Shown here piece by piece: positions 1 through 64,000 of a stretch of 64,000 nt of DNA. Within the stretch, counting starts at the first letter, position 1, and each line of letters opens with the position of its first letter. The notes under the pieces are model-generated. The model ran no database searches, was not told the origin of the DNA, and saw only the letters and a program-made list of their open reading frames with translations. The DNA comes from Phanerodontia chrysosporium (taxonomy: Eukaryota; Basidiomycota; Agaricomycetes; Polyporales; Phanerochaetaceae). Made by a program: the position numbers and the translations under genes. The DNA lies in contig MJGA01000008.1 in NCBI GenBank assembly GCA_001910725.1, forward strand, positions 806,001-870,000, read 5' to 3'.

Positions 1-2941
1 TGAAGCCCTATTGGTCAGACACCTATTTCATAGCCTCCGACACTGGCTCGCTTACTGGACGATTGGTGAGTGCACTTTCAGAAGTCGTCAGACCATGACT
101 GAACCAGCCCTCCAGGTTGGCATATCTCGGCGACGTGGTACCGGGATAGGATACGTCAGATCTTCGCACATATGTTTTCCATCCGGGGCCGCGTTCTTTC
201 CCAAAATCGACCACTAGTGGACGACTATTTGCATCAGATTTGGATGGACGGTGTCAAGATTACAGAGTCCCTGCAGCCAGCAAACCCTGTTATACGTCAC
301 TTCGAGCACAAGTTCCTCGACTATCTCTCATCGGAAGAAAGGAGAATCAGGGAAAACCTGGAAGGAATCAACTACAACATCGATGCGGTAGAGACCATAC
401 CTACTGTCGCGAGTACCGGAAGGATGGAGAGCGTATGCTATTTCTTCCCCTCCCTTTAACCTCCGTATCTAACTTCATCGCAGTATATATTCCCTTTGCT
501 TTACCTTCTTCTTCGCCATCATCTACAGTTGTTCAGTGAAGCGGAAGAGCAAACTCTGTGCGAGCATGCATTTACAGTGGCTGTCACCAGTCTTCTTCAT
601 GTATACGAAGCCTATTCGCAACGTTGTCAACATGTGTCGAGTAAGTATCTCTTTCCGCTGGTTCCTGCAGCGACACTGACGCGTGGATATTTGTAGCATT
701 GCTTCTGCATCGCGGGTTGGACGTCTCACAACACATCAAGCGATTCGCTTGCGAATTGGTGAGTCCTATCGCTATAGGGCGTCTTTGACAACAGTAACAG
801 TGATCCGCTTCTAGTTCGATTATTTCCATGACATGACGCCTATGTGGAAGGCGCTTCGTGCCCAAATTGACGTAGATGATGAGACGCTCGATACGCAGGA
901 CCCATTACCTCCTGTTCAGCTTCATACTCACTATCTTTCTTGCGCGTGCTCTCGCCGCCCTCGGGTTCCGCTGTTGCCTTCCGATGGTGTCGTCGTTATG
1001 GATGCGTCACAGTTGCGCAGCATACCTACTGAGGTCGAAGAGGTGTAGGTCAAAGGTACTTTATCCTCGGGCGACCTCATGCTGAGATTTATTGTGCTTG
1101 CCCAGCCTAGGCAGCTGGAATGGGTTCGTATACAGCCCGACGGAATACCCTATTTTCCTCATGACATCCTTTCACGCCCGGCCAAGTCGTTCGCAAGAGC
1201 ACGATTTCGAGGCCCAAGGAGTCCACTTCGGTTCTTCATATCGCTTGGTCGGCAATTGCACACGAAGCAGTAGCAACTATCTACGTGTTCAGTTCAGCAT
1301 AAATTACTCTCAAGAGTTCCGCGCCAAGCACTTCTCTGGATACCTTAGGGACCCGTACACCATCATCGGCTCCGAAGGATGGACAGAGGATCCCAAAACT
1401 CACCAGTATCGATTCATCCTCAAGAGGATCCCAGCGGAGATCATGCGTTGTCGCCCTTCTCCCTTCGAGTTCCGACAGAATCGTGTCACAGCTTTGTGGA
1501 AATTCGCACGGGCAGCAGTCATGTATCGTGTTCGCAAAGCGAACTGGACGGTCGAGTTCTTTGCGGAGCGACGAGAGACTCGCCGTACACTTCTGGAGTT
1601 CGACATCCGGAATTACACATCATACGGTCGTCCACTCGATCAGCATGAGCGACTTCTGTGGACGGTCAAGCGAGGAGCCATCACGGCGGAGGACGCAGCG
1701 TTCTATCGTGCTATGAGGGATGCGCGCCTTGCGCTCGTACCAAAGCACCTGTAAGTCCTTCACAGCTATTGTCAGCTATTGTCTCCGGTCCTCGCTCATT
1801 GTAACGCCATCATAGTGGCATTGAGTGTGCAGGCTGTACCTATCAGATCAGAGGCGCAAGATTGATCTGTCTTGACTGTCTGCCTCCCGATGGCGACTAC
1901 AGAAACACCATCAATTTCTGTGACGATTCACGGTGTCGATCTGCGAATGTGAAGACACAGGTGCCAGGAGCAGGGCCACATCTCGTATCCCATGACACCA
2001 TCAAAGTCCGAACTGTCCAGCATCTTCGGGACATGTATGCTCTGGAAGAGGTCGCACGCGCCGCATTGACCTCCGCTAAGCATGTGCTCAAGTACAGTTT
2101 TGCCCCTAACGTTCCTGCCGATCCTGGTCACCACGAGCTTAGTGGTATGTCGTTCGTATTGTGATAGTCGTCTTCATACAGAGAGAGCCTCATCCCCGTA
2201 CAGATGACAACGTCGTGGAGGAATACACACAAGCGAAGTCCAAATCTCGCGGCCCGGCCATCTCCCCGGTGCGCAAGACCTTGTCAGGGAAGGGTAAAAG
2301 ACCAGTAACGCCCCAAAGACGCCAGTCTCACTCGACGATTGCATGCGGAGTCTGTGCCGCTAGTCTAGATCTGTTGAACAGCTGCTGGTTCTGCGTTAAT
2401 TGCTTTGACGAGGGTCAGTCCTTCTCCTATACCCTTACACTACCCACACATTTTGCTGACGCTCAGTATAGACGTCCGATTCTTCATTTGCAACGAGTGC
2501 GAAGCAGGCATGCTGCTGCCCTGCGTGGTCTGTAGCAAACCGTATAAGCAACCTACATGGTATCATGGTTCCCGTCCTGGTGCGTGGCGTAGTCGGATTC
2601 AGCAGTCCGTCTTGCCTGATTCATTCTAAGGTGACTCATTCGTGTGTACGGCCTGTATCGTCCGCCGAGAGGCCACTACCGTCGCACCTCGCTTCCCTCA
2701 CTCTTATACGCACGCCCTCGTATACTGCCAGTCCGTCCCTCTCGAGAGTAGAGCACCTTCCATGGTCGATGTCGTGTCCACGTCTGAAACTGCTGTCTCC
2801 GAGCTTCGGCAGCATGTGCAGCAGCTTGACGCGAAGATCGAAGGGCTAGAACAAGGACAGAGTCGTTTGGAGGGTATGCTGGAGCAGGTGCTATCTACAC
2901 TCAATATGGTTTCTGCAGGTTCTAAGTCCGGATGCGTCTGA
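1..2941 (+). CDS. ZZ-type zinc-finger protein with C-terminal coiled coil (5' end outside window)
   Basis: Several exons in changing frames read as one protein. An N-terminal alpha-helical part is encoded around 136-430, 530-640 and 820-1045. A conserved core follows at about 1110-1752 (motifs GSSYRLVGNC, FRFILKRIP-like RFILKRIPAEIM, DIRNYTSYGRP). Next come cysteine clusters of ZZ type: CAGCTYQI...CLDC...FCD at about 1815-1925, then CGVCAASLDLLNSCWFCVNC and FFICNECEAGMLLPCVVC at about 2340-2535. The last exon (about 2763-2941) encodes heptads typical of a coiled coil and ends in TGA at 2939-2941. This architecture is frequent among uncharacterised Agaricomycete proteins; the molecular role is unknown. 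The cysteines point to zinc binding and protein contacts. The first exon starts before base 1, so the start codon is missing. Confidence 0.7.
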
Positions 2942-2993
2942 GGTTATGATTCTATATTTGCTTACGTCAATGAAACTTCTATCTGCACATAAC

Positions 2994-5479
2994 TCATCGA
3001 CTTTCCCTCGATACGGAACTGTGATCAATGGGTTTGTAGGAGTCGAAGTCAATGCGTAACATCACTAGAGATGCGAGATTATCTTCTGTCAGTTGCAGAA
3101 TGACACTTCGACCGTTTTGCCGTGGCGTCTGACGTTCTCCGTGTGGGATACACGAGTTCTGCAGTCCTCTGCGCAATCTCCGTCTGATCACGGCAAGAAG
3201 CCAGGTAAGCTCCAACACACCCAAACCTGTTACATGCGGTCCGTGACCACGCAACCTCGGCAATGGCTGTCTTGTGAGGGCAAGCGCGATGAACAGCATC
3301 ATGCCCGATACGGCCATTCCGAGCCAGGGCTATCCAAAGCAATCTTAGTAGAGGATGGTGCTTGTGCAGATGCACACACACCTGCCAGGGACGTATCTGC
3401 GCATTTAGCATTGTATTAGAACCCGCACGATGCATGGAAAGCTCAAAGGCTTACCTGTAACGAGTACTGGACCTTTTCCTTGTCAGCGGATCCATCGGTC
3501 GTTGAACGTACGGCCGCTGTCAACGCGCAAGTTAGTAAGGGTGGCAAGTATCGAATCTGCCAATGCTCACCGCGCCAAAACACAGCTGCGATGGCCTTCT
3601 CAAGCACCGTCTCCAACTGCGTAATGTTTGGGCTCATTTGAGATGAATCCATGTTGTAGTATCCGAGGGCTTCCATCACATTTCTGGGTGTAGAATATTT
3701 GTGACAGTTAATATCGAAGTAGGGGGGGGAGCGGGCTTACTCCTCCAATAGGGTAAGAGTGTAGTTCCTCACAGCGCTGCTTCCGGGCACCGTGAACAGT
3801 TGAGTTTCATGGCTCAGAGGCGTTATGGACCCAAACGAGCCTATCTATCATGTGCCAACCCAGAATCAGACCAACTGAGTATAGCTCGAGGCAAGGTGCA
3901 CACATACATTATAGAGTGTCGGGTCTGTCGGCGCATTCAGTAGTGTCCAATTGCTCCATAAGTCGGAGTTGCGCGACGTGAAGTTCACGGGATTTGCTTG
4001 AATATATGGGAAAGCCTCCGTCAGGACCTGGACCGAGCGCACTAGGCTTTGCACGCCAACATTGCACGCGATGATCTGTACGGATGACACAGGCCCTGCT
4101 GGAGAGGTTCATAACGAGGCGAGATTGTAGCATTGCGAAACGTACCGCAATCCGACGAAACTACGCAGGTACTCGGGTTCAGTGTAGCATTCAATGCTAC
4201 CAGACTCCCGCTCGACCCAGCTGCATCCACAATCGGCAGAGACGAGGCCAGCAGTATAACAGAAGGTGGAGCGGTCCCGACGGAAGAATTTCGCCAGATC
4301 GCAGGCCGAATATTAATTGTTCTCGGTACTGACGCAAGCATTGAGCCCCAACACCCGTCAGTGATGGATGAGTAACTTACATGGAGTGATGTTGATATTC
4401 ATGAGGCTGTCATGGACATCAACCGGAAGAGTTGAATTCACGGTATTAAGTCCACCAGCCTGTGAACTGCCGGGTATCAACTTGCATTCGACATCGAAGG
4501 CGGTCGCATTGACTGGTACAGAGGAGCCGCTGATAAAAGTCGGGATGTCGTAGATGACACTGTCATATAGACCAGTGATGATGACGTCTTGATCTGCAGA
4601 AAGTAATGGAAGTAGGTCTACGACTGGAAACGCGCCCTGTAGCCTACAGATTTCAGATAGCGAAGGGTATGTGTTGGCATGGTTGACTTACTGAGAAACG
4701 TCCTGTCCTATGCCGGGTAGAGTGGATGTAAGCTTCTGGAAGCTGTTGGTGTTCCCGAAGATCGGTCCCGCGGTGATCAGATCGGGGGCAAGAATCGCCA
4801 GTACCAAGCAGCCGGCAAGGTAGAAGAAGATGCTTGTAATGCCCAAGAGCGAGTGTAGGTCATACCACCACACTTTCTGGCTGATTTTGTGAGACCGGAA
4901 GACGTCCCAATACTTCACAAGGGTGGCACTGCTGGCACCCAAGGAGAGCCATGCTTGGGACGTGTCGTGCAGGGCAGTAAGAGTCTGCTTCAGGTGCAGA
5001 GCTCGTCTGAGGGCAAGTAGTTGTGTAAGGTAAACCAGTGGTACGAGGTACAGCTGGGTAGATACAATCAGTCTCGATGGCAGAGCAGCACACCTGTTAT
5101 TAGTTAAACATACTTTGATAATAATGTTAGGAAGCAGCGACACCCTCTCGAATAGTTCGGCAGTAATGAAGTTGGTAGTGATGAATGTCGGGATGTGGAT
5201 CTTGAAGGCGTTCCCGCCGAGATGATAGCGAAAGATGATGAGGGCCACATGAAACCCGACGAGGATCACATGCATGAGAAGGCAAAGAATGAAGAGTAGG
5301 AGACCAATCCACGGTGTAGATGCAGGCTGGGCTTCAGGTAACTGGCAGGGCATACATTCTCCAACATCTGACAATCCCGGCGTGGTTGCTACTGCAGGCT
5401 CTTTGTCGAGAATGGCAGGTTCTGGTTCAGGGTACGGAGGGGCTGGGCCGGCAGACTCGGCGAGGTCAATCGTGGCCAT
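2994..5479 (-). CDS. Orphan multi-helix membrane protein
   Basis: The start is taken at ATG 5479; an upstream GTG in the same frame is not a eukaryotic start. The N-terminus is acidic and Pro-rich, then three or more hydrophobic helices follow (around 5300-5220, 5060-4980 and 4860-4780). A canonical intron at 5054-5113 has GTATGT, a TAACTAATAAC branch site and CAG. Later exons (about 4340-3440) encode an ectodomain-like stretch with Asn-X-Ser/Thr sites (LNATLNPSTC, RNATIS) and paired cysteines. One more hydrophobic segment (about 3220-3190) comes before a basic tail ending near 2994. Topology and glycosylation sites suggest a plasma-membrane or endomembrane protein. I recognise no family. The 3' exon borders are uncertain. 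Confidence 0.55.
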
Positions 5480-6902
5480 AGTATATGCGGCTCGAGCAGA
5501 AGCAGAGGGCAGGAAACGCACCCTGCTATTCGACTCTTAAGTATTGCACATTATACATAGATGTTCCGACATGAATCCGCACCTTCGAGAGCTATGTAGC
5601 AGGCATAGATCGCGGCGCAATGCGGCACAGTGGAGATCGAAGATAAACGCAACAGTGGATCGTACTAGGAAAGCGAGCAAAGATCGCAGGATAGAAGGTC
5701 TGAGCCATTGTCTGCATATCTGCACCGCATAGGCTTCCTGGCTCACGGTAAAGAAGCAATCGGACTAGAACATGACCAGTACTTCAGCTCAGAACCTTAT
5801 GAACGAGTGAGAAACTTACTGATATGACGTTAAAAAGCAGTCCATGGTCCTTACATCGTTCTACGCCAGCGGAAATGACCAGGCGCTCCGCAATAGCATG
5901 TGAACCGCGTGCGCGCCTCCTTTTACTCCCATTAAGCACACCTACAAGGCGTACGCTCAGTGGTTGCATAACCAAGCATGGGGATGCATCCTAGCAGGTG
6001 TGGATGAGCACGCACCAGGCTATGTCTGAGGTATACGTTCTGAGGCAGAAGACGGACCAAGCCAAGGCATGTTTCCGTGGTCCACGGATGACAGAGTCAT
6101 CGTACGCATGAGAATGACCCACGGTCCTCGGTTCTAGTGCATCTCAGGTGTGACCTGGAAATACAGCCTCGTTGCGCAAGAACCGTCTAGGGTCCTTGTA
6201 TTCACCGTCTGGCCAGGCATCAGAACGGGGCGGTGATGCACAATCGAAGTTCACAGGTTCGAGGTCTTGCTAACTAGGGATAGATTGCATTGATATTACA
6301 TGCGGAAGATGGCGGCCACATGCGATATACAAGGTTCCAGCAGACTGATAGAGCGGTCCAACCAAAGCCCTGCATGTGGCAGCTAACGTTAGCGTCGGAT
6401 ACTAGCAACATCGGTCCATCGCTCACGTACAACATTGAGCATTCAAGCTCCCTAGCTTGAATTGAAGGACTCCTTGCCTAAGTCGAGGGAAGAGTGCAAC
6501 AACTGTTCTTCAAGCTTGAAGACGTCGTATCCCATACTCGTAGATGGCAAGAACAGCAAGGCGACAATATCACCCTCCAAACCGATCATAGCCGCGTCCA
6601 GGTTGACATGTCAGGAGATTGGCGTGATGCCAGGTATGCTGAGAGCGAAGCCCGAGACTGTTGCCAGTCGCGCCTACAACATGTGTGGGCGTCGGGACTC
6701 GAGGATGCGGAGACTGCGTTGGGCAGTTGCCTGGCACGTGACGGTAAGCGCCGATAAGTCTCGATCGGGTTACCTTACATCGCGAGTCAGCTTGGATAAG
6801 ACACGCGTACGCCCTGCTTCACAGCCAGGACCAACCAGGACACACCCGGAATCGCAACGACCGAGCTTTTACAAAAAAGCAAAGGCGTATTCAGAGCACA
6901 AC
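5480..6902. other. Intergenic, no supported gene
   Basis: The short ORFs on both strands have no recognisable domain or convincing splice chain. It lies between the diverging starts of the membrane protein (minus) and URC4 (plus), so it probably holds both promoters. Confidence 0.4.
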
Positions 6903-8478
6903 ATGATGAACGCCTCTCTGACACCCGAGCAGACAGCGGCCTACCTCCGTACGCTGCCAGCCATCCGCGAGAGGTGCTCGCGGGTTCATGCGCTGGCACA
7001 GGAGGGCAAGCTCCAATACTTCGAGTACCATCCTGAGAAGGAGGGCGATGTCGCCTCCTTTTGCATTGAGATCATGCAGGTACGAGCATGACATTCGGAC
7101 GTTACGTAGTGAGAACTACTAAACCCTTATACAGCGAGACTTCGGGACGAATTTCGCGTCTGTGGGTGTGTCTCATTGCTATGGCGTGCCCCATGCTAAC
7201 CCAAAGTCAGATCCCGCCCCATGGTCGCTGGCGGCACCTTGACGCGGGTGTACCGCGTGTCGAGCCTTTGATCAACCAATGGAAAGCGTCAGCAAACCCT
7301 CCAGACGCTAAGGAGATTTGCAGACGTCTCATTGACCTTTTCCTGGTCTCTGTGCTTTTGGATGCTGGCGCGGGCTCGTCCTGGTCTTACAATGATGCCT
7401 CCTCCGGGAAGTCGTTCAGTCGCTCAGAAGGCCTGGGCGTAGCCAGCTTCAATATGTTCCTCGAAGGCTTCTTCTCCGGAGACGCTTCCAATCCACACCA
7501 GGTCGATGGTACGATATAGTCCATGCTCTCTCACCCATCTGTTGACACCTCTACGCAGCGGAGGGCCTCGCACACGTTACTACCGAGAAGACGGCCTCTG
7601 CCATGCAGGTCAGCGCCTCGAACCCGATGGTGGGCCTCGAGGGCCGTACCTCGCTCCTGCAGAACCTGAGCACCGCCCTCAAGTCGAACACCACCTTCTT
7701 CGGGGCTGCTGCACGCCCGGGAGGGCTCGTCGACTTCCTCGAGGCGCAGTCCATCGCGGGGCCCGAGGGCACGCGGCGCGTGCCCGTCGCTGCACTCTGG
7801 GCCGCGCTCATGGACGGACTCGCGCCGATCTGGCCGAAGACACGCGCGACGCTCGGTGGCGTCAGCCTTGGCGATGTTTGGCCCTGCGAGGCGCTGCGGC
7901 CTGGCGCCGTGCAGGAGGGTGACGAGCTTGTTCCATTCCACAAGCTCACCGGCTGGATCACGTACAGCCTCCTCGAGCCGATGGAGAAGGTGCTCGGCTG
8001 GAAGTTTGACGGCGTCGAGGACATGACGGGCCTTCCAGAGTACCGTAACGGTGTGTCCGGTGTTGCGGCTGCTGAAGTGTTTTGCTGACGAAGTGTTCGA
8101 TAGGCGGGCTCCTCGTGGACCTTGGCGTTCTGACTCTCAAGCCTGGCGCCCTTCCCGACTCTCTGTACCCTGACAAGGCTTCTGGCATTCCCCGTCTTCT
8201 GCCGTCTCATCCTGCTATCGTCGAATGGCGCGCAATGACCGTCATTGAACTGTGGGTGGCACGCCGAGTGCGCTCGCACAATTACTAATAGTCTCTGTCT
8301 CAGTGACCGTGTCGCCGACCTCATCCGCTCTAAGCTTGGCCTGACCAGGGAGCAGCTCACACTGGCGCAGATTCTCGAGAGCGCGACATGGAAGGGCGGG
8401 CGCGAAATCGCGAAGCAGAAGCGTCCTGCGACCGGTGGTCCGCCGATCGACATCGAGAGCGACGGCACCGTCTTCTGA
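6903..8478 (+). CDS. URC4: Uracil catabolism protein Urc4/Urg3 (DUF1688)
   Basis: Six exons join cleanly: 6903-7079, 7135-7161, 7211-7508, 7559-8050, 8104-8251 and 8304-8478. They give 438 residues with all introns GT-AG and phase-consistent. The protein matches the fungal DUF1688 family throughout: an N-terminal PEQTAAYLRTLPAIRERC, the IPPHGRWRHLDAG segment, LFLVSVLLDAGAG, a GLEGRTSLLQNL block, and the C-terminal HPAIVEWRAMTVIELDRVA region. In yeasts, Urc4/Urg3 is needed for the URC route that uses uracil as nitrogen source; its biochemical step is not well defined. The length is usual for the family. Two ATGs are adjacent (6903 and 6906); I take the first. No other URC gene (URC1 or a uracil phosphoribosyltransferase) is in the window, so it is not clustered here. 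Confidence 0.9.
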
Positions 8479-8705
8479 GCAGGACGTTCGGCACGAAGTA
8501 CCTCAATACTAACCAGACTCGGAAATGATTATACCACAAGAACTGAAATGCCACAACCGAATGGAGGGCGGATGCAGAATGGAGTGTAGACGAAAGCAAT
8601 CGGATGTACAGATAACAATACAGAATCCACGGAATGCAGGGTAATAGGAGTGTCCATGCGGCGCAATCGACAACCTTGGGGCCGACGGCGTAGCTGCTCT
8701 AGTGA

Positions 8706-11254
8706 TTATGCAGATTCGCGGCGCCTCATATGGCGAGAAAGCTTGATCGTGAGCACGAACGCGACTGCAGCGGCCAAGCCTCCGAGCCTGATATCAAGTA
8801 AATCAGTCAGATAGCCGACCCCATGCATTTGCGGCTCACCGGAAGACGTATGCATAGGACTCTGGGCCTCCCGCGCGGGCGGCGAGCCCTTCCCTATCAG
8901 CGAGGTCAATGGCCGTGCCGTTCTTCGCGAGGTCTCCTGGATTCCGGTCTTCGCCTTCTCCACTACCCGTGAGGGCAAAAATGACCGACGAAATCCCACT
9001 AATGAGGAACTGTGGGATGACCACAAAGATGTTGTGGATACCCTTCACAAGTGCGTCAGTCTTGCAGCCTATGAAGTGGCTTCTTCAAATACCAAAATAA
9101 TGCCAGCCTTCGCTGCCAACCCGCCCCCTTTCTTCTCCTTCGGCGGAGTCTCATCGTGGTCCGCATGGAGCGTAGGCCGCGAACCCGAGGTCGTGCCCAC
9201 GTCCAGGTGGCTGCGGCGCGCGGTCGCGTTATGCATGAAGAGCTCGGCCTTGGCGCGCTGCTGCTCCGTGTCCATCGATACGGACGAGCGGAAGGACTGC
9301 ACCTCGTCCTCGAGGGGCTCGGGCTCGTCCTCGTCGGCATGCCCGACGAGGAACTGCCGCTCGTGCTCTTCGCCGTCGCTCCGGTCGGACAGCCGCCGTG
9401 AGCGCGTGTCGTCTAGCACAATTGAGTTCGCGTCTTCAATGTCATCGGACTCTTCGAGGATTGCCTCGGCAAGCTTGGAAGGGATAATGCATGAGAAATG
9501 GGACGTGTAATACGAATTTAAAACAGGCTTGCTCACCAGAGCAAAGGGCACCCATTGTGTGATCGCCCACGAGAAGCCAGTCAACGTCGTGAAGAACATC
9601 GCGCCCCAGACGCTGGAGTAGAAGCTGTCAAAACATCAGTAATGAGCAACGCTGGACAATTGTGAGGCTTACAATGTCGCCCCCATGCAAATAGCGAACA
9701 TGAGGTGCGATGCCGCCCACAACGATGTCAGATGCACCTTGAGCTTGTTGAACCATTGCACCCAAATACTTCTCTCCGCTGCAGAGATCTTAGCCTGCAT
9801 ACGCTGTCTGCTCTTCGCCTCGGCAACAAAGAATGGCATGAGGATAGTTGCGGTAAGGGTAACGAGGGAAGAAAAGAACATTGCCCGCGAGCCAAGTCGC
9901 GTGCCCTCCTCAATTGCAGCCTCGGTCTCCATGCTGGGGTTTGCTTTTCGATAAAGTTCCGCGATGAACTCAGTAGTGTTGAACAGCACTGGGAACCAGC
10001 CTATCCATGCGCTACACCGAGTCAGTCAATCTGGCGAGGAAGAGGAGAAAACAGCCATACAAGAATTGGATGATGCACTGAGCAGAGCAAGATGAGCAGA
10101 CGCGGGTTAAGAACGAGCAAAATACGCACAATTTGGCGAATCACCGACGGAAGGGTCCGCATATTAGTCCAAATCTCTTTAAATTCTTTTGTCAGGCCTT
10201 TGTCTGTATGTCTGTCCTCCAATTCAGTATAAGCAAGATAACATCAGCAAAGACATACTTCGTGCCGACGACGACTTTCTCTTTCACACTGTACGCTGTC
10301 GCGCAGTGCGTCAGAACGAGCAGCAAAGATCCCACGACAGAGAGGACCTCCAGCTCGGTATTGCCAAGAAATGGAAACACCTTCGTCATATCGACATTTC
10401 CGCTGTAAAGTCGTGAGTACCACATCAAGTATTACTCCAGGGCAAACATACATAAAATATCCTGCTACGCTGCCAACGCCCAGCATACGTGCTGCCCAAG
10501 CATTGCCATCAGGTTGGTCTGAGGGAGGAAGTGTGTCTACGAGCAGCGCTCGATCCACAGCTTGCACTGCTTGACAGTGAGCGCATTTCAATATCTGGAT
10601 GTCAAGCCCACGCACCGGCGTTGACTGAGAAGTCGATAGTAAATATGGCGAGAATAGCTAGCCAGATAGTAAGAATATGGTTCTATGACAACGACCAGTG
10701 TGTCAGATGCAGCATACACAGTGTTCAACGGGAACGTACCCCGATAGACCCACTGGGCGTGAAGAGTGATGCAAATGGTCGGGTGAAGCCCAGGAGTAGC
10801 ATGGCGACTGTACAAATTGCAACACCACCAAGCATGTACGGTCGCCGACGACCAAAGCGTGATTTTGAGTGGTCGGCAAGCACGCCTGTGGTACGTGTTA
10901 CAGGCGCTGTGCGTTCGAATACCAAGCGGGCGTACCGATGACGGGTTGGACAACGAGACCAGATATTGGTCCGGCCAAGAAGACCATGGACACTGCGGAC
11001 TTGGTCAGACCTAGTGATATTAGGTATGGCGTGCCTATATTGCAAAGTAAGGTTCTACATAGCATCACCACTGCAAACGGGTGCGCACCATATGACATCT
11101 CGACCGACCAGAGCACCTGCACGCCTAAGAGCCCTATTGTCAACGCGGGTGTTTGCAGCCAGCTTGGGCCCAAGATCTTTGAGATGCCGACGAGTTGTAC
11201 ACCCTCATCCTGCCCGCCCTCTTCTGCGACAGGTAACGCGGAGAATCCGGTCAT
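8706..11254 (-). CDS. SLC45/GPH-type sugar transporter (MFS)
   Basis: ATG at 11254, stop TAA at 8706-8708, many short introns. The N-terminal helix block contains LLGVQVLWSVEMSYG and PYLISLGLTKSAVSMVFLAG, followed by GPISGLVVQPVIG and the loop motif DHSKSRFGRRRPY, the signature of the SLC45/sucrose-transporter (GPH) group. A later exon has FNTTEFIAELYR. A long acidic, Ser-rich cytosolic loop (about 9070-9480) separates the last helices, which include FFTTLTGFSWAITQWVPFAL and IFVVIPQFLISGISSVIFAL. The tail is basic (RHMRRRESA). Family members such as S. pombe Sut1 carry alpha-glucosides with protons across the plasma membrane; the substrate here is inferred. I see no break in the frame. Confidence 0.85.
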
Positions 11255-11708
11255 AGTGCCTCCTGGATGTTGTGTCCTGAATGCGGGGTTCGCTTCACCG
11301 TCGCATCAAGTGTGGCGAGGAAGGAATTATTGTCAGGTCGGGCTCAGTCCAAGGTCAGGCAGTAGGCAGGGTATTATTTGGAGGCTACAGCGAGCAGGTG
11401 AGGGGGAGGATGGCAAGATGAGCAACGGCGGCGAGCTGCGCTGTGTCCGTGACGTCTCAAAGCGCCGGCAGCGTCGCGTGCCTCGGGCGCCATTGCGCTT
11501 TGCCGAGCGCCTCAAGGTTGATCCGATCAGTGCCACGTTCACTTCCGTTTTTGGGTGGCGAGGTGCTGGGGCGTGTTCTGCGCGAGGCCTGTGTCTGTCG
11601 CCGCAGACGACGACAACGACGACAAAGAGTTTCGAGCGGTGTTCTCTACGACGCCCACTCGGATTCTTCTCCCCGTCTTCAGTCATACCGAGCGCACCGT
11701 CGCCCGTC
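11255..11708. promoter_or_regulatory. Divergent promoter region between the sugar transporter and the next gene
   Basis: 454 bp lie between the start of the minus-strand transporter and the plus-strand start at 11709. There is no ORF of interest and I recognise no specific operator. Confidence 0.35.
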
Positions 11709-13275
11709 ATGACCGTAACCGTTCTCGCCTCGAGCCTGCTGCTTGCGCTGGTCGTGACTGCTCGCCCTATACTACCCAACACCAACGATGTCCCCCAGCT
11801 GTAAGTCCGCATCATGCGATCTCATTTCACCAGAAGCTTACAATATGATAGGGATGGGGCGCCCCTGGAAGTCCGTAACGCTCTGCAATCAGTCTTCCAA
11901 GCGCGTATTGGGTAAGCCTCCTGGCTCTCTCGTGGCGGCCTCCATCTCTCTCATATCTTGGCCAGGCAACCGGAGGCATGTTTGGATTGCCAGGGCGACA
12001 AGATCCAAATACATGTTACATCTGCGGAAGAACAAGACGCCGTCCTTTCTGGGTTGGACGACATTGAAGCTATCAAGGTTATCGTGCCTCTGGATTCGGA
12101 TGGTTCCTCCCTAACAGACGAAGAACTCAAACTCTATGAATTCATTTCCGGCGCCAACTCACCGTCTGCGTCTCTTGCTAGCCTGAACGGCGTCGATGAG
12201 AACGGACTGTCGCCCCCAGCTCCTAGTCCAGAGGTGGTCGCGGAACCCGTGCCAGCCGCAGCAGAGGCTCCAATGCAGGAGGAGCCTGTCACAGTCGGAC
12301 CCTACGAAGCTCTGGTAGACTCACTATACGACTTCGGCTCCGGACCTCTGATCACTCTGACGCTATCCTGCCTTGCCGCATCCCTTACTCTGGGCTGTCT
12401 CGTGGGCATTTTCTACCTCAGCCATTTGCTCTGCGGTTCTTCCGACGATCCCTCGAACAGCTGCCCCAAGTTGAGAAGGCCGAAGCGGTTCATCCCGACC
12501 CGGCGGACGACCTCCACGGCTCTAGCGGGGAAAAGCTCGGCTTGCTTTTCCTCGACGTCGAACCTTCGGAACTCAGCGGCATCATCGTGACCTCGGAAGA
12601 CGGCGCGATCAACGAGAAAGTCATTCGTGTCGACGAAGCTTACTACAGTCAGTACGACTACTCCTCTGACGAGGACTCTGATGAGCTAGACGAAAAGTTC
12701 CACGATGCTTTCGCCTCGCCGTACATGCAATCTAATCCGAGCCTTCCCGCATTTCCGTTGATTACAGCGATCCTGATTTTCTCCCACTTCCTGTCAATGG
12801 ACAAGCCACACCGTACTCAACGCCGCCGCACACACCGCCCCGCCCCGCGCTCCGCCGCCTGCCGAGTCAGCTCTCGATGCGCGAATCCCGGCCCTCGACC
12901 CCGGTCAGTAAGCCCGCGTGGTCTCTCCGGGCCGCCGACGCACCCGCACTTGGGCTCTGTGCCTCGCCGTCGTCTTCGCCCATGATGCGCACCGTGTCTC
13001 CCGACCCCGTGTCCCGACCCCTGCCGATCCCCGGCGCGTTCATGCCCGACGAGGAGAGCACCATTCTCGAGCGCCCCGCGCCTCGCCGTGCGTACCGTGC
13101 GCCGATGCCCGAACTTGACATTGCGTTCGCGATGCAGCTTCGTCCCGGCCTCGGGCTAGGCTCGGATCCCGCGTGGCTCGTCAGGTTCCTCATGACGATG
13201 TTCGGTTGGATGACCGTCCTCATTGGTGGGGTTCCGTCGGCCAGACGTTCGGACCAGCGTGCTATCATGGCGTAA
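11709..13275 (+). CDS. Signal-peptide, single-pass membrane protein of unknown function, with an apparent 1-nt frameshift
   Basis: The ATG at 11709 opens a typical signal peptide (VLASSLLLALVVTARP). An acidic lumenal part follows with CLDCQGDKIQIHVTS and Glu/Pro-rich stretches, then a hydrophobic helix (LITLTLSCLAASLTLGCLVG, about 12346-12408). After it the reading frame changes and continues as a basic-then-acidic region (FALRFFRRSLEQLPQVEKAE, later YDYSSDEDSDELDE). An intron at 12721-12766 (GTACAT...TTACAG) restores the last frame, which is Pro/Ser-rich and ends at 13275. The frame change at about 12409 is best explained by one missing T in a T-run; removing 12402-12460 as an intron is an alternative. 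I do not recognise the family. Confidence 0.55.
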
Positions 13276-13726
13276 TACCCCCAGTTCCGCGTCGTAGGCT
13301 GCGCTGTAATGGCTCGGCCTCCAATACCCTGTGCAAAATCGCAATCTGGCTTCTTTCATGTCACTCTTCCGTACGCAAGAGGTCTCATTTAGAGGTCTCA
13401 GCGTATAGGAAAGCTTCTTCACGACACCTGGACATTCTTCCAACCCCCGCTCCTACTATCCTTCTTCTCCTATTGCCCCAAAATCTTTTCATCAATCCGC
13501 TCGCTCACCATCCATGATCCCATTCTGCTGTTGCAGCAACAACAATTGTCTCATCGATCATTCATCCATGCATTTGCTCTTCATCACGCTAGCTCTGCAT
13601 TCAACCTGCACGAGTTTGGATTACCTCTGGACCCTCTAGGGCATATCCTACTTCATGTGCCATAGTTCATACCCTCACAGCCTTCTAATCTTAGCTCCGA
13701 AGATTTGGCTTGTCTTTACACACAAT
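13276..13726. other. 3'-to-3' intergenic gap
   Basis: Convergent genes end on both sides. The sequence is pyrimidine-rich on the plus strand, with no ORF or repeat that I can support. Confidence 0.35.
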
Positions 13727-15009
13727 TCATTGCTTCATTGCACTACTAACACACGTCCTTGGTCTCCGCCAACTGCGTGAGCCCAATCGCATAGGCAGGC
13801 TCCTCGACATTCCGACGTCGCTGTCACCGAACGAGTTCTGGAAGACGACGCGAGAGGGCTCCGAACCGTTGAGCGCGGTACGGCTCTGGTCGCTGGCCCA
13901 ATGCGCGCTGCCGGCCCAGACGGTCGCGAAGACAACGCCGATGACGGCAACGGAGGTGTTCACGAGTACGAGGTCGTTCACGACGAGCACGTCGACGCCG
14001 CGGTACACGACGATGATCTGCGCCAGCGAGAAGAGCACCGGCACGACGAAGTTCGTCGCCGCGACCCAGAGCAGCGTGCGCACCGTATCGGCGAACGAAG
14101 CTAGGTGCGCCATCATCAGACCATGTGCTTGCGCAGGAAGCGATTGGGCCACTCACATTCCGATGTCTTGCGCGACATGACGCGACCTACCTCGCTGTTG
14201 TGCAGCATGAGGCGGTAGAGGAAGAACCCAGATGCGTAACTGTGCGGCACATGAGCACCTCGCAGGCGGTAGAGCCGAGCGGCGCAACTCACGAGTTGTC
14301 GAACAGCTGCGCGAACCACTCGATCTTGAGGTAGGGCGCGTCTTCCCATATGCGCGCGATCAGCATGTTCGCGATGGCGGGGTCCCTTGTGGCGTCGGCG
14401 AGGGCCTTGATGAACAGCCCGAGGTTCGTGATCCGCGCGGCCTTGAGCAGCAGCGGCACCGCGAGGAGCGCTGCGAACGCGCGCCGCCCGATGTACGACG
14501 GCGGGTACACCGACACGAGCCGCACGAGCAGAATCGTGTCGATGATGATCGACTGCACGGCGCCCAGCACGCCGATGGCGATGTTGAACGAGAGCGGCGT
14601 CGGCGAGAGCGGCGCGATCATCGTCTGGATCTGGTATTTGCCCGTTATGCATAAGGCCCGACTCCAGACGTCATAGAGCGTCTGCGCAACTCACCGTCTG
14701 GTAGTCGATCAGCCCGCCCACGGCCAGCGCGAGCAGGATGGTGAACACATTGAGGAGAAAGATGGGCTGGCGCCGAGAGTGCCGTGTCGAAAAGTAGAGC
14801 AGCGCGATGAGGAGCGAGAGGAGGAGGATACTAAACGAGTGTGCGATGAGCAGGTCGCGCACGGCGATCCGTATAGGCGCGATGTAGTTGAGCCCGACGG
14901 CGGGGGTGGGGCATGGCAGGGACTGCCTGCGCATCGCGCACGGCGAATGCGTTTGGCGCCATGGGTGACCACGCGGAGGCAGGTCGAGCAATGCCTCGCC
15001 GCGGTTCAT
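13727..15009 (-). CDS. Seven-helix integral membrane protein (GPCR-like topology)
   Basis: The first ATG giving a sensible start is 15009 (MNRGEALLDL); the longer ORF upstream begins only with TTG. Seven hydrophobic segments are readable across exons: LLIAHSFSILLLSLLIALLY, IFLLNVFTILLALAVGG, IAIGVLGAVQSIIIDTILLV, FAALLAVPLLLKAARITNLG, a WFAQLF...GFFLYRL segment, ATNFVVPVLFSLAQIIVVY and LVNTSVAVIGVVFATVWAG. Introns lie near 14650-14696 and 14240-14288, with another near 14150-14170. The C-terminal tail is hydrophilic and basic. The helix count and short loops resemble orphan fungal seven-helix receptors, but I see no Ste2/Ste3 signature, so function is open. Confidence 0.6.
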
Positions 15010-15736
15010 GCGGGCACTGGTAATTATAGGGCCCTCCAAGCGTGAGCGCTGTCCATAGCCTGTCGTGATGCTGCGAGCAAACCTTGCGCGGAGAACCAGC
15101 CAATCGCGGCGCTGGCAGCATATCGGAGTAAGTCACAGTCTGATAGCAACGGGAGAAATAACATTCAGACTCACGGGCTCGGAGGTTGGATGTGTTCACT
15201 CCAGCATGGAATCAGTGCGCCATGTCGCAAACATAGGCTATCAGGGGTGCTGCGTTTGTTTGAAAATGGCTGGCGTTTCTCAGGCATCAGCTCTAGGGAG
15301 ATATGAGCTCGACTTTCGGACGTAAGTCAAAGGGTCGTTTTGCCCGCTGGTGCACACGACGTTGCGCTGCCCGGGAGGGGCGCTCTATATGGAGGAACCG
15401 TGGCTTGCCCCTTCCGCAATTTACGAGGTTGGTTCACGAGCCTGGAGGGACGCACGCTTGGCCACTGAGGAGAGCCCATGGCGGTTGCTGACATGGCCGT
15501 TGTGGCGCTCAAAGTCTGTATCTGATTGTGATGAAACAGCAGAGGGAGTTCGACTCCACATGGATCTCTGACCGCGGTCGGAACCTTGGCTTCTACATCT
15601 TCTGATTCAGCAAACGCTTATGCGTCCGTCTCGGCGACTATATAGCGCCTTGCACTGCTTTCCTTTTAACCACCAGGCGAGTTTCTTGCTCCTGAAGGCC
15701 GCCGGTCTGACACTCATCCAGCACGCTCAAGCAGAG
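15010..15736. other. Divergent intergenic region upstream of HEM13
   Basis: No supported gene. It probably contains the promoters of the seven-helix gene and HEM13. An in-frame upstream ATG (15620) would add a hydrophobic N-terminal stretch to HEM13; I treat that part as 5' UTR. Confidence 0.35.
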
Positions 15737-16758
15737 ATGGCCACAATGCGCGAGCGTATGACCGCCTACATCGAGGGCATGCAGCGCGACATCGTCGCTG
15801 CGTTCGAGGCCGCCGACCCCAGCGCGCCCGCCTTCACGCGGCGTCCGTGGGACCGTGCGCAGGGCGGGCGCGGCGTGGCGTGTACGTTCACCGCGCCCGA
15901 CCATCCGCGAGCGTGCTCGAGAAGGCTGGCGTCAACATCTCGATGATCCACGGGATGCTCCCGCCCGCCGCGATCAAGCAGATGGCGACGGAGCACGCGT
16001 CGCTCGGCGCGCGCGCGGACAGCACGGGCAGCCTCCCGTTCTTCGCCGCGGGCCTCAGCATCGTCGTGCACCCGCGCAACCCGAGCGTGCCCACCGTGCA
16101 CGCGAACTACCGCTACTTCGAGATCACCGAGGCCGCGGAGGGCGCGCGCGCGCAGGATATCGTCGCGTGGTGGTTCGGCGGGATCACGGACCTCACGCCG
16201 AACTACCTCTTCGCGGAGGACGTCGCGCACTTCCACGGGACGCTCAAGGCCGCATGCGACGCGCACGGCCCGCAGCTGTACCCCGCCTTCAAGGCGTGCT
16301 GCGACGGCAACTTCTTCATCGCGCACCGCGGCGAGCACCGCGGCGTCGGCGGCATCCGCTTCGATGACCTCTGCGACGAGCCGCACACGCTCCTCACGGA
16401 CCCCAACGCGCGCCGCCCGCGCACGCCCGACGAGATCTTCGCGTTCGTGCAGGCCTGCGCAGGCGCGTTCCTCCCGTCGTACCTCCCGATCCTCGAGCGC
16501 CGCCGCGACACCCCCACCGACGAGCGCAAGCGCCGCTGGCAGCTCCTCCGCCGCGGCAGATACATCGAGTTCAATCTCGTGTACGAGCGTGGAACCAAGT
16601 TCGGACTCGCGACGCCTGGCGTGCAGGCCGAGAACGTGCTCATGAGCCTCCCCGAGACTGCACGGTGGGAATACATGTCGGAACTGGGGACCGAGGAGGG
16701 CAGCGAGGAGAGCAAGATGCTGGAGGTGCTCAAAAATCCGCCGAGGGAATGGGTATGA
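15737..16758 (+). CDS. HEM13: Coproporphyrinogen III oxidase (aerobic), with an apparent 1-nt frameshift
   Basis: This enzyme oxidatively decarboxylates coproporphyrinogen III to protoporphyrinogen IX in heme synthesis, using O2. Diagnostic segments are present: VLEKAGVNISMIHGMLPP, SLPFFAAGLSIVVHPRNP, HANYRYFEI, WWFGGITDLTPNYLF, DGNFFIAHRGEHRGVGGIRF, RGRYIEFNLVYERGTKFGL and a C-terminal NPPREWV. The start at 15737 (MATMRERMTAYIEGMQ) fits fungal homologues and would make it cytosolic. Around 15900-15910 the frame shifts from ...GVACTFTAPDHP to ASVLEKAG with nothing missing at protein level. One absent C in the CC at 15905-15906 repairs it; no acceptable intron does. Since the gene is essential for aerobic growth, I think the break is a consensus error. 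Confidence 0.92.
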
Positions 16759-16984
16759 TCATCACGGATAGAACGCGAAATTATTGTATTTGTGCAATGG
16801 AAGTGCAACACAGAGAACATACTTGTCCATTATTTAGCGCAGGGTGATCGTTGGACCTGTATTCTGTGCAGCCGCGTGGTGAACGTCCGCTGTAATCTTT
16901 ACTTCGCATGAAGAGGGTTGGTTTAGATCTGGCGCTTTACAGTTACCTGGTATCTACATCTCCAATACACTCTACACGAAAGCA

Positions 16985-18682
16985 TCATATTGACCCTAGT
17001 GGTGCGCCCGGGTTCTCCACCACACTCCGCAGGCTAGGCAGTCGTCAGCGTCGTCGAACATTCCCGCAAGACCAAACAACACTCACGTATAGTCGTCGCC
17101 GTTTTGCGTAATATAGCGCACCCAGGGCAGGGACTGGTACCCACTTTTCTCCATCACCTTCAGGTAGCGCACCTGCATGCCCGAGATCGTAAAGTATGGT
17201 ATCTCGAACCGGCAAGAGATCGGCGCGCGCTTGTTCGCAGCGTCGTCGGCTGCACACAGAATAAACGGGACGGTTGAGCAACTGTGAGGCTCGTGGATGG
17301 AAGTATGACTACGCACCAGTGCGTACGCTCGGGAGCCCAAAGTGGGCGCGCATCATGTAATCGCTCCCGCCCGCGAGCTGCTTGATCCTCCATACGAAGG
17401 CCGACTTTGCGGGCACGTACTGCACCTTCCCCGTACCCGCCTGCACGGCATACGTCAGTTCACGCAGCAAGGAAGAACACCGTCGGAGCAGGCGGCGCAC
17501 CCTGAACTTCGGGCTGTCCGCGTCGTCGGGGACAGGCACCTCGATCTCGACGTTGTTCGCGGTGCTGCGGCGCTTGAACTGCGCCTTGACCTTGACGAGG
17601 AACTCGATGCGGCCGCTGCGCGTCTCGACGGCGGCCTCGGCCCACACGAGCGGGTGCACCGGCGTCGAGATGCGGTACGAGAGCAGCTCAAAGTCGCCGT
17701 CGGGCGGGATGAACGAGATTGTGCGCTCGCTCTCGAACTTGGAGAGCCGCACGCACTGGTGGAACTTGACGTCCTCCATCTCGATCGCCTTTCCCCGCGC
17801 GGCTGCAGTGGTTGTTGTGAGATGGGCAAGGGTTTCGGGCGGGGTGTGGGCTTACTCTGGCCGCTGGTGTCGAACATGATCTTGTCGTTCAGCCCCAGCC
17901 GGAGTTCGGGCATGCCGGAGAGATAACATTTTACTTTGACCGCCCCGAGCACTTCTGAGCGGACGATGGTGCCATCGGCATTGGCCTGTGCGAAGACTTA
18001 GTCGATGAGATCCGGTGCAGGGGTATGCCACTCTTACAAGAAGGTTCACGCTTTCTATGACGTCCAGGAACACTTCGTTCTTGCGATACTTGATGCCCTG
18101 GGATCTCCAGGACACCGCGTTCGTGACGTCTGTGACAGGTCGGGCTAGCTGCATGTCTAGCTTGTATGACTCCTGCGTGATGTATCTGCAGCTCCCTTGA
18201 GCAGCTAGATGTAGAAGGCGTAGACTGAACGCACCCTTGGAGCATCTTGGTCTCTGTGACTTGTGGTAGACCAAAGTCCATCATCTCATCGAGCAGCTCG
18301 TAGATGATGACAAAGTTGTCCCGGATAGCTTCCTCTTCCAGGCGACCAAAGTAGTCTATGAAGACTTGCACGAGTCGATGCAGGTATAGTATGACTTCTG
18401 CACAATTGACATTCTTTGAGGAGAGAGCCACCACTGCGGAACATTGAATATTGCGCACATAGACACGAGAAATGGCCACGCACGGTACAGATTCGAGTGC
18501 TTGATGAACATGAAGCTTATCCCGTCCTTTGTAAAGCACGGTGTCTCCATCTTTCCCTCGTCCTCGAGCTCGAGGAGGAGCGGCACGAAGCGCCACACCG
18601 CGCTGTCGGGCACATCGTCGCGGTAGCGGCGCTGGATGAGGATCTTGCCCTTGAGGTCGAGGATCGCGACGGCACTCGCCAT
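16985..18682 (-). CDS. AP-1 clathrin adaptor mu subunit, diverged paralogue
   Basis: ATG at 18682 ([20 protein letters not shown]). The order is an N-terminal longin domain with YRDDVP, then [32 protein letters not shown], and the linker [10 protein letters not shown]. The mu-homology domain follows ([84 protein letters not shown]), ending with [16 protein letters not shown] and a short tail to a TGA at 16985-16987. The last intron splits the codon after the DDY. AP-1 mu binds YxxPhi sorting signals on trans-Golgi/endosome vesicles. It differs from the canonical copy at 45621-47387 mostly in the longin domain, so the two may have divided partners or expression. Confidence 0.88.
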
Positions 18683-19146
18683 GGTTCACGGTGGGGGGCT
18701 CGGAGGGGCGCGCCGGCCAGGGACATGGAGCGGCCCAGCACTCAGGGGGCCGTTGCTGGGGCGAAAGGGACGCGCGCGTCCCGTTTCAGGTGCATGGCTC
18801 GACAGCAGGAGATGGCCGCTCGCGGTGCATCAGCGACCGTGGCTGGCTCGAGCCCGTGCGGTGTTCCTGGACCGTTGGCGCAGGTGGATGCGAGATGGGC
18901 AGCAGCATGCGGTGCGAGAGCTGGAATGAGAGAGCTGCAGGATGTCGAGGGGCCGTACAGGGTCGATGAACAGCCCCTCGTCGAGGACGCTTGCGCACAT
19001 GCTGAGGTCGACGTGGTTGCCAAATTGGTGAGGCGGTGGATGTCGCTGTCGTGGCTCTGATGCGCCATCATTGTGATGCGCCTGATCGCCCCGCCGATTG
19101 GGACCTGGGTAAGCATGGCCGAGCCCTTTTGACTCCTGCCACTGAC
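18683..19146. promoter_or_regulatory. Shared upstream region of AP-1 mu paralogue and HIS2
   Basis: 464 bp between divergent starts (18682 minus, 19147 plus). No gene; probably a bidirectional promoter. Confidence 0.4.
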
Positions 19147-20196
19147 ATGCCCCACAGTCACCACTCGCACTCGGGCCAGTTCTGCAAGCACGCTGCAGGG
19201 ACTCTCGAGGACGTCGTGCGCGAGGCGATACGGCAGGGCTTTGAGGTGTATGGCCTCACCGAGCACGTCCCTCGCTATCGCTCTGCCGACTTGTATCCCG
19301 AAGAGGTGCGTCTCGTCCCTCGCAAAGCACCGTACGACAACGCTTATCGTGCTCAAGGAAGGTCTCACACCAGAGCAGCTGCTGGGCCTCTTCGACGACT
19401 TTGTTGCCGAAGCCCATCGTTTGAAGAAAAAGTATGCCGACCAGATCCTGCTTCTAGTGGGTCTGGAGACCGAGCACATCACGTCCGGTGACCTCGACCA
19501 CCTGGACGCATTGTTGAGTCGTTACCGCGGGAAGATACAGTATCTGGTGGCAGCGTGCACCATGTGAACGAGCTCCCCATCGACTTTGACCGCGCGACCT
19601 TCGAGAAGGCGGTCGCGAGCGCGGGGCCGGGCGACGACCGGGCGCGCACCGAGGCCTTTCTCTGCGCATACTTTGACCTGCAGTACGCCGTCCTCACGCG
19701 TTTCCAGCCCGAGATTGTGGGGCACGTCGACCTGTGCCGGCTGTACACCCCGGAGCTGCGCTTCGCAGACTACCCGCAGGCCCGCGCGCGGCTCGAGCGG
19801 AACATCGCGTTTGCGGTCGGCTACGGCGCGCTCTTCGAGCTGAACGCGGCCGCCCTGCGCAAGGGCTGGCCCGGAGCGTATCCGGGCGCGGACGTCGTCG
19901 AGGTGCGTTACTTGCTGCCCCTCCCCTCATGCGTGGCTGACGCGCCGCCAGCTCGTGCAGGCCGCGGGCGGCCGCTTCGCGCTCTCGGACGACAGCCACG
20001 GGCCGCACGCGGTGGGCCTGAATTACGCGCGGCTGCGCGAGTACGGCAGCGGGTGCAGGTCCGCGCGCTCGCGGTGCTCGCCGAGTCCGAAATGCCGAAC
20101 GCGGCCGGTCGCTATGTGCGCGCGCGCGACGTCCCGGGGCGGTGGTGGGAACATCCGTTCTGGAGCAACTGTGCGCAGCACCAGAAGCACGCGTGA
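19147..20196 (+). CDS. HIS2: Histidinol-phosphatase, PHP family, with two apparent 1-nt frameshifts
   Basis: This enzyme removes phosphate from L-histidinol phosphate, the penultimate step of histidine synthesis. The start MPHSHHSHSGQFC carries the metal-binding HxH of PHP enzymes; YGLTEHVPR, LVGLETEHI, GSVHHVNELPIDFD, VGHVDLCR and ALSDDSHGPHAVG supply the other metal ligands. Exon 1 is 19147-19305, then introns 19306-19357 and 19903-19951 (both GT-AG). Within the coding part the frame is lost twice. At 19549-19550 GTGG should be GTGGG (YLV-GSVHH). At 20051-20053 GGG should be GGGG (REYGSG-VQVRALAVLAE). Both repairs restore the family reading exactly, so I consider the gene functional and the consensus short by two G. 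It ends with TGA at 20194-20196. Confidence 0.88.
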
Positions 20197-22220
20197 CCCG
20201 CGCCCGCCCGCCGCCATCGGTAGAGACGCGCGCGCGCGCAACCCTCGATGTCGAGGAGAAGCCGCATCTCCGTCGGCCCCATCGCGTGCTTCTCGCTCCC
20301 GCAAAAAACGTCGCGCGATCAGCGCCACCGCCACGCCCGTTGGGCATCTCGCAGCGAGAGCCGTCATGGACGGAAGATTACATGTACAGTGGCAATTAAC
20401 GCATACGTAACGAAACTCCGTGCAATATTGAGGGGCTCTGATAGACGTCGTGGCGTGATTGCAATGGACGGCCTGTCGCTGTGCTGATCTCAGTTACTCG
20501 CCTCGAGCGGTGGCAACGTGCGCAATTTGTGACTTTCCGTATGTTGTCCGCTGTTGTCCGCGGCTTCGAGCGAGGGCTGCAGATCGCCTGGGCACAGTCT
20601 TGTAAGCTCATCCTTCTGGGTCTAAAAGTCCTTCTCACTATTCAGAGGCTGTCGCACGGACGTCCGGGTACATCACGGCTCTGCCTCGCGTACGAAGTGA
20701 GGTCACCCACCACTTGCTGCAATCAGATGGTCTAATTCAGTCGCAGCACTTCTGCGATTTTATTTCCGCAGGCCACATGAGAATTACCGCCTCTCTTCTC
20801 TGCTGATGCTCAGCGTTTGCATGGCAACTCGTGGATTTATGACTCGAGGATCAAGCACGACGGTGAGCACTTCTTTCGTGTTTCGCGCAAGATCCTCGCC
20901 AGCTGAGCTGTGCTCCCAGCTGCGGCCGTTGAGAGGAGGATCCGATGATACCACTGGGTACGGAGCCGACGAGCCATGACAGCTTCTGGGTAATCCTGAG
21001 GCTCCTTCGGTTGCACTGTGCGCGGTTTCTGCGCTGAAAAAAAAAAAAAAGAAAAAAAAGTCTTGACCCGTGGGTGGTCGGAATGCCAGATGCTGTGTGC
21101 GGCCACAGTCGATGGCGTGCGACGGCACGACAAATGCGGCAGTGTATACCGAGGGCGCAAGGGGGCTGGTTCGTGATGTCGAGCTGGCCAGGTTCCCGCG
21201 GCGGCAGGCACGGCCGCCCGGCGGGTTGCCAGCGCTGGACAGGCACGTCGTGCTGTCTCATGTCTTGGCTACGCGGACGTAAGAGCGAAAAACGAGGGGT
21301 AAATGCTTGGAAATTACCCCGGATAATCGAGGGCGGGATCTGTGGGATCACCGGAAACATTCGCTGGATAGAGTAGCACGGATCAGGCCGAGGTGATGGG
21401 CCAATGGGCGCGTGGGAGAGGTTGCCAGCACATGGCGCGGCTGCCTTTTATGGGCACGGCGAAGATCAGGCATGCCCCGATTTGGGCTAGCGGCGTCGGA
21501 GCCAGACGCGGATGCGCATTCTCGACGAAATCTCATCGTAGTCTTGGCGCCCGTGAGTTGGGAGAAAGCCCAAGGCTGGTCCACACCGCTCTCACCACCT
21601 CCTTCACTACCGTCCGCGACGGCCACGACCCCGCTATCGCCGTGTTCGACGCCCTCCTCGTCGTCCACCACCCCGCTGCGGACCCTACTGGTCGGAGTCT
21701 CGCCTCAGCGGAGTGCGTCTGCGTTCTCGTGGCATCCGGGGCGCTGGCCAAAGACAATTGACTGACCGTACCCGGCCAGGCTCTCTTCCATAGACTATAC
21801 CCATCTTACAGCCTTCTATTCGCGGTCGCTCTTATAATCGCATACCCTTCGGACGACTCGTCTTCCCTGGTTCCGCCCGCCATCTCTCTGTCTCCGTTTT
21901 TCGTGTCGACGCGTGCTCTCTCTCCGGCAGTCCTGGGTGCAAACCAAGTCTACACGTTTTCAGAAGCAGGTTCCACGTTTCTGGACCCTCTGGCTTTGCC
22001 CGCGGAGCAGGCGCGGTTGGCTCAGGTATGTACTCACCTTCTCCATCTAGGGTCACCTGCTAACAGCGCCTGTCACCGTCCAGCGACGCGCTGAGACTTG
22101 GTGAACATTGGTATCACATCGGGTGCGTGATTCTGATTCTTCATAATAATGTCAATCCTCCTCAAATGATTTCAAGGCTTTCATCTCGCCCAAACACACA
22201 TTGCCCTAGACTCCGCCGCC
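20197..22220. other. 2-kb gap without a supported gene
   Basis: Only short, compositionally biased ORFs. It contains an A-rich run (A14-G-A8 at 21037-21059) and, towards 22.2 kb, pyrimidine-rich sequence likely to be the promoter and 5' UTR of the next gene. An ORF at about 21400-21765 is Ser/Thr-rich in one frame but has no domain. Confidence 0.35.
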
Positions 22221-25200
22221 ATGTCGACGACGATGGTGACCGAGTCGCGTCTCGCTGAGCGCCGTACGCAAAGACCTCTGCTTCTTGATGACTTTCCTAT
22301 TCCTCCGTCTCACATCCCTACCACTCCGCTCGCTACACCTCTCTCCCTGGTTCTTCCCAGCCCCGGCCCAGCCCCCAACCCCCCACTGTCACTGCCGCCG
22401 ACCAGCCCTTTGCCGCCGGTACCCGGACCTTCGCCCATAACTCAACATGAGACCTTGATGTTCATCTCTGCAGAGCGGTCACGCAGACTCTCAAAGATAT
22501 CGATGGCGTCCACGGCATCCCGCTACTCAAAGCGCGACTCGACAGCAACCATATCGAGCTTGGCGAGCAGTAGCGCGCACCTCAGTATTGCGCATCAGCC
22601 GTCGTCGCCGACTTCTTCCCGACTCGGCTCGTCCGCATCTATCCGGTCCTTTCGCTCTGCGAGTTCCCATGCGTCGTCATCGCACTCACACGGCCGTCCC
22701 ATGTTTGAGAAGTCACCCATGCCCGAGCCTCAGATTTTTGAGGAAGATCCGGCAGATATCTCGCAGATTTCACTCTCGGATCTTCCACCGCTCTCCTCCA
22801 GCGCGTCCACGCCGCCACGGAGCCACCACGGCCTCAGCGACACCGAAGATGAGCTGCGAGCGGAGTCGTCGACGCTCGCGCGGAAACGCGACAGTCGTGG
22901 CCACAGAATGGGCCCTGGCATGAACGACTCAATATCGTCCATTGACATGCGCGACTTGCCCGCGCTACAGGAGGATGACGCTGAGTCGCTTGCCGTTCCG
23001 CCTATGGCGACCCTTGTCTCCAAAGCGCCCCACCTTCGACCAGGCTTTTCAGCAAGCAAACCGCCACGTCCACCAACCGCCGTCATGAACAAGGACCTCC
23101 CCCCACTGCCCCTCAACATTACCCCACTGGCCTCTGGTCGAATGCGTTCAGACACTGCGTCAACAGCTACAACGACGTCTCACGCGCATACAAGCTCTTC
23201 GCACGCGCCTTCGGCTGCCTCTCGCGCCTGCGAGAGCAGTACGCGAGAAGGTGCAGAAAGCCCAGACATCGTCCAGATCATGTCGCGAACACCACGACCA
23301 CGGCGCAAATCCTCGTCGCACTTCTCGAGTCGGTCCAAGTCACGAACGAACTCGACGCGCCTCTCGCGCGGGAGCTCGCTCGGCTCGCGCAGGAGCAACC
23401 GCTTCGACGATGCCCCCGTGCCAGTGCCCGCCGTCCGGCGCATCGACACCGAGCTCGCGTACGCACGTCGCGCGCGCGACGACGACGAGGACTCGGACTA
23501 TGGCGAGGTGTTGGACGGGACGGGCACCGCGATGGACGTGCGCATGCTCGACCGTGAGACGGAGGCGCGCCTCGAGCGCGAGCTGGACGGGTTCGGAAGT
23601 GAGGGGGAGCACGGGCATCACAGTGACGGCGAGGCGAGCGATTCGAGTATCGATGTGCAGACACCGCTTCCGTGAGTGCCTCTTACCTTTTCGCATTTGC
23701 AAATTTCGGGCTTTGGTGGATTATCACCGTCTGTTAGACGTCTTGCGGTGACAGGTTCTGTCGATGGTGAATAGACGGCTGCTTCGTGCTCCGTGCTGTC
23801 CCATTGAGACATGTCATTCTCACTCACCCATGTGCACCGTGCTGATTGACGTCGTCTTCCACTCAGGCACCTCATGCTTCGTGAAGGCATGCTGTCACCG
23901 CATTCAAAGCTGCTTGGGAAGTCTCTCAGGGCGCCAACTCCCCATGATCGGCATATGAGCATAGGTTCTACAAGTGAGTGTGATCATTCATCACAGCATA
24001 TCACTCGTACCTAATGAATCGACCCGCAGCTGGCTCTATCATGACGAAATCCGGGATCATTAAAGATGATCGGGACACTGTAAAGAGGCGAGTAAGGCAT
24101 AGAGACGGACGCCTGCTACGGGAAGGTCTCGGCCTCACGACTGGTCTTGGCTGGAGTGACAGCGAAGACGAGGATGCCCCTTCACCGCTCACTCGCCGTG
24201 TATCCTCTTTGGTCCTGTCGAGACGGACCTCCGCGAATTCGCTGCATTCGAACGCCGGTCAGTCGAGTCGGTCGCCGCATCCGCTGTCGCGGTCGGTCAG
24301 CGAGACACATGCGTCTGAGACGCTTGCACGACATCGAGCCGTTGTGCGGGCAAAGGAAGCGAAGCACTCGCAGCCTCCAACCGCATGGTCAAGTTCAAGA
24401 ACAAGCGGCATGTCCACTCTCAGCTCTGCGCCAAGCGTCCGCTCGCATACGTCCGACACCTCGTCCGCGCGCTCACTGTCGAGTTATGGCGGACGGACAT
24501 CTGACTATCCGCCTTCGCTCGACCATATCAGGGAACACGACTTCGAATACACCAGGGACGATGCGGGTATGGCTACTCCTTCGAGTGTCTCTGGCTCGAG
24601 CGTAGCAATGCCCCTAACCCCGGTTGGTGATGATGACGTAGGATCGTGGTCGTACAGCACCGGCCCCACGCTCGCCGCGTCTCGCATGCCCTCGCGCTCC
24701 AACCTGAAAACACCGTCCGCGAAGATGGCCCCGCCCCCCGACTCGCTGCCCTTCCCGCGGGAACGTACGCAGTCGGCATCTTCATGTGGCTCAGCAGTAG
24801 CATCAGTGGGCCATATACCATCACTGTCGGCTCCCCGACAAGCCTCGATACCCCGGCCCCTGCGCCTCCCGCAAGCCACCGGCCTCCGACCAAAAGGCTC
24901 CCAGAGCAGTCTCCGCCAGCCGTCAGTGCGACCAGCAGCGGTTACGCCTGCTATCCCGATACCGCAGCCCGACAGGAGTCGGTCGCTATCTGCGAACGCG
25001 ACGAAGAGCACGGCGTCCTCATCGACAACCTCCGTCCCTGCGTCGCGGCTCGCGCGCTCGTCGGCGCTAAGCGACCCAGCTGCGCCGCCTGCTCCCATGC
25101 GGCCGATCACACCGGCAGCCGACCGCAAGCCCCGTATAGGTGCTGGCATGGTCTATCGCACAGGCTCTGGCTCGTCGCGCCCCAGTATGATGCGGGCGCC

Positions 25201-25240
25201 GACGTCGACGACGCTGCGGTCCGCAGCTGCGAAGGTCTAG
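22221..25240 (+). CDS. Long Ser/Pro-rich, largely disordered protein
   Basis: The ATG at 22221 opens a 484-codon exon rich in Ser, Pro and Arg (runs such as LPPTSPLPPVPGPSPI and SSHASSSHSHG), with an acidic end (RARDDDEDSDYGEVLDG). The donor at 23672 (GTGAGT) joins to 23867; the 195-nt gap may hide more than one intron. A short exon encodes HLMLREGMLSPHSK, then an intron ends at about 24031 and the last exon runs to TGA at 25238-25240. It begins with AGSIMTKSGIIKDDRDTVKR, the only part that looks ordered (GLTTGLGWSDSEDED). Such composition suggests a phosphorylated scaffold or cytoskeletal/nuclear regulator. I do not recognise a family. Confidence 0.65.
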
Positions 25241-26261
25241 GCGGCTGCTCCCTCTTGGTCCCTCTCCGAATTCAATCTCCTTTCCGACACCTCTTGGTTG
25301 TAACACTTCGTTCCTTAACATCTCCATGGTTTATCTCTTCGCATTCTCCCACCCCTCGCAGACACCGAAGCCTCGCGGAAGGAGCAGCACCCGGACGCCT
25401 ACGGATTTTCGGAGGCCGCCAATCGTACTCATAATTTTATTCTAGATTCGACCTGTCCCGTTGCACGTACATCTTCGCTATCGCCATCATTAGCCCCCTC
25501 ATTGTCACCACATTCGCACTTCGCCGCTTCGCGCTCCTCACACTCCACACACTCGTTCAGCCGTCGTTGTCCCATTCCGTCCTGCCGCCCCCCATCGAGA
25601 CACACACACTCACACACTAGGCATTTTCCGTCTCTTCACCCTCGACACTACCCGCTGTTATGATTACAACCCCGTATTACTAGGTTTATGCTCCTGCCCC
25701 TTTATAGGACACCTTGCACATATATGTGGCTGGGGACCCCGTGTACGCTCGTTGGTATAAGATTATCTTAAGGGGGGAAGTTATTAGTTGGATAGACTGT
25801 ACACTTGTTTCATACTATTTGTCGCCAAATGTACATGTGTTCGTCGTATGCTGTGGTCGTGGCTGGCTGGCTGCTCGCTCGGACTCGCTTGCGTAGACCG
25901 AAAGGTGAGGCGGCATCGGGTACCTCTCCAGACGTAAGTTTCACTCAAACTGCGATCTGTTCGCTACTGTGTAGTATTCATATGCGCAGTCGTCTCTCTG
26001 CTGCGGGGAGGCACCCGAGGGGTTCTAGCCCTGGACCAAGTGTCGCAATCAGGTCGGGAAGCGCACCTCGCGAGCACGATGCAAGCATGCTAGCTCCGCA
26101 GAAAGTTCGCAGCCTGTGATATCAATCTCGGTGTTCCGCATTTTCATCCGTACAGTATTGGACAACGAGCAGCAGCGTGCGCTCTGAATTGCTACGCAGA
26201 CTGCTACATCAAGGGAAGCTATGCGAGCACAGTTCGGACCGATTCCTGCCCCGCTTCCGTC
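25241..26261. other. Intergenic, convergent 3' regions
   Basis: CA- and CT-rich sequence (25450-25620) that is probably 3' UTR, then unremarkable DNA. No gene seen. Confidence 0.35.
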
Positions 26262-27660
26262 TCAGGGCTTTATCATAGGCTCATCTGTAACGAGGGAAAC
26301 AGGGCCGCCGCCTTGGCCGCCATTACTGCCAATATCGCCGTGCAAAGAGTGATCTTCGTCTGGCGTGAGCGCCGTCAAGATGAACTGGACAGTGATATAG
26401 ATGCCCTGCCGTATCGACCATCAGTATCGCTCAGAAGCGTACACGTGCAGGACATCCGTACCATGGCGTAGAGGAAGCCCGAGCTCACGAAGAGGTAGAC
26501 ACCCCGCGCGCAGTACCAGCTCAGCGAGCTCATGAATGCGTCCGCGAAGCGCTGGAACCGCGCGAAGCAGACGGCCGCAAGGAGGGCAGTCTGCAGCACA
26601 GCGGTGAGGGCGCGTGTTCGAGACATGCGCAAGGAGGACGTACCCAGGCGACATCAGAAAGCGCAGCAACTAGGACTTGCATGATGAGCAGGACCCTCCG
26701 CGGGGATTCGGCGGGGCCATGTCGCCTCACTTCGCGTCTGTAAGTATCGGGATCAGCATAAGGGGGTCATTATAGAAAGGCAATATCCCATACTTGGTCC
26801 TGCGCGTGATCACACAAACAACGTACAGGTTCAGCGCCCAGGAGAGCACGGCCAAGATGAAGAAACTGGTGGAGCGGATGGTACCCGCGGGAGAGTCGTT
26901 CATGACCCGCTGGCTGAAGCTGGCTACGACTGCAGGGGAGCGGTCAACGTTTAGTACGAAGCCTGCATTGCACGGTAAATAGGCACTCACTGACTGTGGC
27001 CGAGAAGAGAGCAATAGCAATCAGCTTCACGGGGCGGTTCCCGCGGGACAGATGGCACGCGAGACCCATGTTTGCCAGGTTCCCGACGACCAGCGTGCTC
27101 GCCACCGAAATGAGTAATGGCGCGCGGAGACCAATGATTTGGTCGGCCTGGCTAAGGGTGAGGGTGCACTCTGCTCCGCGCACGATGTTCATGATGCATT
27201 CCGCGGTCGCATCCCGAAGCTCATTGGAGCCCAGGACGTTGAGGACCAGAACGTAGATCTCAAACGCCCACTGCAGTGTTGCGAGAGAGAAGAGGAGAGA
27301 GCAGATCCCGCGGCAGCGGCCCTAGTACGGGACGACTTGGTGAAATATCTGGAGACAGGTATCAGCGGGGGACACGCTGCAGATGAGCGTGTAGAACGTG
27401 AGGAAGGCGATATTTACACCAAGACAAGCACAAGAAGTGGCATAAGCATGACGAAAGAACCTGAAGACTGTTCGTAAGCCTGCTCGAATCCAGCGTAGAA
27501 CGTGAGATTGCTTACCGTATAGCATGCTGTTCATGACTAGCTGGGGAAGGCGTTCCAAGACTCGCTTGCCCACCAGTCGGACTGCCTCTGCTGCTTGCGG
27601 AAGCCCGCCCTTGGACTCCAGAGGGCCAAAGTCATAGTCAGCAGGCAGAACGCTCTGCAT
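26262..27660 (-). CDS. Multi-helix membrane protein, Agaricomycete type
   Basis: ATG at 27660 (MQSVLPADYDFGPLESKGGL). Exons on the minus strand give successive hydrophobic helices: ACLGVNIAFLTFYTLICSVS, a segment around 27250, APLLISVASTLVVGNLANMG, KLIAIALFSATVS, FFILAVLSWALNLYVVCVI, ALTAVLQTALLAAVCF and GVYLFVSSGFLYAMV, about seven in total. The final exon encodes an amphipathic stretch (YITVQFILTALTPDEDHSLH), then Gly-rich residues and a stop at 26262. Basidiomycete genomes hold many such uncharacterised seven-helix proteins. Exon borders are approximate; no catalytic motif is visible. Confidence 0.5.
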
Positions 27661-28309
27661 TTGCCGTTAGCAAGGGGAAGTAGTGGTGGTAGGCAGACGA
27701 GTTGCAGACTCGGAACGTGGGACAAGATAAGAGATGTTCCCTCTACCACAGCAACGGCTGTCGGTATCGCAGGCTTATATTGATTTGTATGACAGACCGC
27801 AGTAAGGACGTGACCGTAGACGTAGAGACACGTATACTAACAGTCCAGAGCAAGAACAGTCGCAGTTACGATGGTCTGCGGAGTTCAAAGATGGTGATCG
27901 GAGAGCGAACAGAGGCAGCGCGACAGCATGAGCGTTTTGCAGAGCAGTGACTCTGCCATGGTCATGGTCAATATTGGTATACCTTACAACGAAGCCTGCG
28001 TATACTGAAGCATTGCGCAGTGTGCGCCACGTTGCATCAAAGACGAGGCCCTTCCATAGGGGCAATCACGCGAGGTACGTTGCTCGACTCTTTCGGTGTA
28101 GCTCATTCTACACAACCTAGGGCTGTGCCGCCAAATGAGATGCTCTGTGCGGCGGTGCTTCATCAACATGAGTCTGCGGCTGCGCAGGGTGTTCGCAGTC
28201 TGCGGACCTAGCAGCGCTTGAATGGGCTCGGGGTCTATCACAAGAGCTAATGCTGCGTTGGCCAGTGACTTAGTACCGCACACCCTCCGCCACCTCGTGT
28301 CAGTAGGGC
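27661..28309. other. Divergent intergenic region
   Basis: Upstream of a minus-strand membrane protein and the plus-strand arrestin gene. An open stretch at 27775-28065 (minus) has no recognisable features; I do not call it a gene. Confidence 0.35.
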
Positions 28310-29715
28310 ATGTCAACCGGAAGCGAGCTCTCCAACGCCATCAACCTCGTATTCGACCCACACCTGCATGTCGCGGGTGAGGTCGTCGAGGGCTCTGTGG
28401 ACCTATATTTCCCCAAACTCAGGGACGATAACATCGAGGAAGTCCATGTCAAGCTCCGTGGATTCATTGCGACGTACGTGCGCGACCTGCTCATATGCGG
28501 CGTATTTCTAATGCCAATCACAGAAGGATCACTCGACAGCGAGGTGAATCCAGCTACACGTATCGCCAGCGGGTTGATCTGTGTCGCGAGAACATATCGC
28601 TTTGGCGAAAAGGCTGTGATCTGTATCCTCCACCAGGTTCACACGTGCTCTCGCTCCCATTCCGCTTTGTTCTACCTTCGGGTCTCCCCCCTCGTGTACC
28701 TACTCCGGTTACCGATGGCAGAGCACAGTTGGATACCTTGTCCAGGCTGTGGGAGAGCGTCCTATCCTTTCTTTCAACCGCAGAGTCCAGAAGTCGTTCC
28801 CCGTTCTCCCTGTTGATGTCCGCGGTGCACAGCTCCGATCTGTTCTAAGCGCTGGATGGGATGGAGGCTGGAAGCCGATCGAAGCCAGGAATCAGATTCG
28901 TAAAGGGATATGGGGCGACTATTCGCAGGTGGAGGCGATTGTGAGTTCTTACGTGTGCTGGAGTTGGGATGATGTACTGACAAGACCATAGCTCATGTTC
29001 CCAGATGTGGAGGCCTACCCGGTCCTGACGCCTATCCCCTTTACCCTGAGTGTGGTCACCATGACGAAGACGATGAAGTTCGATGACCATAAGGAGGAAG
29101 AGACTATTTTTCCCGAACCTTCACATGACCCGAAGAAATACGAGCTCAAGCTTGAGGCGAAGGTCTGGACGAAAGCAAAGAGTCAAACAAATAACGGCAC
29201 TAGCAACACGGGCGTGTTTGGCGGGCTCGGGGACTGCAACTACCCGCGTTTCTATGAGAACATACAGGTAGAGCCGGTGCAGAAGGTCTGGATTCCCTCG
29301 CCGGAGCATGGTGAGAAGGCACAGAAAGGGCGCTGGAAGCAGGAGGTGCTTTTCAGATCTTCCTTCCTCTTGAGATGCGCGCCCTCGTTCAGCGCAGAGA
29401 CCCTGAGGGTAGAGGTGAGTATGATGTGGTTAGCATCAGTAGAAATTGACCTGACGTATATCACAGTATCGTGCACGGTTGAAAATACCCTTTCCTGGCC
29501 TAGGAAACGACACGAAACTTGAGTTTCCGATGCGAATAATATCGTCCATGCCTGCTCCGGGAGAGTCTTGGCAAGGACCACCTCCTGAGCTCGATCTTCC
29601 CCCGTATGTTAAACTGTATGATGCCCGTGATATTGATGCTAACAAACGTCACCACAGCGGATACTTCGACACTGGCTCATGGGCTAACTTGGACGAGAAG
29701 GACGAAAAGGACTAA
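28310..29715 (+). CDS. Arrestin-like protein 1 (alpha-arrestin), PPxY at C-terminus, with an apparent 1-nt frameshift
   Basis: ATG at 28310. The arrestin N-domain is seen as LVFDPHLHVAGEVVEGSVDL, EEVHVKLRG, TYRQRVDLCRENISLW and PPPGSHVLSLPFRFVLPSG; the C-domain as FPVLPVDVRGAQLRSVLSAG, PIPFTLSVVTMTKTM and PMRIISSMPAPGE. Introns lie at about 28474-28523, 28943-28991, 29416-29466 and 29605-29658. The last joins LDLPP to GYFD, creating a PPGY motif, the WW-domain ligand by which alpha-arrestins recruit Rsp5/NEDD4-type ubiquitin ligases to membrane proteins. In the C6 run at 28686-28691 one C seems missing: before it the frame reads LPSGLPP, after it SCTYSGYRWQSTVGYLV, as in the neighbouring paralogue. 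Cargo is unknown. Confidence 0.82.
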
Positions 29716-30252
29716 TTTTCCAGGTCATCGTGCGGGACCGCAGTGCTCGCTAATCTACCTGCGCAAGTTGAGCCCCCGGAGTACGCGATACGTCTGCCAA
29801 GCTGAAGGAGCAGAAGATATCCCTCCATTCGGCGTTATGGACTCATGATGTGTAACGGGGCCATGATTACTAATTGAGGTACGATCGTATGGCTAGATTC
29901 TTTGCGGAGGATGGCGCGACTTTGTCTACACTCCGCCTTGAGATCCTACCGCATACACTGCTTGGCTACATAAAATCTTTTTGCTTTCCATGAGCTTCCC
30001 CGGTATGTTTTCGACATATCTTTGGAGCTGTACTAGCAGGCTCGACAGGCGATCTACTACTTGGAGTGTAGACGCTCAGTCGGGGGACAGCATTGCTCAC
30101 TTTACGTTGCGCACTATCTCCGCATTGTTGGTTCTGTGACGGCGTAACTGTCAATTCCTGCTTGTGTGGCGGCTGCACCGCATGTCCTGGATTCAGAACT
30201 CGTCCCCGCACTGGCCTGGTTCAACTTCTGACAGTACCCATCACAGTGTACC
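29716..30252. other. Intergenic between tandem arrestin genes
   Basis: About 540 bp without an ORF of interest; terminator of arrestin 1 and promoter of arrestin 2 presumably. Confidence 0.35.
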
Positions 30253-31678
30253 ATGGCTGAGTACGAGCTCGACACTATTAACCTTGCATTTAGCTCGCGC
30301 TTGTACATAGCAGGTGAAGCTGTTGAAGGTTCTGTAGACCTCTATTTCCCAAAGGTCATGCGCGAGAACATCATGAAGGTCTTTGTCAGGCTGCGGGGAT
30401 CTATCTCGACGTAAGATCTCAGCGTATTCGCGGGAGTGATATACCTGACTTTCGACCGAAAGAACGGTCATCATCGAGCGAGGGAACACTAGCTCGACAT
30501 ACCGCCAGCATGTTGACCTCTGTCGCGAGGATATCTCTCTATGGCAGAAAGGTTGCGCGTTGTATCCACCACCTGGCACACATGTCCTCAGGCTCCCGTT
30601 CCGGTTTACCCTTCCCGTTGATCTACCACCATCCTGCGCTTACCGAGGTGGCAAATGGCGCGGCGTCATTGCTTACTATGTGGCAGTCGTCGGCATTCGG
30701 GCCTCGGGCTTTCGTGGCGATTTCACGGCTCAGCGGCCGTTTACTGTACTTCCTGTCAACATCCATGGTGCTAACTTGCGCTCATTGCTGAGACTTGGGT
30801 GGAATGGGGCCTGGAAAAGTTTCAAGGCAAGCAAAGAAATTCGTAGAGGCATCTGGGGCGACTGCTCCCAAGTTCAAGTGACTGTAAGGCACGCACAACC
30901 TGTCAGATGGATTTACTCAGCTAGGCTTATTTGTAGCTTGCCCTGCCAGACATGGGAGCTTTCCCTGTCATGACGTCCACTCCGTGTGTCGTCAATGTGG
31001 TGACACTCACGAAGACTATGGGACGTCACGAGCACAAGGAAGAGGACACCATCTTTCCAGAGCCACCACGGCAACCCGAAGGGTTCGTGCTTGTGCTGCA
31101 GGCTGAAGTCAAAGTCGGGGCAAGAGGCGTGAAAGACGGTGGCAGTGCCACAAGCCAGATCCACGCTGTATTCGATAAGAGCGTCCAGAGTGCTTATATC
31201 GAACCGCTCCGGAAGGTCTGGATCCCCGCGCGTGACGCTTATGTGGCGAAGGCGGGCAAAGGCCAATGGAGGCAGGAAGTGACTGTCAGACCATCGTTTG
31301 TCCTAAATTGTACGCCATGTTTCAAAACGGACACCTTGCGTGTGAAGGTGAGCTTGCTTTCCCATGCGCGCGCAGATTTGCATCTCAACCTACGAGACGG
31401 AAAAGTATAGCGCCGCATGCTTGAAGATATGTTTCCCAGGTGTCGGGAATAATGTCAACGTCGAGCTCCCAATAGAAATCATATCTTCTATGTCCCCTCC
31501 CGGAGAACCTTGGCAAGGACCACCACCAGAGCTTGACCTGCCTCCGTGAGTCTCAAGTCGTGAATACTGGGTTGCAATGCAGCTAAGCATGGAAATTAAC
31601 AGTGGATACTTTGAGCCCGAGGCTAACGGAAACGGCGAATGGGAAAGTGGCACTAATGACCGCCTGCGCAGAGCTTGA
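30253..31678 (+). CDS. Arrestin-like protein 2 (alpha-arrestin), tandem paralogue, PPxY at C-terminus
   Basis: ATG at 30253 (MAEYELDTINLAFSSRLYIA). It aligns from end to end with the gene just upstream: GEAVEGSVDLYFPK, TYRQHVDLCREDISLWQKGC, PPPGTHVLRLPFRFTLP, LPVNIHGANLRSLLRLGWNG, IRRGIWGDCSQVQVT, EEDTIFPEPPRQPEG and PIEIISSMSPPGEPWQGPPP. Intron positions are the same, including the one that splits the PPGY codons (DLPP/GYFE). No frameshift is seen here, which supports the reading of the broken site in copy 1. By family knowledge it should act as an adaptor for ubiquitin ligase at the plasma membrane or endosome. The C-terminal tail differs from copy 1 and ends at TGA 31676-31678. Confidence 0.85.
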
Positions 31679-32139
31679 TGCGTTAGACCTGAGATTGTAT
31701 CACACCCGTCAGTGGGCCCGGTTGCAGATGGATCCATACCGTCCTGACTCCTGAGTGGTAGAGTCAAAGCGTTCAACACATCTTTAGTCTTTGATTTCAG
31801 GTCCCCTGTGCGCGCAGCCAGAACCCTCGAAACGGGTATGCAGTACGATCCGACCAGGGTACAGACAAGCACAATGGTGCATAATCTGGTCTTTCGCAAT
31901 GAGGCTGCTCTCGGGGACGAATCTCTTTCTTCGGAGTTGCGCACAATGGGCGCGCGTATGCTGAGCTGCGATCGGGGTCCTGGTTTGCGGTTGTGGGGTC
32001 CACTCCATGAACGCTCACGTGAGCGATGTTGAACTGAGGCGCGGTTGGCGCGTGTCTGGGTCCTCGCCTCCTGCGACATCCACTCCCTCTTCCTTCACGA
32101 CCCTCACGACGCCTGATACCCCATTTTGGCACAAAGACT
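31679..32139. promoter_or_regulatory. Upstream region of CDC20
   Basis: 460 bp between arrestin 2 and CDC20. An antisense open stretch exists but lacks features. It is the probable CDC20 promoter. Confidence 0.35.
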
Positions 32140-33921
32140 ATGGCTTACAATCCAAAAACACCTTCCCGTGTATCTCGTCAGCGGGCGCGCTCACTCACAA
32201 GGACGCCTTTGACCGCCTCAGGCATCTCAGAGGTCAACGGATACTCTCTGCGCACCTCGCCCACGAAGAACAAGGCAGATCTCACCAATCCATTTATTAG
32301 CACCAGCAAACACGGTAGCAGTAGCCGTGCGACTTCCCCAGTCAAGCGTTCTACTACTGGCACCGTGGAGGTCACTGAACGTCTCCGGCGACAAGCTAGC
32401 AACGGGCTCATTCGGAAAGGGGGCGTAGAGAGCAGGATCGACGTCGTCACCCGTGATTATGTTCCGCCACCGAAGTCCGAGGTCCGCAGGTCCAAATCAC
32501 AACCTTCAGTGAGTTAGTTGACTGCACCTGCGGGCTCGCTCCTCACGTTCTCTCAGCGAGATACTCGAGACCGCTTCATCACGACAAGGGAAACTGCCGT
32601 AGACGAAGTCGCAGCTTCGCTGGACATGATGAACCTGAACACCGAACCATCGTCTCCGGGACACACAGCGCGACTGGCTGCTGCTGCAGGCGTGCCCCTG
32701 AACAAGCGTATTCTTGCCTACCACGAACCACCACCACCATCTTCCTCAGACTCGCTCCTTTCACAGCAAAGAGAGCTTGTCCGCCCGCTGTATGCACGTC
32801 CAGGAGCCCTCCCTACTTCTACCTCGTCCACTACGAACAAGGCCCGCAAAATTCCGACGCAGCCTGAGCGTGTGCTCGATGCTCCTGGCATTGTCGATGA
32901 CTTCTATCTCAATGTCCTCGCTTGGAGCTCCCAAAACGTCCTTGCCGTTGCATTGGAGACGACAACTTACGTCTGGAGGGCCGACACGGGCGAGGTCATG
33001 GAGCTAGGGGAGGCACCAGAGGGCTCATACGTCGCCTCGATTGACTTCTCTGCAGATGGCCAATTTCTCGGGGTCGGTCTCGGCACAGGAGAGGTCGAAC
33101 TATGGGATGTTGAGACCCGTACAAAACTGCGTACCATGGCTGGCCACAGCCTGCAGGTCGCATGTCTGTCGTGGAACCAACACGTCCTCAGCTCGGGCTG
33201 TGGTGACGGCAGCATCTGGCACCACGACGTCCGTATCGCGCGGCACAAGGTCGGGGAGCTTGTTGGGCATGAGGGAGAGATTTGCGGGCTGAAGTGGCGG
33301 GAGGATGGCGAGCTCCTTGCCAGCGGCGGCAACGACAACGTTGTAAACGTCTGGGACGGTCGCGTTGGTGACGTGAATGCTGCGTCCGGGTCGAGGAGCA
33401 CGCCTCGCTGGACGAAGCGGAATCATACGGCCGCCGTCAAGGTGTGTCTGGTCTGTCCTCCTGCTTGACCACCGTTAACCAGTTTGACAAAGGCCGTCGC
33501 GTGGTGCCCATGGCAGCCCTCATTACTCGCAACTGGCGGTGGCACGAACGACGCGACAGTACACATCTGGAACACGACGACGGGCGCGCGGCTGCACTCG
33601 CTTACGACCCCGTCGCAGATCACATCCGTGCACTGGGCGCCGCACCGCAAAGAGTTTGTGACGACACATGGCTTCCCGACGAATGCCCTCATGGTGCACA
33701 GCTACCCAACAATGGAGCGCATTGCAGAGATCCGCGATGCGCATGACTCGCGTGTGCTCTGGAGTGCGGTCAGCCCGGCGGGCGACGTCGTTGTCACCGG
33801 CGCCGGCGACGAAAACCTCAAGTTCTGGCGCTTGTGGGAGGTCCCCAAGGTCAAGAAGACGAGGGAGCCCAAGGACAACATCAAGTCGAGCACGCAGGCT
33901 GGGATCCTCGCGATACGATAA
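32140..33921 (+). CDS. CDC20: APC/C activator Cdc20 (WD40)
   Basis: Three exons (32140-32508, 32557-33441, 33493-33921) give 560 residues with clean GT-AG introns. The N-terminus is basic and Ser-rich. The C-box region reads RDTRDRFITTR, then seven WD40 blades begin at ERVLDAPGIVDDFYLNVLAW and SQNVLAVALETTTYVW; other blades show DGQFLGVGLGTGEVELWD, DGELLASGGNDNVVNVWDG, AWCPWQPSLLATGGG and GDVVVTGAGDENLKFW. The protein ends in Ile-Arg, the tail that docks on the APC/C. RVLDAPGIVDDFYLN is typical of Cdc20/Slp1 rather than Cdh1. It recruits securin and cyclin to the anaphase-promoting complex and is the target of the spindle checkpoint. The usual Pro of the C-box (DRFIPxR) is Thr here. Confidence 0.92.
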
Positions 33922-34418
33922 ATTGCCTCGCACATTACTCGTCTAAATGTTTGTGATTACTACCATGATCCTCTTGGCTTTCGATATATTTATGTGTGTC
34001 GATAATGTCATAATGTCGTCCTACTGCGTCCCGAAGGGATATTGTAACTTCCTGCAGTCGGCTTGCCCTGTAACTTGTCTGCAACATATTGATGGTAGTC
34101 TATCACATGTCAAGTCAGATCCAGGCTGCTAAGGAAGATATACGCCGGCAGTGGATGCCATGCTGTTTGTTCACTTCGAGCATTGCGACGTTACAAGTTT
34201 CAGGCCTTAGCCTTCAAAGCTTCAAGCTTCCCACTTGAAATCCCGATTATTGTTTAGTACTGCATGTTGTAGCAGTTCTACTACCCTGCCCGCTTCCCTC
34301 GATCAACCGGTGTAAGCAGGCAGATCCTCATGTGAAGCACTGCATGAAAGTAGTACAATTATTTGCCCACATATGCTCCAGTACAGGCAAAATGATGCAG
34401 AGATCTAGACATCAGTGA
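33922..34418. other. Intergenic sequence left of the hAT element
   Basis: AT-richer sequence, no gene seen; contains the CDC20 3' UTR and reaches to the target duplication of the hAT insertion. Confidence 0.4.
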
Positions 34419-34426
34419 GATCTAAC
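34419..34426. repeat. Left 8-bp target-site duplication of hAT element
   Basis: GATCTAAC, identical to 39613-39620. Confidence 0.9.
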
Positions 34427-34983
34427 TAGTGTTGCCGCGGATTCGGATTGGGAACGTGCCCAAAACGATACAGCCTGACGGATTGCCAAACTGCGCGAAA
34501 CGTCTTGATGCGGATTCCATCCGGATGGACCGCTTCAATCCGCTCGGAGACAGCCGCGTTGCAGGCGCCACCCATCAATCCTGCTTCGTGCGCTGCAGTC
34601 ACGTACACGTGCTCCATGTCGCGCACCGTGCCTCGTAAGTGTCTCCTCAGCCTCGTTTCTGCCCTTGGGTGTGCTCTGAACCGTCTCTAGTGCCTTCAGT
34701 AGCACATACTGAGCTTGTTGTCAGCCAACGTTGATGTATCAATGTATATTTTTTCAACAATCTTCCGTAAAGCGGTGTGTTGCACAAGGGTCTCCCGCAT
34801 CTGCAGCCGAGTTTTCTCAACTAGAGTAAGTTACTTTCATGTTGGAGACGACGCTTGAGACCTACAGGGCATGGTTTCGTGCCTAGTGCAACAGTAATTT
34901 CGTATTTTACAGATTTATTATGCTGGGCACCTGGAATGCGCCAGGTTCCCTACAACACCCCTTCCGGACTCCACCACGGCAGC

Positions 34984-37900
34984 ATGAGCACTAGGGAAGA
35001 CCCTCGAGGCCCCACTTTTCAGCAGTCGGACTGGACCCACACCAGTCACCCCTATTCTTACCCATACCCCTACTCCTACCCATACACTCTCCCCCATTCA
35101 CCCATTCAGCCCATGCAGCCTCAAGCCTCGACTTTTGCATCTGCACCTATAGCCTGTCAGGTGACTCTGCAACCAGCTCAAGTGCCGCAGACGCCGAAAC
35201 AGAAACGCGGTCAGAGGTCTGGCGCAGAGCCGCCGGCCAAGCGCATGCGCACCAACTTGCGCAACCCTCCCGCTGCGCCTGCATCTGTGAGAGTGCAGTT
35301 CGGTGCAGCACCCTCACCTGTTGCAGGTGTTGGTGTTAGTTGTGCCCTTGGTGATGCAACCACTCCTTTACCCAGAGTGGCACTCAGTGGCCTAGTGCAG
35401 TGGCCAGGTGCATTGACCATGTGCAGTGGCCCTCATGGGTCACTGACAAAGGAGTTCCCCTGTACTCTCTTCCTTTGTCACTTTCGCTTTGATGCCTTTG
35501 TCCTTAGTTAAGACTCCGATTTGTAGAATAGTATATGAACCCTGGGGGTAGTGTCCTGAGTTCTACAGTTGCTCACCCACTGCCACCAGGTCAGTAGTTC
35601 TCCCTTCACTCCCATACATTCAGTTGCTCACTCACTACCACCAGGGCACTCCTGTAGTCGAGTTTAGCTCCTACATCGAACAGTTGGGCCGTGTCTTACG
35701 CCTCCAGCATCTGAAGATTCAGCCGGCACCCATCCGGTGGCTGGAGTCGAGTTCCAGTCCCTTCTCGCAAGCACAACTAAGGTATCAGATGATGCTGTGA
35801 TTGCATCTGACGTCTGGTTCCATGTCGTACCAGCCCAGACGAAGGATGCGCCACCCAACTTCACAGTCAATTGCTGCTGGCTACTGTTGCGGAGCAGGGG
35901 CTCAACGCCGCACGAGGGAGGGCAGATGGGGAGGACGACGACGAGGCGCAGCGGAGCGAGTCACGCAGCGACGAGCAACTTATTCAGCTGTTCGTATTGA
36001 CCAAGTTATTATTGAGAGATAGTAAAGAATACAAAGTGCGGCTTACCTGTCCGTATTGACCAAGAGGTCGAGATGACGGACAGGAGCGAAGAGTGCTACC
36101 CTTATATACTACAGAGTCTTTAGGGCAGGCTGTACGATTACCTAAGCTGATGGGCAGTGCTCAGCATAGCCAGTGAGGCTGCAACGCGGGCTGCGTGGCG
36201 AGGCTGTGCAGGGCTGTGTCACGAGGCTGTGTCAGCTGGCAGTGTCCGGGGCTGTGTCGGGCCGAGGCTGTGTCATCAGACTGATCAGCTCGGCGTGTCT
36301 CAGCGAAGGGAGTCATCAGGGATGACAGTGCCGCTTCGGCGATCTGGGGAACCGGTTGCAAGGCAGACTGGTGATTCGGGCAGTGTCTGAGCGCGCAGCG
36401 GGATGCGCTGGCATCTAGGGTTGATGCGCCATCAGGGCGCTGGCGCTGAATGGCCAGGCGCTGAGTGTGGGTGGCTAGGACTCCAGACGGCGCGAGGGCT
36501 GCTAGCCCGTTGGATTAATCGAGGAAAATAGACAAAAATCGGCGAAAAATAGGGCTACGCTGTCACATCCGTGACAGCTACGTCATGACTGACGGAGGTC
36601 TGGGGTTGGTTCCCGAGGAGCCGAGGCACTCCAGGAGGCGTCCTGATGCGCCATTCGTGAGGTGTTATCTTTGCACGTGAGTAATCAACTTTATGAGCTG
36701 TTGCGTGGCATATTCATGCCTGATCCGTGACAGAAAATCATGGAAGACATGGAAGAACATTGGATGGCGTCACTGGGAATGTACGCCGGCATCTCGTGAA
36801 GACACATGCGGACCTATACTGGTCAGCTGTGATCCACGAAAAGCTCAAGGGCTGGGACGCGCCAGTGGACGATCCAGCACCAGAGAAGGTCAAGGAACTG
36901 TTCACAATGAGAGAGTTCCACAACAAGCTGGTGCGATTCATCGTTGTTAGCGATCAGGTATGTGGCAGGATTCTTTTCTTCTGGTCACCTCGTCTGATTT
37001 CTATTCTGGCTACGACAGTCTATCAACATTGTCGAATGCCCCGAGTTTCGCGACCTCATTGTGTACGCAAGCGACCATCCAAAGGACGTCGATGTTCCAC
37101 ACCGTACATTCTGACCAAGCTTATAAAGCAGAAATGCTCTGTAGACCTTGGCTCAATCGTCGAAGAACTCAAGGTGTGGCCTTCGTCTTGATAATCCTTC
37201 ATTATTACGTGACTTAACAGTAGTGCAGGGTACCATAGGGCGTATCTCATACACTTCCGACCTCTGGAGCAACCTCAAACTTCTTGACTTCATGGCAATT
37301 ACTGCGCACTATGCTGCGAAAGATGCAAACGGTCTTTTCGTGGTTCGCTCACGTCTCATAGCATTCCGTGACGTGCCAGCGAATCATACAGATGCAAACC
37401 TTGGCAGCGTATTCTATAGCATTCTCAAGGAATATGGGATACTGCACAAGGTCTGTATAATAGTATCTCTGGAACATGCCTTTCTGCGGCTTACTACAGT
37501 GTTAGATCAGACAAATCACACTCGATAACACGTCAAATAATGATACAATGATGGACGAGCTTGCTCGGCTCCTCCGACGAGACAGTATTGCATTTGACCC
37601 TTTCGGTAATCGGGTCAGGTGAGCTTCCTCTCACCATCACCCCTTTCCAGTTCCTGATCATATTTGGCTACAGGTGCTTCCCCCACGTTATCAACATCGC
37701 TATTAAGGCCGGTCTGAAGATGCTGACCAAGGTTTCACCCAAGACTCGCTCTCACGAGGATGACAGTGACTACAACAGCGACGATGGTGGCAACGGCAAC
37801 GGCAACCACAACATTCAGTCTGTTGTCGATATTTCGTCAAATCCAGCGCTTCAGAACAATGCAGAGTACGCATCTGCACTGAGAAACGACCCAATCTCCC

Positions 37901-39422
37901 GCTGTCACGCACTGGTGCGTGTCTGTCGAGCATCTTGGCAGCGTCGTCAAGACCTACGGAAAGCAGTACCCCTTGTGCTCTTGTCAACAAGGTCTGCTAT
38001 CTAGTATTTACTCATTTGGTTTGGCTAACGCTTGCTATTATCAGGCCCAGAGAATTGCTTCCGAATGTGGAGACACGCTGGTCAGCCGTCTTCTTGATGG
38101 TAGACCACTATCTCGAACTCCACCTCGTTCGTTCTCTCCGATTTCAAAGCGTACCTATCTACTAACCTACTCTCTCAAACGCTAGGCGGTCGAGGACTTC
38201 TTGAACACTGAAAAGCAAAGAAGTATCCGTGAACATTCCCTTGAAGCTACGGAAATACTAGTCCTCTCACACATCCGCCAGTTCCTCTATGCCTTCTACC
38301 TTGTCCAGCAACTTTTATTCTACGACAAAGTGCCAACTCTGCCTTGATCAATCCCTCTCTATGAGAGTCTGCAAGAGGGCTTGTGCGGCCTCCGAGAAAC
38401 TCTCCCGACTCTCACGCACGCCATCAACGCATCGCTCGGGCGGCTTCACAAATATCTCACGCTAGCACGCAAGAGCAAAGTGTATGTGCTTGCCATGGGT
38501 AAGATTTTTATAACTAACTCCTTTTGCCACGAGAACTTACATGTTTGTCCCCTAGTCCTTCATTCGGGCTTCAAATTTACCTGGATTGACAAGCACTGGA
38601 CCGAGGAAGAAGCTAGAAATGCCCGCACATGGCTCCGTGAAGCGGTGAATAGCTACGGTGCCTTCTCTCTCTCACTGTATTGACTGCATATAGATGCTCG
38701 AGCATCAACGTGTTCTCTTGCCGTCACCCCAGTTACCTTCTTCGCCACTCACCCCACTATCTGGTTCACCACAAAGCGCCGCTGCGCGTTCACAGGCACA
38801 TGGCGTAGCATGCATACGTGCACTGCTCCGGAAACTCTCCGGTTACTCTGTGGATGAGACCGTCACCACCGAGACCTTTGCGGGCATTTCTGCAGGTCAT
38901 GCGCCCGACGAGGAGACATCTGTACAACGAGAAAACCGGCACGCTCACATGGTAGAAAAAGAAGCAAGTCATTTTGAAGCAGAGCTGGTTCTCACCACCG
39001 AGCAACTCCATGACTTCAACATCTGTCGCCATTGGCAGGTATGACCGCATTCTCAGTGTCTTGTCGCGCACACTGATGACTCACCTCAGAGCAAGCAGCA
39101 TCAGTTTTCACTGATCTACCGTGTTGCACTGGACGTCCTGCCAGCGCAGGCTTCTGCGGTGCCCTGCGAGCACGTGTTCTCGTCCAGCAAGGAGACTGAC
39201 ACGCTGCGGAGGACAAATCTGTCTCCAGGCACCATAGAGCAACTCCAGATACTAAAGCATTTCTATCTGCAGCTGCGTGGCGAACAGCTTGACTTCTCGC
39301 ACGGCAGGCTTGCATCTGAGACGAACTTAGAACCATCAATATCCATTGAACAAATAGAGCGCATGGTGTCAGAGAGTAATACAGACACTCTAAAGAGACT
39401 TCTTACGGAGTCTGAGTCCTAA
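34984..39422 (+). pseudogene. hAT transposase, interrupted by a solo LTR
   Basis: The probable start at 34984 (MSTREDPRGPTFQQSDW) leads into a Tyr/Pro-rich N-terminus (HPYSYPYPYSYPY) and a basic patch (PPAKRMRTN). Just after the LTR (36577 on) the same frame continues to a BED finger: FVRCYLC, an intron, then GNVRRHLVKTH. The catalytic part follows across several introns: EFHNKLVRFIVVSDQ, TIGRISYTSDLWSN, RCFPHVINIAIKAGL and ELLPNVETRWSAVFLMVDHY. The C-terminal hAT dimerisation region is FSLIYRVALDVLPAQASAVP, CEHVFSSSKETDTLRR, ending TAA at 39420-39422. Removing the LTR and one GCTAC copy leaves the frame open at the junction (QSIAAG/YVMTDGG). The rest of the coding sequence looks undamaged, so only the LTR insertion clearly inactivates it. 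Confidence 0.75.
35885..36576 (-). repeat. Solo LTR (692 bp), copy A
   Basis: Begins TGTTGCGGAGC and ends ATCCGTGACA on the given strand, with the perfect 5-bp repeat GCTAC on both sides (35880-35884, 36577-36581). It sits inside the hAT coding region. The minus strand is the natural orientation: a TATATAAG-type box and a downstream GTAAGC splice-donor-like site follow each other there. No internal coding region, so it is a recombined solo LTR. It is the best-preserved copy of the family in this window. Confidence 0.85.
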
Positions 39423-39612
39423 CACTAGTATATCTTCGCGTTGTCGCACTGCTATCCATTCTTACTGTCGTCTATTTCCATATATAGCATATTTGTCAGC
39501 TTTTCGCACGTAGCCCAGATTATAAGGCAATCAGTCCCCTGCAATCCGCCACGTGTAGATAATCCGTGCAAATTGAAACGTCCTGGACTGTGGTACGCCT
39601 GCGGCAATACTA

Positions 39613-39620
39613 GATCTAAC
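39613..39620. repeat. Right 8-bp target-site duplication of hAT element
   Basis: GATCTAAC, identical to 34419-34426. Confidence 0.9.
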
Positions 39621-39855
39621 ATCAGTGTCATTCCGAGGCACCACTGAGGCGACCCACCTCAGATGCAGGGTGGCATGCCATAAAAGGCGGGAGTTGGTAG
39701 GAATCTCCATTCTGATCCACATAATCCTATTTAAATAGTCTGCCTTTGTAATCCACAAAAACCTGCATTTCATTTTCTCTTTTGTATTTATAGATACATG
39801 TATAAAAACCTATTTATTTCTCATCCAATACTATCGTTCATTTTCCACATCTCAC
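39621..39855. other. Short gap right of hAT
   Basis: Host or old repeat sequence, no gene. Confidence 0.3.
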
Positions 39856-40258
39856 TGTTGTGATGCGTAGACTCTGTGATGCAGGAGGATATCAAGATAA
39901 TATTTTCTGACATTTTTTACAGCTTTTATAATCTACATAGCTATACTTCCATGTATCTAGAATAGGTAATAAACAAATGGAAAAATGCTCACTCTGAAAA
40001 AACAGAATCTAATCTACGTGATCAATAAGAAAACGCTAAATTTGATAAGTGTGAAATCTAATCTATGGAATACTCAGAGTGGAAGATAGGAATAGAGAAG
40101 GGCAGTGAGACTTATCCCACTGCAAAATCTAGTAAGGATACGCCAACAGCACATCTTTTAATGGGTGTTCAGTGCTTCAGCCCTTCAGGCACCTCAGAGC
40201 TTTTGACTTCCATCTGCACAATAGTTTTGAGTGTGTCCTAGTGGAATAACTTTCAACA
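39856..40258 (-). repeat. Decayed solo LTR of the Copia family seen at 51701
   Basis: 403 bp, from TGTTGTGATGCG to TTTCAACA, collinear with the 404-bp Copia LTR at 51701-52104. The differences are mainly C to T and G to A. Flanks are CTCAC (39851-39855) and CTCAT (40259-40263), a one-mismatch 5-bp duplication. It is an old solo LTR. Confidence 0.8.
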
Positions 40259-41252
40259 CTCATCTCTACTTAATACTTCAAGAGGTTATGGGCCTCACAT
40301 TGAAAAGAGCACATACATATCACAAAAATGTGATGCTCTAGTGTCTATACACCAAACTGACTAGCAATACTCACTGGCAAGTTTTACTTGGACTACAAAG
40401 GGTGTAGACAAGCTTGAAAATGAAGTATGGAGGTTAGAGAGAAAGAACTATTAGTTTTTAAATATGACACATGACATGTGCCCCATGCTTAGTCAGCATG
40501 CAAGGGGGTCAAATGGTGCTGCCATTAATGAGACCGTCCCTGTGATGTCACTGCTAACTAAGAAACAAAATATTTTATTTATTTTTATCTAAATTTTCTT
40601 GTAGTATAAAATATAATTAAGATTTACACTTAAATTTTAATTATTATTTAAGACTAGCCACAGCCTACCCAGCAGTGAATACAAGCATTGTCGAGCTAGC
40701 TCCCTGCCCCTGAACATCAAATTCTAATAAGAACACAATGTGATTAAAGCTGGGGAGATACTTCCAGTTCTTAAAGTTTATGTACATGTGCATTAGACCC
40801 TCAGGAACTGGTGTTCAGGTTTCTAGCTATCTAATACCTACTACACTATTGATTAGTGCCCTACAGACATTTCTACATTCTTTTACACATTTCCAAATGT
40901 TTCTATGATATTTCAAAACCTTTTAAGATATTTCAGCACTGTCTAGACTTGTCCAGAGACCTCCAAGACTTTTTAGTCCATTTTGAAGTGTTTCAATGCT
41001 TTCAGACCCTTGTCTGCTTCTGGACCTTTGACCATGTAACTCTAAAATGCTGCACATATATATATTATGTGACTGCCATATTATGTGATTAACTTTAAGC
41101 CTAGGGCTGTCACTCTAGCACTTCTGCATGTTACATTTTGGAGCAATTACTTCTGTCACCTAATGTCCCTCATACTAAGGGTAGAGACAAAAAACTGTGA
41201 CATACAGTTATATAATCTAATGGACAGTATTTAGCATTGTCACCAAGGCTGC
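40259..41252. other. AT-rich gene-less sequence
   Basis: No ORF with recognisable content. TTTC-rich stretches at 40860-41030 look like degraded repeat DNA. Confidence 0.4.
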
Positions 41253-41944
41253 TGTCACGGAGCTAGGGCTCAATGCTACACGAGGGAGGGCAGATGGGGA
41301 TGACAACAATGAGGTGCAGCAGAGCGAGTCATGCAGTGATGCACAACTTATGCAGCTGTCCGTGTTGGCCAAGTTGTATTAGTGATGTATACTACAATAC
41401 AAACAATGGGCTTACCTGTCTGTATTGACTAAGAGGTCGAGATGACGGACAGGAGTGAGGAATGCTATCCTTATATACTACAAAGTCTTTAGGGCAGGCT
41501 ATACAATTACCTAAGCTGATGGGCAGTGCTCAGCATAGCCAGCGAGGCTGCGACACGGGCTGCACAGCAAGGTTGTGCTGGGGTTATGTCATGAGGTTGT
41601 GTCAGCTGGTAGTGTCTGAGGCTGCGTCGGGCTGAGGCTGTGTTATCAGGCTGATCAGCTCAGAGTGCCTCGGCGAGGGGAGTCATTAGGGATGACAGTG
41701 CCTCCTCGGCGATCCGGGGAACTGGTTACAAGGCAGACTGGTGATCCGGGCAGTGTCTGAGCGTGCAGTGGAATGCACTGATGTCTGGGGTGATGCACCA
41801 TCAAGGCGCTGGCACTGAATGGCCAGGCGCTGGGTGTGGGTGGCTAGGACTTCAGACGGCGCAAGGGCTGCTCGTCCATTGAATTAATTGAGGAAAATAG
41901 CTAAAATCAGCGAAAAATAGGGCTACACTGTTACATCCATAACA
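41253..41944 (-). repeat. Solo LTR (692 bp), copy B, transition-mutated
   Basis: Same length and order as copy A. It starts TGTCACGGAGC and ends ATCCATAACA, with flanks GCTGC (41248-41252) and GCTAC (41945-41949). Compared with copy A many CG sites are now TG or CA (GTGACA to ATAACA; GCGTGGCG to GCACAGCA). Confidence 0.75.
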
Positions 41945-41949
41945 GCTAC

Positions 41950-42956
41950 AATATGGGACTGCACTGTGAGACTATACTGGGACTATATTACAAGACTGTG
42001 TCAACTGGCTGATTAGTTTGGAGTGTTTCAGTGAGGGGAGTCATCAGGAATGACAATCATGCCATCATGAATGTGACAGTGTAACCCTATTTTTCGCCTT
42101 ATTTTCGGTTTTTTTTGTATTAATCCAATGAGCAAGCAACCCTCAAGTTGTCTGGAGTTCTAACCATCCACAGTTAGCCCTCTGATAGCGCATTACCCCC
42201 AAATACCTGCACATCTCGCTGCACACTCTGACATTGCCCATTGCCCAAATCACTAACTGATTCCCTAATGATTGAGGGCATGGTTGTCATTGCTGATGAC
42301 TCCTCTTACTGAAACACTCTGAACTGGTCAACCTGATGACATAGCCTCAATATACACTCAGCTGACACAGTCTTATGACATAGTCCTGACACAACCTCGT
42401 AGCGCAGCCGTGTCACAGCCTTGCTGACTATACTGAGCATTGTCCATCAGCTTAGGTTATGTTATAGCCTGCTCTAAAAACTTCATAATATAAAGGGTAG
42501 CACTCCTCACTCCTGTTCATCATCTCGATCCCTTGATCAATACAAACAGGTAAGCTGTTGTTTGCATCATAAATATTATGCTAATATAACCTTGGCTAAT
42601 ATGAACAGCTGAATAAGTTATTTGCTGCTGTGTGAATCACTCTACTGTGCCCTGTTGTCATTATTCCTGTCTACCCTCTCTTATGTAGCATTGACCTCTA
42701 GCTTTGCGATACATGTCTTTAGCCATCCAGAAAACCAATCACATAATAAGCCAATGATCTGAGCAGTGTCAGAGCAAGCAGCAGGATGAGCTGGCATCTA
42801 GGGGTGATGCACCATCAGCTGCTGGCGCTGAATTGCCAGATGCTGGATGTGGGCAACTAGGACTGCAGATGATGCAAAGGCTGCTCAATTATTGGATTAA
42901 TTAAGGAAAAGGGCTAAAATGAGGTAAAAAATAGGGCTACACTATCACATCTGTGA
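41950..42956 (-). repeat. Fragmented minus-oriented LTR (copy E) split by copy C
   Basis: About 41950-42059 matches the middle of copy A (from GACTGTGTCA to the GTCATCAGGAATGACA part). About 42714-42956 continues the same copy (from GCAGTGTC to TCACATCTGTGACA). Between them lies copy C in the opposite orientation. I read this as one LTR inserted into an older relative. Confidence 0.6.
42060..42713 (+). repeat. LTR copy C, plus orientation, decayed
   Basis: Reverse complement of the copy A/B type: AACCCTATTTTTCGCC near the start, ATAATATAAAGGGTAGCACT (promoter part) at about 42487, CAATACAAACAGGTAAGC at about 42538, and an end near GCTTTGCGATA. Borders are approximate. Confidence 0.6.
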
Positions 42957-43460
42957 CATTCACCCTGTTCTGCACCTTAACAAGCTTGCTGCAGCTGCCC
43001 AGGCCTATATTTTGTTGGCAGTTCTAGAAAGGTCAACAGATGCATATCTTGCCTATTTCTCAACCTTTTGTTTGTATTTCTCCAAATCTGTTGAAGGACA
43101 GCAAATGCAATCCAGTGCCTAAAGTGGTTGTGGTCCCTGCTTTATAAATTTTGTGATAACTTGGTCATAGCCAATGCTGTTCTGCCAGATACTCTTCTGA
43201 CCCATTGATGTCACCTCATTTGATTAAGTGAAGGTCAAAATTGTTACACTTTCCTCATTCAGATGTAACGCTGTCATGCCATTCTTCCTTTGTAGATGAG
43301 CACAATATTAGAAATATTTTAATGAAGCTGGCCTCATGTTCTGAGCATGCATATCAATCTATCCTACATTTCTGGGAAAATCTCAGCCATAGAATCTAAC
43401 TGGATCTGCCCATCAAATTTTATTTCTTCTATTTCTGTCATATCTCGGACCACTTCAGAC
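42957..43460. other. Gap between LTR copies
   Basis: No gene. AT-rich sequence of unknown origin. Confidence 0.3.
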
Positions 43461-44156
43461 TGTCACAGATATCACAGCATAGCCCCATTTTTTGCCTTAT
43501 TTTTGGCTATTTTCCTCAATTAATCCAGTGAGCAAGTAGCCCTTGTGTCGTTTGGAGTCCTAGCCACCCACAGCCAGCGCCTGGCCACTCAGTGCTAGCG
43601 CCCCAATGGTGCATTATCCCTAGACGCCAGTGCATCCTGCTGTGTGCTCTGACACTGTCTGGATCACCAGCTTGCCTTGCAACCAATTTCCCGAATGGCC
43701 GAGGAGGTACTGTTATCCCTGATGACTCCCCTTGTCGAGACACCCCGAGCTGATCAGTCTGATGACACAGCCTCGACCTGATACAGCCCCATCGCACAGC
43801 CAGCTAACACAACCTTGTGACATAGCCCCAATACAGCTTTGCAGTGCAGTCTCACGCCACAGCCTTGCCAGCTATGCTGAGCACTGTCATTAGCTTAGGT
43901 AATTGTACAGCCCGTCCTAAAGACTCTGTAGTATATAAGAGTAGCTCTCCTTACTCCAGTCCGTCATCTTGACCTCTTGGTCAATATTGACAGGTAAGCC
44001 TTCACTTGTACAGTAGAATACTTCACTAATGATATCTTGGTCAATATGAACAGCTGCATAAGTTGTGCGTCATTACATGACTCGCTTCATTGCATCTCGT
44101 CATCATCATCCCCATCTGCCCTCCCTCGTGTAGCATTGAGCCCTAGCTCTGCAATA
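43461..44156 (+). repeat. Solo LTR copy D, plus orientation
   Basis: 696 bp, starting TGTCACAGATATCACAG and ending CTCTGCAATA, flanked by the perfect 5-bp repeat CAGAC (43456-43460, 44157-44161). The core promoter is visible at about 43931 (GTATATAAGAG), followed by CAATATTGACAGGTAAGC at about 43984, the splice-donor-like element shared by all copies. Confidence 0.75.
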
Positions 44157-44454
44157 CAGACAGTCTAAATAAGCCATCCTTGTCTACGTGCTAAAATCCT
44201 TGACATATTAGTGTTTATCAATAGGTACTGAGTCTATACATCACAAAATTAATCCCACTTGCTTGGGGTACATGTAAAGACTGCTAACCTACTTTTATCT
44301 CATAAACTATGAACCAATTTCAAACCAGGGGCCAGCAATAGTATTATCTTTGCTTTAGCTGTAATATACATTCAAGGCATCACAACCTGTAGGGTATTGG
44401 GCCTGGCCACAAAGGCAGCAGCTCAACTTTATCAATTTGACTGCACAACACGTT
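44157..44454. other. Border of repeat block and gene block 2
   Basis: No gene; 3' flank of the ABM protein gene. Confidence 0.3.
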
Positions 44455-45237
44455 CTAGTCTTTTGTTTGATCAACACCAGCAAAAGGCTTCATCCAGACA
44501 TGTCGTCGTTCAACCTCCATATAGTCACCGAATGCCTTTGTGAGTTTCTCTCCAGTGCCATTGGGATCAAACCTCTGCCTTAGAATGTTAGCATGACCGC
44601 AGCAACATCATGAACACACGGCTGACCTCGATGGTCCTCGCACCCAAGATTACATAGTATATATCCGGGTCCTCAAGCGTGGGCCCGCCAAACGCGAGTC
44701 CTTCCAGCTCGCACCTGATCTTGGCAATCTTCGCGTCGAGCGCAGGCTTCGTGTGGTGATCCTTCACCCTTCCTCGGAGGATGACAAGCGCGGGCTGCGA
44801 GACAGCTGTGCTCTGCAGGTCGTACGGCACATGAACGACTCGGACGGCCGCATTTTGCGACTTGTCGTGGTCGACACATTTCTCGAACTCGCGGCGCATC
44901 ACCATGAAGTCCGGGCTGGCGGCAAATCTGCGATGGTGCTCGAGAGAGTCCCAGACTACAAGGGCGACTATCAGAACGGGGCATGCGTGCCGAGTGGCAA
45001 GAATGTCACCTTGTAAGACATAGCCGATCTCGTTATCTTCCACCTCTCGTCCACGATAGGCTCTGCGAATAACGGGTTACCTCGCGTATCCGCGAATGTG
45101 GAAGAGACTTACTGTCTGGATCCTTCGGCATTGGCCATATGTTGTAACGCGTCATCGACGACCGAGATGTGATTCATATACAGGTCTGACGCGGGGAAGG
45201 TCAGAAGCTCTATAACTGGTCCTGTATTGCTCGACAT
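44455..45237 (-). CDS. Dimeric alpha/beta-barrel (ABM-like) protein
   Basis: ATG at 45237 (MSSNTGPVIELLTFPASDLY), intron at about 45060-45114. The central exon contains ACPVLIVALVVWDSLEHHRR and VRVVHVPYDLQ, and a repeated half ends in KIRCELEGLAFGGPTLEDPD and IYYVILGART. A last exon (about 44455-44580) supplies RFDPNGTGEKLTKAFGDYME and a TAG at 44455-44457. The pattern ELLTFPAS followed by VVWESLEHH-type strands and HVPFD is that of small ABM-fold proteins often present in basidiomycetes. Some ABM proteins are monooxygenases, but no catalytic residue is diagnostic here, so the function is open. Confidence 0.6.
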
Positions 45238-45620
45238 ATCCTGGCAGTTCGATGATCTTGCCCTCACTTGCGTTGTATGCTGATGCTGGCGGGGCGTTGT
45301 AGTGCAGTGTAAAGCAAGCTTAAGAGACGTCGCGGTCCGGGAATTTCGGCACCCACCGATGCTCCAAAGACATGACATCATTTCAGCAGGAGCACAAAGA
45401 CGGCTAGGGAGGTAAGCCGCAGGGAAAATTTGTCCGTGGTTGGCGTACCTGAACGTTGTCGAAGAGTACTGAAGGCAGCGCGCCACGTCACAGACAGTGC
45501 GTGCAAGGACGAAGGCAAGGCGCAGAACCGCATTCATCTATTATAACAATAATCGCCGGTAATGGTATCATCAGAGTCGTCGAGCATGCGCGTAGTAGTG
45601 TGCAAGGCGCATAGCCCGGC
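45238..45620. other. Intergenic upstream of the ABM gene
   Basis: No supported gene; open minus-strand sequence here lacks features. Confidence 0.3.
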
Positions 45621-47387
45621 TTATATCGGTGCGATTGGGGCAGTTCCCTTCTCATGTGCCGTCCGCAAGCTGAGAAGACAATTAGTCAAAGCTCTCGAGA
45701 AGCATCCGAGAACGCTCACCTGTAATCATCGCCGTTCTGTGTGATGTACCGCACCCATGGCAGCGCCTGATACCCGCTCTTCTCGACAATCTTCAGGTAG
45801 CGCACTTGTATACCTGATACAGTGAAGTACGGGATCTCGAATTTAACGGTTATTGGCGCCCGTTTGTCCATGTTTTCTTGCTCTGTGGATGTATGCCGTT
45901 TACTTACAGTGTGTCCAAGACATGGGGCCACAGACATACCTCCACGAACGCTTGGCAGACCAAAATGTGCTCTCATGAGGAACTCTCTGCCACCGCCAAG
46001 CTGCTTGATCTTCCACACGAAGGCAGACTTGTCTGGTGCATATTGTACAGTTCCTGTCGACGCCTATAAACGAGACGTCCGCACAAGTCAGTGCGCTGAT
46101 GCTCAAGAATGTCTGGACTATACTTTCCCTGAACTTGGGTGTGTCGGCATCGTCTGGCACGGGCACATATATCTCGACGTTGTTGGCTGTACTTCGTCGC
46201 TTGAATTGTGCTTTCACCTTCACCATGTACTCGACACGGCTGCCCTTGTGGTGTTCGACCTGAGTGATTCTAGTCAGCTACCCAGACTCCATCAATGACC
46301 AGGCGATCGAGAACTTACCGCAGCTTCTACCCACACGAGTGGCTTAACGGGCGTTGACAAGCGATATGACATCAACTCGAATTCGCCATCTGGAGGGATA
46401 AACGAGATGGTACGATCATTTTCGAATCTTGAAAGCCGAACGCATTGGTGGAACTTGACGTCCTCCATCTCGATAGCCTTCCCCCGTGCAGCTGTGCACA
46501 ATCAGTTCATGCGATCATGCAAATGATGCCCAGTTGACGTACTGCGACCTGTGCTCTCAAACATGACTTTGTCGTTGAGGCCCAGCCTCAACTCTGGCAT
46601 GCCTGACAGATAGCACTTCATCTTGATCGCACCCAAAATTTCTGAGCGCACGACGTTTCCATTCGCATTGACCTAGTAAAGCCTTTAGAAGACACGATCC
46701 GGTGAATGGAACCGTCTCACGCACCAACAAGTTGACGCTTTCGATAACGTCGAGGAAAACCTCGTTCTTGCGGTATCGAATGCCTTCCGATCGCCACGAC
46801 ACTGCATTTGTGACTGCAATCGGCGGTCGCACTTGCACCTCGAGCTTGTAGGATTCCTGCGTGATGTATCTGCAGACGAGGGCCTCAGTATCTCCATGAC
46901 TGCACGTGCGACAAGCACGAGAGACGCTCCACGCACTCCTGCAGGATCTTGCTCTCCGTCGTTTGCGGGAAGCCAAAGTCCATCATTTCGTCCATGAGCT
47001 CGTAGATGATGACGAAGTTGTCCCGGATCGACTCCTCCTCGAGCTCCTTGAAGTACTCGATGAGCACCTGCACGAGTCGGTGCAGGAACAGGATGATCTC
47101 TGCCGCATTCGAGTTGCGCTTCGATAGCGCAAGCACTAGGGGAGCTGCGTCAGCGGATGGGTGCAAAAGGTGCGGACCCTGCACGCACGGTATAGGTTGG
47201 AGTGCCGGATGTGCATGTAATTGATGCCCTCGCGCGAGAAGCACGGTGTGACCTGCTGTCCCTCCTCCTCCAGCTCGAGCACTATCGGCATGAACTTTTC
47301 GATGTACGTCGCAGGGACGTCGTCGCGGTATGACCGCTGAATGAGTGGCTTGCCCTTGAGGTCAAGGATGGCGATCAGGCTAGCCAT
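45621..47387 (-). CDS. APM1: AP-1 clathrin adaptor mu subunit, canonical copy
   Basis: ATG at 47387 ([20 protein letters not shown]). The sequence is very close to fungal and animal AP-1 mu: [135 protein letters not shown] and [14 protein letters not shown]. The penultimate exon ends NGDDY and an intron (about 45670-45720) leads to a short tail SLRTAHEKG with TAA at 45621-45623. It selects tyrosine-based cargo at the trans-Golgi and endosomes together with beta, gamma and sigma subunits. The last intron is at the same place as in the paralogue at 16985-18682. Confidence 0.93.
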
Positions 47388-47653
47388 GACGACGGAGGTG
47401 TAGGTATGCAGTCAAACCCTCTCAACAAGCGAGTGTATCCGAGAAGGTAGCAGAAGGGTCAGGTCGTCCAAAATCCAGCAGTTGAGATGATGGGTGAAAG
47501 GATCAGCAACGGCGGACGCGCCGTCACCGACGTGTGCGTATAGGCGCCCGAAAGCGGGGTAACGGTATGTTATTACCGGGAATCATGAACCAATGACAGC
47601 TACAACGAACTCCCAGAATCCCAAGATAATAGCTCAAATCAGTACATATGTAG

Positions 47654-49153
47654 CTAACGCCGCTTTGACCCAAGCCAATTGAACCAAGTCCGGGTAGCTT
47701 CCTTCGGGGAATCGCTCTTCAAGAGCGGGGTCTCTTCGTGAGCATCGTCTTGAGGAGTAGGCTCAGGACTCGGTGTGCGCACATCGCTGTGCACCGCCGC
47801 ACTGACTGCTTCCTGCACGGTAACATTCCCTTCCGGTCCTTGTGTGGCGGGTACAGGAGAGTCGTGCAGCTGCGGATTGGGGTCAACTACCGGGCGTATT
47901 GGAATACCGAAGTCGTCGATGCCCAACTTCTTCTGGCGAACTCTCCACATGAGGCACATGACCAGAAGGGTTCCCTGTAGTATGCCAGCAGCAGCATACG
48001 GAGCCCATGCTGAAGCAATGCTTCAGAACGACGACATGCAACGACCAGTTGCGCACTTACTAGTCCAGTTAGTTGCAGGCCTGAAACGACGTCATTCACT
48101 ATACTAAGAAGCAGGGTTATTCTTGGCTCACCGGAGCATGATACTCAGTACCATGAGAATAGCACCTGGCGTCTGAATGAGCATCATAGGGATGCTCAGA
48201 GCCCCAACAAGCTTGTGCCTATAAGTGTGAACGATCTGCGGTAGGTACTGGAAGGCGGCCAGGATGGTAGAAGTAATACCGAGGAACGCGGCCCACAAAT
48301 CGACGGTGTCAATCTTGCGCGGCACTTTGTGAGGTGGCCTTGTGCCCAGAAGCAAGAAGGTGACGAACACAATCAGCAGACTGCGAAAAGGCTTGAGTCG
48401 TGCGACAGGCCTTCTAGACTGGTAGCACACACGTATATATGAAGACGACCCAAGCCAAAATGATTGACAGGCGCCACTCATCGCGTTTGGTGCTTCTCTT
48501 CATGTGCAACGGCGGTTGATTATCGTGTGAGTCTACGTTGACGGTAGTGTACTTCAGGTGAGCAGGGTAATAGATCATGTACAGGACCAATCTACAGAAG
48601 CAAGGGTTAGCCATATTATATTTTACGGGGTTATGTACGCACATCGCTGTAAAGCAGACCCATTGTAGCGTCAGTTGGAAGACTCCTGCCGTCATCTCGA
48701 TACAGGAGCCGAAGCTCTGAGCAAAGCATCAGCACTCCTGGGTGGCAGCAGCATTTCTTTGACATACCAGCACTCGACAGCACTTGATAATGTCCCATTG
48801 CATGGTCACACTGGGCCGCAGATGTCAGCTTTCGCACAGACCGTGAGTGAAACAGACGTGCATGTTCAGCATCCCTGACGCGGCTGAGAGACTTCCGAGC
48901 AGGAGGAACCATGGGCTGAACCCCTCTGACGACTTGGAGAGTATTATACGAAGATGCTAGTGGCGATTAGGCCAGACTGGTCTCATCTCGATGGGGCCGG
49001 CACTCACCTGTGGCAGATATGATATGATGAGCCCGACGCACAGTCCGGCGGTGAGCAAAGCCGTGAAGATGTCATGAATCTAGACGTAGTTCCAGATTAG
49101 CGACAATCAGCAAGAGCCAGCGTGTTACGCACAGGTCCGCATCCGCCCTCCAT
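47654..49153 (-). CDS. PQ-loop repeat membrane protein
   Basis: ATG at 49153 (MEGGCGP, a tiny first exon), then an intron at about 49079-49132 and the first PQ-loop helix: DIFTALLTAGLCVGLIISYL ending in Pro-Gln. The next exon has GFSPWFLLLGSLSAASGMLN. After further helices (LVLYMIYYPAHLKYTTV; RLSIILAWVVFIYT) comes the second PQ repeat: FLGITSTILAAFQYLPQIVH followed by ALSIPMMLIQTPGAILMVLS. The hydrophilic tail ends EETPLLKSDSPKEATRTWFN and a stop at 47654. Two PQ motifs in a seven-helix frame are typical of lysosomal/vacuolar amino-acid and related transporters (cystinosin/Ypq type). This form resembles the uncharacterised fungal YMR010W-like group. A dileucine-like EETPLL suggests vacuolar sorting. 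Confidence 0.82.
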
Positions 49154-49371
49154 GGCTGACTTACGCCAAGAACTTGCAGCGTTGCAGTGACCAGCGATGG
49201 CACGCGCGAACGAAAGGCGACGAAGAAGCGCCGGCGCAAGCAACGCGTTCAGGGCACGTGGTCTCCTTCCGCATTTGGAACGCCTCCCCGCACAGAATTT
49301 TCGCAAAGGCCAGTTCAAGCAAGCGCAAAGTCCGTCCGTCACCTACACTTGTCGACCACCCGCTCGCCGCC
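49154..49371. promoter_or_regulatory. Bidirectional promoter of PQ-loop gene and ZUO1
   Basis: Only 218 bp separate the two divergent ATGs. Confidence 0.4.
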
Positions 49372-50819
49372 ATGTCACACGTCGTAGAGCTCCCTATTGT
49401 TGCCCCACCAAACCCTGCGGGATGGACGCCCCCGACGACCTCTGGAAAGAGCATTGCTCGTGCGTACCGACCCTTCTCCGTGCGAGAAGATCACCGCTGA
49501 CTTCTTCCTGTCTGCCAGCCTTGGTCGAGCGCAGGCTCCTACCAGCCGGCCCTGCGTACCTTGCGCACGTCAAGCGCGCTGTGCACAAGCTCTCGTTCGA
49601 GGAACACGACAAGCACGCTGAGGAGGAGAGAAAACGCCTCGAGGCACTGAACAGTGCAAACGGCAATGGCGAGGACGACCTTGGTGTTGGTGATGAGCCC
49701 GAGACTGAGGAGCTTCTGAGCCTTGACCCGAAGGAGTGGAAGGTGCGTTGCAGGTCACAGATGTTGTCTCTGTTGCCTACTGACTTCCACCCAGAAACAA
49801 GATCACTATGCCGTCCTTGGCCTGTCTCACCTGCGTTACAAGGCGACCGATGAGCAAATAAAAATTGCTCGTGCGTGTATAATGGAATAAGCTACCAAGA
49901 ATGACTCATATTTATGTATTTCTTTGCAGATCGGAAAAAGGTGCTCAAGCACCACCCCGACAAGAAGGCAGGTGTGGCCGGCGACTCCAACGACGATGCT
50001 TTCTTCAAGTGCATACAAAAGGCGATGGAGGTTCTGAGCAACCCCGAGAAGCGCCGTCAGTTCGACTCTGTGGACCCATATTTCGAGGACCTCGAGCAGG
50101 ACGTGCCGACTGAGAAACAGGTTAAGAGCCATAAGAACCCCGACGCGTACTTCTTCGAGGTCTTCACACCCATCTTCGAGCGCGAGGCGCGCTTCAGCCG
50201 CATCCAGCCTGTCCCCATGTTGGGCGCGATCGACGCATCAAAGGAGGAGGTGGAGGGCTTCTATGACTTCTGGTACAACTTCGACAGCTGGAGGAGCTTC
50301 GAGTACTTGGACAAGGAGGTCAACGAGGGCAGCGACAGGTATGCTCGTCGGGCTTGGATGTTACATTCCTTACTGATGTCAGTGTAGCCGTGATGACAAG
50401 CGTTACACCGAGAAGAAGAACAAGTCGGAGCGTGCCCGCCGTAAGAAGGAAGATACCGCCCGCCTTCGCCAGCTTGTCGACCTTGCGCTCGGCCTCGACC
50501 CGCGCATCAAGCGTATCAAGCAGGAGGAGAAGGCTGCGCGCGAAGCCAAGAAGAAGAACAAGACTGGTGGTGCGCAGAATGGGATGACTCAGAAGCAGAA
50601 GGAGGAGGAGGAGCGGAAGCGTGCAGAGGAGGAGGCGAAGAAGAAGGAAGAGGAGGAAAAGGTGCGTCACACCTCTGCCACCGAACTGCATGGTCAATGC
50701 TTATAGCTTGTCGTTAGATTGCTCGCGCCGAGGCGAAGAAGGCCAAGGCTGCCGCTGCGAACGCTGCCAAAAAGGCCCGCCGTGCAGCACGTGCTGCCGA
50801 AGAGGGCAATCAGGCGTAG
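49372..50819 (+). CDS. ZUO1: Zuotin, ribosome-associated J-domain co-chaperone
   Basis: ATG at 49372 (MSHVVELPIVAPPNPAGW). An intron joins KSIA to PLVERRLLPAGPAYLAHVKR. Then come the acidic linker, the J-domain (QDHYAVLGLSHLRYKATDEQ, HHPDKKAG with the essential HPD, EVLSNPEKRRQFDS) and the zuotin homology domain (FEREARFSRIQPVPMLG, FYDFWYNFDSWRSFEY). The highly charged ribosome-binding region follows (KRYTEKKNKSERARRKKEDT, then Lys/Glu/Ala runs), ending TAG at 50817-50819. With Ssz1 it forms the ribosome-associated complex that stimulates Hsp70 Ssb at the tunnel exit. The protein ends directly after the charged region; the C-terminal four-helix bundle known from yeast Zuo1 is not evident. Either the gene is short here or another exon is missed. 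Confidence 0.9.
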
Positions 50820-51189
50820 ACGGACTATATCTACCTCGCGTGGCTTTATGACGACTTTGCTGTCGCATCGACCACACTCACACTGCATTGTCTTAGAAGC
50901 CGCTGTCGCAAGCCGTATATGTTTTACTAATAAACACTTGGATCCTGTACTTTGTATGCGACTTGCTGGCGGTCTGCCTAGAGCTTAACTTTATTCAGAC
51001 AGGGACTGGACCGGCGCCGTATCCATCCGGACTGCGATGGCGAACCGTGGATACTGTAACTTTGGAAGCAAGGTCGTAGTGGCTGACCGAGGTGTGCCAC
51101 CAAGTCAGCCTCGGGCGAAGAAGTATAATTTGGGCAACCTCCTGCTTGTCTGCCCTCACTCTCGCTTCGACCACTCTCATAACCTCACT
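50820..51189. other. Intergenic
   Basis: 3' UTR of ZUO1 and probable promoter of the small secreted protein; nothing else seen. Confidence 0.3.
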
Positions 51190-51515
51190 ATGCTCGCACC
51201 ATCGACCAAGCTCTGTGTTTTCATTCTTTCTACCCTAACGATGTCTATCTGGGCAGCACCCACGCAGCCAACGAAATTGGGAATGGACACGCCGAAGGGT
51301 GTACCGAGGGTGAACGACCATACCGGTGTTGCTGTCAATATGCCAGTAAGCACTCAATTCGAACGTTGCCACACCATTCCCCTGTATAACTCGGGTCCAA
51401 ATAGCATGCGAAGCGCGTCACCTGCGAGTTTGTCGTCCCTGGAGAGAACCCCGAGCCCGCTAGCGAACCTTTTGCCGGTGTCAGTCCTGTGCGGAGGGAT
51501 GTATGCCATGGGTAG
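51190..51515 (+). CDS. Small secreted protein, two exons
   Basis: The ATG at 51190 opens a signal peptide (MLAPSTKLCVFILSTLTMSI, cleavage likely after WAAP or nearby). A GTAAGC-AAATAG intron (51346-51404, 59 nt) joins GVAVNMP to HAKRVTCEFVVPGENPEP, and the frame ends at TAG 51513-51515, about 88 residues. The mature part has two Cys (TCEF, VCHG) and many Pro/Glu. The gene ends 185 bp from the Copia LTR. Small secreted proteins of this kind are common in Agaricomycetes and mostly without known function. A longer unspliced ORF over the same bases is less likely. Confidence 0.5.
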
Positions 51516-51700
51516 GCGGATACGTCGAAGCGAGGGGGTCATTATGACACATGGGTGTACTCGCACAGTGTACCTTGCGTGTTCGTTTCGAGGCTGCAGC
51601 TACCTCTGTTGGAAAATGAATAGGTCGAAGCTAAAGGCGTGCGGCTGACGAACAAACATGACTGCCAAACTTGGACTATGCGCTGACGGCATCAAGCAGG

Positions 51701-52104
51701 TGTTGTGTTGCGCAGACTCTGGGATGGAGGAGAATAGCGAGATAATATTTTTGGGGATTATTCTACGAGTTTCATAGCCTACATAGATTTACTTCCGTGT
51801 ATCTAAAGTAGGTAATAATCAAATGAAAAATGCTCGCTCTGAAAAAGGCGGAATCTAATCTAAAGGATTGATAAGGGAGCGCTGAGGATTGATAACTACG
51901 GAATCTAATCTACTGATTACTCAGAGCGGAAAAGAGGAATGGGGAAGGCGGCGAGACTTGTCCCGCCGCGAGACCTTGTAAGGATACGCCGACGGCGCAT
52001 CTTTTGATGGGCGCTCGGCGCTTCAGCCCTCCGGGCGCGCCAGAGCTTTTGACTTCCGTCTGCATGACGGTTTTGAGTGCGCCCTGGCGGGGCGACTTTC
52101 AACA
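51701..52104 (-). repeat. Copia 3' LTR (404 bp)
   Basis: TGTTGTGTTGCGCAGACTC ... TTTCAACA. The first 125 bases differ from the right LTR at three positions, all C/T (AGCGAG/AGTGAG, TTCTAC/TTTTAC, TTTCAT/TTTTAT). Confidence 0.9.
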
Positions 52105-52117
52105 CTCCCCCTCAACG
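52105..52117 (-). other. Copia polypurine tract
   Basis: Reads CGTTGAGGGGGAG on the minus strand, directly before the 3' LTR and overlapping the pol stop codon (TGA, 52112-52114). Confidence 0.7.
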
Positions 52118-53254
52118 AGTGGCCATGTTGGCGAGGGCGAGCGCGGCGCGGTGCTTGGGTCGCGGGAGCGCCTTGGTGAACATGTCCGCGATGTTGTCTG
52201 CGGAGGCGCAGTGGATGACCTTGATGTCGCCGTCGGTGATCCGCTCGCAGATGAAGTGATGGCGGATGTCGATGTGTTTCGAGCGCGCGTGGAATTGAGT
52301 GTCGTACGCGAAACTGATGGCAGCTTGATTGTCCGTGTGAAGGACTGTGGGAGCACCGGGCGGGAAGCCTAATTCGGAAAGTAGGCGGTGGAGCCAGACA
52401 GCTTCCTTGGCGGCGTGAGAGAGGGCGATGTACTCGGCCTCCATGGTGGAGAGGGCGACGGTCAGTTGTTTCTTGGAGTTCCAGCTGACGATGCCACCAG
52501 CGTAGCCGGATACTGAGCGGCGGTCATGTGCCTGAGCCCAGTCGGCATCCGAGTAGCCAGTGATGTCATTATCGGCGCGTCTTGCGAAAGTGAGCCCGAC
52601 GTCGGTCGTGCGCTTGAGGTAGCAGAAGACGTGCTTGACGGCGGTCCAGTGCATGGCAGACGGGCGCGATGTGAACTGAGAGAGGGTCTGGACGGCGAAG
52701 GCGATGTCGGGACGCGTGACGGTAGCAGCGTACATGAGGGATCCGATGGCGGCGGCGTAAGGTACATCGGCGGGCGTCTGATCTTCGGGCATCGGCTCGA
52801 GTTTCACGCCAGGGTCCAGCGGCGTCGAGACGGGCTTGCAGTCTTGCATGCCGAAACGTTCGAGGATCGTCTCGAGGTAGCGTGTTTGTAGAATAGAGAT
52901 CGTGCCATTCTTGCGCGTGACTTGTAGTCTGATGAAAGAGCTGAGGGTGCCGTTCGTGGTGATTGCGAAGTGTTTCGCGACGTCGACCTTGAATTGATCG
53001 AAGATGGAGCGCTCGCCGTAGAGCGCGGTGTCGTCGACGTGAACGAGGGCCATATTGAGTTTCCCCTCGTGCTTGAAGTACAGGCAAGGGTCGGCCTCGG
53101 AGCACGTCCAGCCCATGAGGTTTGTGAGGACGTGGTTGAGCAGGTGGTTCCAGACGCGGCCTGCCTGCTTGAGTCCGTAGAGGGCTTTGATGAGGACGTA
53201 GACTTGCCCTGATCCGTCATCGTAGCCGGGTGCCTGGCGCATGTAGATCTCCTC
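52112..53254 (-). pseudogene. Copia reverse transcriptase C-terminal part and RNase H
   Basis: It continues the gene interrupted at 60833: EIYMRQAPGYDDGSGQVYVL, KALYGLKQAGRVWNHLLN, the catalytic HVDDTALYG, then thumb and connection. RNase H follows with GYSDADWAQ, STMEAEYIALSHAAKEAVWL, LHTDNQAAISFAYD and SKHIDIRHHFICERI, ending TGA at 52112-52114. The part itself is undamaged. The Asp-Asp pair and the RNase H acidic residues are in place, so decay of this element is confined to the 5' half plus the nested insertion. Confidence 0.88.
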
Positions 53255-53463
53255 TGTAAGAGTCGAGAATGAGGTAGATTCTAGACAGGAATACAAGATA
53301 CTAGCTTGGGGAAAAGGAGACGAGAGTCCTAGCCTTATATACGTCTAACCTAGCCTATGACTAAGGAAGGGACAGCGACATTAGTAAGGCAGAAACTGGC
53401 TGAGTAATAATACAACGATAATGAGTAAGAAAAAGAAAAATATTTGTCAGCACATTCGTAACA
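53255..53463 (-). repeat. Gypsy 3' LTR (209 bp)
   Basis: TGTAAGAGTCGAGAATG ... ATTCGTAACA; identical to 60624-60832. Confidence 0.95.
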
Positions 53464-53479
53464 TTAGCTCCTCCTCGAC
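53464..53479 (-). other. Gypsy polypurine tract
   Basis: The minus strand reads GTCGAGGAGGAGCTAA immediately before the 3' LTR. The final TAA is also the stop of the extended pol frame. Confidence 0.6.
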
Positions 53480-56400
53480 GATCGAACCCCGTGAGATCCT
53501 TCAAGCCTCCTCTTTAATAGCATCGACGTCAATGACCTCCACTCCAGCTGGAGGGGCCCGTCCTTTGCCCTTGCGTTGGTGACGGCGACGTGGGGTGGGG
53601 ATGATGTTGGATGGGCCGGCTTCAGGCCGCGCCGATGATCTACGGCGCAGGTTGGGTTGAGGATGGCCGCGATGCTGCGCGGTGCGTTTGAGCTTGGCGA
53701 GCTGTCCTCGTTCGAGTGTCTCTCCGATGGGATGATCGAAGTACGTGTCCCAAACTCCCGCGACGAGGGCTCGGACGTTGTCATTGCCTTGGGCGAACTC
53801 GTGCAGGAGAGCGTCGTGGTTCGCCTTGGTTTCTCGAACGAGTTGCATCTTGCGGCTGATGGCCATGTCCATTTGCATGACGGTTCCTCGGAGTGTTGCG
53901 TGGATGCCGTCAATTTCTTCGTCGAGATCGTTGATGCGCTGGGCGAGGTCGACGTTGAGCTGTGCAAGACCTGCATATAGCGCGCAGGGGGCTTTCTTTG
54001 CTGCCTCAGCTCGTAGCGCTTCGGCGGTGTGATCGTGGTGGAAGATGTTGGTGATACACTCGCGGGGGTGAGGACGGCTGGCTCTTTCGTCGAGTTGCTT
54101 GTAGAGGTCTTCCATGAGGAGTGCGTATGCGTTAGGGCGGTAGTCGAGGGTAAAGGGTGCGGGTTGGTCGACGACCATAGGCTCGGGGATAGGGACGGGC
54201 TCGGGAGAGGGCTCGGGTGTGTTGCCGGGGGTGACATATTGGTTACGGATGACCTCGACCCAGTGACTGTCAGCTTCGAGCTTCTTGCTTGTTTGATGGA
54301 GGGGTTCGTCGAGGTTGTGCTGTTCGGCTTCGTTGAGTTCCTTTTGCCATTCTCGGAGGGCGTGGCTGACAATGTTGACTCTGTCGTGCTTGTGGAAGTT
54401 GTCGAATGCTGTGAGGATGAAGCCACGGATGTGATCTTTGTTTGTGGTGGCACCGACGTTGTCGGGGATACGGTGGAGAAGGTGGTGGATGAGGAGGTAG
54501 CGGGTGAGTTGGTGTGTGTCATTGCATAGGTCGATGGCGGAAATCTCGAAATTGTTGGGGAACGTGACAGTGTCGTTGATGACCTGCTCGTCGACGGTGT
54601 TGACGGCGGTGGCGTTGTTGGAGGACGTGGAGGATGACATGTCGATTCTGGGTCTGAGTGTTGGGAGCGGGGTGTAGCTGCGTCGAGTGGTGGAGGCTGC
54701 TGTCTTCCAGCTTTCAGAGCTCGCGTCCTTTTATATTCCTCAAGGAGTTCCTTGGCATTGGTCAGATGTGACTCGGGTTCCCATGAGTTTTCTGCCGTTG
54801 GTTGGTCTTTCCACCTTATCAGGTATCTTCTTCCGTTGCCCCAGGGTCTATCTGCCAAGATGGCTTCGACTTCGTACTCCTCGTGTCCGTCGATAAGGTC
54901 AGGTGGTGGTGCCAAGAAGTTCTTCCCGTGTTGCGCCGTTTCGTGATAGGCTGATAACAGAGACGCATGTACCACGGGGTGGATCTTTGTTGTCTTCGGG
55001 AGTTTCAGCTTGTACACGAGGCGAGATAGAACCTTCTCGATCTTGTACGGCCCGTGTCTTTTGGGCGCAAGCTTCTTGAACGGGTAGCCGTCCTCGTGGT
55101 GAGTCATTTCCAACCAGACCTTCTGACCTTCTTTGAATGGTTCGAAGTGTCGGCAAATTCGGCCCGCCATCTGCGCTGTTGCGTAATCCATCGCCGCGTT
55201 GGCTTCCTCTTGTGCACGTTGTCGTCTGCGGAACCATTCGAGAGTTGACGGAACCTTGGACTTTGCAAATTGCGTCGGGAATGCCATCGGATGCGATCCG
55301 TACATCAGGAAGAATGGTGATTGCTTCGTGGCCGAGTGTTCTCGGTTGTTGAACGCGAATTCCATATTGACAATGTAGTCGGACCAATCGTGTGGGTGAT
55401 TCGAACAGAATATCCGAAGGTACGACTCGATTTCGCGGTTCATGCGTTCGGTTTCGCCATCTGTCTGCGGGTGGTATGCCGTGCTCATTCGTTGATCGGT
55501 TCCTGTCAACTTCCAGAGTTCCTCCATGAATCGTGAGTTGAATTGCGGGCCTCTATCCGAGAGGAAGACGTCTGGCATGCCAAACCGCCGAAAGACATTG
55601 TCGTGGTAGTACGTGGCTGTCATTGTGGCGTCGGTCTTCTCCGTGCATGGAGTAAGAATTACCCCCTTCATAGAGTCATGGTCGACCACGACCATAAGGG
55701 CAGTAAAACCCTTGGACAGCGGGAGATGCGTGATGAAGTCGCAGGTAACGAAGGCGAATGGCCGGTCGCGCTTCGTTCCTTTTATAGGTTGCAACGGTGG
55801 TTTCGTGGGATGCGTGTTAACCTTCATCTGTTGGCATGTGGCGCAGCCTTTGACATACGCCGAAACAAAGAATCGTAGGCCTGGCCAGTAGAAATCGCGG
55901 AGTACTAGTTCGGCCGTCTTGAATCGCCCAGGGTGCCCTGATACTGGGGAATCATGATAGAGGGCTACCACTCGTCGCCGAAGGGCAGTGTTCTCAGGGA
56001 CGTAGCATTTGTCGCGATAGAACAACAGCCCCCCATCCATGGTCCAGTCAGGTCGCTCGGTGCGAACTGGCATCGGGAGATTCGGGTCGTGCAGGGCTGC
56101 AAGGATCTTCGTGGCAAATTCGTCACTGTCGAGGGTCGATTGGATGAATCGTCGGAGGTCAAGATCAACCGGGTGGTCATGGACTGGGATGTCGTCATCA
56201 TCCTTTGCTAACATGCTGGTGGCTAGAGACAGGGAATGGATCCTGCGAGTGTGGAAGAGCTCGTCCGGTAGAAGTATGAGGTCAACGTTGTCATCTGCGG
56301 TATGGCTGGGGTGTAGGGTCCTGGTCATGGCATCAGCCTGAACGAGTTGCGTGCCCGGGCAGTGATGTAGAGAGAAGTTGAACTGTGACAGGAAAAGGTG

Positions 56401-58938
56401 CCAACGCGCTTGTCGTCGGTTGAGGCGTCGAGGGGACCGGAAGTACGTCAGGTTCTTATGATCGGTGAGGATGCGGATCGGTTGTTTTGCCCCCAGGAGA
56501 TAGTGGCGCCAGGCTTCGAGTGCTCGAACGATCGCAAGGAGTTCCCGATCGTATATCTCGTAATTGCGTTCCGCGGGTAACAAGCTTTGTGAGAGGTACG
56601 CCACGGGGTGCCATTCACCGTTCGAATCCTGTTGGCGTAGTACCGCCGCTGTCGCGACAAGCGAGGCGTCGCATTCGAGAACGAACGCTTTCGATGGATC
56701 TGGAGTCATGAGCACCGGTGCCGAGGTAAACCTTCTTTTCAGTTCTTGAAAGGCTTCTTCGCACGCTGGGGACCAAAAGAAGGGTACGTCCTTCCTGGTG
56801 AGTTCGACGAGGGGTCGTACGATGTCAGAGTAATGGTCGATAAACCTCCGGTAGAAATTGCCGAATCCCAGGAACCCTCGGACCTGTTTGACGGTGGTTG
56901 GTGTAGGCCACTCGAGAACGCCCTTCACCTTGACCGGGTCCATAAGGATCTGGTTATGTGAGATGATCATCCCAAGGAACTCGACTTGAGTGACGTGGAA
57001 GTCGCATTTCTCCGGTTTGACGAATAAATCGTTCTTCGCTAAACGTTCGATTACCCGTAGCGTCTTTTGTTGCAGGTCTTCGTCATCGTGGCCACAGATG
57101 AGGATATCGTCCATGTAGATCTTGAGCCATCCTTCACCAAGCATATCGCCAAAGATGTCGTTCATCATGGCTTGGAACGTCGCGGGTGAATTGCAGAGAC
57201 CAAAGAACATGACGGTAGGTTCGAATAGTCCGCGTTTCGTTTTGAACGCTGCTTTCCACTGGTCCCCATCCTTGATTCGAACGTTGTTATAGCCCGAGCG
57301 AAGGTCCATCTTGGTGAACTTGTGGAATCCTTTGACTTGATCGAGGAGGTCGGAAATGAGGGGTAAAGGATACGCGTTCCTGACTGTTCCTTCGTTGAGG
57401 TAACGGTAGTCTTGACAGGGTCGGAGGTTGCCATCTTTTTTGCCGACGAAAAAGAAGGGTGATGCCATAGGAGACTTCGACGGTCGGATGTAACCTTTGC
57501 GGAGGTTTTCGTCGATAAACTCGTTCATCTTTTCCTCTTCCAGTGGCGACAGTGGGTAAACCTTACAATCTTTAGGCAAGAAGTCAGGTTTGAGGTCAAT
57601 AGCATGATCATAAGGTCGGGATTCAGGGAACCGTTCGGATGCTTGTTTCTCGAAGACGTGTTGATACTTGGCGAGGTACGACGGAATATCCTTAGGTTTC
57701 GTTTGTGCTCCGTCTTCTTGTGCGAGTGCCATAGCCGGGTTGATTTTCGCGTTGATCTGCAGGTCCCAGATGGTTTGTGCCGCGGTAGAGCCGATGGGTA
57801 CCGTGTAGACCGTGGGATCACCAGGATTATAAAATGCCACAAAGTCAGCGTCCGTGTGTAGTTCTGCGAATTCCGTTGTGCCGATAAAGAACTCCGGGGG
57901 TGCATCAGGGTCTTGTGCGACTCTTACTGCTCGTATAGCGACGTTTAGCAGGTGTTGGAATTTGTCCTGTAGTTTTACGCCTGTCGAGCCAAAACCCTGT
58001 TCCCCTCGTTTTGTGTCGTCGAGTTTCTCTACCTCTTGTACCTGCGGGAGGCGAATTTGCTCGGTAATGAGTTGAGCTACTCGATCTCCTACTTGGACGT
58101 GGAACGAATTGTCCGTGTTGTTGACCAGTATGACTTGAAGTTCTCCAGTGTAATCCCGATCCACAACCCCTGCTGCGACGTCGACGCCTTTGAGAGCGAG
58201 GCCGCTTCGTGGTGCGATCCGTGCGTAAGTTCCTGTCGGCGGTTTAACCTTGATTCCTGTTGGGACTTTTACTCGCGAACGAGGTGGGATGTCACAGTCA
58301 ATGGTGGATGACAAGTCGAGCCCGGCAGCTTCGCTGCTTCCTCTAGTTGGAAGGTGCCCTCCTACTCGTTCGACCAGTATGTGGGTCTTGAGGAGTTCTT
58401 CTTCGTCCTGGCTAGCAACTTGGATTATTTGTTCCTCCTCGTCTGGTAGTTCTTCAATCGTGGGTCGCGGGACTGAAAAGTCCAAGGTTCCTTTCTTCCA
58501 ATCGATACGAGGATTGTGTTTTCGCAGCCAATCGATTCCCAGGATGGCTTCCTGTTTACCGAGGTGTGTGACGAGGAACTGTTCCTTTACGATCTTGGGT
58601 CCGATGGTGACATGGGTTTCGACATAGTTGCGGATATTCCCTAGTTGATTCGGAGTTCCGTCTACGTTGTACACCGGTATTGGTTGTCGAAGTGGTTTTT
58701 CCCGAAGTCCAAGCCGCCGAACGACCGTTCGGTCGATGAACTTCCCTTGAGCTCCAGAGTCGATGAGGGTAGTAACTTTGTTTCCAGCATTGGTACTCGA
58801 TTCAATGATAACAGGGATCTTCATTGACTGGTTCTTCATATCGGCTACTAGTACAGAAGAAATCGAGTATCGTTGAGGATGAACAGCTGGCGTTCTCCTC
58901 ACTGCTGAAAACCCTCGTCTGGGTTGTTGTTGGCCCAT
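53464..58938 (-). CDS. Gypsy Pol: protease - dUTPase - RT - RNase H - integrase - chromodomain
   Basis: First ATG at 58938; the frame is open for 1824 codons. Protease: IDSGAQGKF, Asp60. dUTPase (about 186-320) shows all five trimeric dUTPase motifs: AAGLDLSS (204-211), PRSGLALKG (243-251), GVVDRDYTGEL (257-267), GDRVAQLI (284-291) and RGEQGFGSTG (311-320). Reverse transcriptase (about 455-650) has KIYMDDILI at 607-615. RNase H: Asp757, Glu799, Asp826. Integrase zinc finger: His995, His1002, Cys1032, Cys1035; catalytic Asp1067, Asp1128, Glu1164 (D,D-35-E). Chromodomain about 1354-1405 (YEVEAILADRPWGNGRRYLI, WEPESHL). After residue 1430 the frame is Ser/Thr/Pro-rich and overlaps another ORF, so the true C-terminus is unsure. 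The element copies RNA in the particle, limits dUTP, and targets chromatin for integration. Confidence 0.93.
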   Translation of the reverse strand: MGQQQPRRGFSAVRRTPAVHPQRYSISSVLVADMKNQSMKIPVIIESSTNAGNKVTTLIDSGAQGKFIDRTVVRRLGLREKPLRQPIPVYNVDGTPNQLGNIRNYVETHVTIGPKIVKEQFLVTHLGKQEAILGIDWLRKHNPRIDWKKGTLDFSVPRPTIEELPDEEEQIIQVASQDEEELLKTHILVERVGGHLPTRGSSEAAGLDLSSTIDCDIPPRSRVKVPTGIKVKPPTGTYARIAPRSGLALKGVDVAAGVVDRDYTGELQVILVNNTDNSFHVQVGDRVAQLITEQIRLPQVQEVEKLDDTKRGEQGFGSTGVKLQDKFQHLLNVAIRAVRVAQDPDAPPEFFIGTTEFAELHTDADFVAFYNPGDPTVYTVPIGSTAAQTIWDLQINAKINPAMALAQEDGAQTKPKDIPSYLAKYQHVFEKQASERFPESRPYDHAIDLKPDFLPKDCKVYPLSPLEEEKMNEFIDENLRKGYIRPSKSPMASPFFFVGKKDGNLRPCQDYRYLNEGTVRNAYPLPLISDLLDQVKGFHKFTKMDLRSGYNNVRIKDGDQWKAAFKTKRGLFEPTVMFFGLCNSPATFQAMMNDIFGDMLGEGWLKIYMDDILICGHDDEDLQQKTLRVIERLAKNDLFVKPEKCDFHVTQVEFLGMIISHNQILMDPVKVKGVLEWPTPTTVKQVRGFLGFGNFYRRFIDHYSDIVRPLVELTRKDVPFFWSPACEEAFQELKRRFTSAPVLMTPDPSKAFVLECDASLVATAAVLRQQDSNGEWHPVAYLSQSLLPAERNYEIYDRELLAIVRALEAWRHYLLGAKQPIRILTDHKNLTYFRSPRRLNRRQARWHLFLSQFNFSLHHCPGTQLVQADAMTRTLHPSHTADDNVDLILLPDELFHTRRIHSLSLATSMLAKDDDDIPVHDHPVDLDLRRFIQSTLDSDEFATKILAALHDPNLPMPVRTERPDWTMDGGLLFYRDKCYVPENTALRRRVVALYHDSPVSGHPGRFKTAELVLRDFYWPGLRFFVSAYVKGCATCQQMKVNTHPTKPPLQPIKGTKRDRPFAFVTCDFITHLPLSKGFTALMVVVDHDSMKGVILTPCTEKTDATMTATYYHDNVFRRFGMPDVFLSDRGPQFNSRFMEELWKLTGTDQRMSTAYHPQTDGETERMNREIESYLRIFCSNHPHDWSDYIVNMEFAFNNREHSATKQSPFFLMYGSHPMAFPTQFAKSKVPSTLEWFRRRQRAQEEANAAMDYATAQMAGRICRHFEPFKEGQKVWLEMTHHEDGYPFKKLAPKRHGPYKIEKVLSRLVYKLKLPKTTKIHPVVHASLLSAYHETAQHGKNFLAPPPDLIDGHEEYEVEAILADRPWGNGRRYLIRWKDQPTAENSWEPESHLTNAKELLEEYKRTRALKAGRQQPPPLDAATPRSQHSDPESTCHPPRPPTTPPPSTPSTSRSSTTLSRSPTISRFPPSTYAMTHTNSPATSSSTTFSTVSPTTSVPPQTKITSVASSSQHSTTSTSTTESTLSATPSENGKRNSTKPNSTTSTNPSIKQARSSKLTVTGSRSSVTNMSPPATHPSPLPSPSLSPSLWSSTNPHPLPSTTALTHTHSSWKTSTSNSTKEPAVLTPASVSPTSSTTITPPKRYELRQQRKPPARYMQVLHSSTSTSPSASTISTKKLTASTQHSEEPSCKWTWPSAARCNSFEKPRRTTTLSCTSSPKAMTTSEPSSREFGTRTSIIPSERHSNEDSSPSSNAPRSIAAILNPTCAVDHRRGLKPAHPTSSPPHVAVTNARAKDGPLQLEWRSLTSMLLKRRLEGSHGVRSSRRS
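53501..54640 (-). CDS. Gypsy ORF3, 379 codons, overlapping the 3' end of pol
   Basis: ATG at 54640 (MSSSTSSNNATAVNTVDEQV), in a different frame from pol. The composition is that of a normal globular/helical protein: LCNDTHQLTRYLLIHHLLHR, GFILTAFDNFHKHDRVNIVS, HALREWQKELNEAEQHNLDE. A coiled-coil-like segment follows (AQRINDLDEEIDGIHATLRG, VMQMDMAISRKMQLVRETKA), and the C-terminus is basic (TPRRRHQRKGKGR). The pol frame over the same bases is low-complexity Ser/Thr/Pro, as expected for a shadow, though it stays open up to the LTR. I recognise no family; position 3' of integrase is where envelope-like or accessory ORFs lie in some LTR elements. No signal peptide or membrane helix is visible. Confidence 0.65.
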   Translation of the reverse strand: MSSSTSSNNATAVNTVDEQVINDTVTFPNNFEISAIDLCNDTHQLTRYLLIHHLLHRIPDNVGATTNKDHIRGFILTAFDNFHKHDRVNIVSHALREWQKELNEAEQHNLDEPLHQTSKKLEADSHWVEVIRNQYVTPGNTPEPSPEPVPIPEPMVVDQPAPFTLDYRPNAYALLMEDLYKQLDERASRPHPRECITNIFHHDHTAEALRAEAAKKAPCALYAGLAQLNVDLAQRINDLDEEIDGIHATLRGTVMQMDMAISRKMQLVRETKANHDALLHEFAQGNDNVRALVAGVWDTYFDHPIGETLERGQLAKLKRTAQHRGHPQPNLRRRSSARPEAGPSNIIPTPRRRHQRKGKGRAPPAGVEVIDVDAIKEEA

Positions 58939-59891
58939 TCCTCCATCAGCCCGTCAAGGCGTTTGATGGCCTCGTCTTTAGACAGCGTTCGGATGGTTCG
59001 TTTCGCGGCTTCGAACGGGTCTTGTTGCGGCTGCTGAGGGCTGCCGGCCTGGGTGCCGGTTTCAGCTTCAACGACGTTAGTTTGCCGTTCGTTTGTCCGT
59101 CCGTTCCATCCTCCTCTGTTGGACTGGAATTGGTTTCCTCCTCTGCCTCCTCCTCGTCCTCTTCCTCGGCCTTGTCCTCGACCTCGTCCTCCAGACCGGC
59201 ATTCGCGTGCGAAGTGTCCGAACCGTCCGCAGTTGAAGCATTTGATGTTGTTCTTTGTGGTTATAGCGTCGACATCCATCGCATTAGGGTCTTTAGGTGT
59301 CGATTTATGACCGGTGTCGTGGCTCGGGTGCATGGCGGCGTCAATGCCTTGGGCGATATCCTGCCAGAGGCGAAGGGTCTCGGTGGCATAGAGTCGTCGT
59401 CTTTCTGCGACTACTTGGGGTAGGGTCATGTCGTGAACGTCCTTGTTTAGTGCCGCCTTGTAGTCTGTGATGAAGGGACGTGTAGCGTCGTCGTCGGTAA
59501 TGTCGATTTCGGCTTCGACAAGGCATGCGTCAAACTTAGTGTTGAGGTCGCAGACTGATCCCCTTCCTTGCTTTAACTTCTTTAACGCGTTAAATGCATC
59601 TGCACGGTGGTCGGTAGGTTGGTATCGGGAGAGAAATTCTTGGGCGTATTGGGCCCACGTGGGCCAGCCTGTCCGAAGGTACCATCGTTCCTTCATCATC
59701 GACCAGGTCCGCGGTGCCTGGTGCTGACCGTCTTCCATGAGTGAATTAGCGAATACGATCTTCTTTGCTTCTGTGTTGAACTTGGAGGGCTTGGCTTCGA
59801 AGTAGATTTCGCATTGGTGAACGAAGTTTCGCGCTTGTTTCGGGTCGCCTTTGAAGGTTTGAGGTCTGGCGATGTCGGCGTCGTTGCGCAT
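58899..59891 (-). CDS. Gypsy Gag (retrotransposon gag with CCHC knuckle)
   Basis: ATG at 59891 (MRNDADIARPQTFKGDPKQA), 330 codons. The capsid-like part has ARNFVHQCEIYFEAKPSKF, WSMMKERWYLRTGWPTWAQY and YQPTDHRADAFNALKKLKQG. The knuckle CFNCGRFGHFARECR is followed by an Arg/Gly-rich RNA-binding stretch (GRGQGRGRGRGGGRGG). The C-terminus is helical (TIRTLSKDEAIKRLDGLMEE). The TGA stop (58899-58901) overlaps the start of pol by 40 nt. Gag forms the virus-like particle and packages RNA. Confidence 0.9.
   Translation of the reverse strand: MRNDADIARPQTFKGDPKQARNFVHQCEIYFEAKPSKFNTEAKKIVFANSLMEDGQHQAPRTWSMMKERWYLRTGWPTWAQYAQEFLSRYQPTDHRADAFNALKKLKQGRGSVCDLNTKFDACLVEAEIDITDDDATRPFITDYKAALNKDVHDMTLPQVVAERRRLYATETLRLWQDIAQGIDAAMHPSHDTGHKSTPKDPNAMDVDAITTKNNIKCFNCGRFGHFARECRSGGRGRGQGRGRGRGGGRGGNQFQSNRGGWNGRTNERQTNVVEAETGTQAGSPQQPQQDPFEAAKRTIRTLSKDEAIKRLDGLMEEWANNNPDEGFQQ
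58908..58914 (-). promoter_or_regulatory. -1 ribosomal frameshift site G GGT TTT
   Basis: In the gag frame the codons are GAG GGT TTT CAG CAG TGA, giving the heptamer G-GGT-TTT of X-XXY-YYZ form two codons before the stop. Slipping back one base leads directly into the pol frame (GGG TTT TCA GCA). The pol frame is exactly -1 relative to gag. The downstream stimulatory structure was not assessed. Confidence 0.7.
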
Positions 59892-59900
59892 ATCGAGTAA

Positions 59901-60575
59901 CTATCTGATGATGTCGGGAGGTAACCCTCCTTGAGGTGGGGGCCCCACTGGGTTTCCGCTCCCGAATGGTCCTCCAGGTGGTCCCCCGGGTGGTCCTCCA
60001 GGTGGTCCTCCGGGTGGGTTTCCTCCTTCCTCTTCGAATGGATCTCCTCCATCTCCTCCGGATGAATTTCCTCCACCACCTCCGGATGGGTCTCCGGATC
60101 CCCCATCTCCTCTCGGATTCTCCTTGTTGTGGATGGCTGCTATGATGGCCCTCTCTACTTCTTCCGGGGACAGTGGGGCTGCGGTGAAGATCTTCTGTTG
60201 GATGCTTTCCGCAAGGTCGTCTGCGCTTAGGTTGTGTATCATGTGGTGGCGTTCCTGCTGCAGGGATGTTTCAGATTCCTCGAGGTAGTCTCCTTCTCCG
60301 TATAAGTTTAGTATCGTTCGGTATAGTTGTCTTCCTATTTTGGGGAACTGCTCGAGTTGCCCCTCGGTTGGGGCTTGTTTCCCTACGAGAAGTCGATCGT
60401 GAGGTGCTGCTCGTATTACTCGCCATGGGCATGGTTGTAAGTTGCATGTGTAGATGACAGGTGTCCCTTCTCTGTTCTTTACGCGATATTCGTCTCTTCT
60501 TTCGGTTGGGCAATAGTAGTGTATGAACGTCTTGCACTGTTCGAGGTAGGGATTGGATATTGGTTCTTGAGACAT
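59901..60575 (-). CDS. Gypsy ORF0: N-terminal Gag extension, ends in TAG in frame with gag
   Basis: ATG at 60575 (MSQEPISNPYLEQCKTFIHY), 224 codons. The first half is a folded-looking domain with CKTFIHYYCPTERR and YTCNLQPCPWRVIRAA (Cys-rich, perhaps metal-binding), then a helical part (SADDLAESIQQKIFTAAPLS). The last 60 residues are Gly/Pro repeats (GGPPGGPPGGPPGG). The TAG at 59901-59903 is followed after three sense codons by the gag ATG in the same frame. It may be a separate product, or joined to Gag by suppression of the TAG. I know no named domain for it. Confidence 0.7.
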   Translation of the reverse strand: MSQEPISNPYLEQCKTFIHYYCPTERRDEYRVKNREGTPVIYTCNLQPCPWRVIRAAPHDRLLVGKQAPTEGQLEQFPKIGRQLYRTILNLYGEGDYLEESETSLQQERHHMIHNLSADDLAESIQQKIFTAAPLSPEEVERAIIAAIHNKENPRGDGGSGDPSGGGGGNSSGGDGGDPFEEEGGNPPGGPPGGPPGGPPGGPFGSGNPVGPPPQGGLPPDIIR

Positions 60576-60611
60576 CTTCGAGGGGTGTCCCGTCGAAGGG
60601 TAAACGTGGGG

Positions 60612-60621
60612 AAGCTAGTAT
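60612..60621 (-). other. Gypsy primer-binding site, apparently self-complementary to the RNA 5' end
   Basis: Two bases after the 5' LTR the minus strand reads ATACTAGCTT, the exact complement of AAGCTAGTAT at 60676-60667 in the same LTR, where transcription is expected to start. This is the geometry of Tf1/sushi self-priming elements. I see no match to a tRNA 3' end beginning TGG. Confidence 0.7.
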
Positions 60622-60623
60622 AA

Positions 60624-60832
60624 TGTAAGAGTCGAGAATGAGGTAGATTCTAGACAGGAATACAAGATACTAGCTTGGGGAAAAGGAGACGAGAGTCCTA
60701 GCCTTATATACGTCTAACCTAGCCTATGACTAAGGAAGGGACAGCGACATTAGTAAGGCAGAAACTGGCTGAGTAATAATACAACGATAATGAGTAAGAA
60801 AAAGAAAAATATTTGTCAGCACATTCGTAACA
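60624..60832 (-). repeat. Gypsy 5' LTR (209 bp) with promoter
   Basis: Read on the minus strand it has TATATAAGGC at 60710-60701. About 34 nt downstream lies AAGCTAGTAT (60676-60667), the predicted 5' end of the RNA. AT-rich sequence with ATTATTACTC and TTTCTTTTTC lies upstream. Confidence 0.85.
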
Positions 60833-62235
60833 TCCTCCTCGAGCAGTCCGTGGAGATAAGCACCAACAATGTCGAGTGCGTCAGAGTCGAGGTTTTCGGT
60901 AGCGGCGAGAGCTGTGACGACGCGGAAAGTTTCCTGGCGGACGACAGGTGAGAAGGTGTCGAAATAGTCTTGTCCGGCGATTTGAGAAAAGCCTTGTGTG
61001 ACGAGGCGAGCCTTGTACTTGTCGATCGAGCTGTCCTGGTGGCGTTTGATGGCAAAGACCCATTTGCTGCCAATGGCGTTGCGGCCCGGGGGCAGCTCCC
61101 CCTTCTTCCAGGTGCCATTGGCTTCGAGCTGAGCCATCTCGGCGTCCATGGCGGCCTTCCATTGCGGCCAGTCATCGCGGGTCTTGCATTCGTCGACTGA
61201 GCGAGGGTGGTCCGAGTCCATAGCGGCGTAGCAGAAGTACGCCTGGGCGCTATGGTACCGATCCGGTGACGGATCGGAGTCGTCGTCCTCCGAAGGTGGC
61301 TTCGGGATGTGTGTGCCAGTTTCGTGTAGGGCGCGGTAGTCGATACGAGTCTTCTGACGTGTGGGGCGTATCGTGACGTTCTTGAGCTGTGACTTGAAGG
61401 GTGCCCAAGCGGCGTCTTCAGGCTTGTTTGGCGTTGAGGGTGACGCCTTGACCGATTCCGAAGTGGAGGTATCCGGTGCTTGCGATGTCGGCGGCGGCGG
61501 TGTCATACCTGCGGCGGGGGATGGCTCGGGAGCGGTCTCACTCTCCCCCTCAAGCGTGAAGGGGATGCTTGGAGACTCCCGCTCGCGCTCAAAGATGACG
61601 TCGCGCGAGACCAGGACTTGCCGGAGGCCTGGGACGTAGTAGCGCCAGCCGGCGCTAGACGCGCTGATCCCGGTGAAGATGTATCGCTCACTCTTCGCAG
61701 CGAGTTTGTCGCGCCGGTTCTCGGGGACGAGCACCCAGCAGGGTGTGCCGAAATCGCGCGCAGCGCGCACATCCGGTTTCTGTCCCCAGAGAGCCTCGTA
61801 GGGGGTCTTGCCTGAGAGCGCGCGGGTGGGTGTGCGGTTCTGAAGGTAGCAAGCGTATGCCCACGCTTCTTGCCACAGGAACTTGGAGAGGGAGCGCGCG
61901 ATCAGCATCGCGCGTGCACGTTCCATCAGCGTGCGGTTGAGACATTCTGCGACACCATTCTGAGCGGGGGAATAGGGTGCCGTGGTGCGGATGATAATGC
62001 CGCGGAATTCGGCGTAAGTGCGGAATTTCCCCTCCGTGTATTCTTTCGCGTTGTCCACATGTAGGACCTTGACGCGGCGGCCTAGCTGCCGCTCGATGAG
62101 TTGTTTGACTTTCTGGAAGCGGTCGAGGGCGGCGTCGCACGTCTTCATGAAATCGATCGCGACGAAACGCGACTTTGCATCAGTGAAAGTGATCGCGTAG
62201 ACATTGCCCTGCAATGACGCAACGCATGCCGGTCC
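60833..62235 (-). pseudogene. Copia integrase and first part of reverse transcriptase
   Basis: The rve core shows YAITFTDAKSRFVAIDFMKT, VKVLHVDNAKEYTEGKFRTY and SPAQNGVAECLNRTLMERAR (second Asp and Glu of the catalytic triad). The Copia-typical GKTPYEALWGQKPDVRAARD and CWVLVPENRR follow, then a variable linker. The reverse transcriptase begins near SKWVFAIKRHQDSSIDKYKA, ARLVTQGFSQIAGQDYFDTF and SPVVRQETFRVV. The frame is broken at 60833 by the Gypsy insertion, in the codons just before the EEEIYM-type motif. Confidence 0.85.
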
Positions 62236-63697
62236 TCAGATGTCCGAGTAGATGAGATCGGCGACCTGATCGACAGTGCCTGATGCAATCTCAGGGAACG
62301 GAGCACGTGAGTGCTTGACCTGAATGCAGGCGTCGCAGACGAATCCAGGGTCCGAGGACGTATCGACGTCCATGCCTTCGACGAGGCCCTTGCGGTATAT
62401 TTCCTGGAGTTGCATCGCATTGATGTGCCGAGTGCGCAGTGCCATTCGTACCAGGTGCGCGCGCTGTTGCGCACCGCGAACGCGAGGGTGGAAGGCGCCG
62501 GTGTGTGTCCCGAGGACGATCGTGATGTCATGTCCATGCGGTAGAGCTGGCCCATCTTGTGACCGACAGCGATAACGCGATTGCGGTCCTTGATGTGAAG
62601 GAGGTTGTCGGTGCCGTAAAAAGACATACCAGCTGAGGTGAGCCGGCCTAGCGCGAGGAGGTTGTGTGGGAGGTTCGGCGACCAGAGACAGTTCCGCAGG
62701 GTGGCAGTGATTTTCCCCTTCGGCGTAGTGAAGACGACATCGACGCCGCCTTGTCCGAGCGCGACTGTGCTGCTGACACCGACGATGGTGTGGCCAGGAG
62801 TGGAGGTGAGGTTCTTGAAAGTGGCGCGGTCGCACACGATGTGGCGCTTGGAAGCGCTGTCCCCCAACCAGCACTCGGTGCCTGGGGTGCTCGTGTAGGC
62901 TAGGGTAGTCGCTACGAATGAGTACGAGTCGTTCGAGGCTTCACGCAACTCAGCGAGGTGGGCGCGGCTCGTGTTGCCGCCCGCGCCAGATCCCTGGTTC
63001 GAGGAACAGCAGACGTTCTTCAGGTGTCCCTCCTTGCCGCAGCCATGGCAGAATACCCCCTTCAAGAATTTAGACTTCTTCGGCTTCTTGCCGGGCTTGC
63101 CGTTGCGCGCGACGAGTGCAGTGGTCGTGTCCCCCTTCAATTGCCGTCGAAGGTTTTTGCTCAGGACGCGTCCGATGACGTCGGACGACTTCCCGACGTT
63201 GTTCTGAGCAGCGACGAAGCTTTCCCAGCTTGGGGAAGCGCGGACAGGATGTTGAAGGCGAAGTCTTCGTCTGTGATCTTGCTGCCAGCTTCTGCGGCCT
63301 CGGCCTGCATCTCGGTGAGCTTTCTCAGCTTGTCCTCCATGTCCGCCCCCTCACTCATCTCGTACTTCTGTAGCCTCTTCACCAGCGTGACCTTAGCCAT
63401 GGTGCCCTGGGTCGCATACATATTTTTTAGCGTGTCCCACGCTGACTTCGCGGTCTCGCAAGACGCGATGTGTATGGCGACGGCGGGAGAGCATCAGAGG
63501 CGGATCGTGGAGATCGCCTTCCAATCTTTCTGCTTCCAGGTGGTAGCAGCGGTCCCCTCGGGGCACGTTGTTTCCTCCGTGGCGTACTCGAGGAGGTCGA
63601 GCTCGATGAGGATGTCCTTCTCCTGAATAGACCAAGAAAAGTAGTTTTCTGAGCCTTTGAGAGGCTCGATGCATACGGTGTGTGGTGCATCTGACAT
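62236..63697 (-). pseudogene. Copia gag - zinc knuckle - protease - pre-integrase part, broken
   Basis: ATG at 63697 (MSDAPHTVCIEPLKGSENYF, the N-terminus of Copia gag). TGA at 63494-63496 interrupts the frame (IRL/stop/CSPAVAIHI), then HIASCETAKSAWDTLKNMYA continues. At the G4 run 63232-63235 one base is missing (ILSALP to SWESFVAAQNNVG). The zinc knuckle CHGCGKEGHLKNVC and the protease WLGDSASKRHIVCDR follow. A second base is missing near 62427 (WHCALG to HINAMQLQEIYRKG). Finally, TGA at 62236-62238 replaces the Trp that normally follows IYSDI at the start of integrase. Gag binds element RNA and forms the particle; the protease would cut the polyprotein. Confidence 0.8.
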
Positions 63698-63863
63698 CTT
63701 GCTCACGTGGCGAGATCAGCGATCTGGCGCCTAGGTGTGGTCCAACGTATCCGACGTCCGGTGATGTCACAGGGGTGATCCGCGATGGATCTGCAGCAGC
63801 AAGATTTGGTCCGCGTTGACCGTAGCAAAGGGTGAGATGGTGTTTGGAGCGACTTAGAGTGCG

Positions 63864-63875
63864 GGGCTCATAACC
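63864..63875 (-). other. Copia primer-binding site (initiator tRNA-Met anticodon arm)
   Basis: The plus strand reads GGGCTCATAACC directly next to the LTR, the sequence of the anticodon stem-loop of initiator tRNA-Met. The element RNA therefore carries its complement, as in Copia and Ty5, which prime from a tRNA-iMet half molecule. Confidence 0.65.
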
Positions 63876-64000
63876 TGTTGTGTTGCGCAGACTCTGGGAT
63901 GGAGGAGAATAGTGAGATAATATTTTTGGGGATTATTTTACGAGTTTTATAGCCTACATAGATTTACTTCCGTGTATCTAAAGTAGGTAATAATCAAATG
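63876..64000 (-). repeat. Copia 5' LTR (partial, cut by window end)
   Basis: First 125 bases of the LTR, collinear with 51701-51825. Confidence 0.9.

Follow-up and report, generated by a model that had tools for sequence, protein, structure and literature searches.

A trimeric-type dUTPase domain between protease and reverse transcriptase in a Ty3/Gypsy chromovirus of Phanerodontia chrysosporium

Does a retrotransposon of a wood-rot fungus carry a complete dUTPase inside its polyprotein and, if so, is the domain kept by selection and from where was it obtained? Retroviral dUTPases lie upstream of the protease in betaretroviruses and between RNase H and integrase in non-primate lentiviruses. 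Neither arrangement was found in the pol gene described here, in which the Pfam domain order is protease, dUTPase, reverse transcriptase (PR-DUT-RT). An initial sequence-only reading had proposed both this order in a chromodomain Gypsy element of a fungus and its departure from the beta- and lentiviral patterns, and the Pfam order bears out the two proposals. All coordinates refer to the window, the whole stretch of 64,000 nucleotides that was analysed.

A complete dUTPase domain in pol

The domain is located where the sequence-only reading had placed it, on the minus strand, which that reading left unstated; the plus strand of the same interval encodes no dUTPase-like protein.

57979..58383, minus strand: dUTPase domain (pol residues 186-320), with five motifs and Pfam, PDB, and fold matches

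A Pfam search gave a significant match to PF00692 at pol residues 195-320, covering positions 4-129 of the 129 in the profile (E 2.5e-39). Pattern matching recovered all five motifs of trimeric dUTPases (AGLDL, PRSGLA, GVVDRDYTG, GDRVAQ, and RGEQGFGST), including the Asp and Tyr of motif 3 and the C-terminal arm. The stretch 57940-58395 matched 80 distinct PDB sequences at E <= 0.001 (top E 2.2e-41). An AlphaFold model of the domain (mean pLDDT 89.7) has dUTPase 4oop_B as its closest solved structure (E 1.1e-15) and also matches the dUTPase folds of FIV, EIAV, and visna. The PF00692, PDB-sequence, and fold matches rule out a chance ORF or a pseudodomain. As the sequence-only reading had held, the trimeric-type dUTPase domain is complete and in frame in pol.

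Structure of the element

The element that carries the domain has the following features.

60833..60837: target-site duplication GAGGA, 5' side
60624..60832, minus strand: 5' LTR, 209 bp, TG...CA, same sequence as the 3' LTR
60612..60621, minus strand: putative self-priming site, 10 nt, complementary to LTR positions 157-166
59901..60575, minus strand: N-terminal part of gag, 224 aa, assigned by position
58899..59891, minus strand: second part of gag, 330 aa, with Retrotrans_gag and a CCHC knuckle (ORF list and Pfam)
58908..58914, minus strand: GGGTTTT heptamer, candidate -1 frameshift site in the gag/pol overlap
53464..58938, minus strand: pol ORF, 1824 aa, PR-DUT-RT-RH-IN-chromodomain (ORF list and Pfam)
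58522..58785, minus strand: aspartic protease PF13975, residues 52-139 (Pfam)
56962..57444, minus strand: reverse transcriptase PF00078, residues 499-659 (Pfam)
56380..56775, minus strand: RNase H PF17919/PF17917, residues 722-853 (Pfam)
55468..55989, minus strand: integrase zinc domain and core, PF17921 and PF00665, residues 984-1157 (Pfam)
54727..54876, minus strand: chromodomain PF00385, residues 1355-1404, E 1.4e-12 (Pfam)
53501..54640, minus strand: ORF3, 379 aa, in a different frame from pol, whose 3' part it overlaps
53255..53463, minus strand: 3' LTR, 209 bp, identical to the 5' LTR
53250..53254: target-site duplication GAGGA, 3' side

LTRs with a target-site duplication, a gag with a CCHC knuckle, and the pol order PR-RT-RH-IN identify it as Ty3/Gypsy, and the chromodomain at the integrase C-terminus (PF00385) as a chromovirus. 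The two gag ORFs of this copy lie in one frame that is broken between them by a stop codon, while the frame is undivided (591-600 aa from stop to stop) in sibling copies L011 and L012 and in the four family-B copies read, L017-L020. Pol is probably entered by a -1 frameshift from gag and not via an ATG; the GGGTTTT heptamer is kept in five of the six sibling copies in which the site was located (eight copies were read) and was not found in family B. ORF3 has no Pfam match and shows purifying selection, and the last ~390 residues of pol (after about residue 1430) look like a mostly passive, unselected overlap with it.

Copies and related families in the host genome

The sequence-only reading had allowed for a chance capture by one copy of the family. 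In the family of the present element (family A), a dUTPase lies within 3 kb of the reverse transcriptase at eight of the nine scored RT places, and this recurrence rules out a one-copy capture. Comparison of seven of the eight other full-length copies gave a dUTPase dN/dS of about 0.08-0.26, with a stop inside the dUTPase in two of the seven. Catalytic motifs are changed in some copies, for example at the motif-3 tyrosine (L005), a motif-3 glycine (L003), and the motif-5 arginine (L007).

In two families of this genome the dUTPase is placed between protease and reverse transcriptase, in two others it lies behind the chromodomain, and one further family has none. Family B shares the PR-DUT-RT order (PF00692 E 9.4e-40), and 89 of the 146 nucleotide differences between families A and B fall at codon position 3. 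Between these families dN is 0.28 for the dUTPase, against 0.11 for the reverse transcriptase and 0.13 for the integrase, so that the dUTPase changes faster; dUTPase dS is saturated between A and B, and no dN/dS ratio was derived from this pair. The five motifs are intact in families A, B, and E, and also in D save for N in place of G in motif 5. Of the 150 RT places that were scored, 107 were labelled family C by their identity of 57-60% to A; among the dUTPase matches listed, none of these 107 has a dUTPase within 1.5 kb and four have one within 3.5 kb, and the single C element examined in full has none. These places without dUTPase indicate that the domain is dispensable for element success in this host. 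The host genome also has its own cellular dUTPase and one match to the uracil-DNA-glycosylase family. The host species is very probably Phanerochaete chrysosporium: a single protein compared, Cel7D (1GPI), has a 244-aa stretch that occurs in this genome at 100% identity, and PMC5917092 gives 1GPI as Cel7d of P. chrysosporium.

Phylogeny of the dUTPase domain

Domain profiles identified the PR-DUT-RT order in 27 of 101 homologous proteins (10 of the 27 also with integrase and chromodomain), the profiles being built from chromoviruses, so that 46 of the 101 showed dUTPase alone. The phylogenetic analysis grouped domains from both Pol positions in two supported clades: (i) families A and B, with dUTPase between protease and reverse transcriptase, together with family E and P0020, with dUTPase at the C-terminus, and nine short database proteins (support 99/95); (ii) P0015 and P0057, of the PR-RT placement, together with P0028, P0046, and P0047, of the C-terminal placement, and P0023 (support 100/97). 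The tree label '_cell' means only a short database protein, and some proteins so labelled probably represent fragments of retroelements. The RT tree likewise unites P0015, P0057, P0028, P0046, and P0047 in one clade (100/99). The D dUTPase grouped with A/B/E at a support of 82/45, which is weak, and fell outside them in a quick tree of 144 rows, where the A/B/E clade had an unstarred SH-aLRT of 94.

A one-residue deletion is present in the element dUTPase and absent from the host cellular dUTPase. A single origin of all dUTPases with this deletion, with 36 of the 144 rows forced into one clade, was rejected (p-AU 0.023).

The occurrence of both placements within each of two supported clades suggests relocation within elements and not solely repeated cellular capture. 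The dUTPase of fungal chromoviruses may be a mobile cassette, shifted between the protease-RT linker and the post-chromodomain tail by inter-element recombination, a reading to which we give slightly less than an even chance. If it is true, the published view, which is that dUTPase elements seem to have gained the domain independently from different sources, would be incomplete.

Discussion

The domain is most likely a selected dUTPase of a recently inserted family-A Ty3/Gypsy chromovirus of a white-rot fungus, and is predicted to act on dUTP during reverse transcription. Occupying the protease-RT linker of Gag-Pol, it would be synthesized as part of that polyprotein through the putative -1 frameshift, and would trimerize either in the particle or after a presumed release from it. 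By hydrolyzing dUTP to dUMP where reverse transcription takes place, the enzyme would lower the dUTP/dTTP ratio, and may thereby keep uracil and glycosylase-triggered breakage from the cDNA when host dUTPase is low. Such a uracil-avoidance role is plausible; a related one was already proposed for dUTPase-bearing elements in a survey (PMC2864245), and another source discusses the retroviral dUTPase as excluding uracil from cDNA (PMC4531489).

Three other explanations were weighed against this one. The locus might represent a previously unseen kind of element, a chromovirus with dUTPase between protease and reverse transcriptase, as could be thought from the sequence-only reading, which gave beta- and lentiviral positions only; the novelty so implied is refuted by the literature, in which the order is described for PosPlaTy3-5 of Postia placenta, dUTPase elements are reported for P. 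chrysosporium and Tuber, and the PR-RT placement of dUTPase for rotifers and planarians, and we regard it as practically nil. A functionless passenger taken from the dUTPase gene of the present host is very unlikely. Grouping the host cellular dUTPase with A and B is not formally rejected by the AU test (p 0.099), but enforcing this clade worsens the tree by 39.6 log units, the host and A domains are just 52% identical, and the host form lacks the one-residue deletion; the low dN/dS among family-A copies and the matching order in other database elements also speak against it.

It is improbable, though less so, that the dUTPase fold mainly serves the structure or processing of Gag-Pol, through spacing or through trimer contact within the particle, and that catalysis is of secondary importance. 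The quicker protein change of the dUTPase relative to reverse transcriptase and integrase would suit such a role, as would the case of the lentivirus BIV, in which a dUTPase-related gene is reported as critical for replication even though the protein it encodes has no dUTPase activity (PMC4261571). However, families A, B, and E retain all the motifs, D does so save for the one residue, and the two different Pol positions in related families speak against a fixed structural role. A selected dUTPase acting during reverse transcription is the preferred reading. With related chromovirus families having dUTPase in mid-Pol, at the Pol end, or not at all, this one genome provides a natural comparison, which allows testing of whether the benefit of the enzyme depends on its position in Pol, and of whether elements pass the domain to one another or recapture it.

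Comparison with known systems

The kind of element with dUTPase in the PR-RT placement is already known. Judging by its title, a 2008 paper of Novikova and Blinov reportedly deals with dUTPase-containing Metaviridae of Phanerochaete chrysosporium, which would be of matching kind and very probably from the same host species. Novikova et al. (2010, PMC2864245), surveying chromodomain elements, describe PosPlaTy3-5 of Postia placenta as a Gypsy element with dUTPase between protease and reverse transcriptase, which by this description resembles family A, both being Gypsy elements of wood-rot basidiomycetes with the same dUTPase placement. They also give a C-terminal dUTPase in PosPlaTy3-4 and an N-terminal one in PosPlaTy3-3, and note that some of the elements have an 'additional ORF'. 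The literature also lists dUTPase elements in Tuber and planarian elements with dUTPase between protease and reverse transcriptase. Juno, Vesta, and TelKA of bdelloid rotifers share this placement with family A, but lack a chromodomain and inhabit animal hosts (PMC5408684). Retroviral dUTPases have the fold in common with the family-A domain, whereas retroviruses are not chromoviruses and carry the dUTPase elsewhere in Gag-Pol.

A complete dUTPase within pol

The pol frame of the window element, a member of a Ty3/Gypsy chromovirus family here called A, encodes, by profile search, protease (PR), dUTPase (DUT), reverse transcriptase (RT), RNase H (RH), integrase (IN) and chromodomain in this order, which bears out the sequence-only reading of the element as a fungal PR-DUT-RT chromovirus. 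The coordinates given there for the dUTPase hold, and its strand, left unstated, is minus. The features are:

57979-58383, minus strand: dUTPase
53464-58938, minus strand: pol ORF, 1824 aa counted from the first ATG
53501-54640, minus strand: ORF3, 379 aa, overlapping the 3' part of pol in a different frame
60624-60832 and 53255-53463: LTRs of 209 bp, an identical pair
60730-62214: copia ORF with integrase core, PF07727 profile positions 2-96
52112-53296: copia ORF on the other side, PF07727 profile positions 90-242
51701-51825 and 63876-64000: 125-bp repeat (98%)

The claim that the domain is complete agrees with several lines of evidence. A PF00692-type Pfam match covers pol residues 195-320 (E 2.5e-39), and pattern matching found AGLDL, PRSGLA, GVVDRDYTG, GDRVAQ and RGEQGFGST, the five dUTPase motifs. 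The stretch matches 80 distinct PDB sequences (E <= 0.001), and an AlphaFold model built from 43 sequences (mean pLDDT 89.7, with the last 22 C-terminal residues less certain at 61-64) is closest to the plant dUTPase 4oop (E 1.1e-15).

Structure and insertion site of the element

The window element is flanked on either side by GAGGA, and its identical LTRs imply a recent insertion. It is nested within a Ty1/copia element, inside the RT gene of the latter, with the GAGGA duplication at the joint and the copia RT domain PF07727 split between the two sides (profile positions 2-96 versus 90-242). The 125-bp repeat is probably the LTR of this copia element, with the window edge cutting through it.

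The gag gene of the window copy is broken: ORFs 59901-60575 and 58899-59891 share one frame with a stop intervening, and the genomic copies L011 and L012, as well as copies L017-L020 of a second chromovirus family, B, have gag as one frame that runs 591-600 aa between stops. The gag and pol frames overlap, pol being in -1 relative to gag, and the overlap contains GGGTTTT (58908-58914). Eight sibling copies were read at this site (L009-L016); the site pattern was found in six, with the heptamer identical in five and off by one base in the sixth, and the heptamer is absent from family B. Ten nucleotides just inside the 5' LTR (60612-60621) are complementary to LTR positions 157-166, 34 bases past the start of a TATATA box, an arrangement that resembles Tf1/sushi self-priming and marks a putative self-priming site.

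Copies of the dUTPase and selection

The genome (39.0 Mb, 145 contigs) was searched with the dUTPase, and the best 150 of 188 candidate matches were scored; the counts, tallied by hand, are lower bounds. They comprise at least nine full-length family-A dUTPases, the window included, and at least one partial (88-100% identity), at least 25 of family B (68-70%), at least three old copies (61-74%) and at least 112 matches at 50-54%. The domain is therefore not confined to one copy, as a chance capture would be, and family B carries it as well.

When seven family-A copies (L002-L008) were compared with the window copy, L001, dN/dS of the dUTPase was 0.11, 0.17, 0.22, 0.08, 0.26, 0.15 and 0.15, respectively, with stop codons omitted; L006 and L008 contain an internal stop, and several copies have motif changes, including Y78F (the motif-3 tyrosine, L005), G80E (L003) and R126W (L007). 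The ninth full-length copy (C118:9247), outside this comparison, has two stops. Between families A and B, 89 of the 146 dUTPase differences fall on codon position 3; dS is saturated, and dN is 0.28 for the dUTPase, 0.11 for RT and 0.13 for IN. The element thus carries a complete dUTPase under selection at a defined position in Pol.

ORF3 and the end of pol

Across 53501-54640, codon position 3 of ORF3 takes 16 of the 18 differences between the window and L009, giving dN 0.002 and dS 0.064 in the ORF3 frame and dN 0.021, above dS 0.003, in the pol frame. Six more copies lean the same way, clearly in L010 and L012-L015 and more weakly in L011 (ORF3 dN 0.033, dS 0.143; pol frame 0.056 and 0.058). 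Since the pol frame looks unselected here, the functional end of pol probably lies shortly past the chromodomain. ORF3 has no Pfam match but has a distant homologue in family B (27% identity, 157 columns, E 1.8e-14); the family-A and family-B pol tails beyond the chromodomain do not match. Differences between family-A copies in this region are mainly transitions (for example 15/18, 29/31 and 152/179), a pattern that cytosine deamination would give.

Families with and without dUTPase

Three further chromovirus families of the genome, C, D and E, differ from A in the placement or presence of the domain. Family B (L017) has the order PR-DUT-RT-RH-IN-chromodomain, as in A, and in D (L021) and E (L025) the dUTPase follows the chromodomain and lies at the C-terminus of Pol (copies L021-L028); in L021, N replaces G in motif 5. 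No dUTPase was matched in L038, the single family-C element read, whose RT is 60% identical to that of family A. When the three families A, B and C are aligned, the dUTPase occupies the PR-RT linker of A and B, and C has this linker without the domain.

The best 150 of 393 candidate RT places, assigned to families by identity, were compared with the listed dUTPase places (150 scored and six more), so that the following are counts of scored places and not of the whole genome. A listed dUTPase lies within 1.5 kb of RT in 7/9 places of A, 24/26 of B, 3/3 old and 0/107 of C, and within 3 kb in 8/9 of A and 5/5 of D; for C, 4/107 have one within 3.5 kb and 10/107 within 5 kb. The many family-C copies without dUTPase show that its benefit to the element is conditional at most. 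In the likely mechanism, the enzyme would be made as part of Gag-Pol by -1 frameshifting, released by the protease and assembled into a trimer, and would hydrolyse dUTP near reverse transcription, so that the cDNA would gain less uracil.

Apart from the elements, the host genome contains a cellular dUTPase gene interrupted by introns (C1:787034, splice sites placed by eye), and one match in it belongs to the uracil-DNA-glycosylase family (E 1.4e-7). Residues 2-245 of a 245-residue fragment of PDB 1gpi are 100% identical in this genome, and PMC5917092 names 1GPI as Cel7d of Phanerochaete chrysosporium; on this one protein, the host is very probably that species. Among named proteins, those most similar to the coproporphyrinogen oxidase encoded in the window come from Cubamyces sp. 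BRFM 1775 (90%) and Phanerochaete sordida (89%).

Origin of the dUTPase and comparison with known elements

In an RT tree of 54 rows, A and B group at 100/100, and D and E group with their nearest database relatives at 100/97; C adjoins A+B at 91/71, which is not strong, and all of these join the database proteins P0015, P0057, P0028, P0046 and P0047 in a 12-member clade (100/100). The dUTPase tree (49 rows hand-picked from 144, with few columns, 136) contains one clade of A, B, E, P0020 and nine short proteins (99/95) and another of P0015, P0057, P0028, P0046, P0047 and P0023 (100/97). Family D joins A/B/E weakly (82/45) and is placed elsewhere in a quick tree of all 144 rows, where A/B/E has support 94. 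Both dUTPase clades mix PR-RT and C-terminal placements, confirmed by Pfam coordinates for P0015, P0057, P0028, P0046, P0047 and P0020, which favours at least two moves of a dUTPase cassette within the fungal elements; a possible alternative is independent capture from donors that closely resemble one another. Cassette movement would qualify, without overturning, the view of Novikova et al. 2010 (PMC2864245) that such elements seem to gain the domain independently.

By hand count, 36 of 101 dUTPase-bearing homologues contain the Ty1/copia RT domain PF07727 (for example P0027, P0029 and P0031), with the order integrase, RT, dUTPase in P0027. Because a passage of PMC5408684 describes dUTPase as rare among retrotransposons and reported only in basidiomycetes, copia elements carrying it may be undescribed. 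Badnaviruses are a further reverse-transcribing group with predicted dUTPase domains, found among the BFVD matches (Zingiber, Dioscorea and Taro bacilliform viruses).

Fungal dUTPase elements are cited in passages of PMC2774666, PMC5408684 and PMC6431247, and a dUTPase between PR and RT is reported in rotifers (PMC5408684) and planarians (PMC6431247). PMC2864245 proposes a benefit in non-dividing cells and cites earlier reports of dUTPase elements in P. chrysosporium and in Tuber melanosporum. In the Postia placenta elements that it describes, the domain is N-terminal (PosPlaTy3-3), C-terminal (PosPlaTy3-4) or situated between PR and RT (PosPlaTy3-5). The last of these shares its dUTPase placement with the window element; the PR-DUT-RT chromovirus is thus an element kind already published, very probably for the host species as well.
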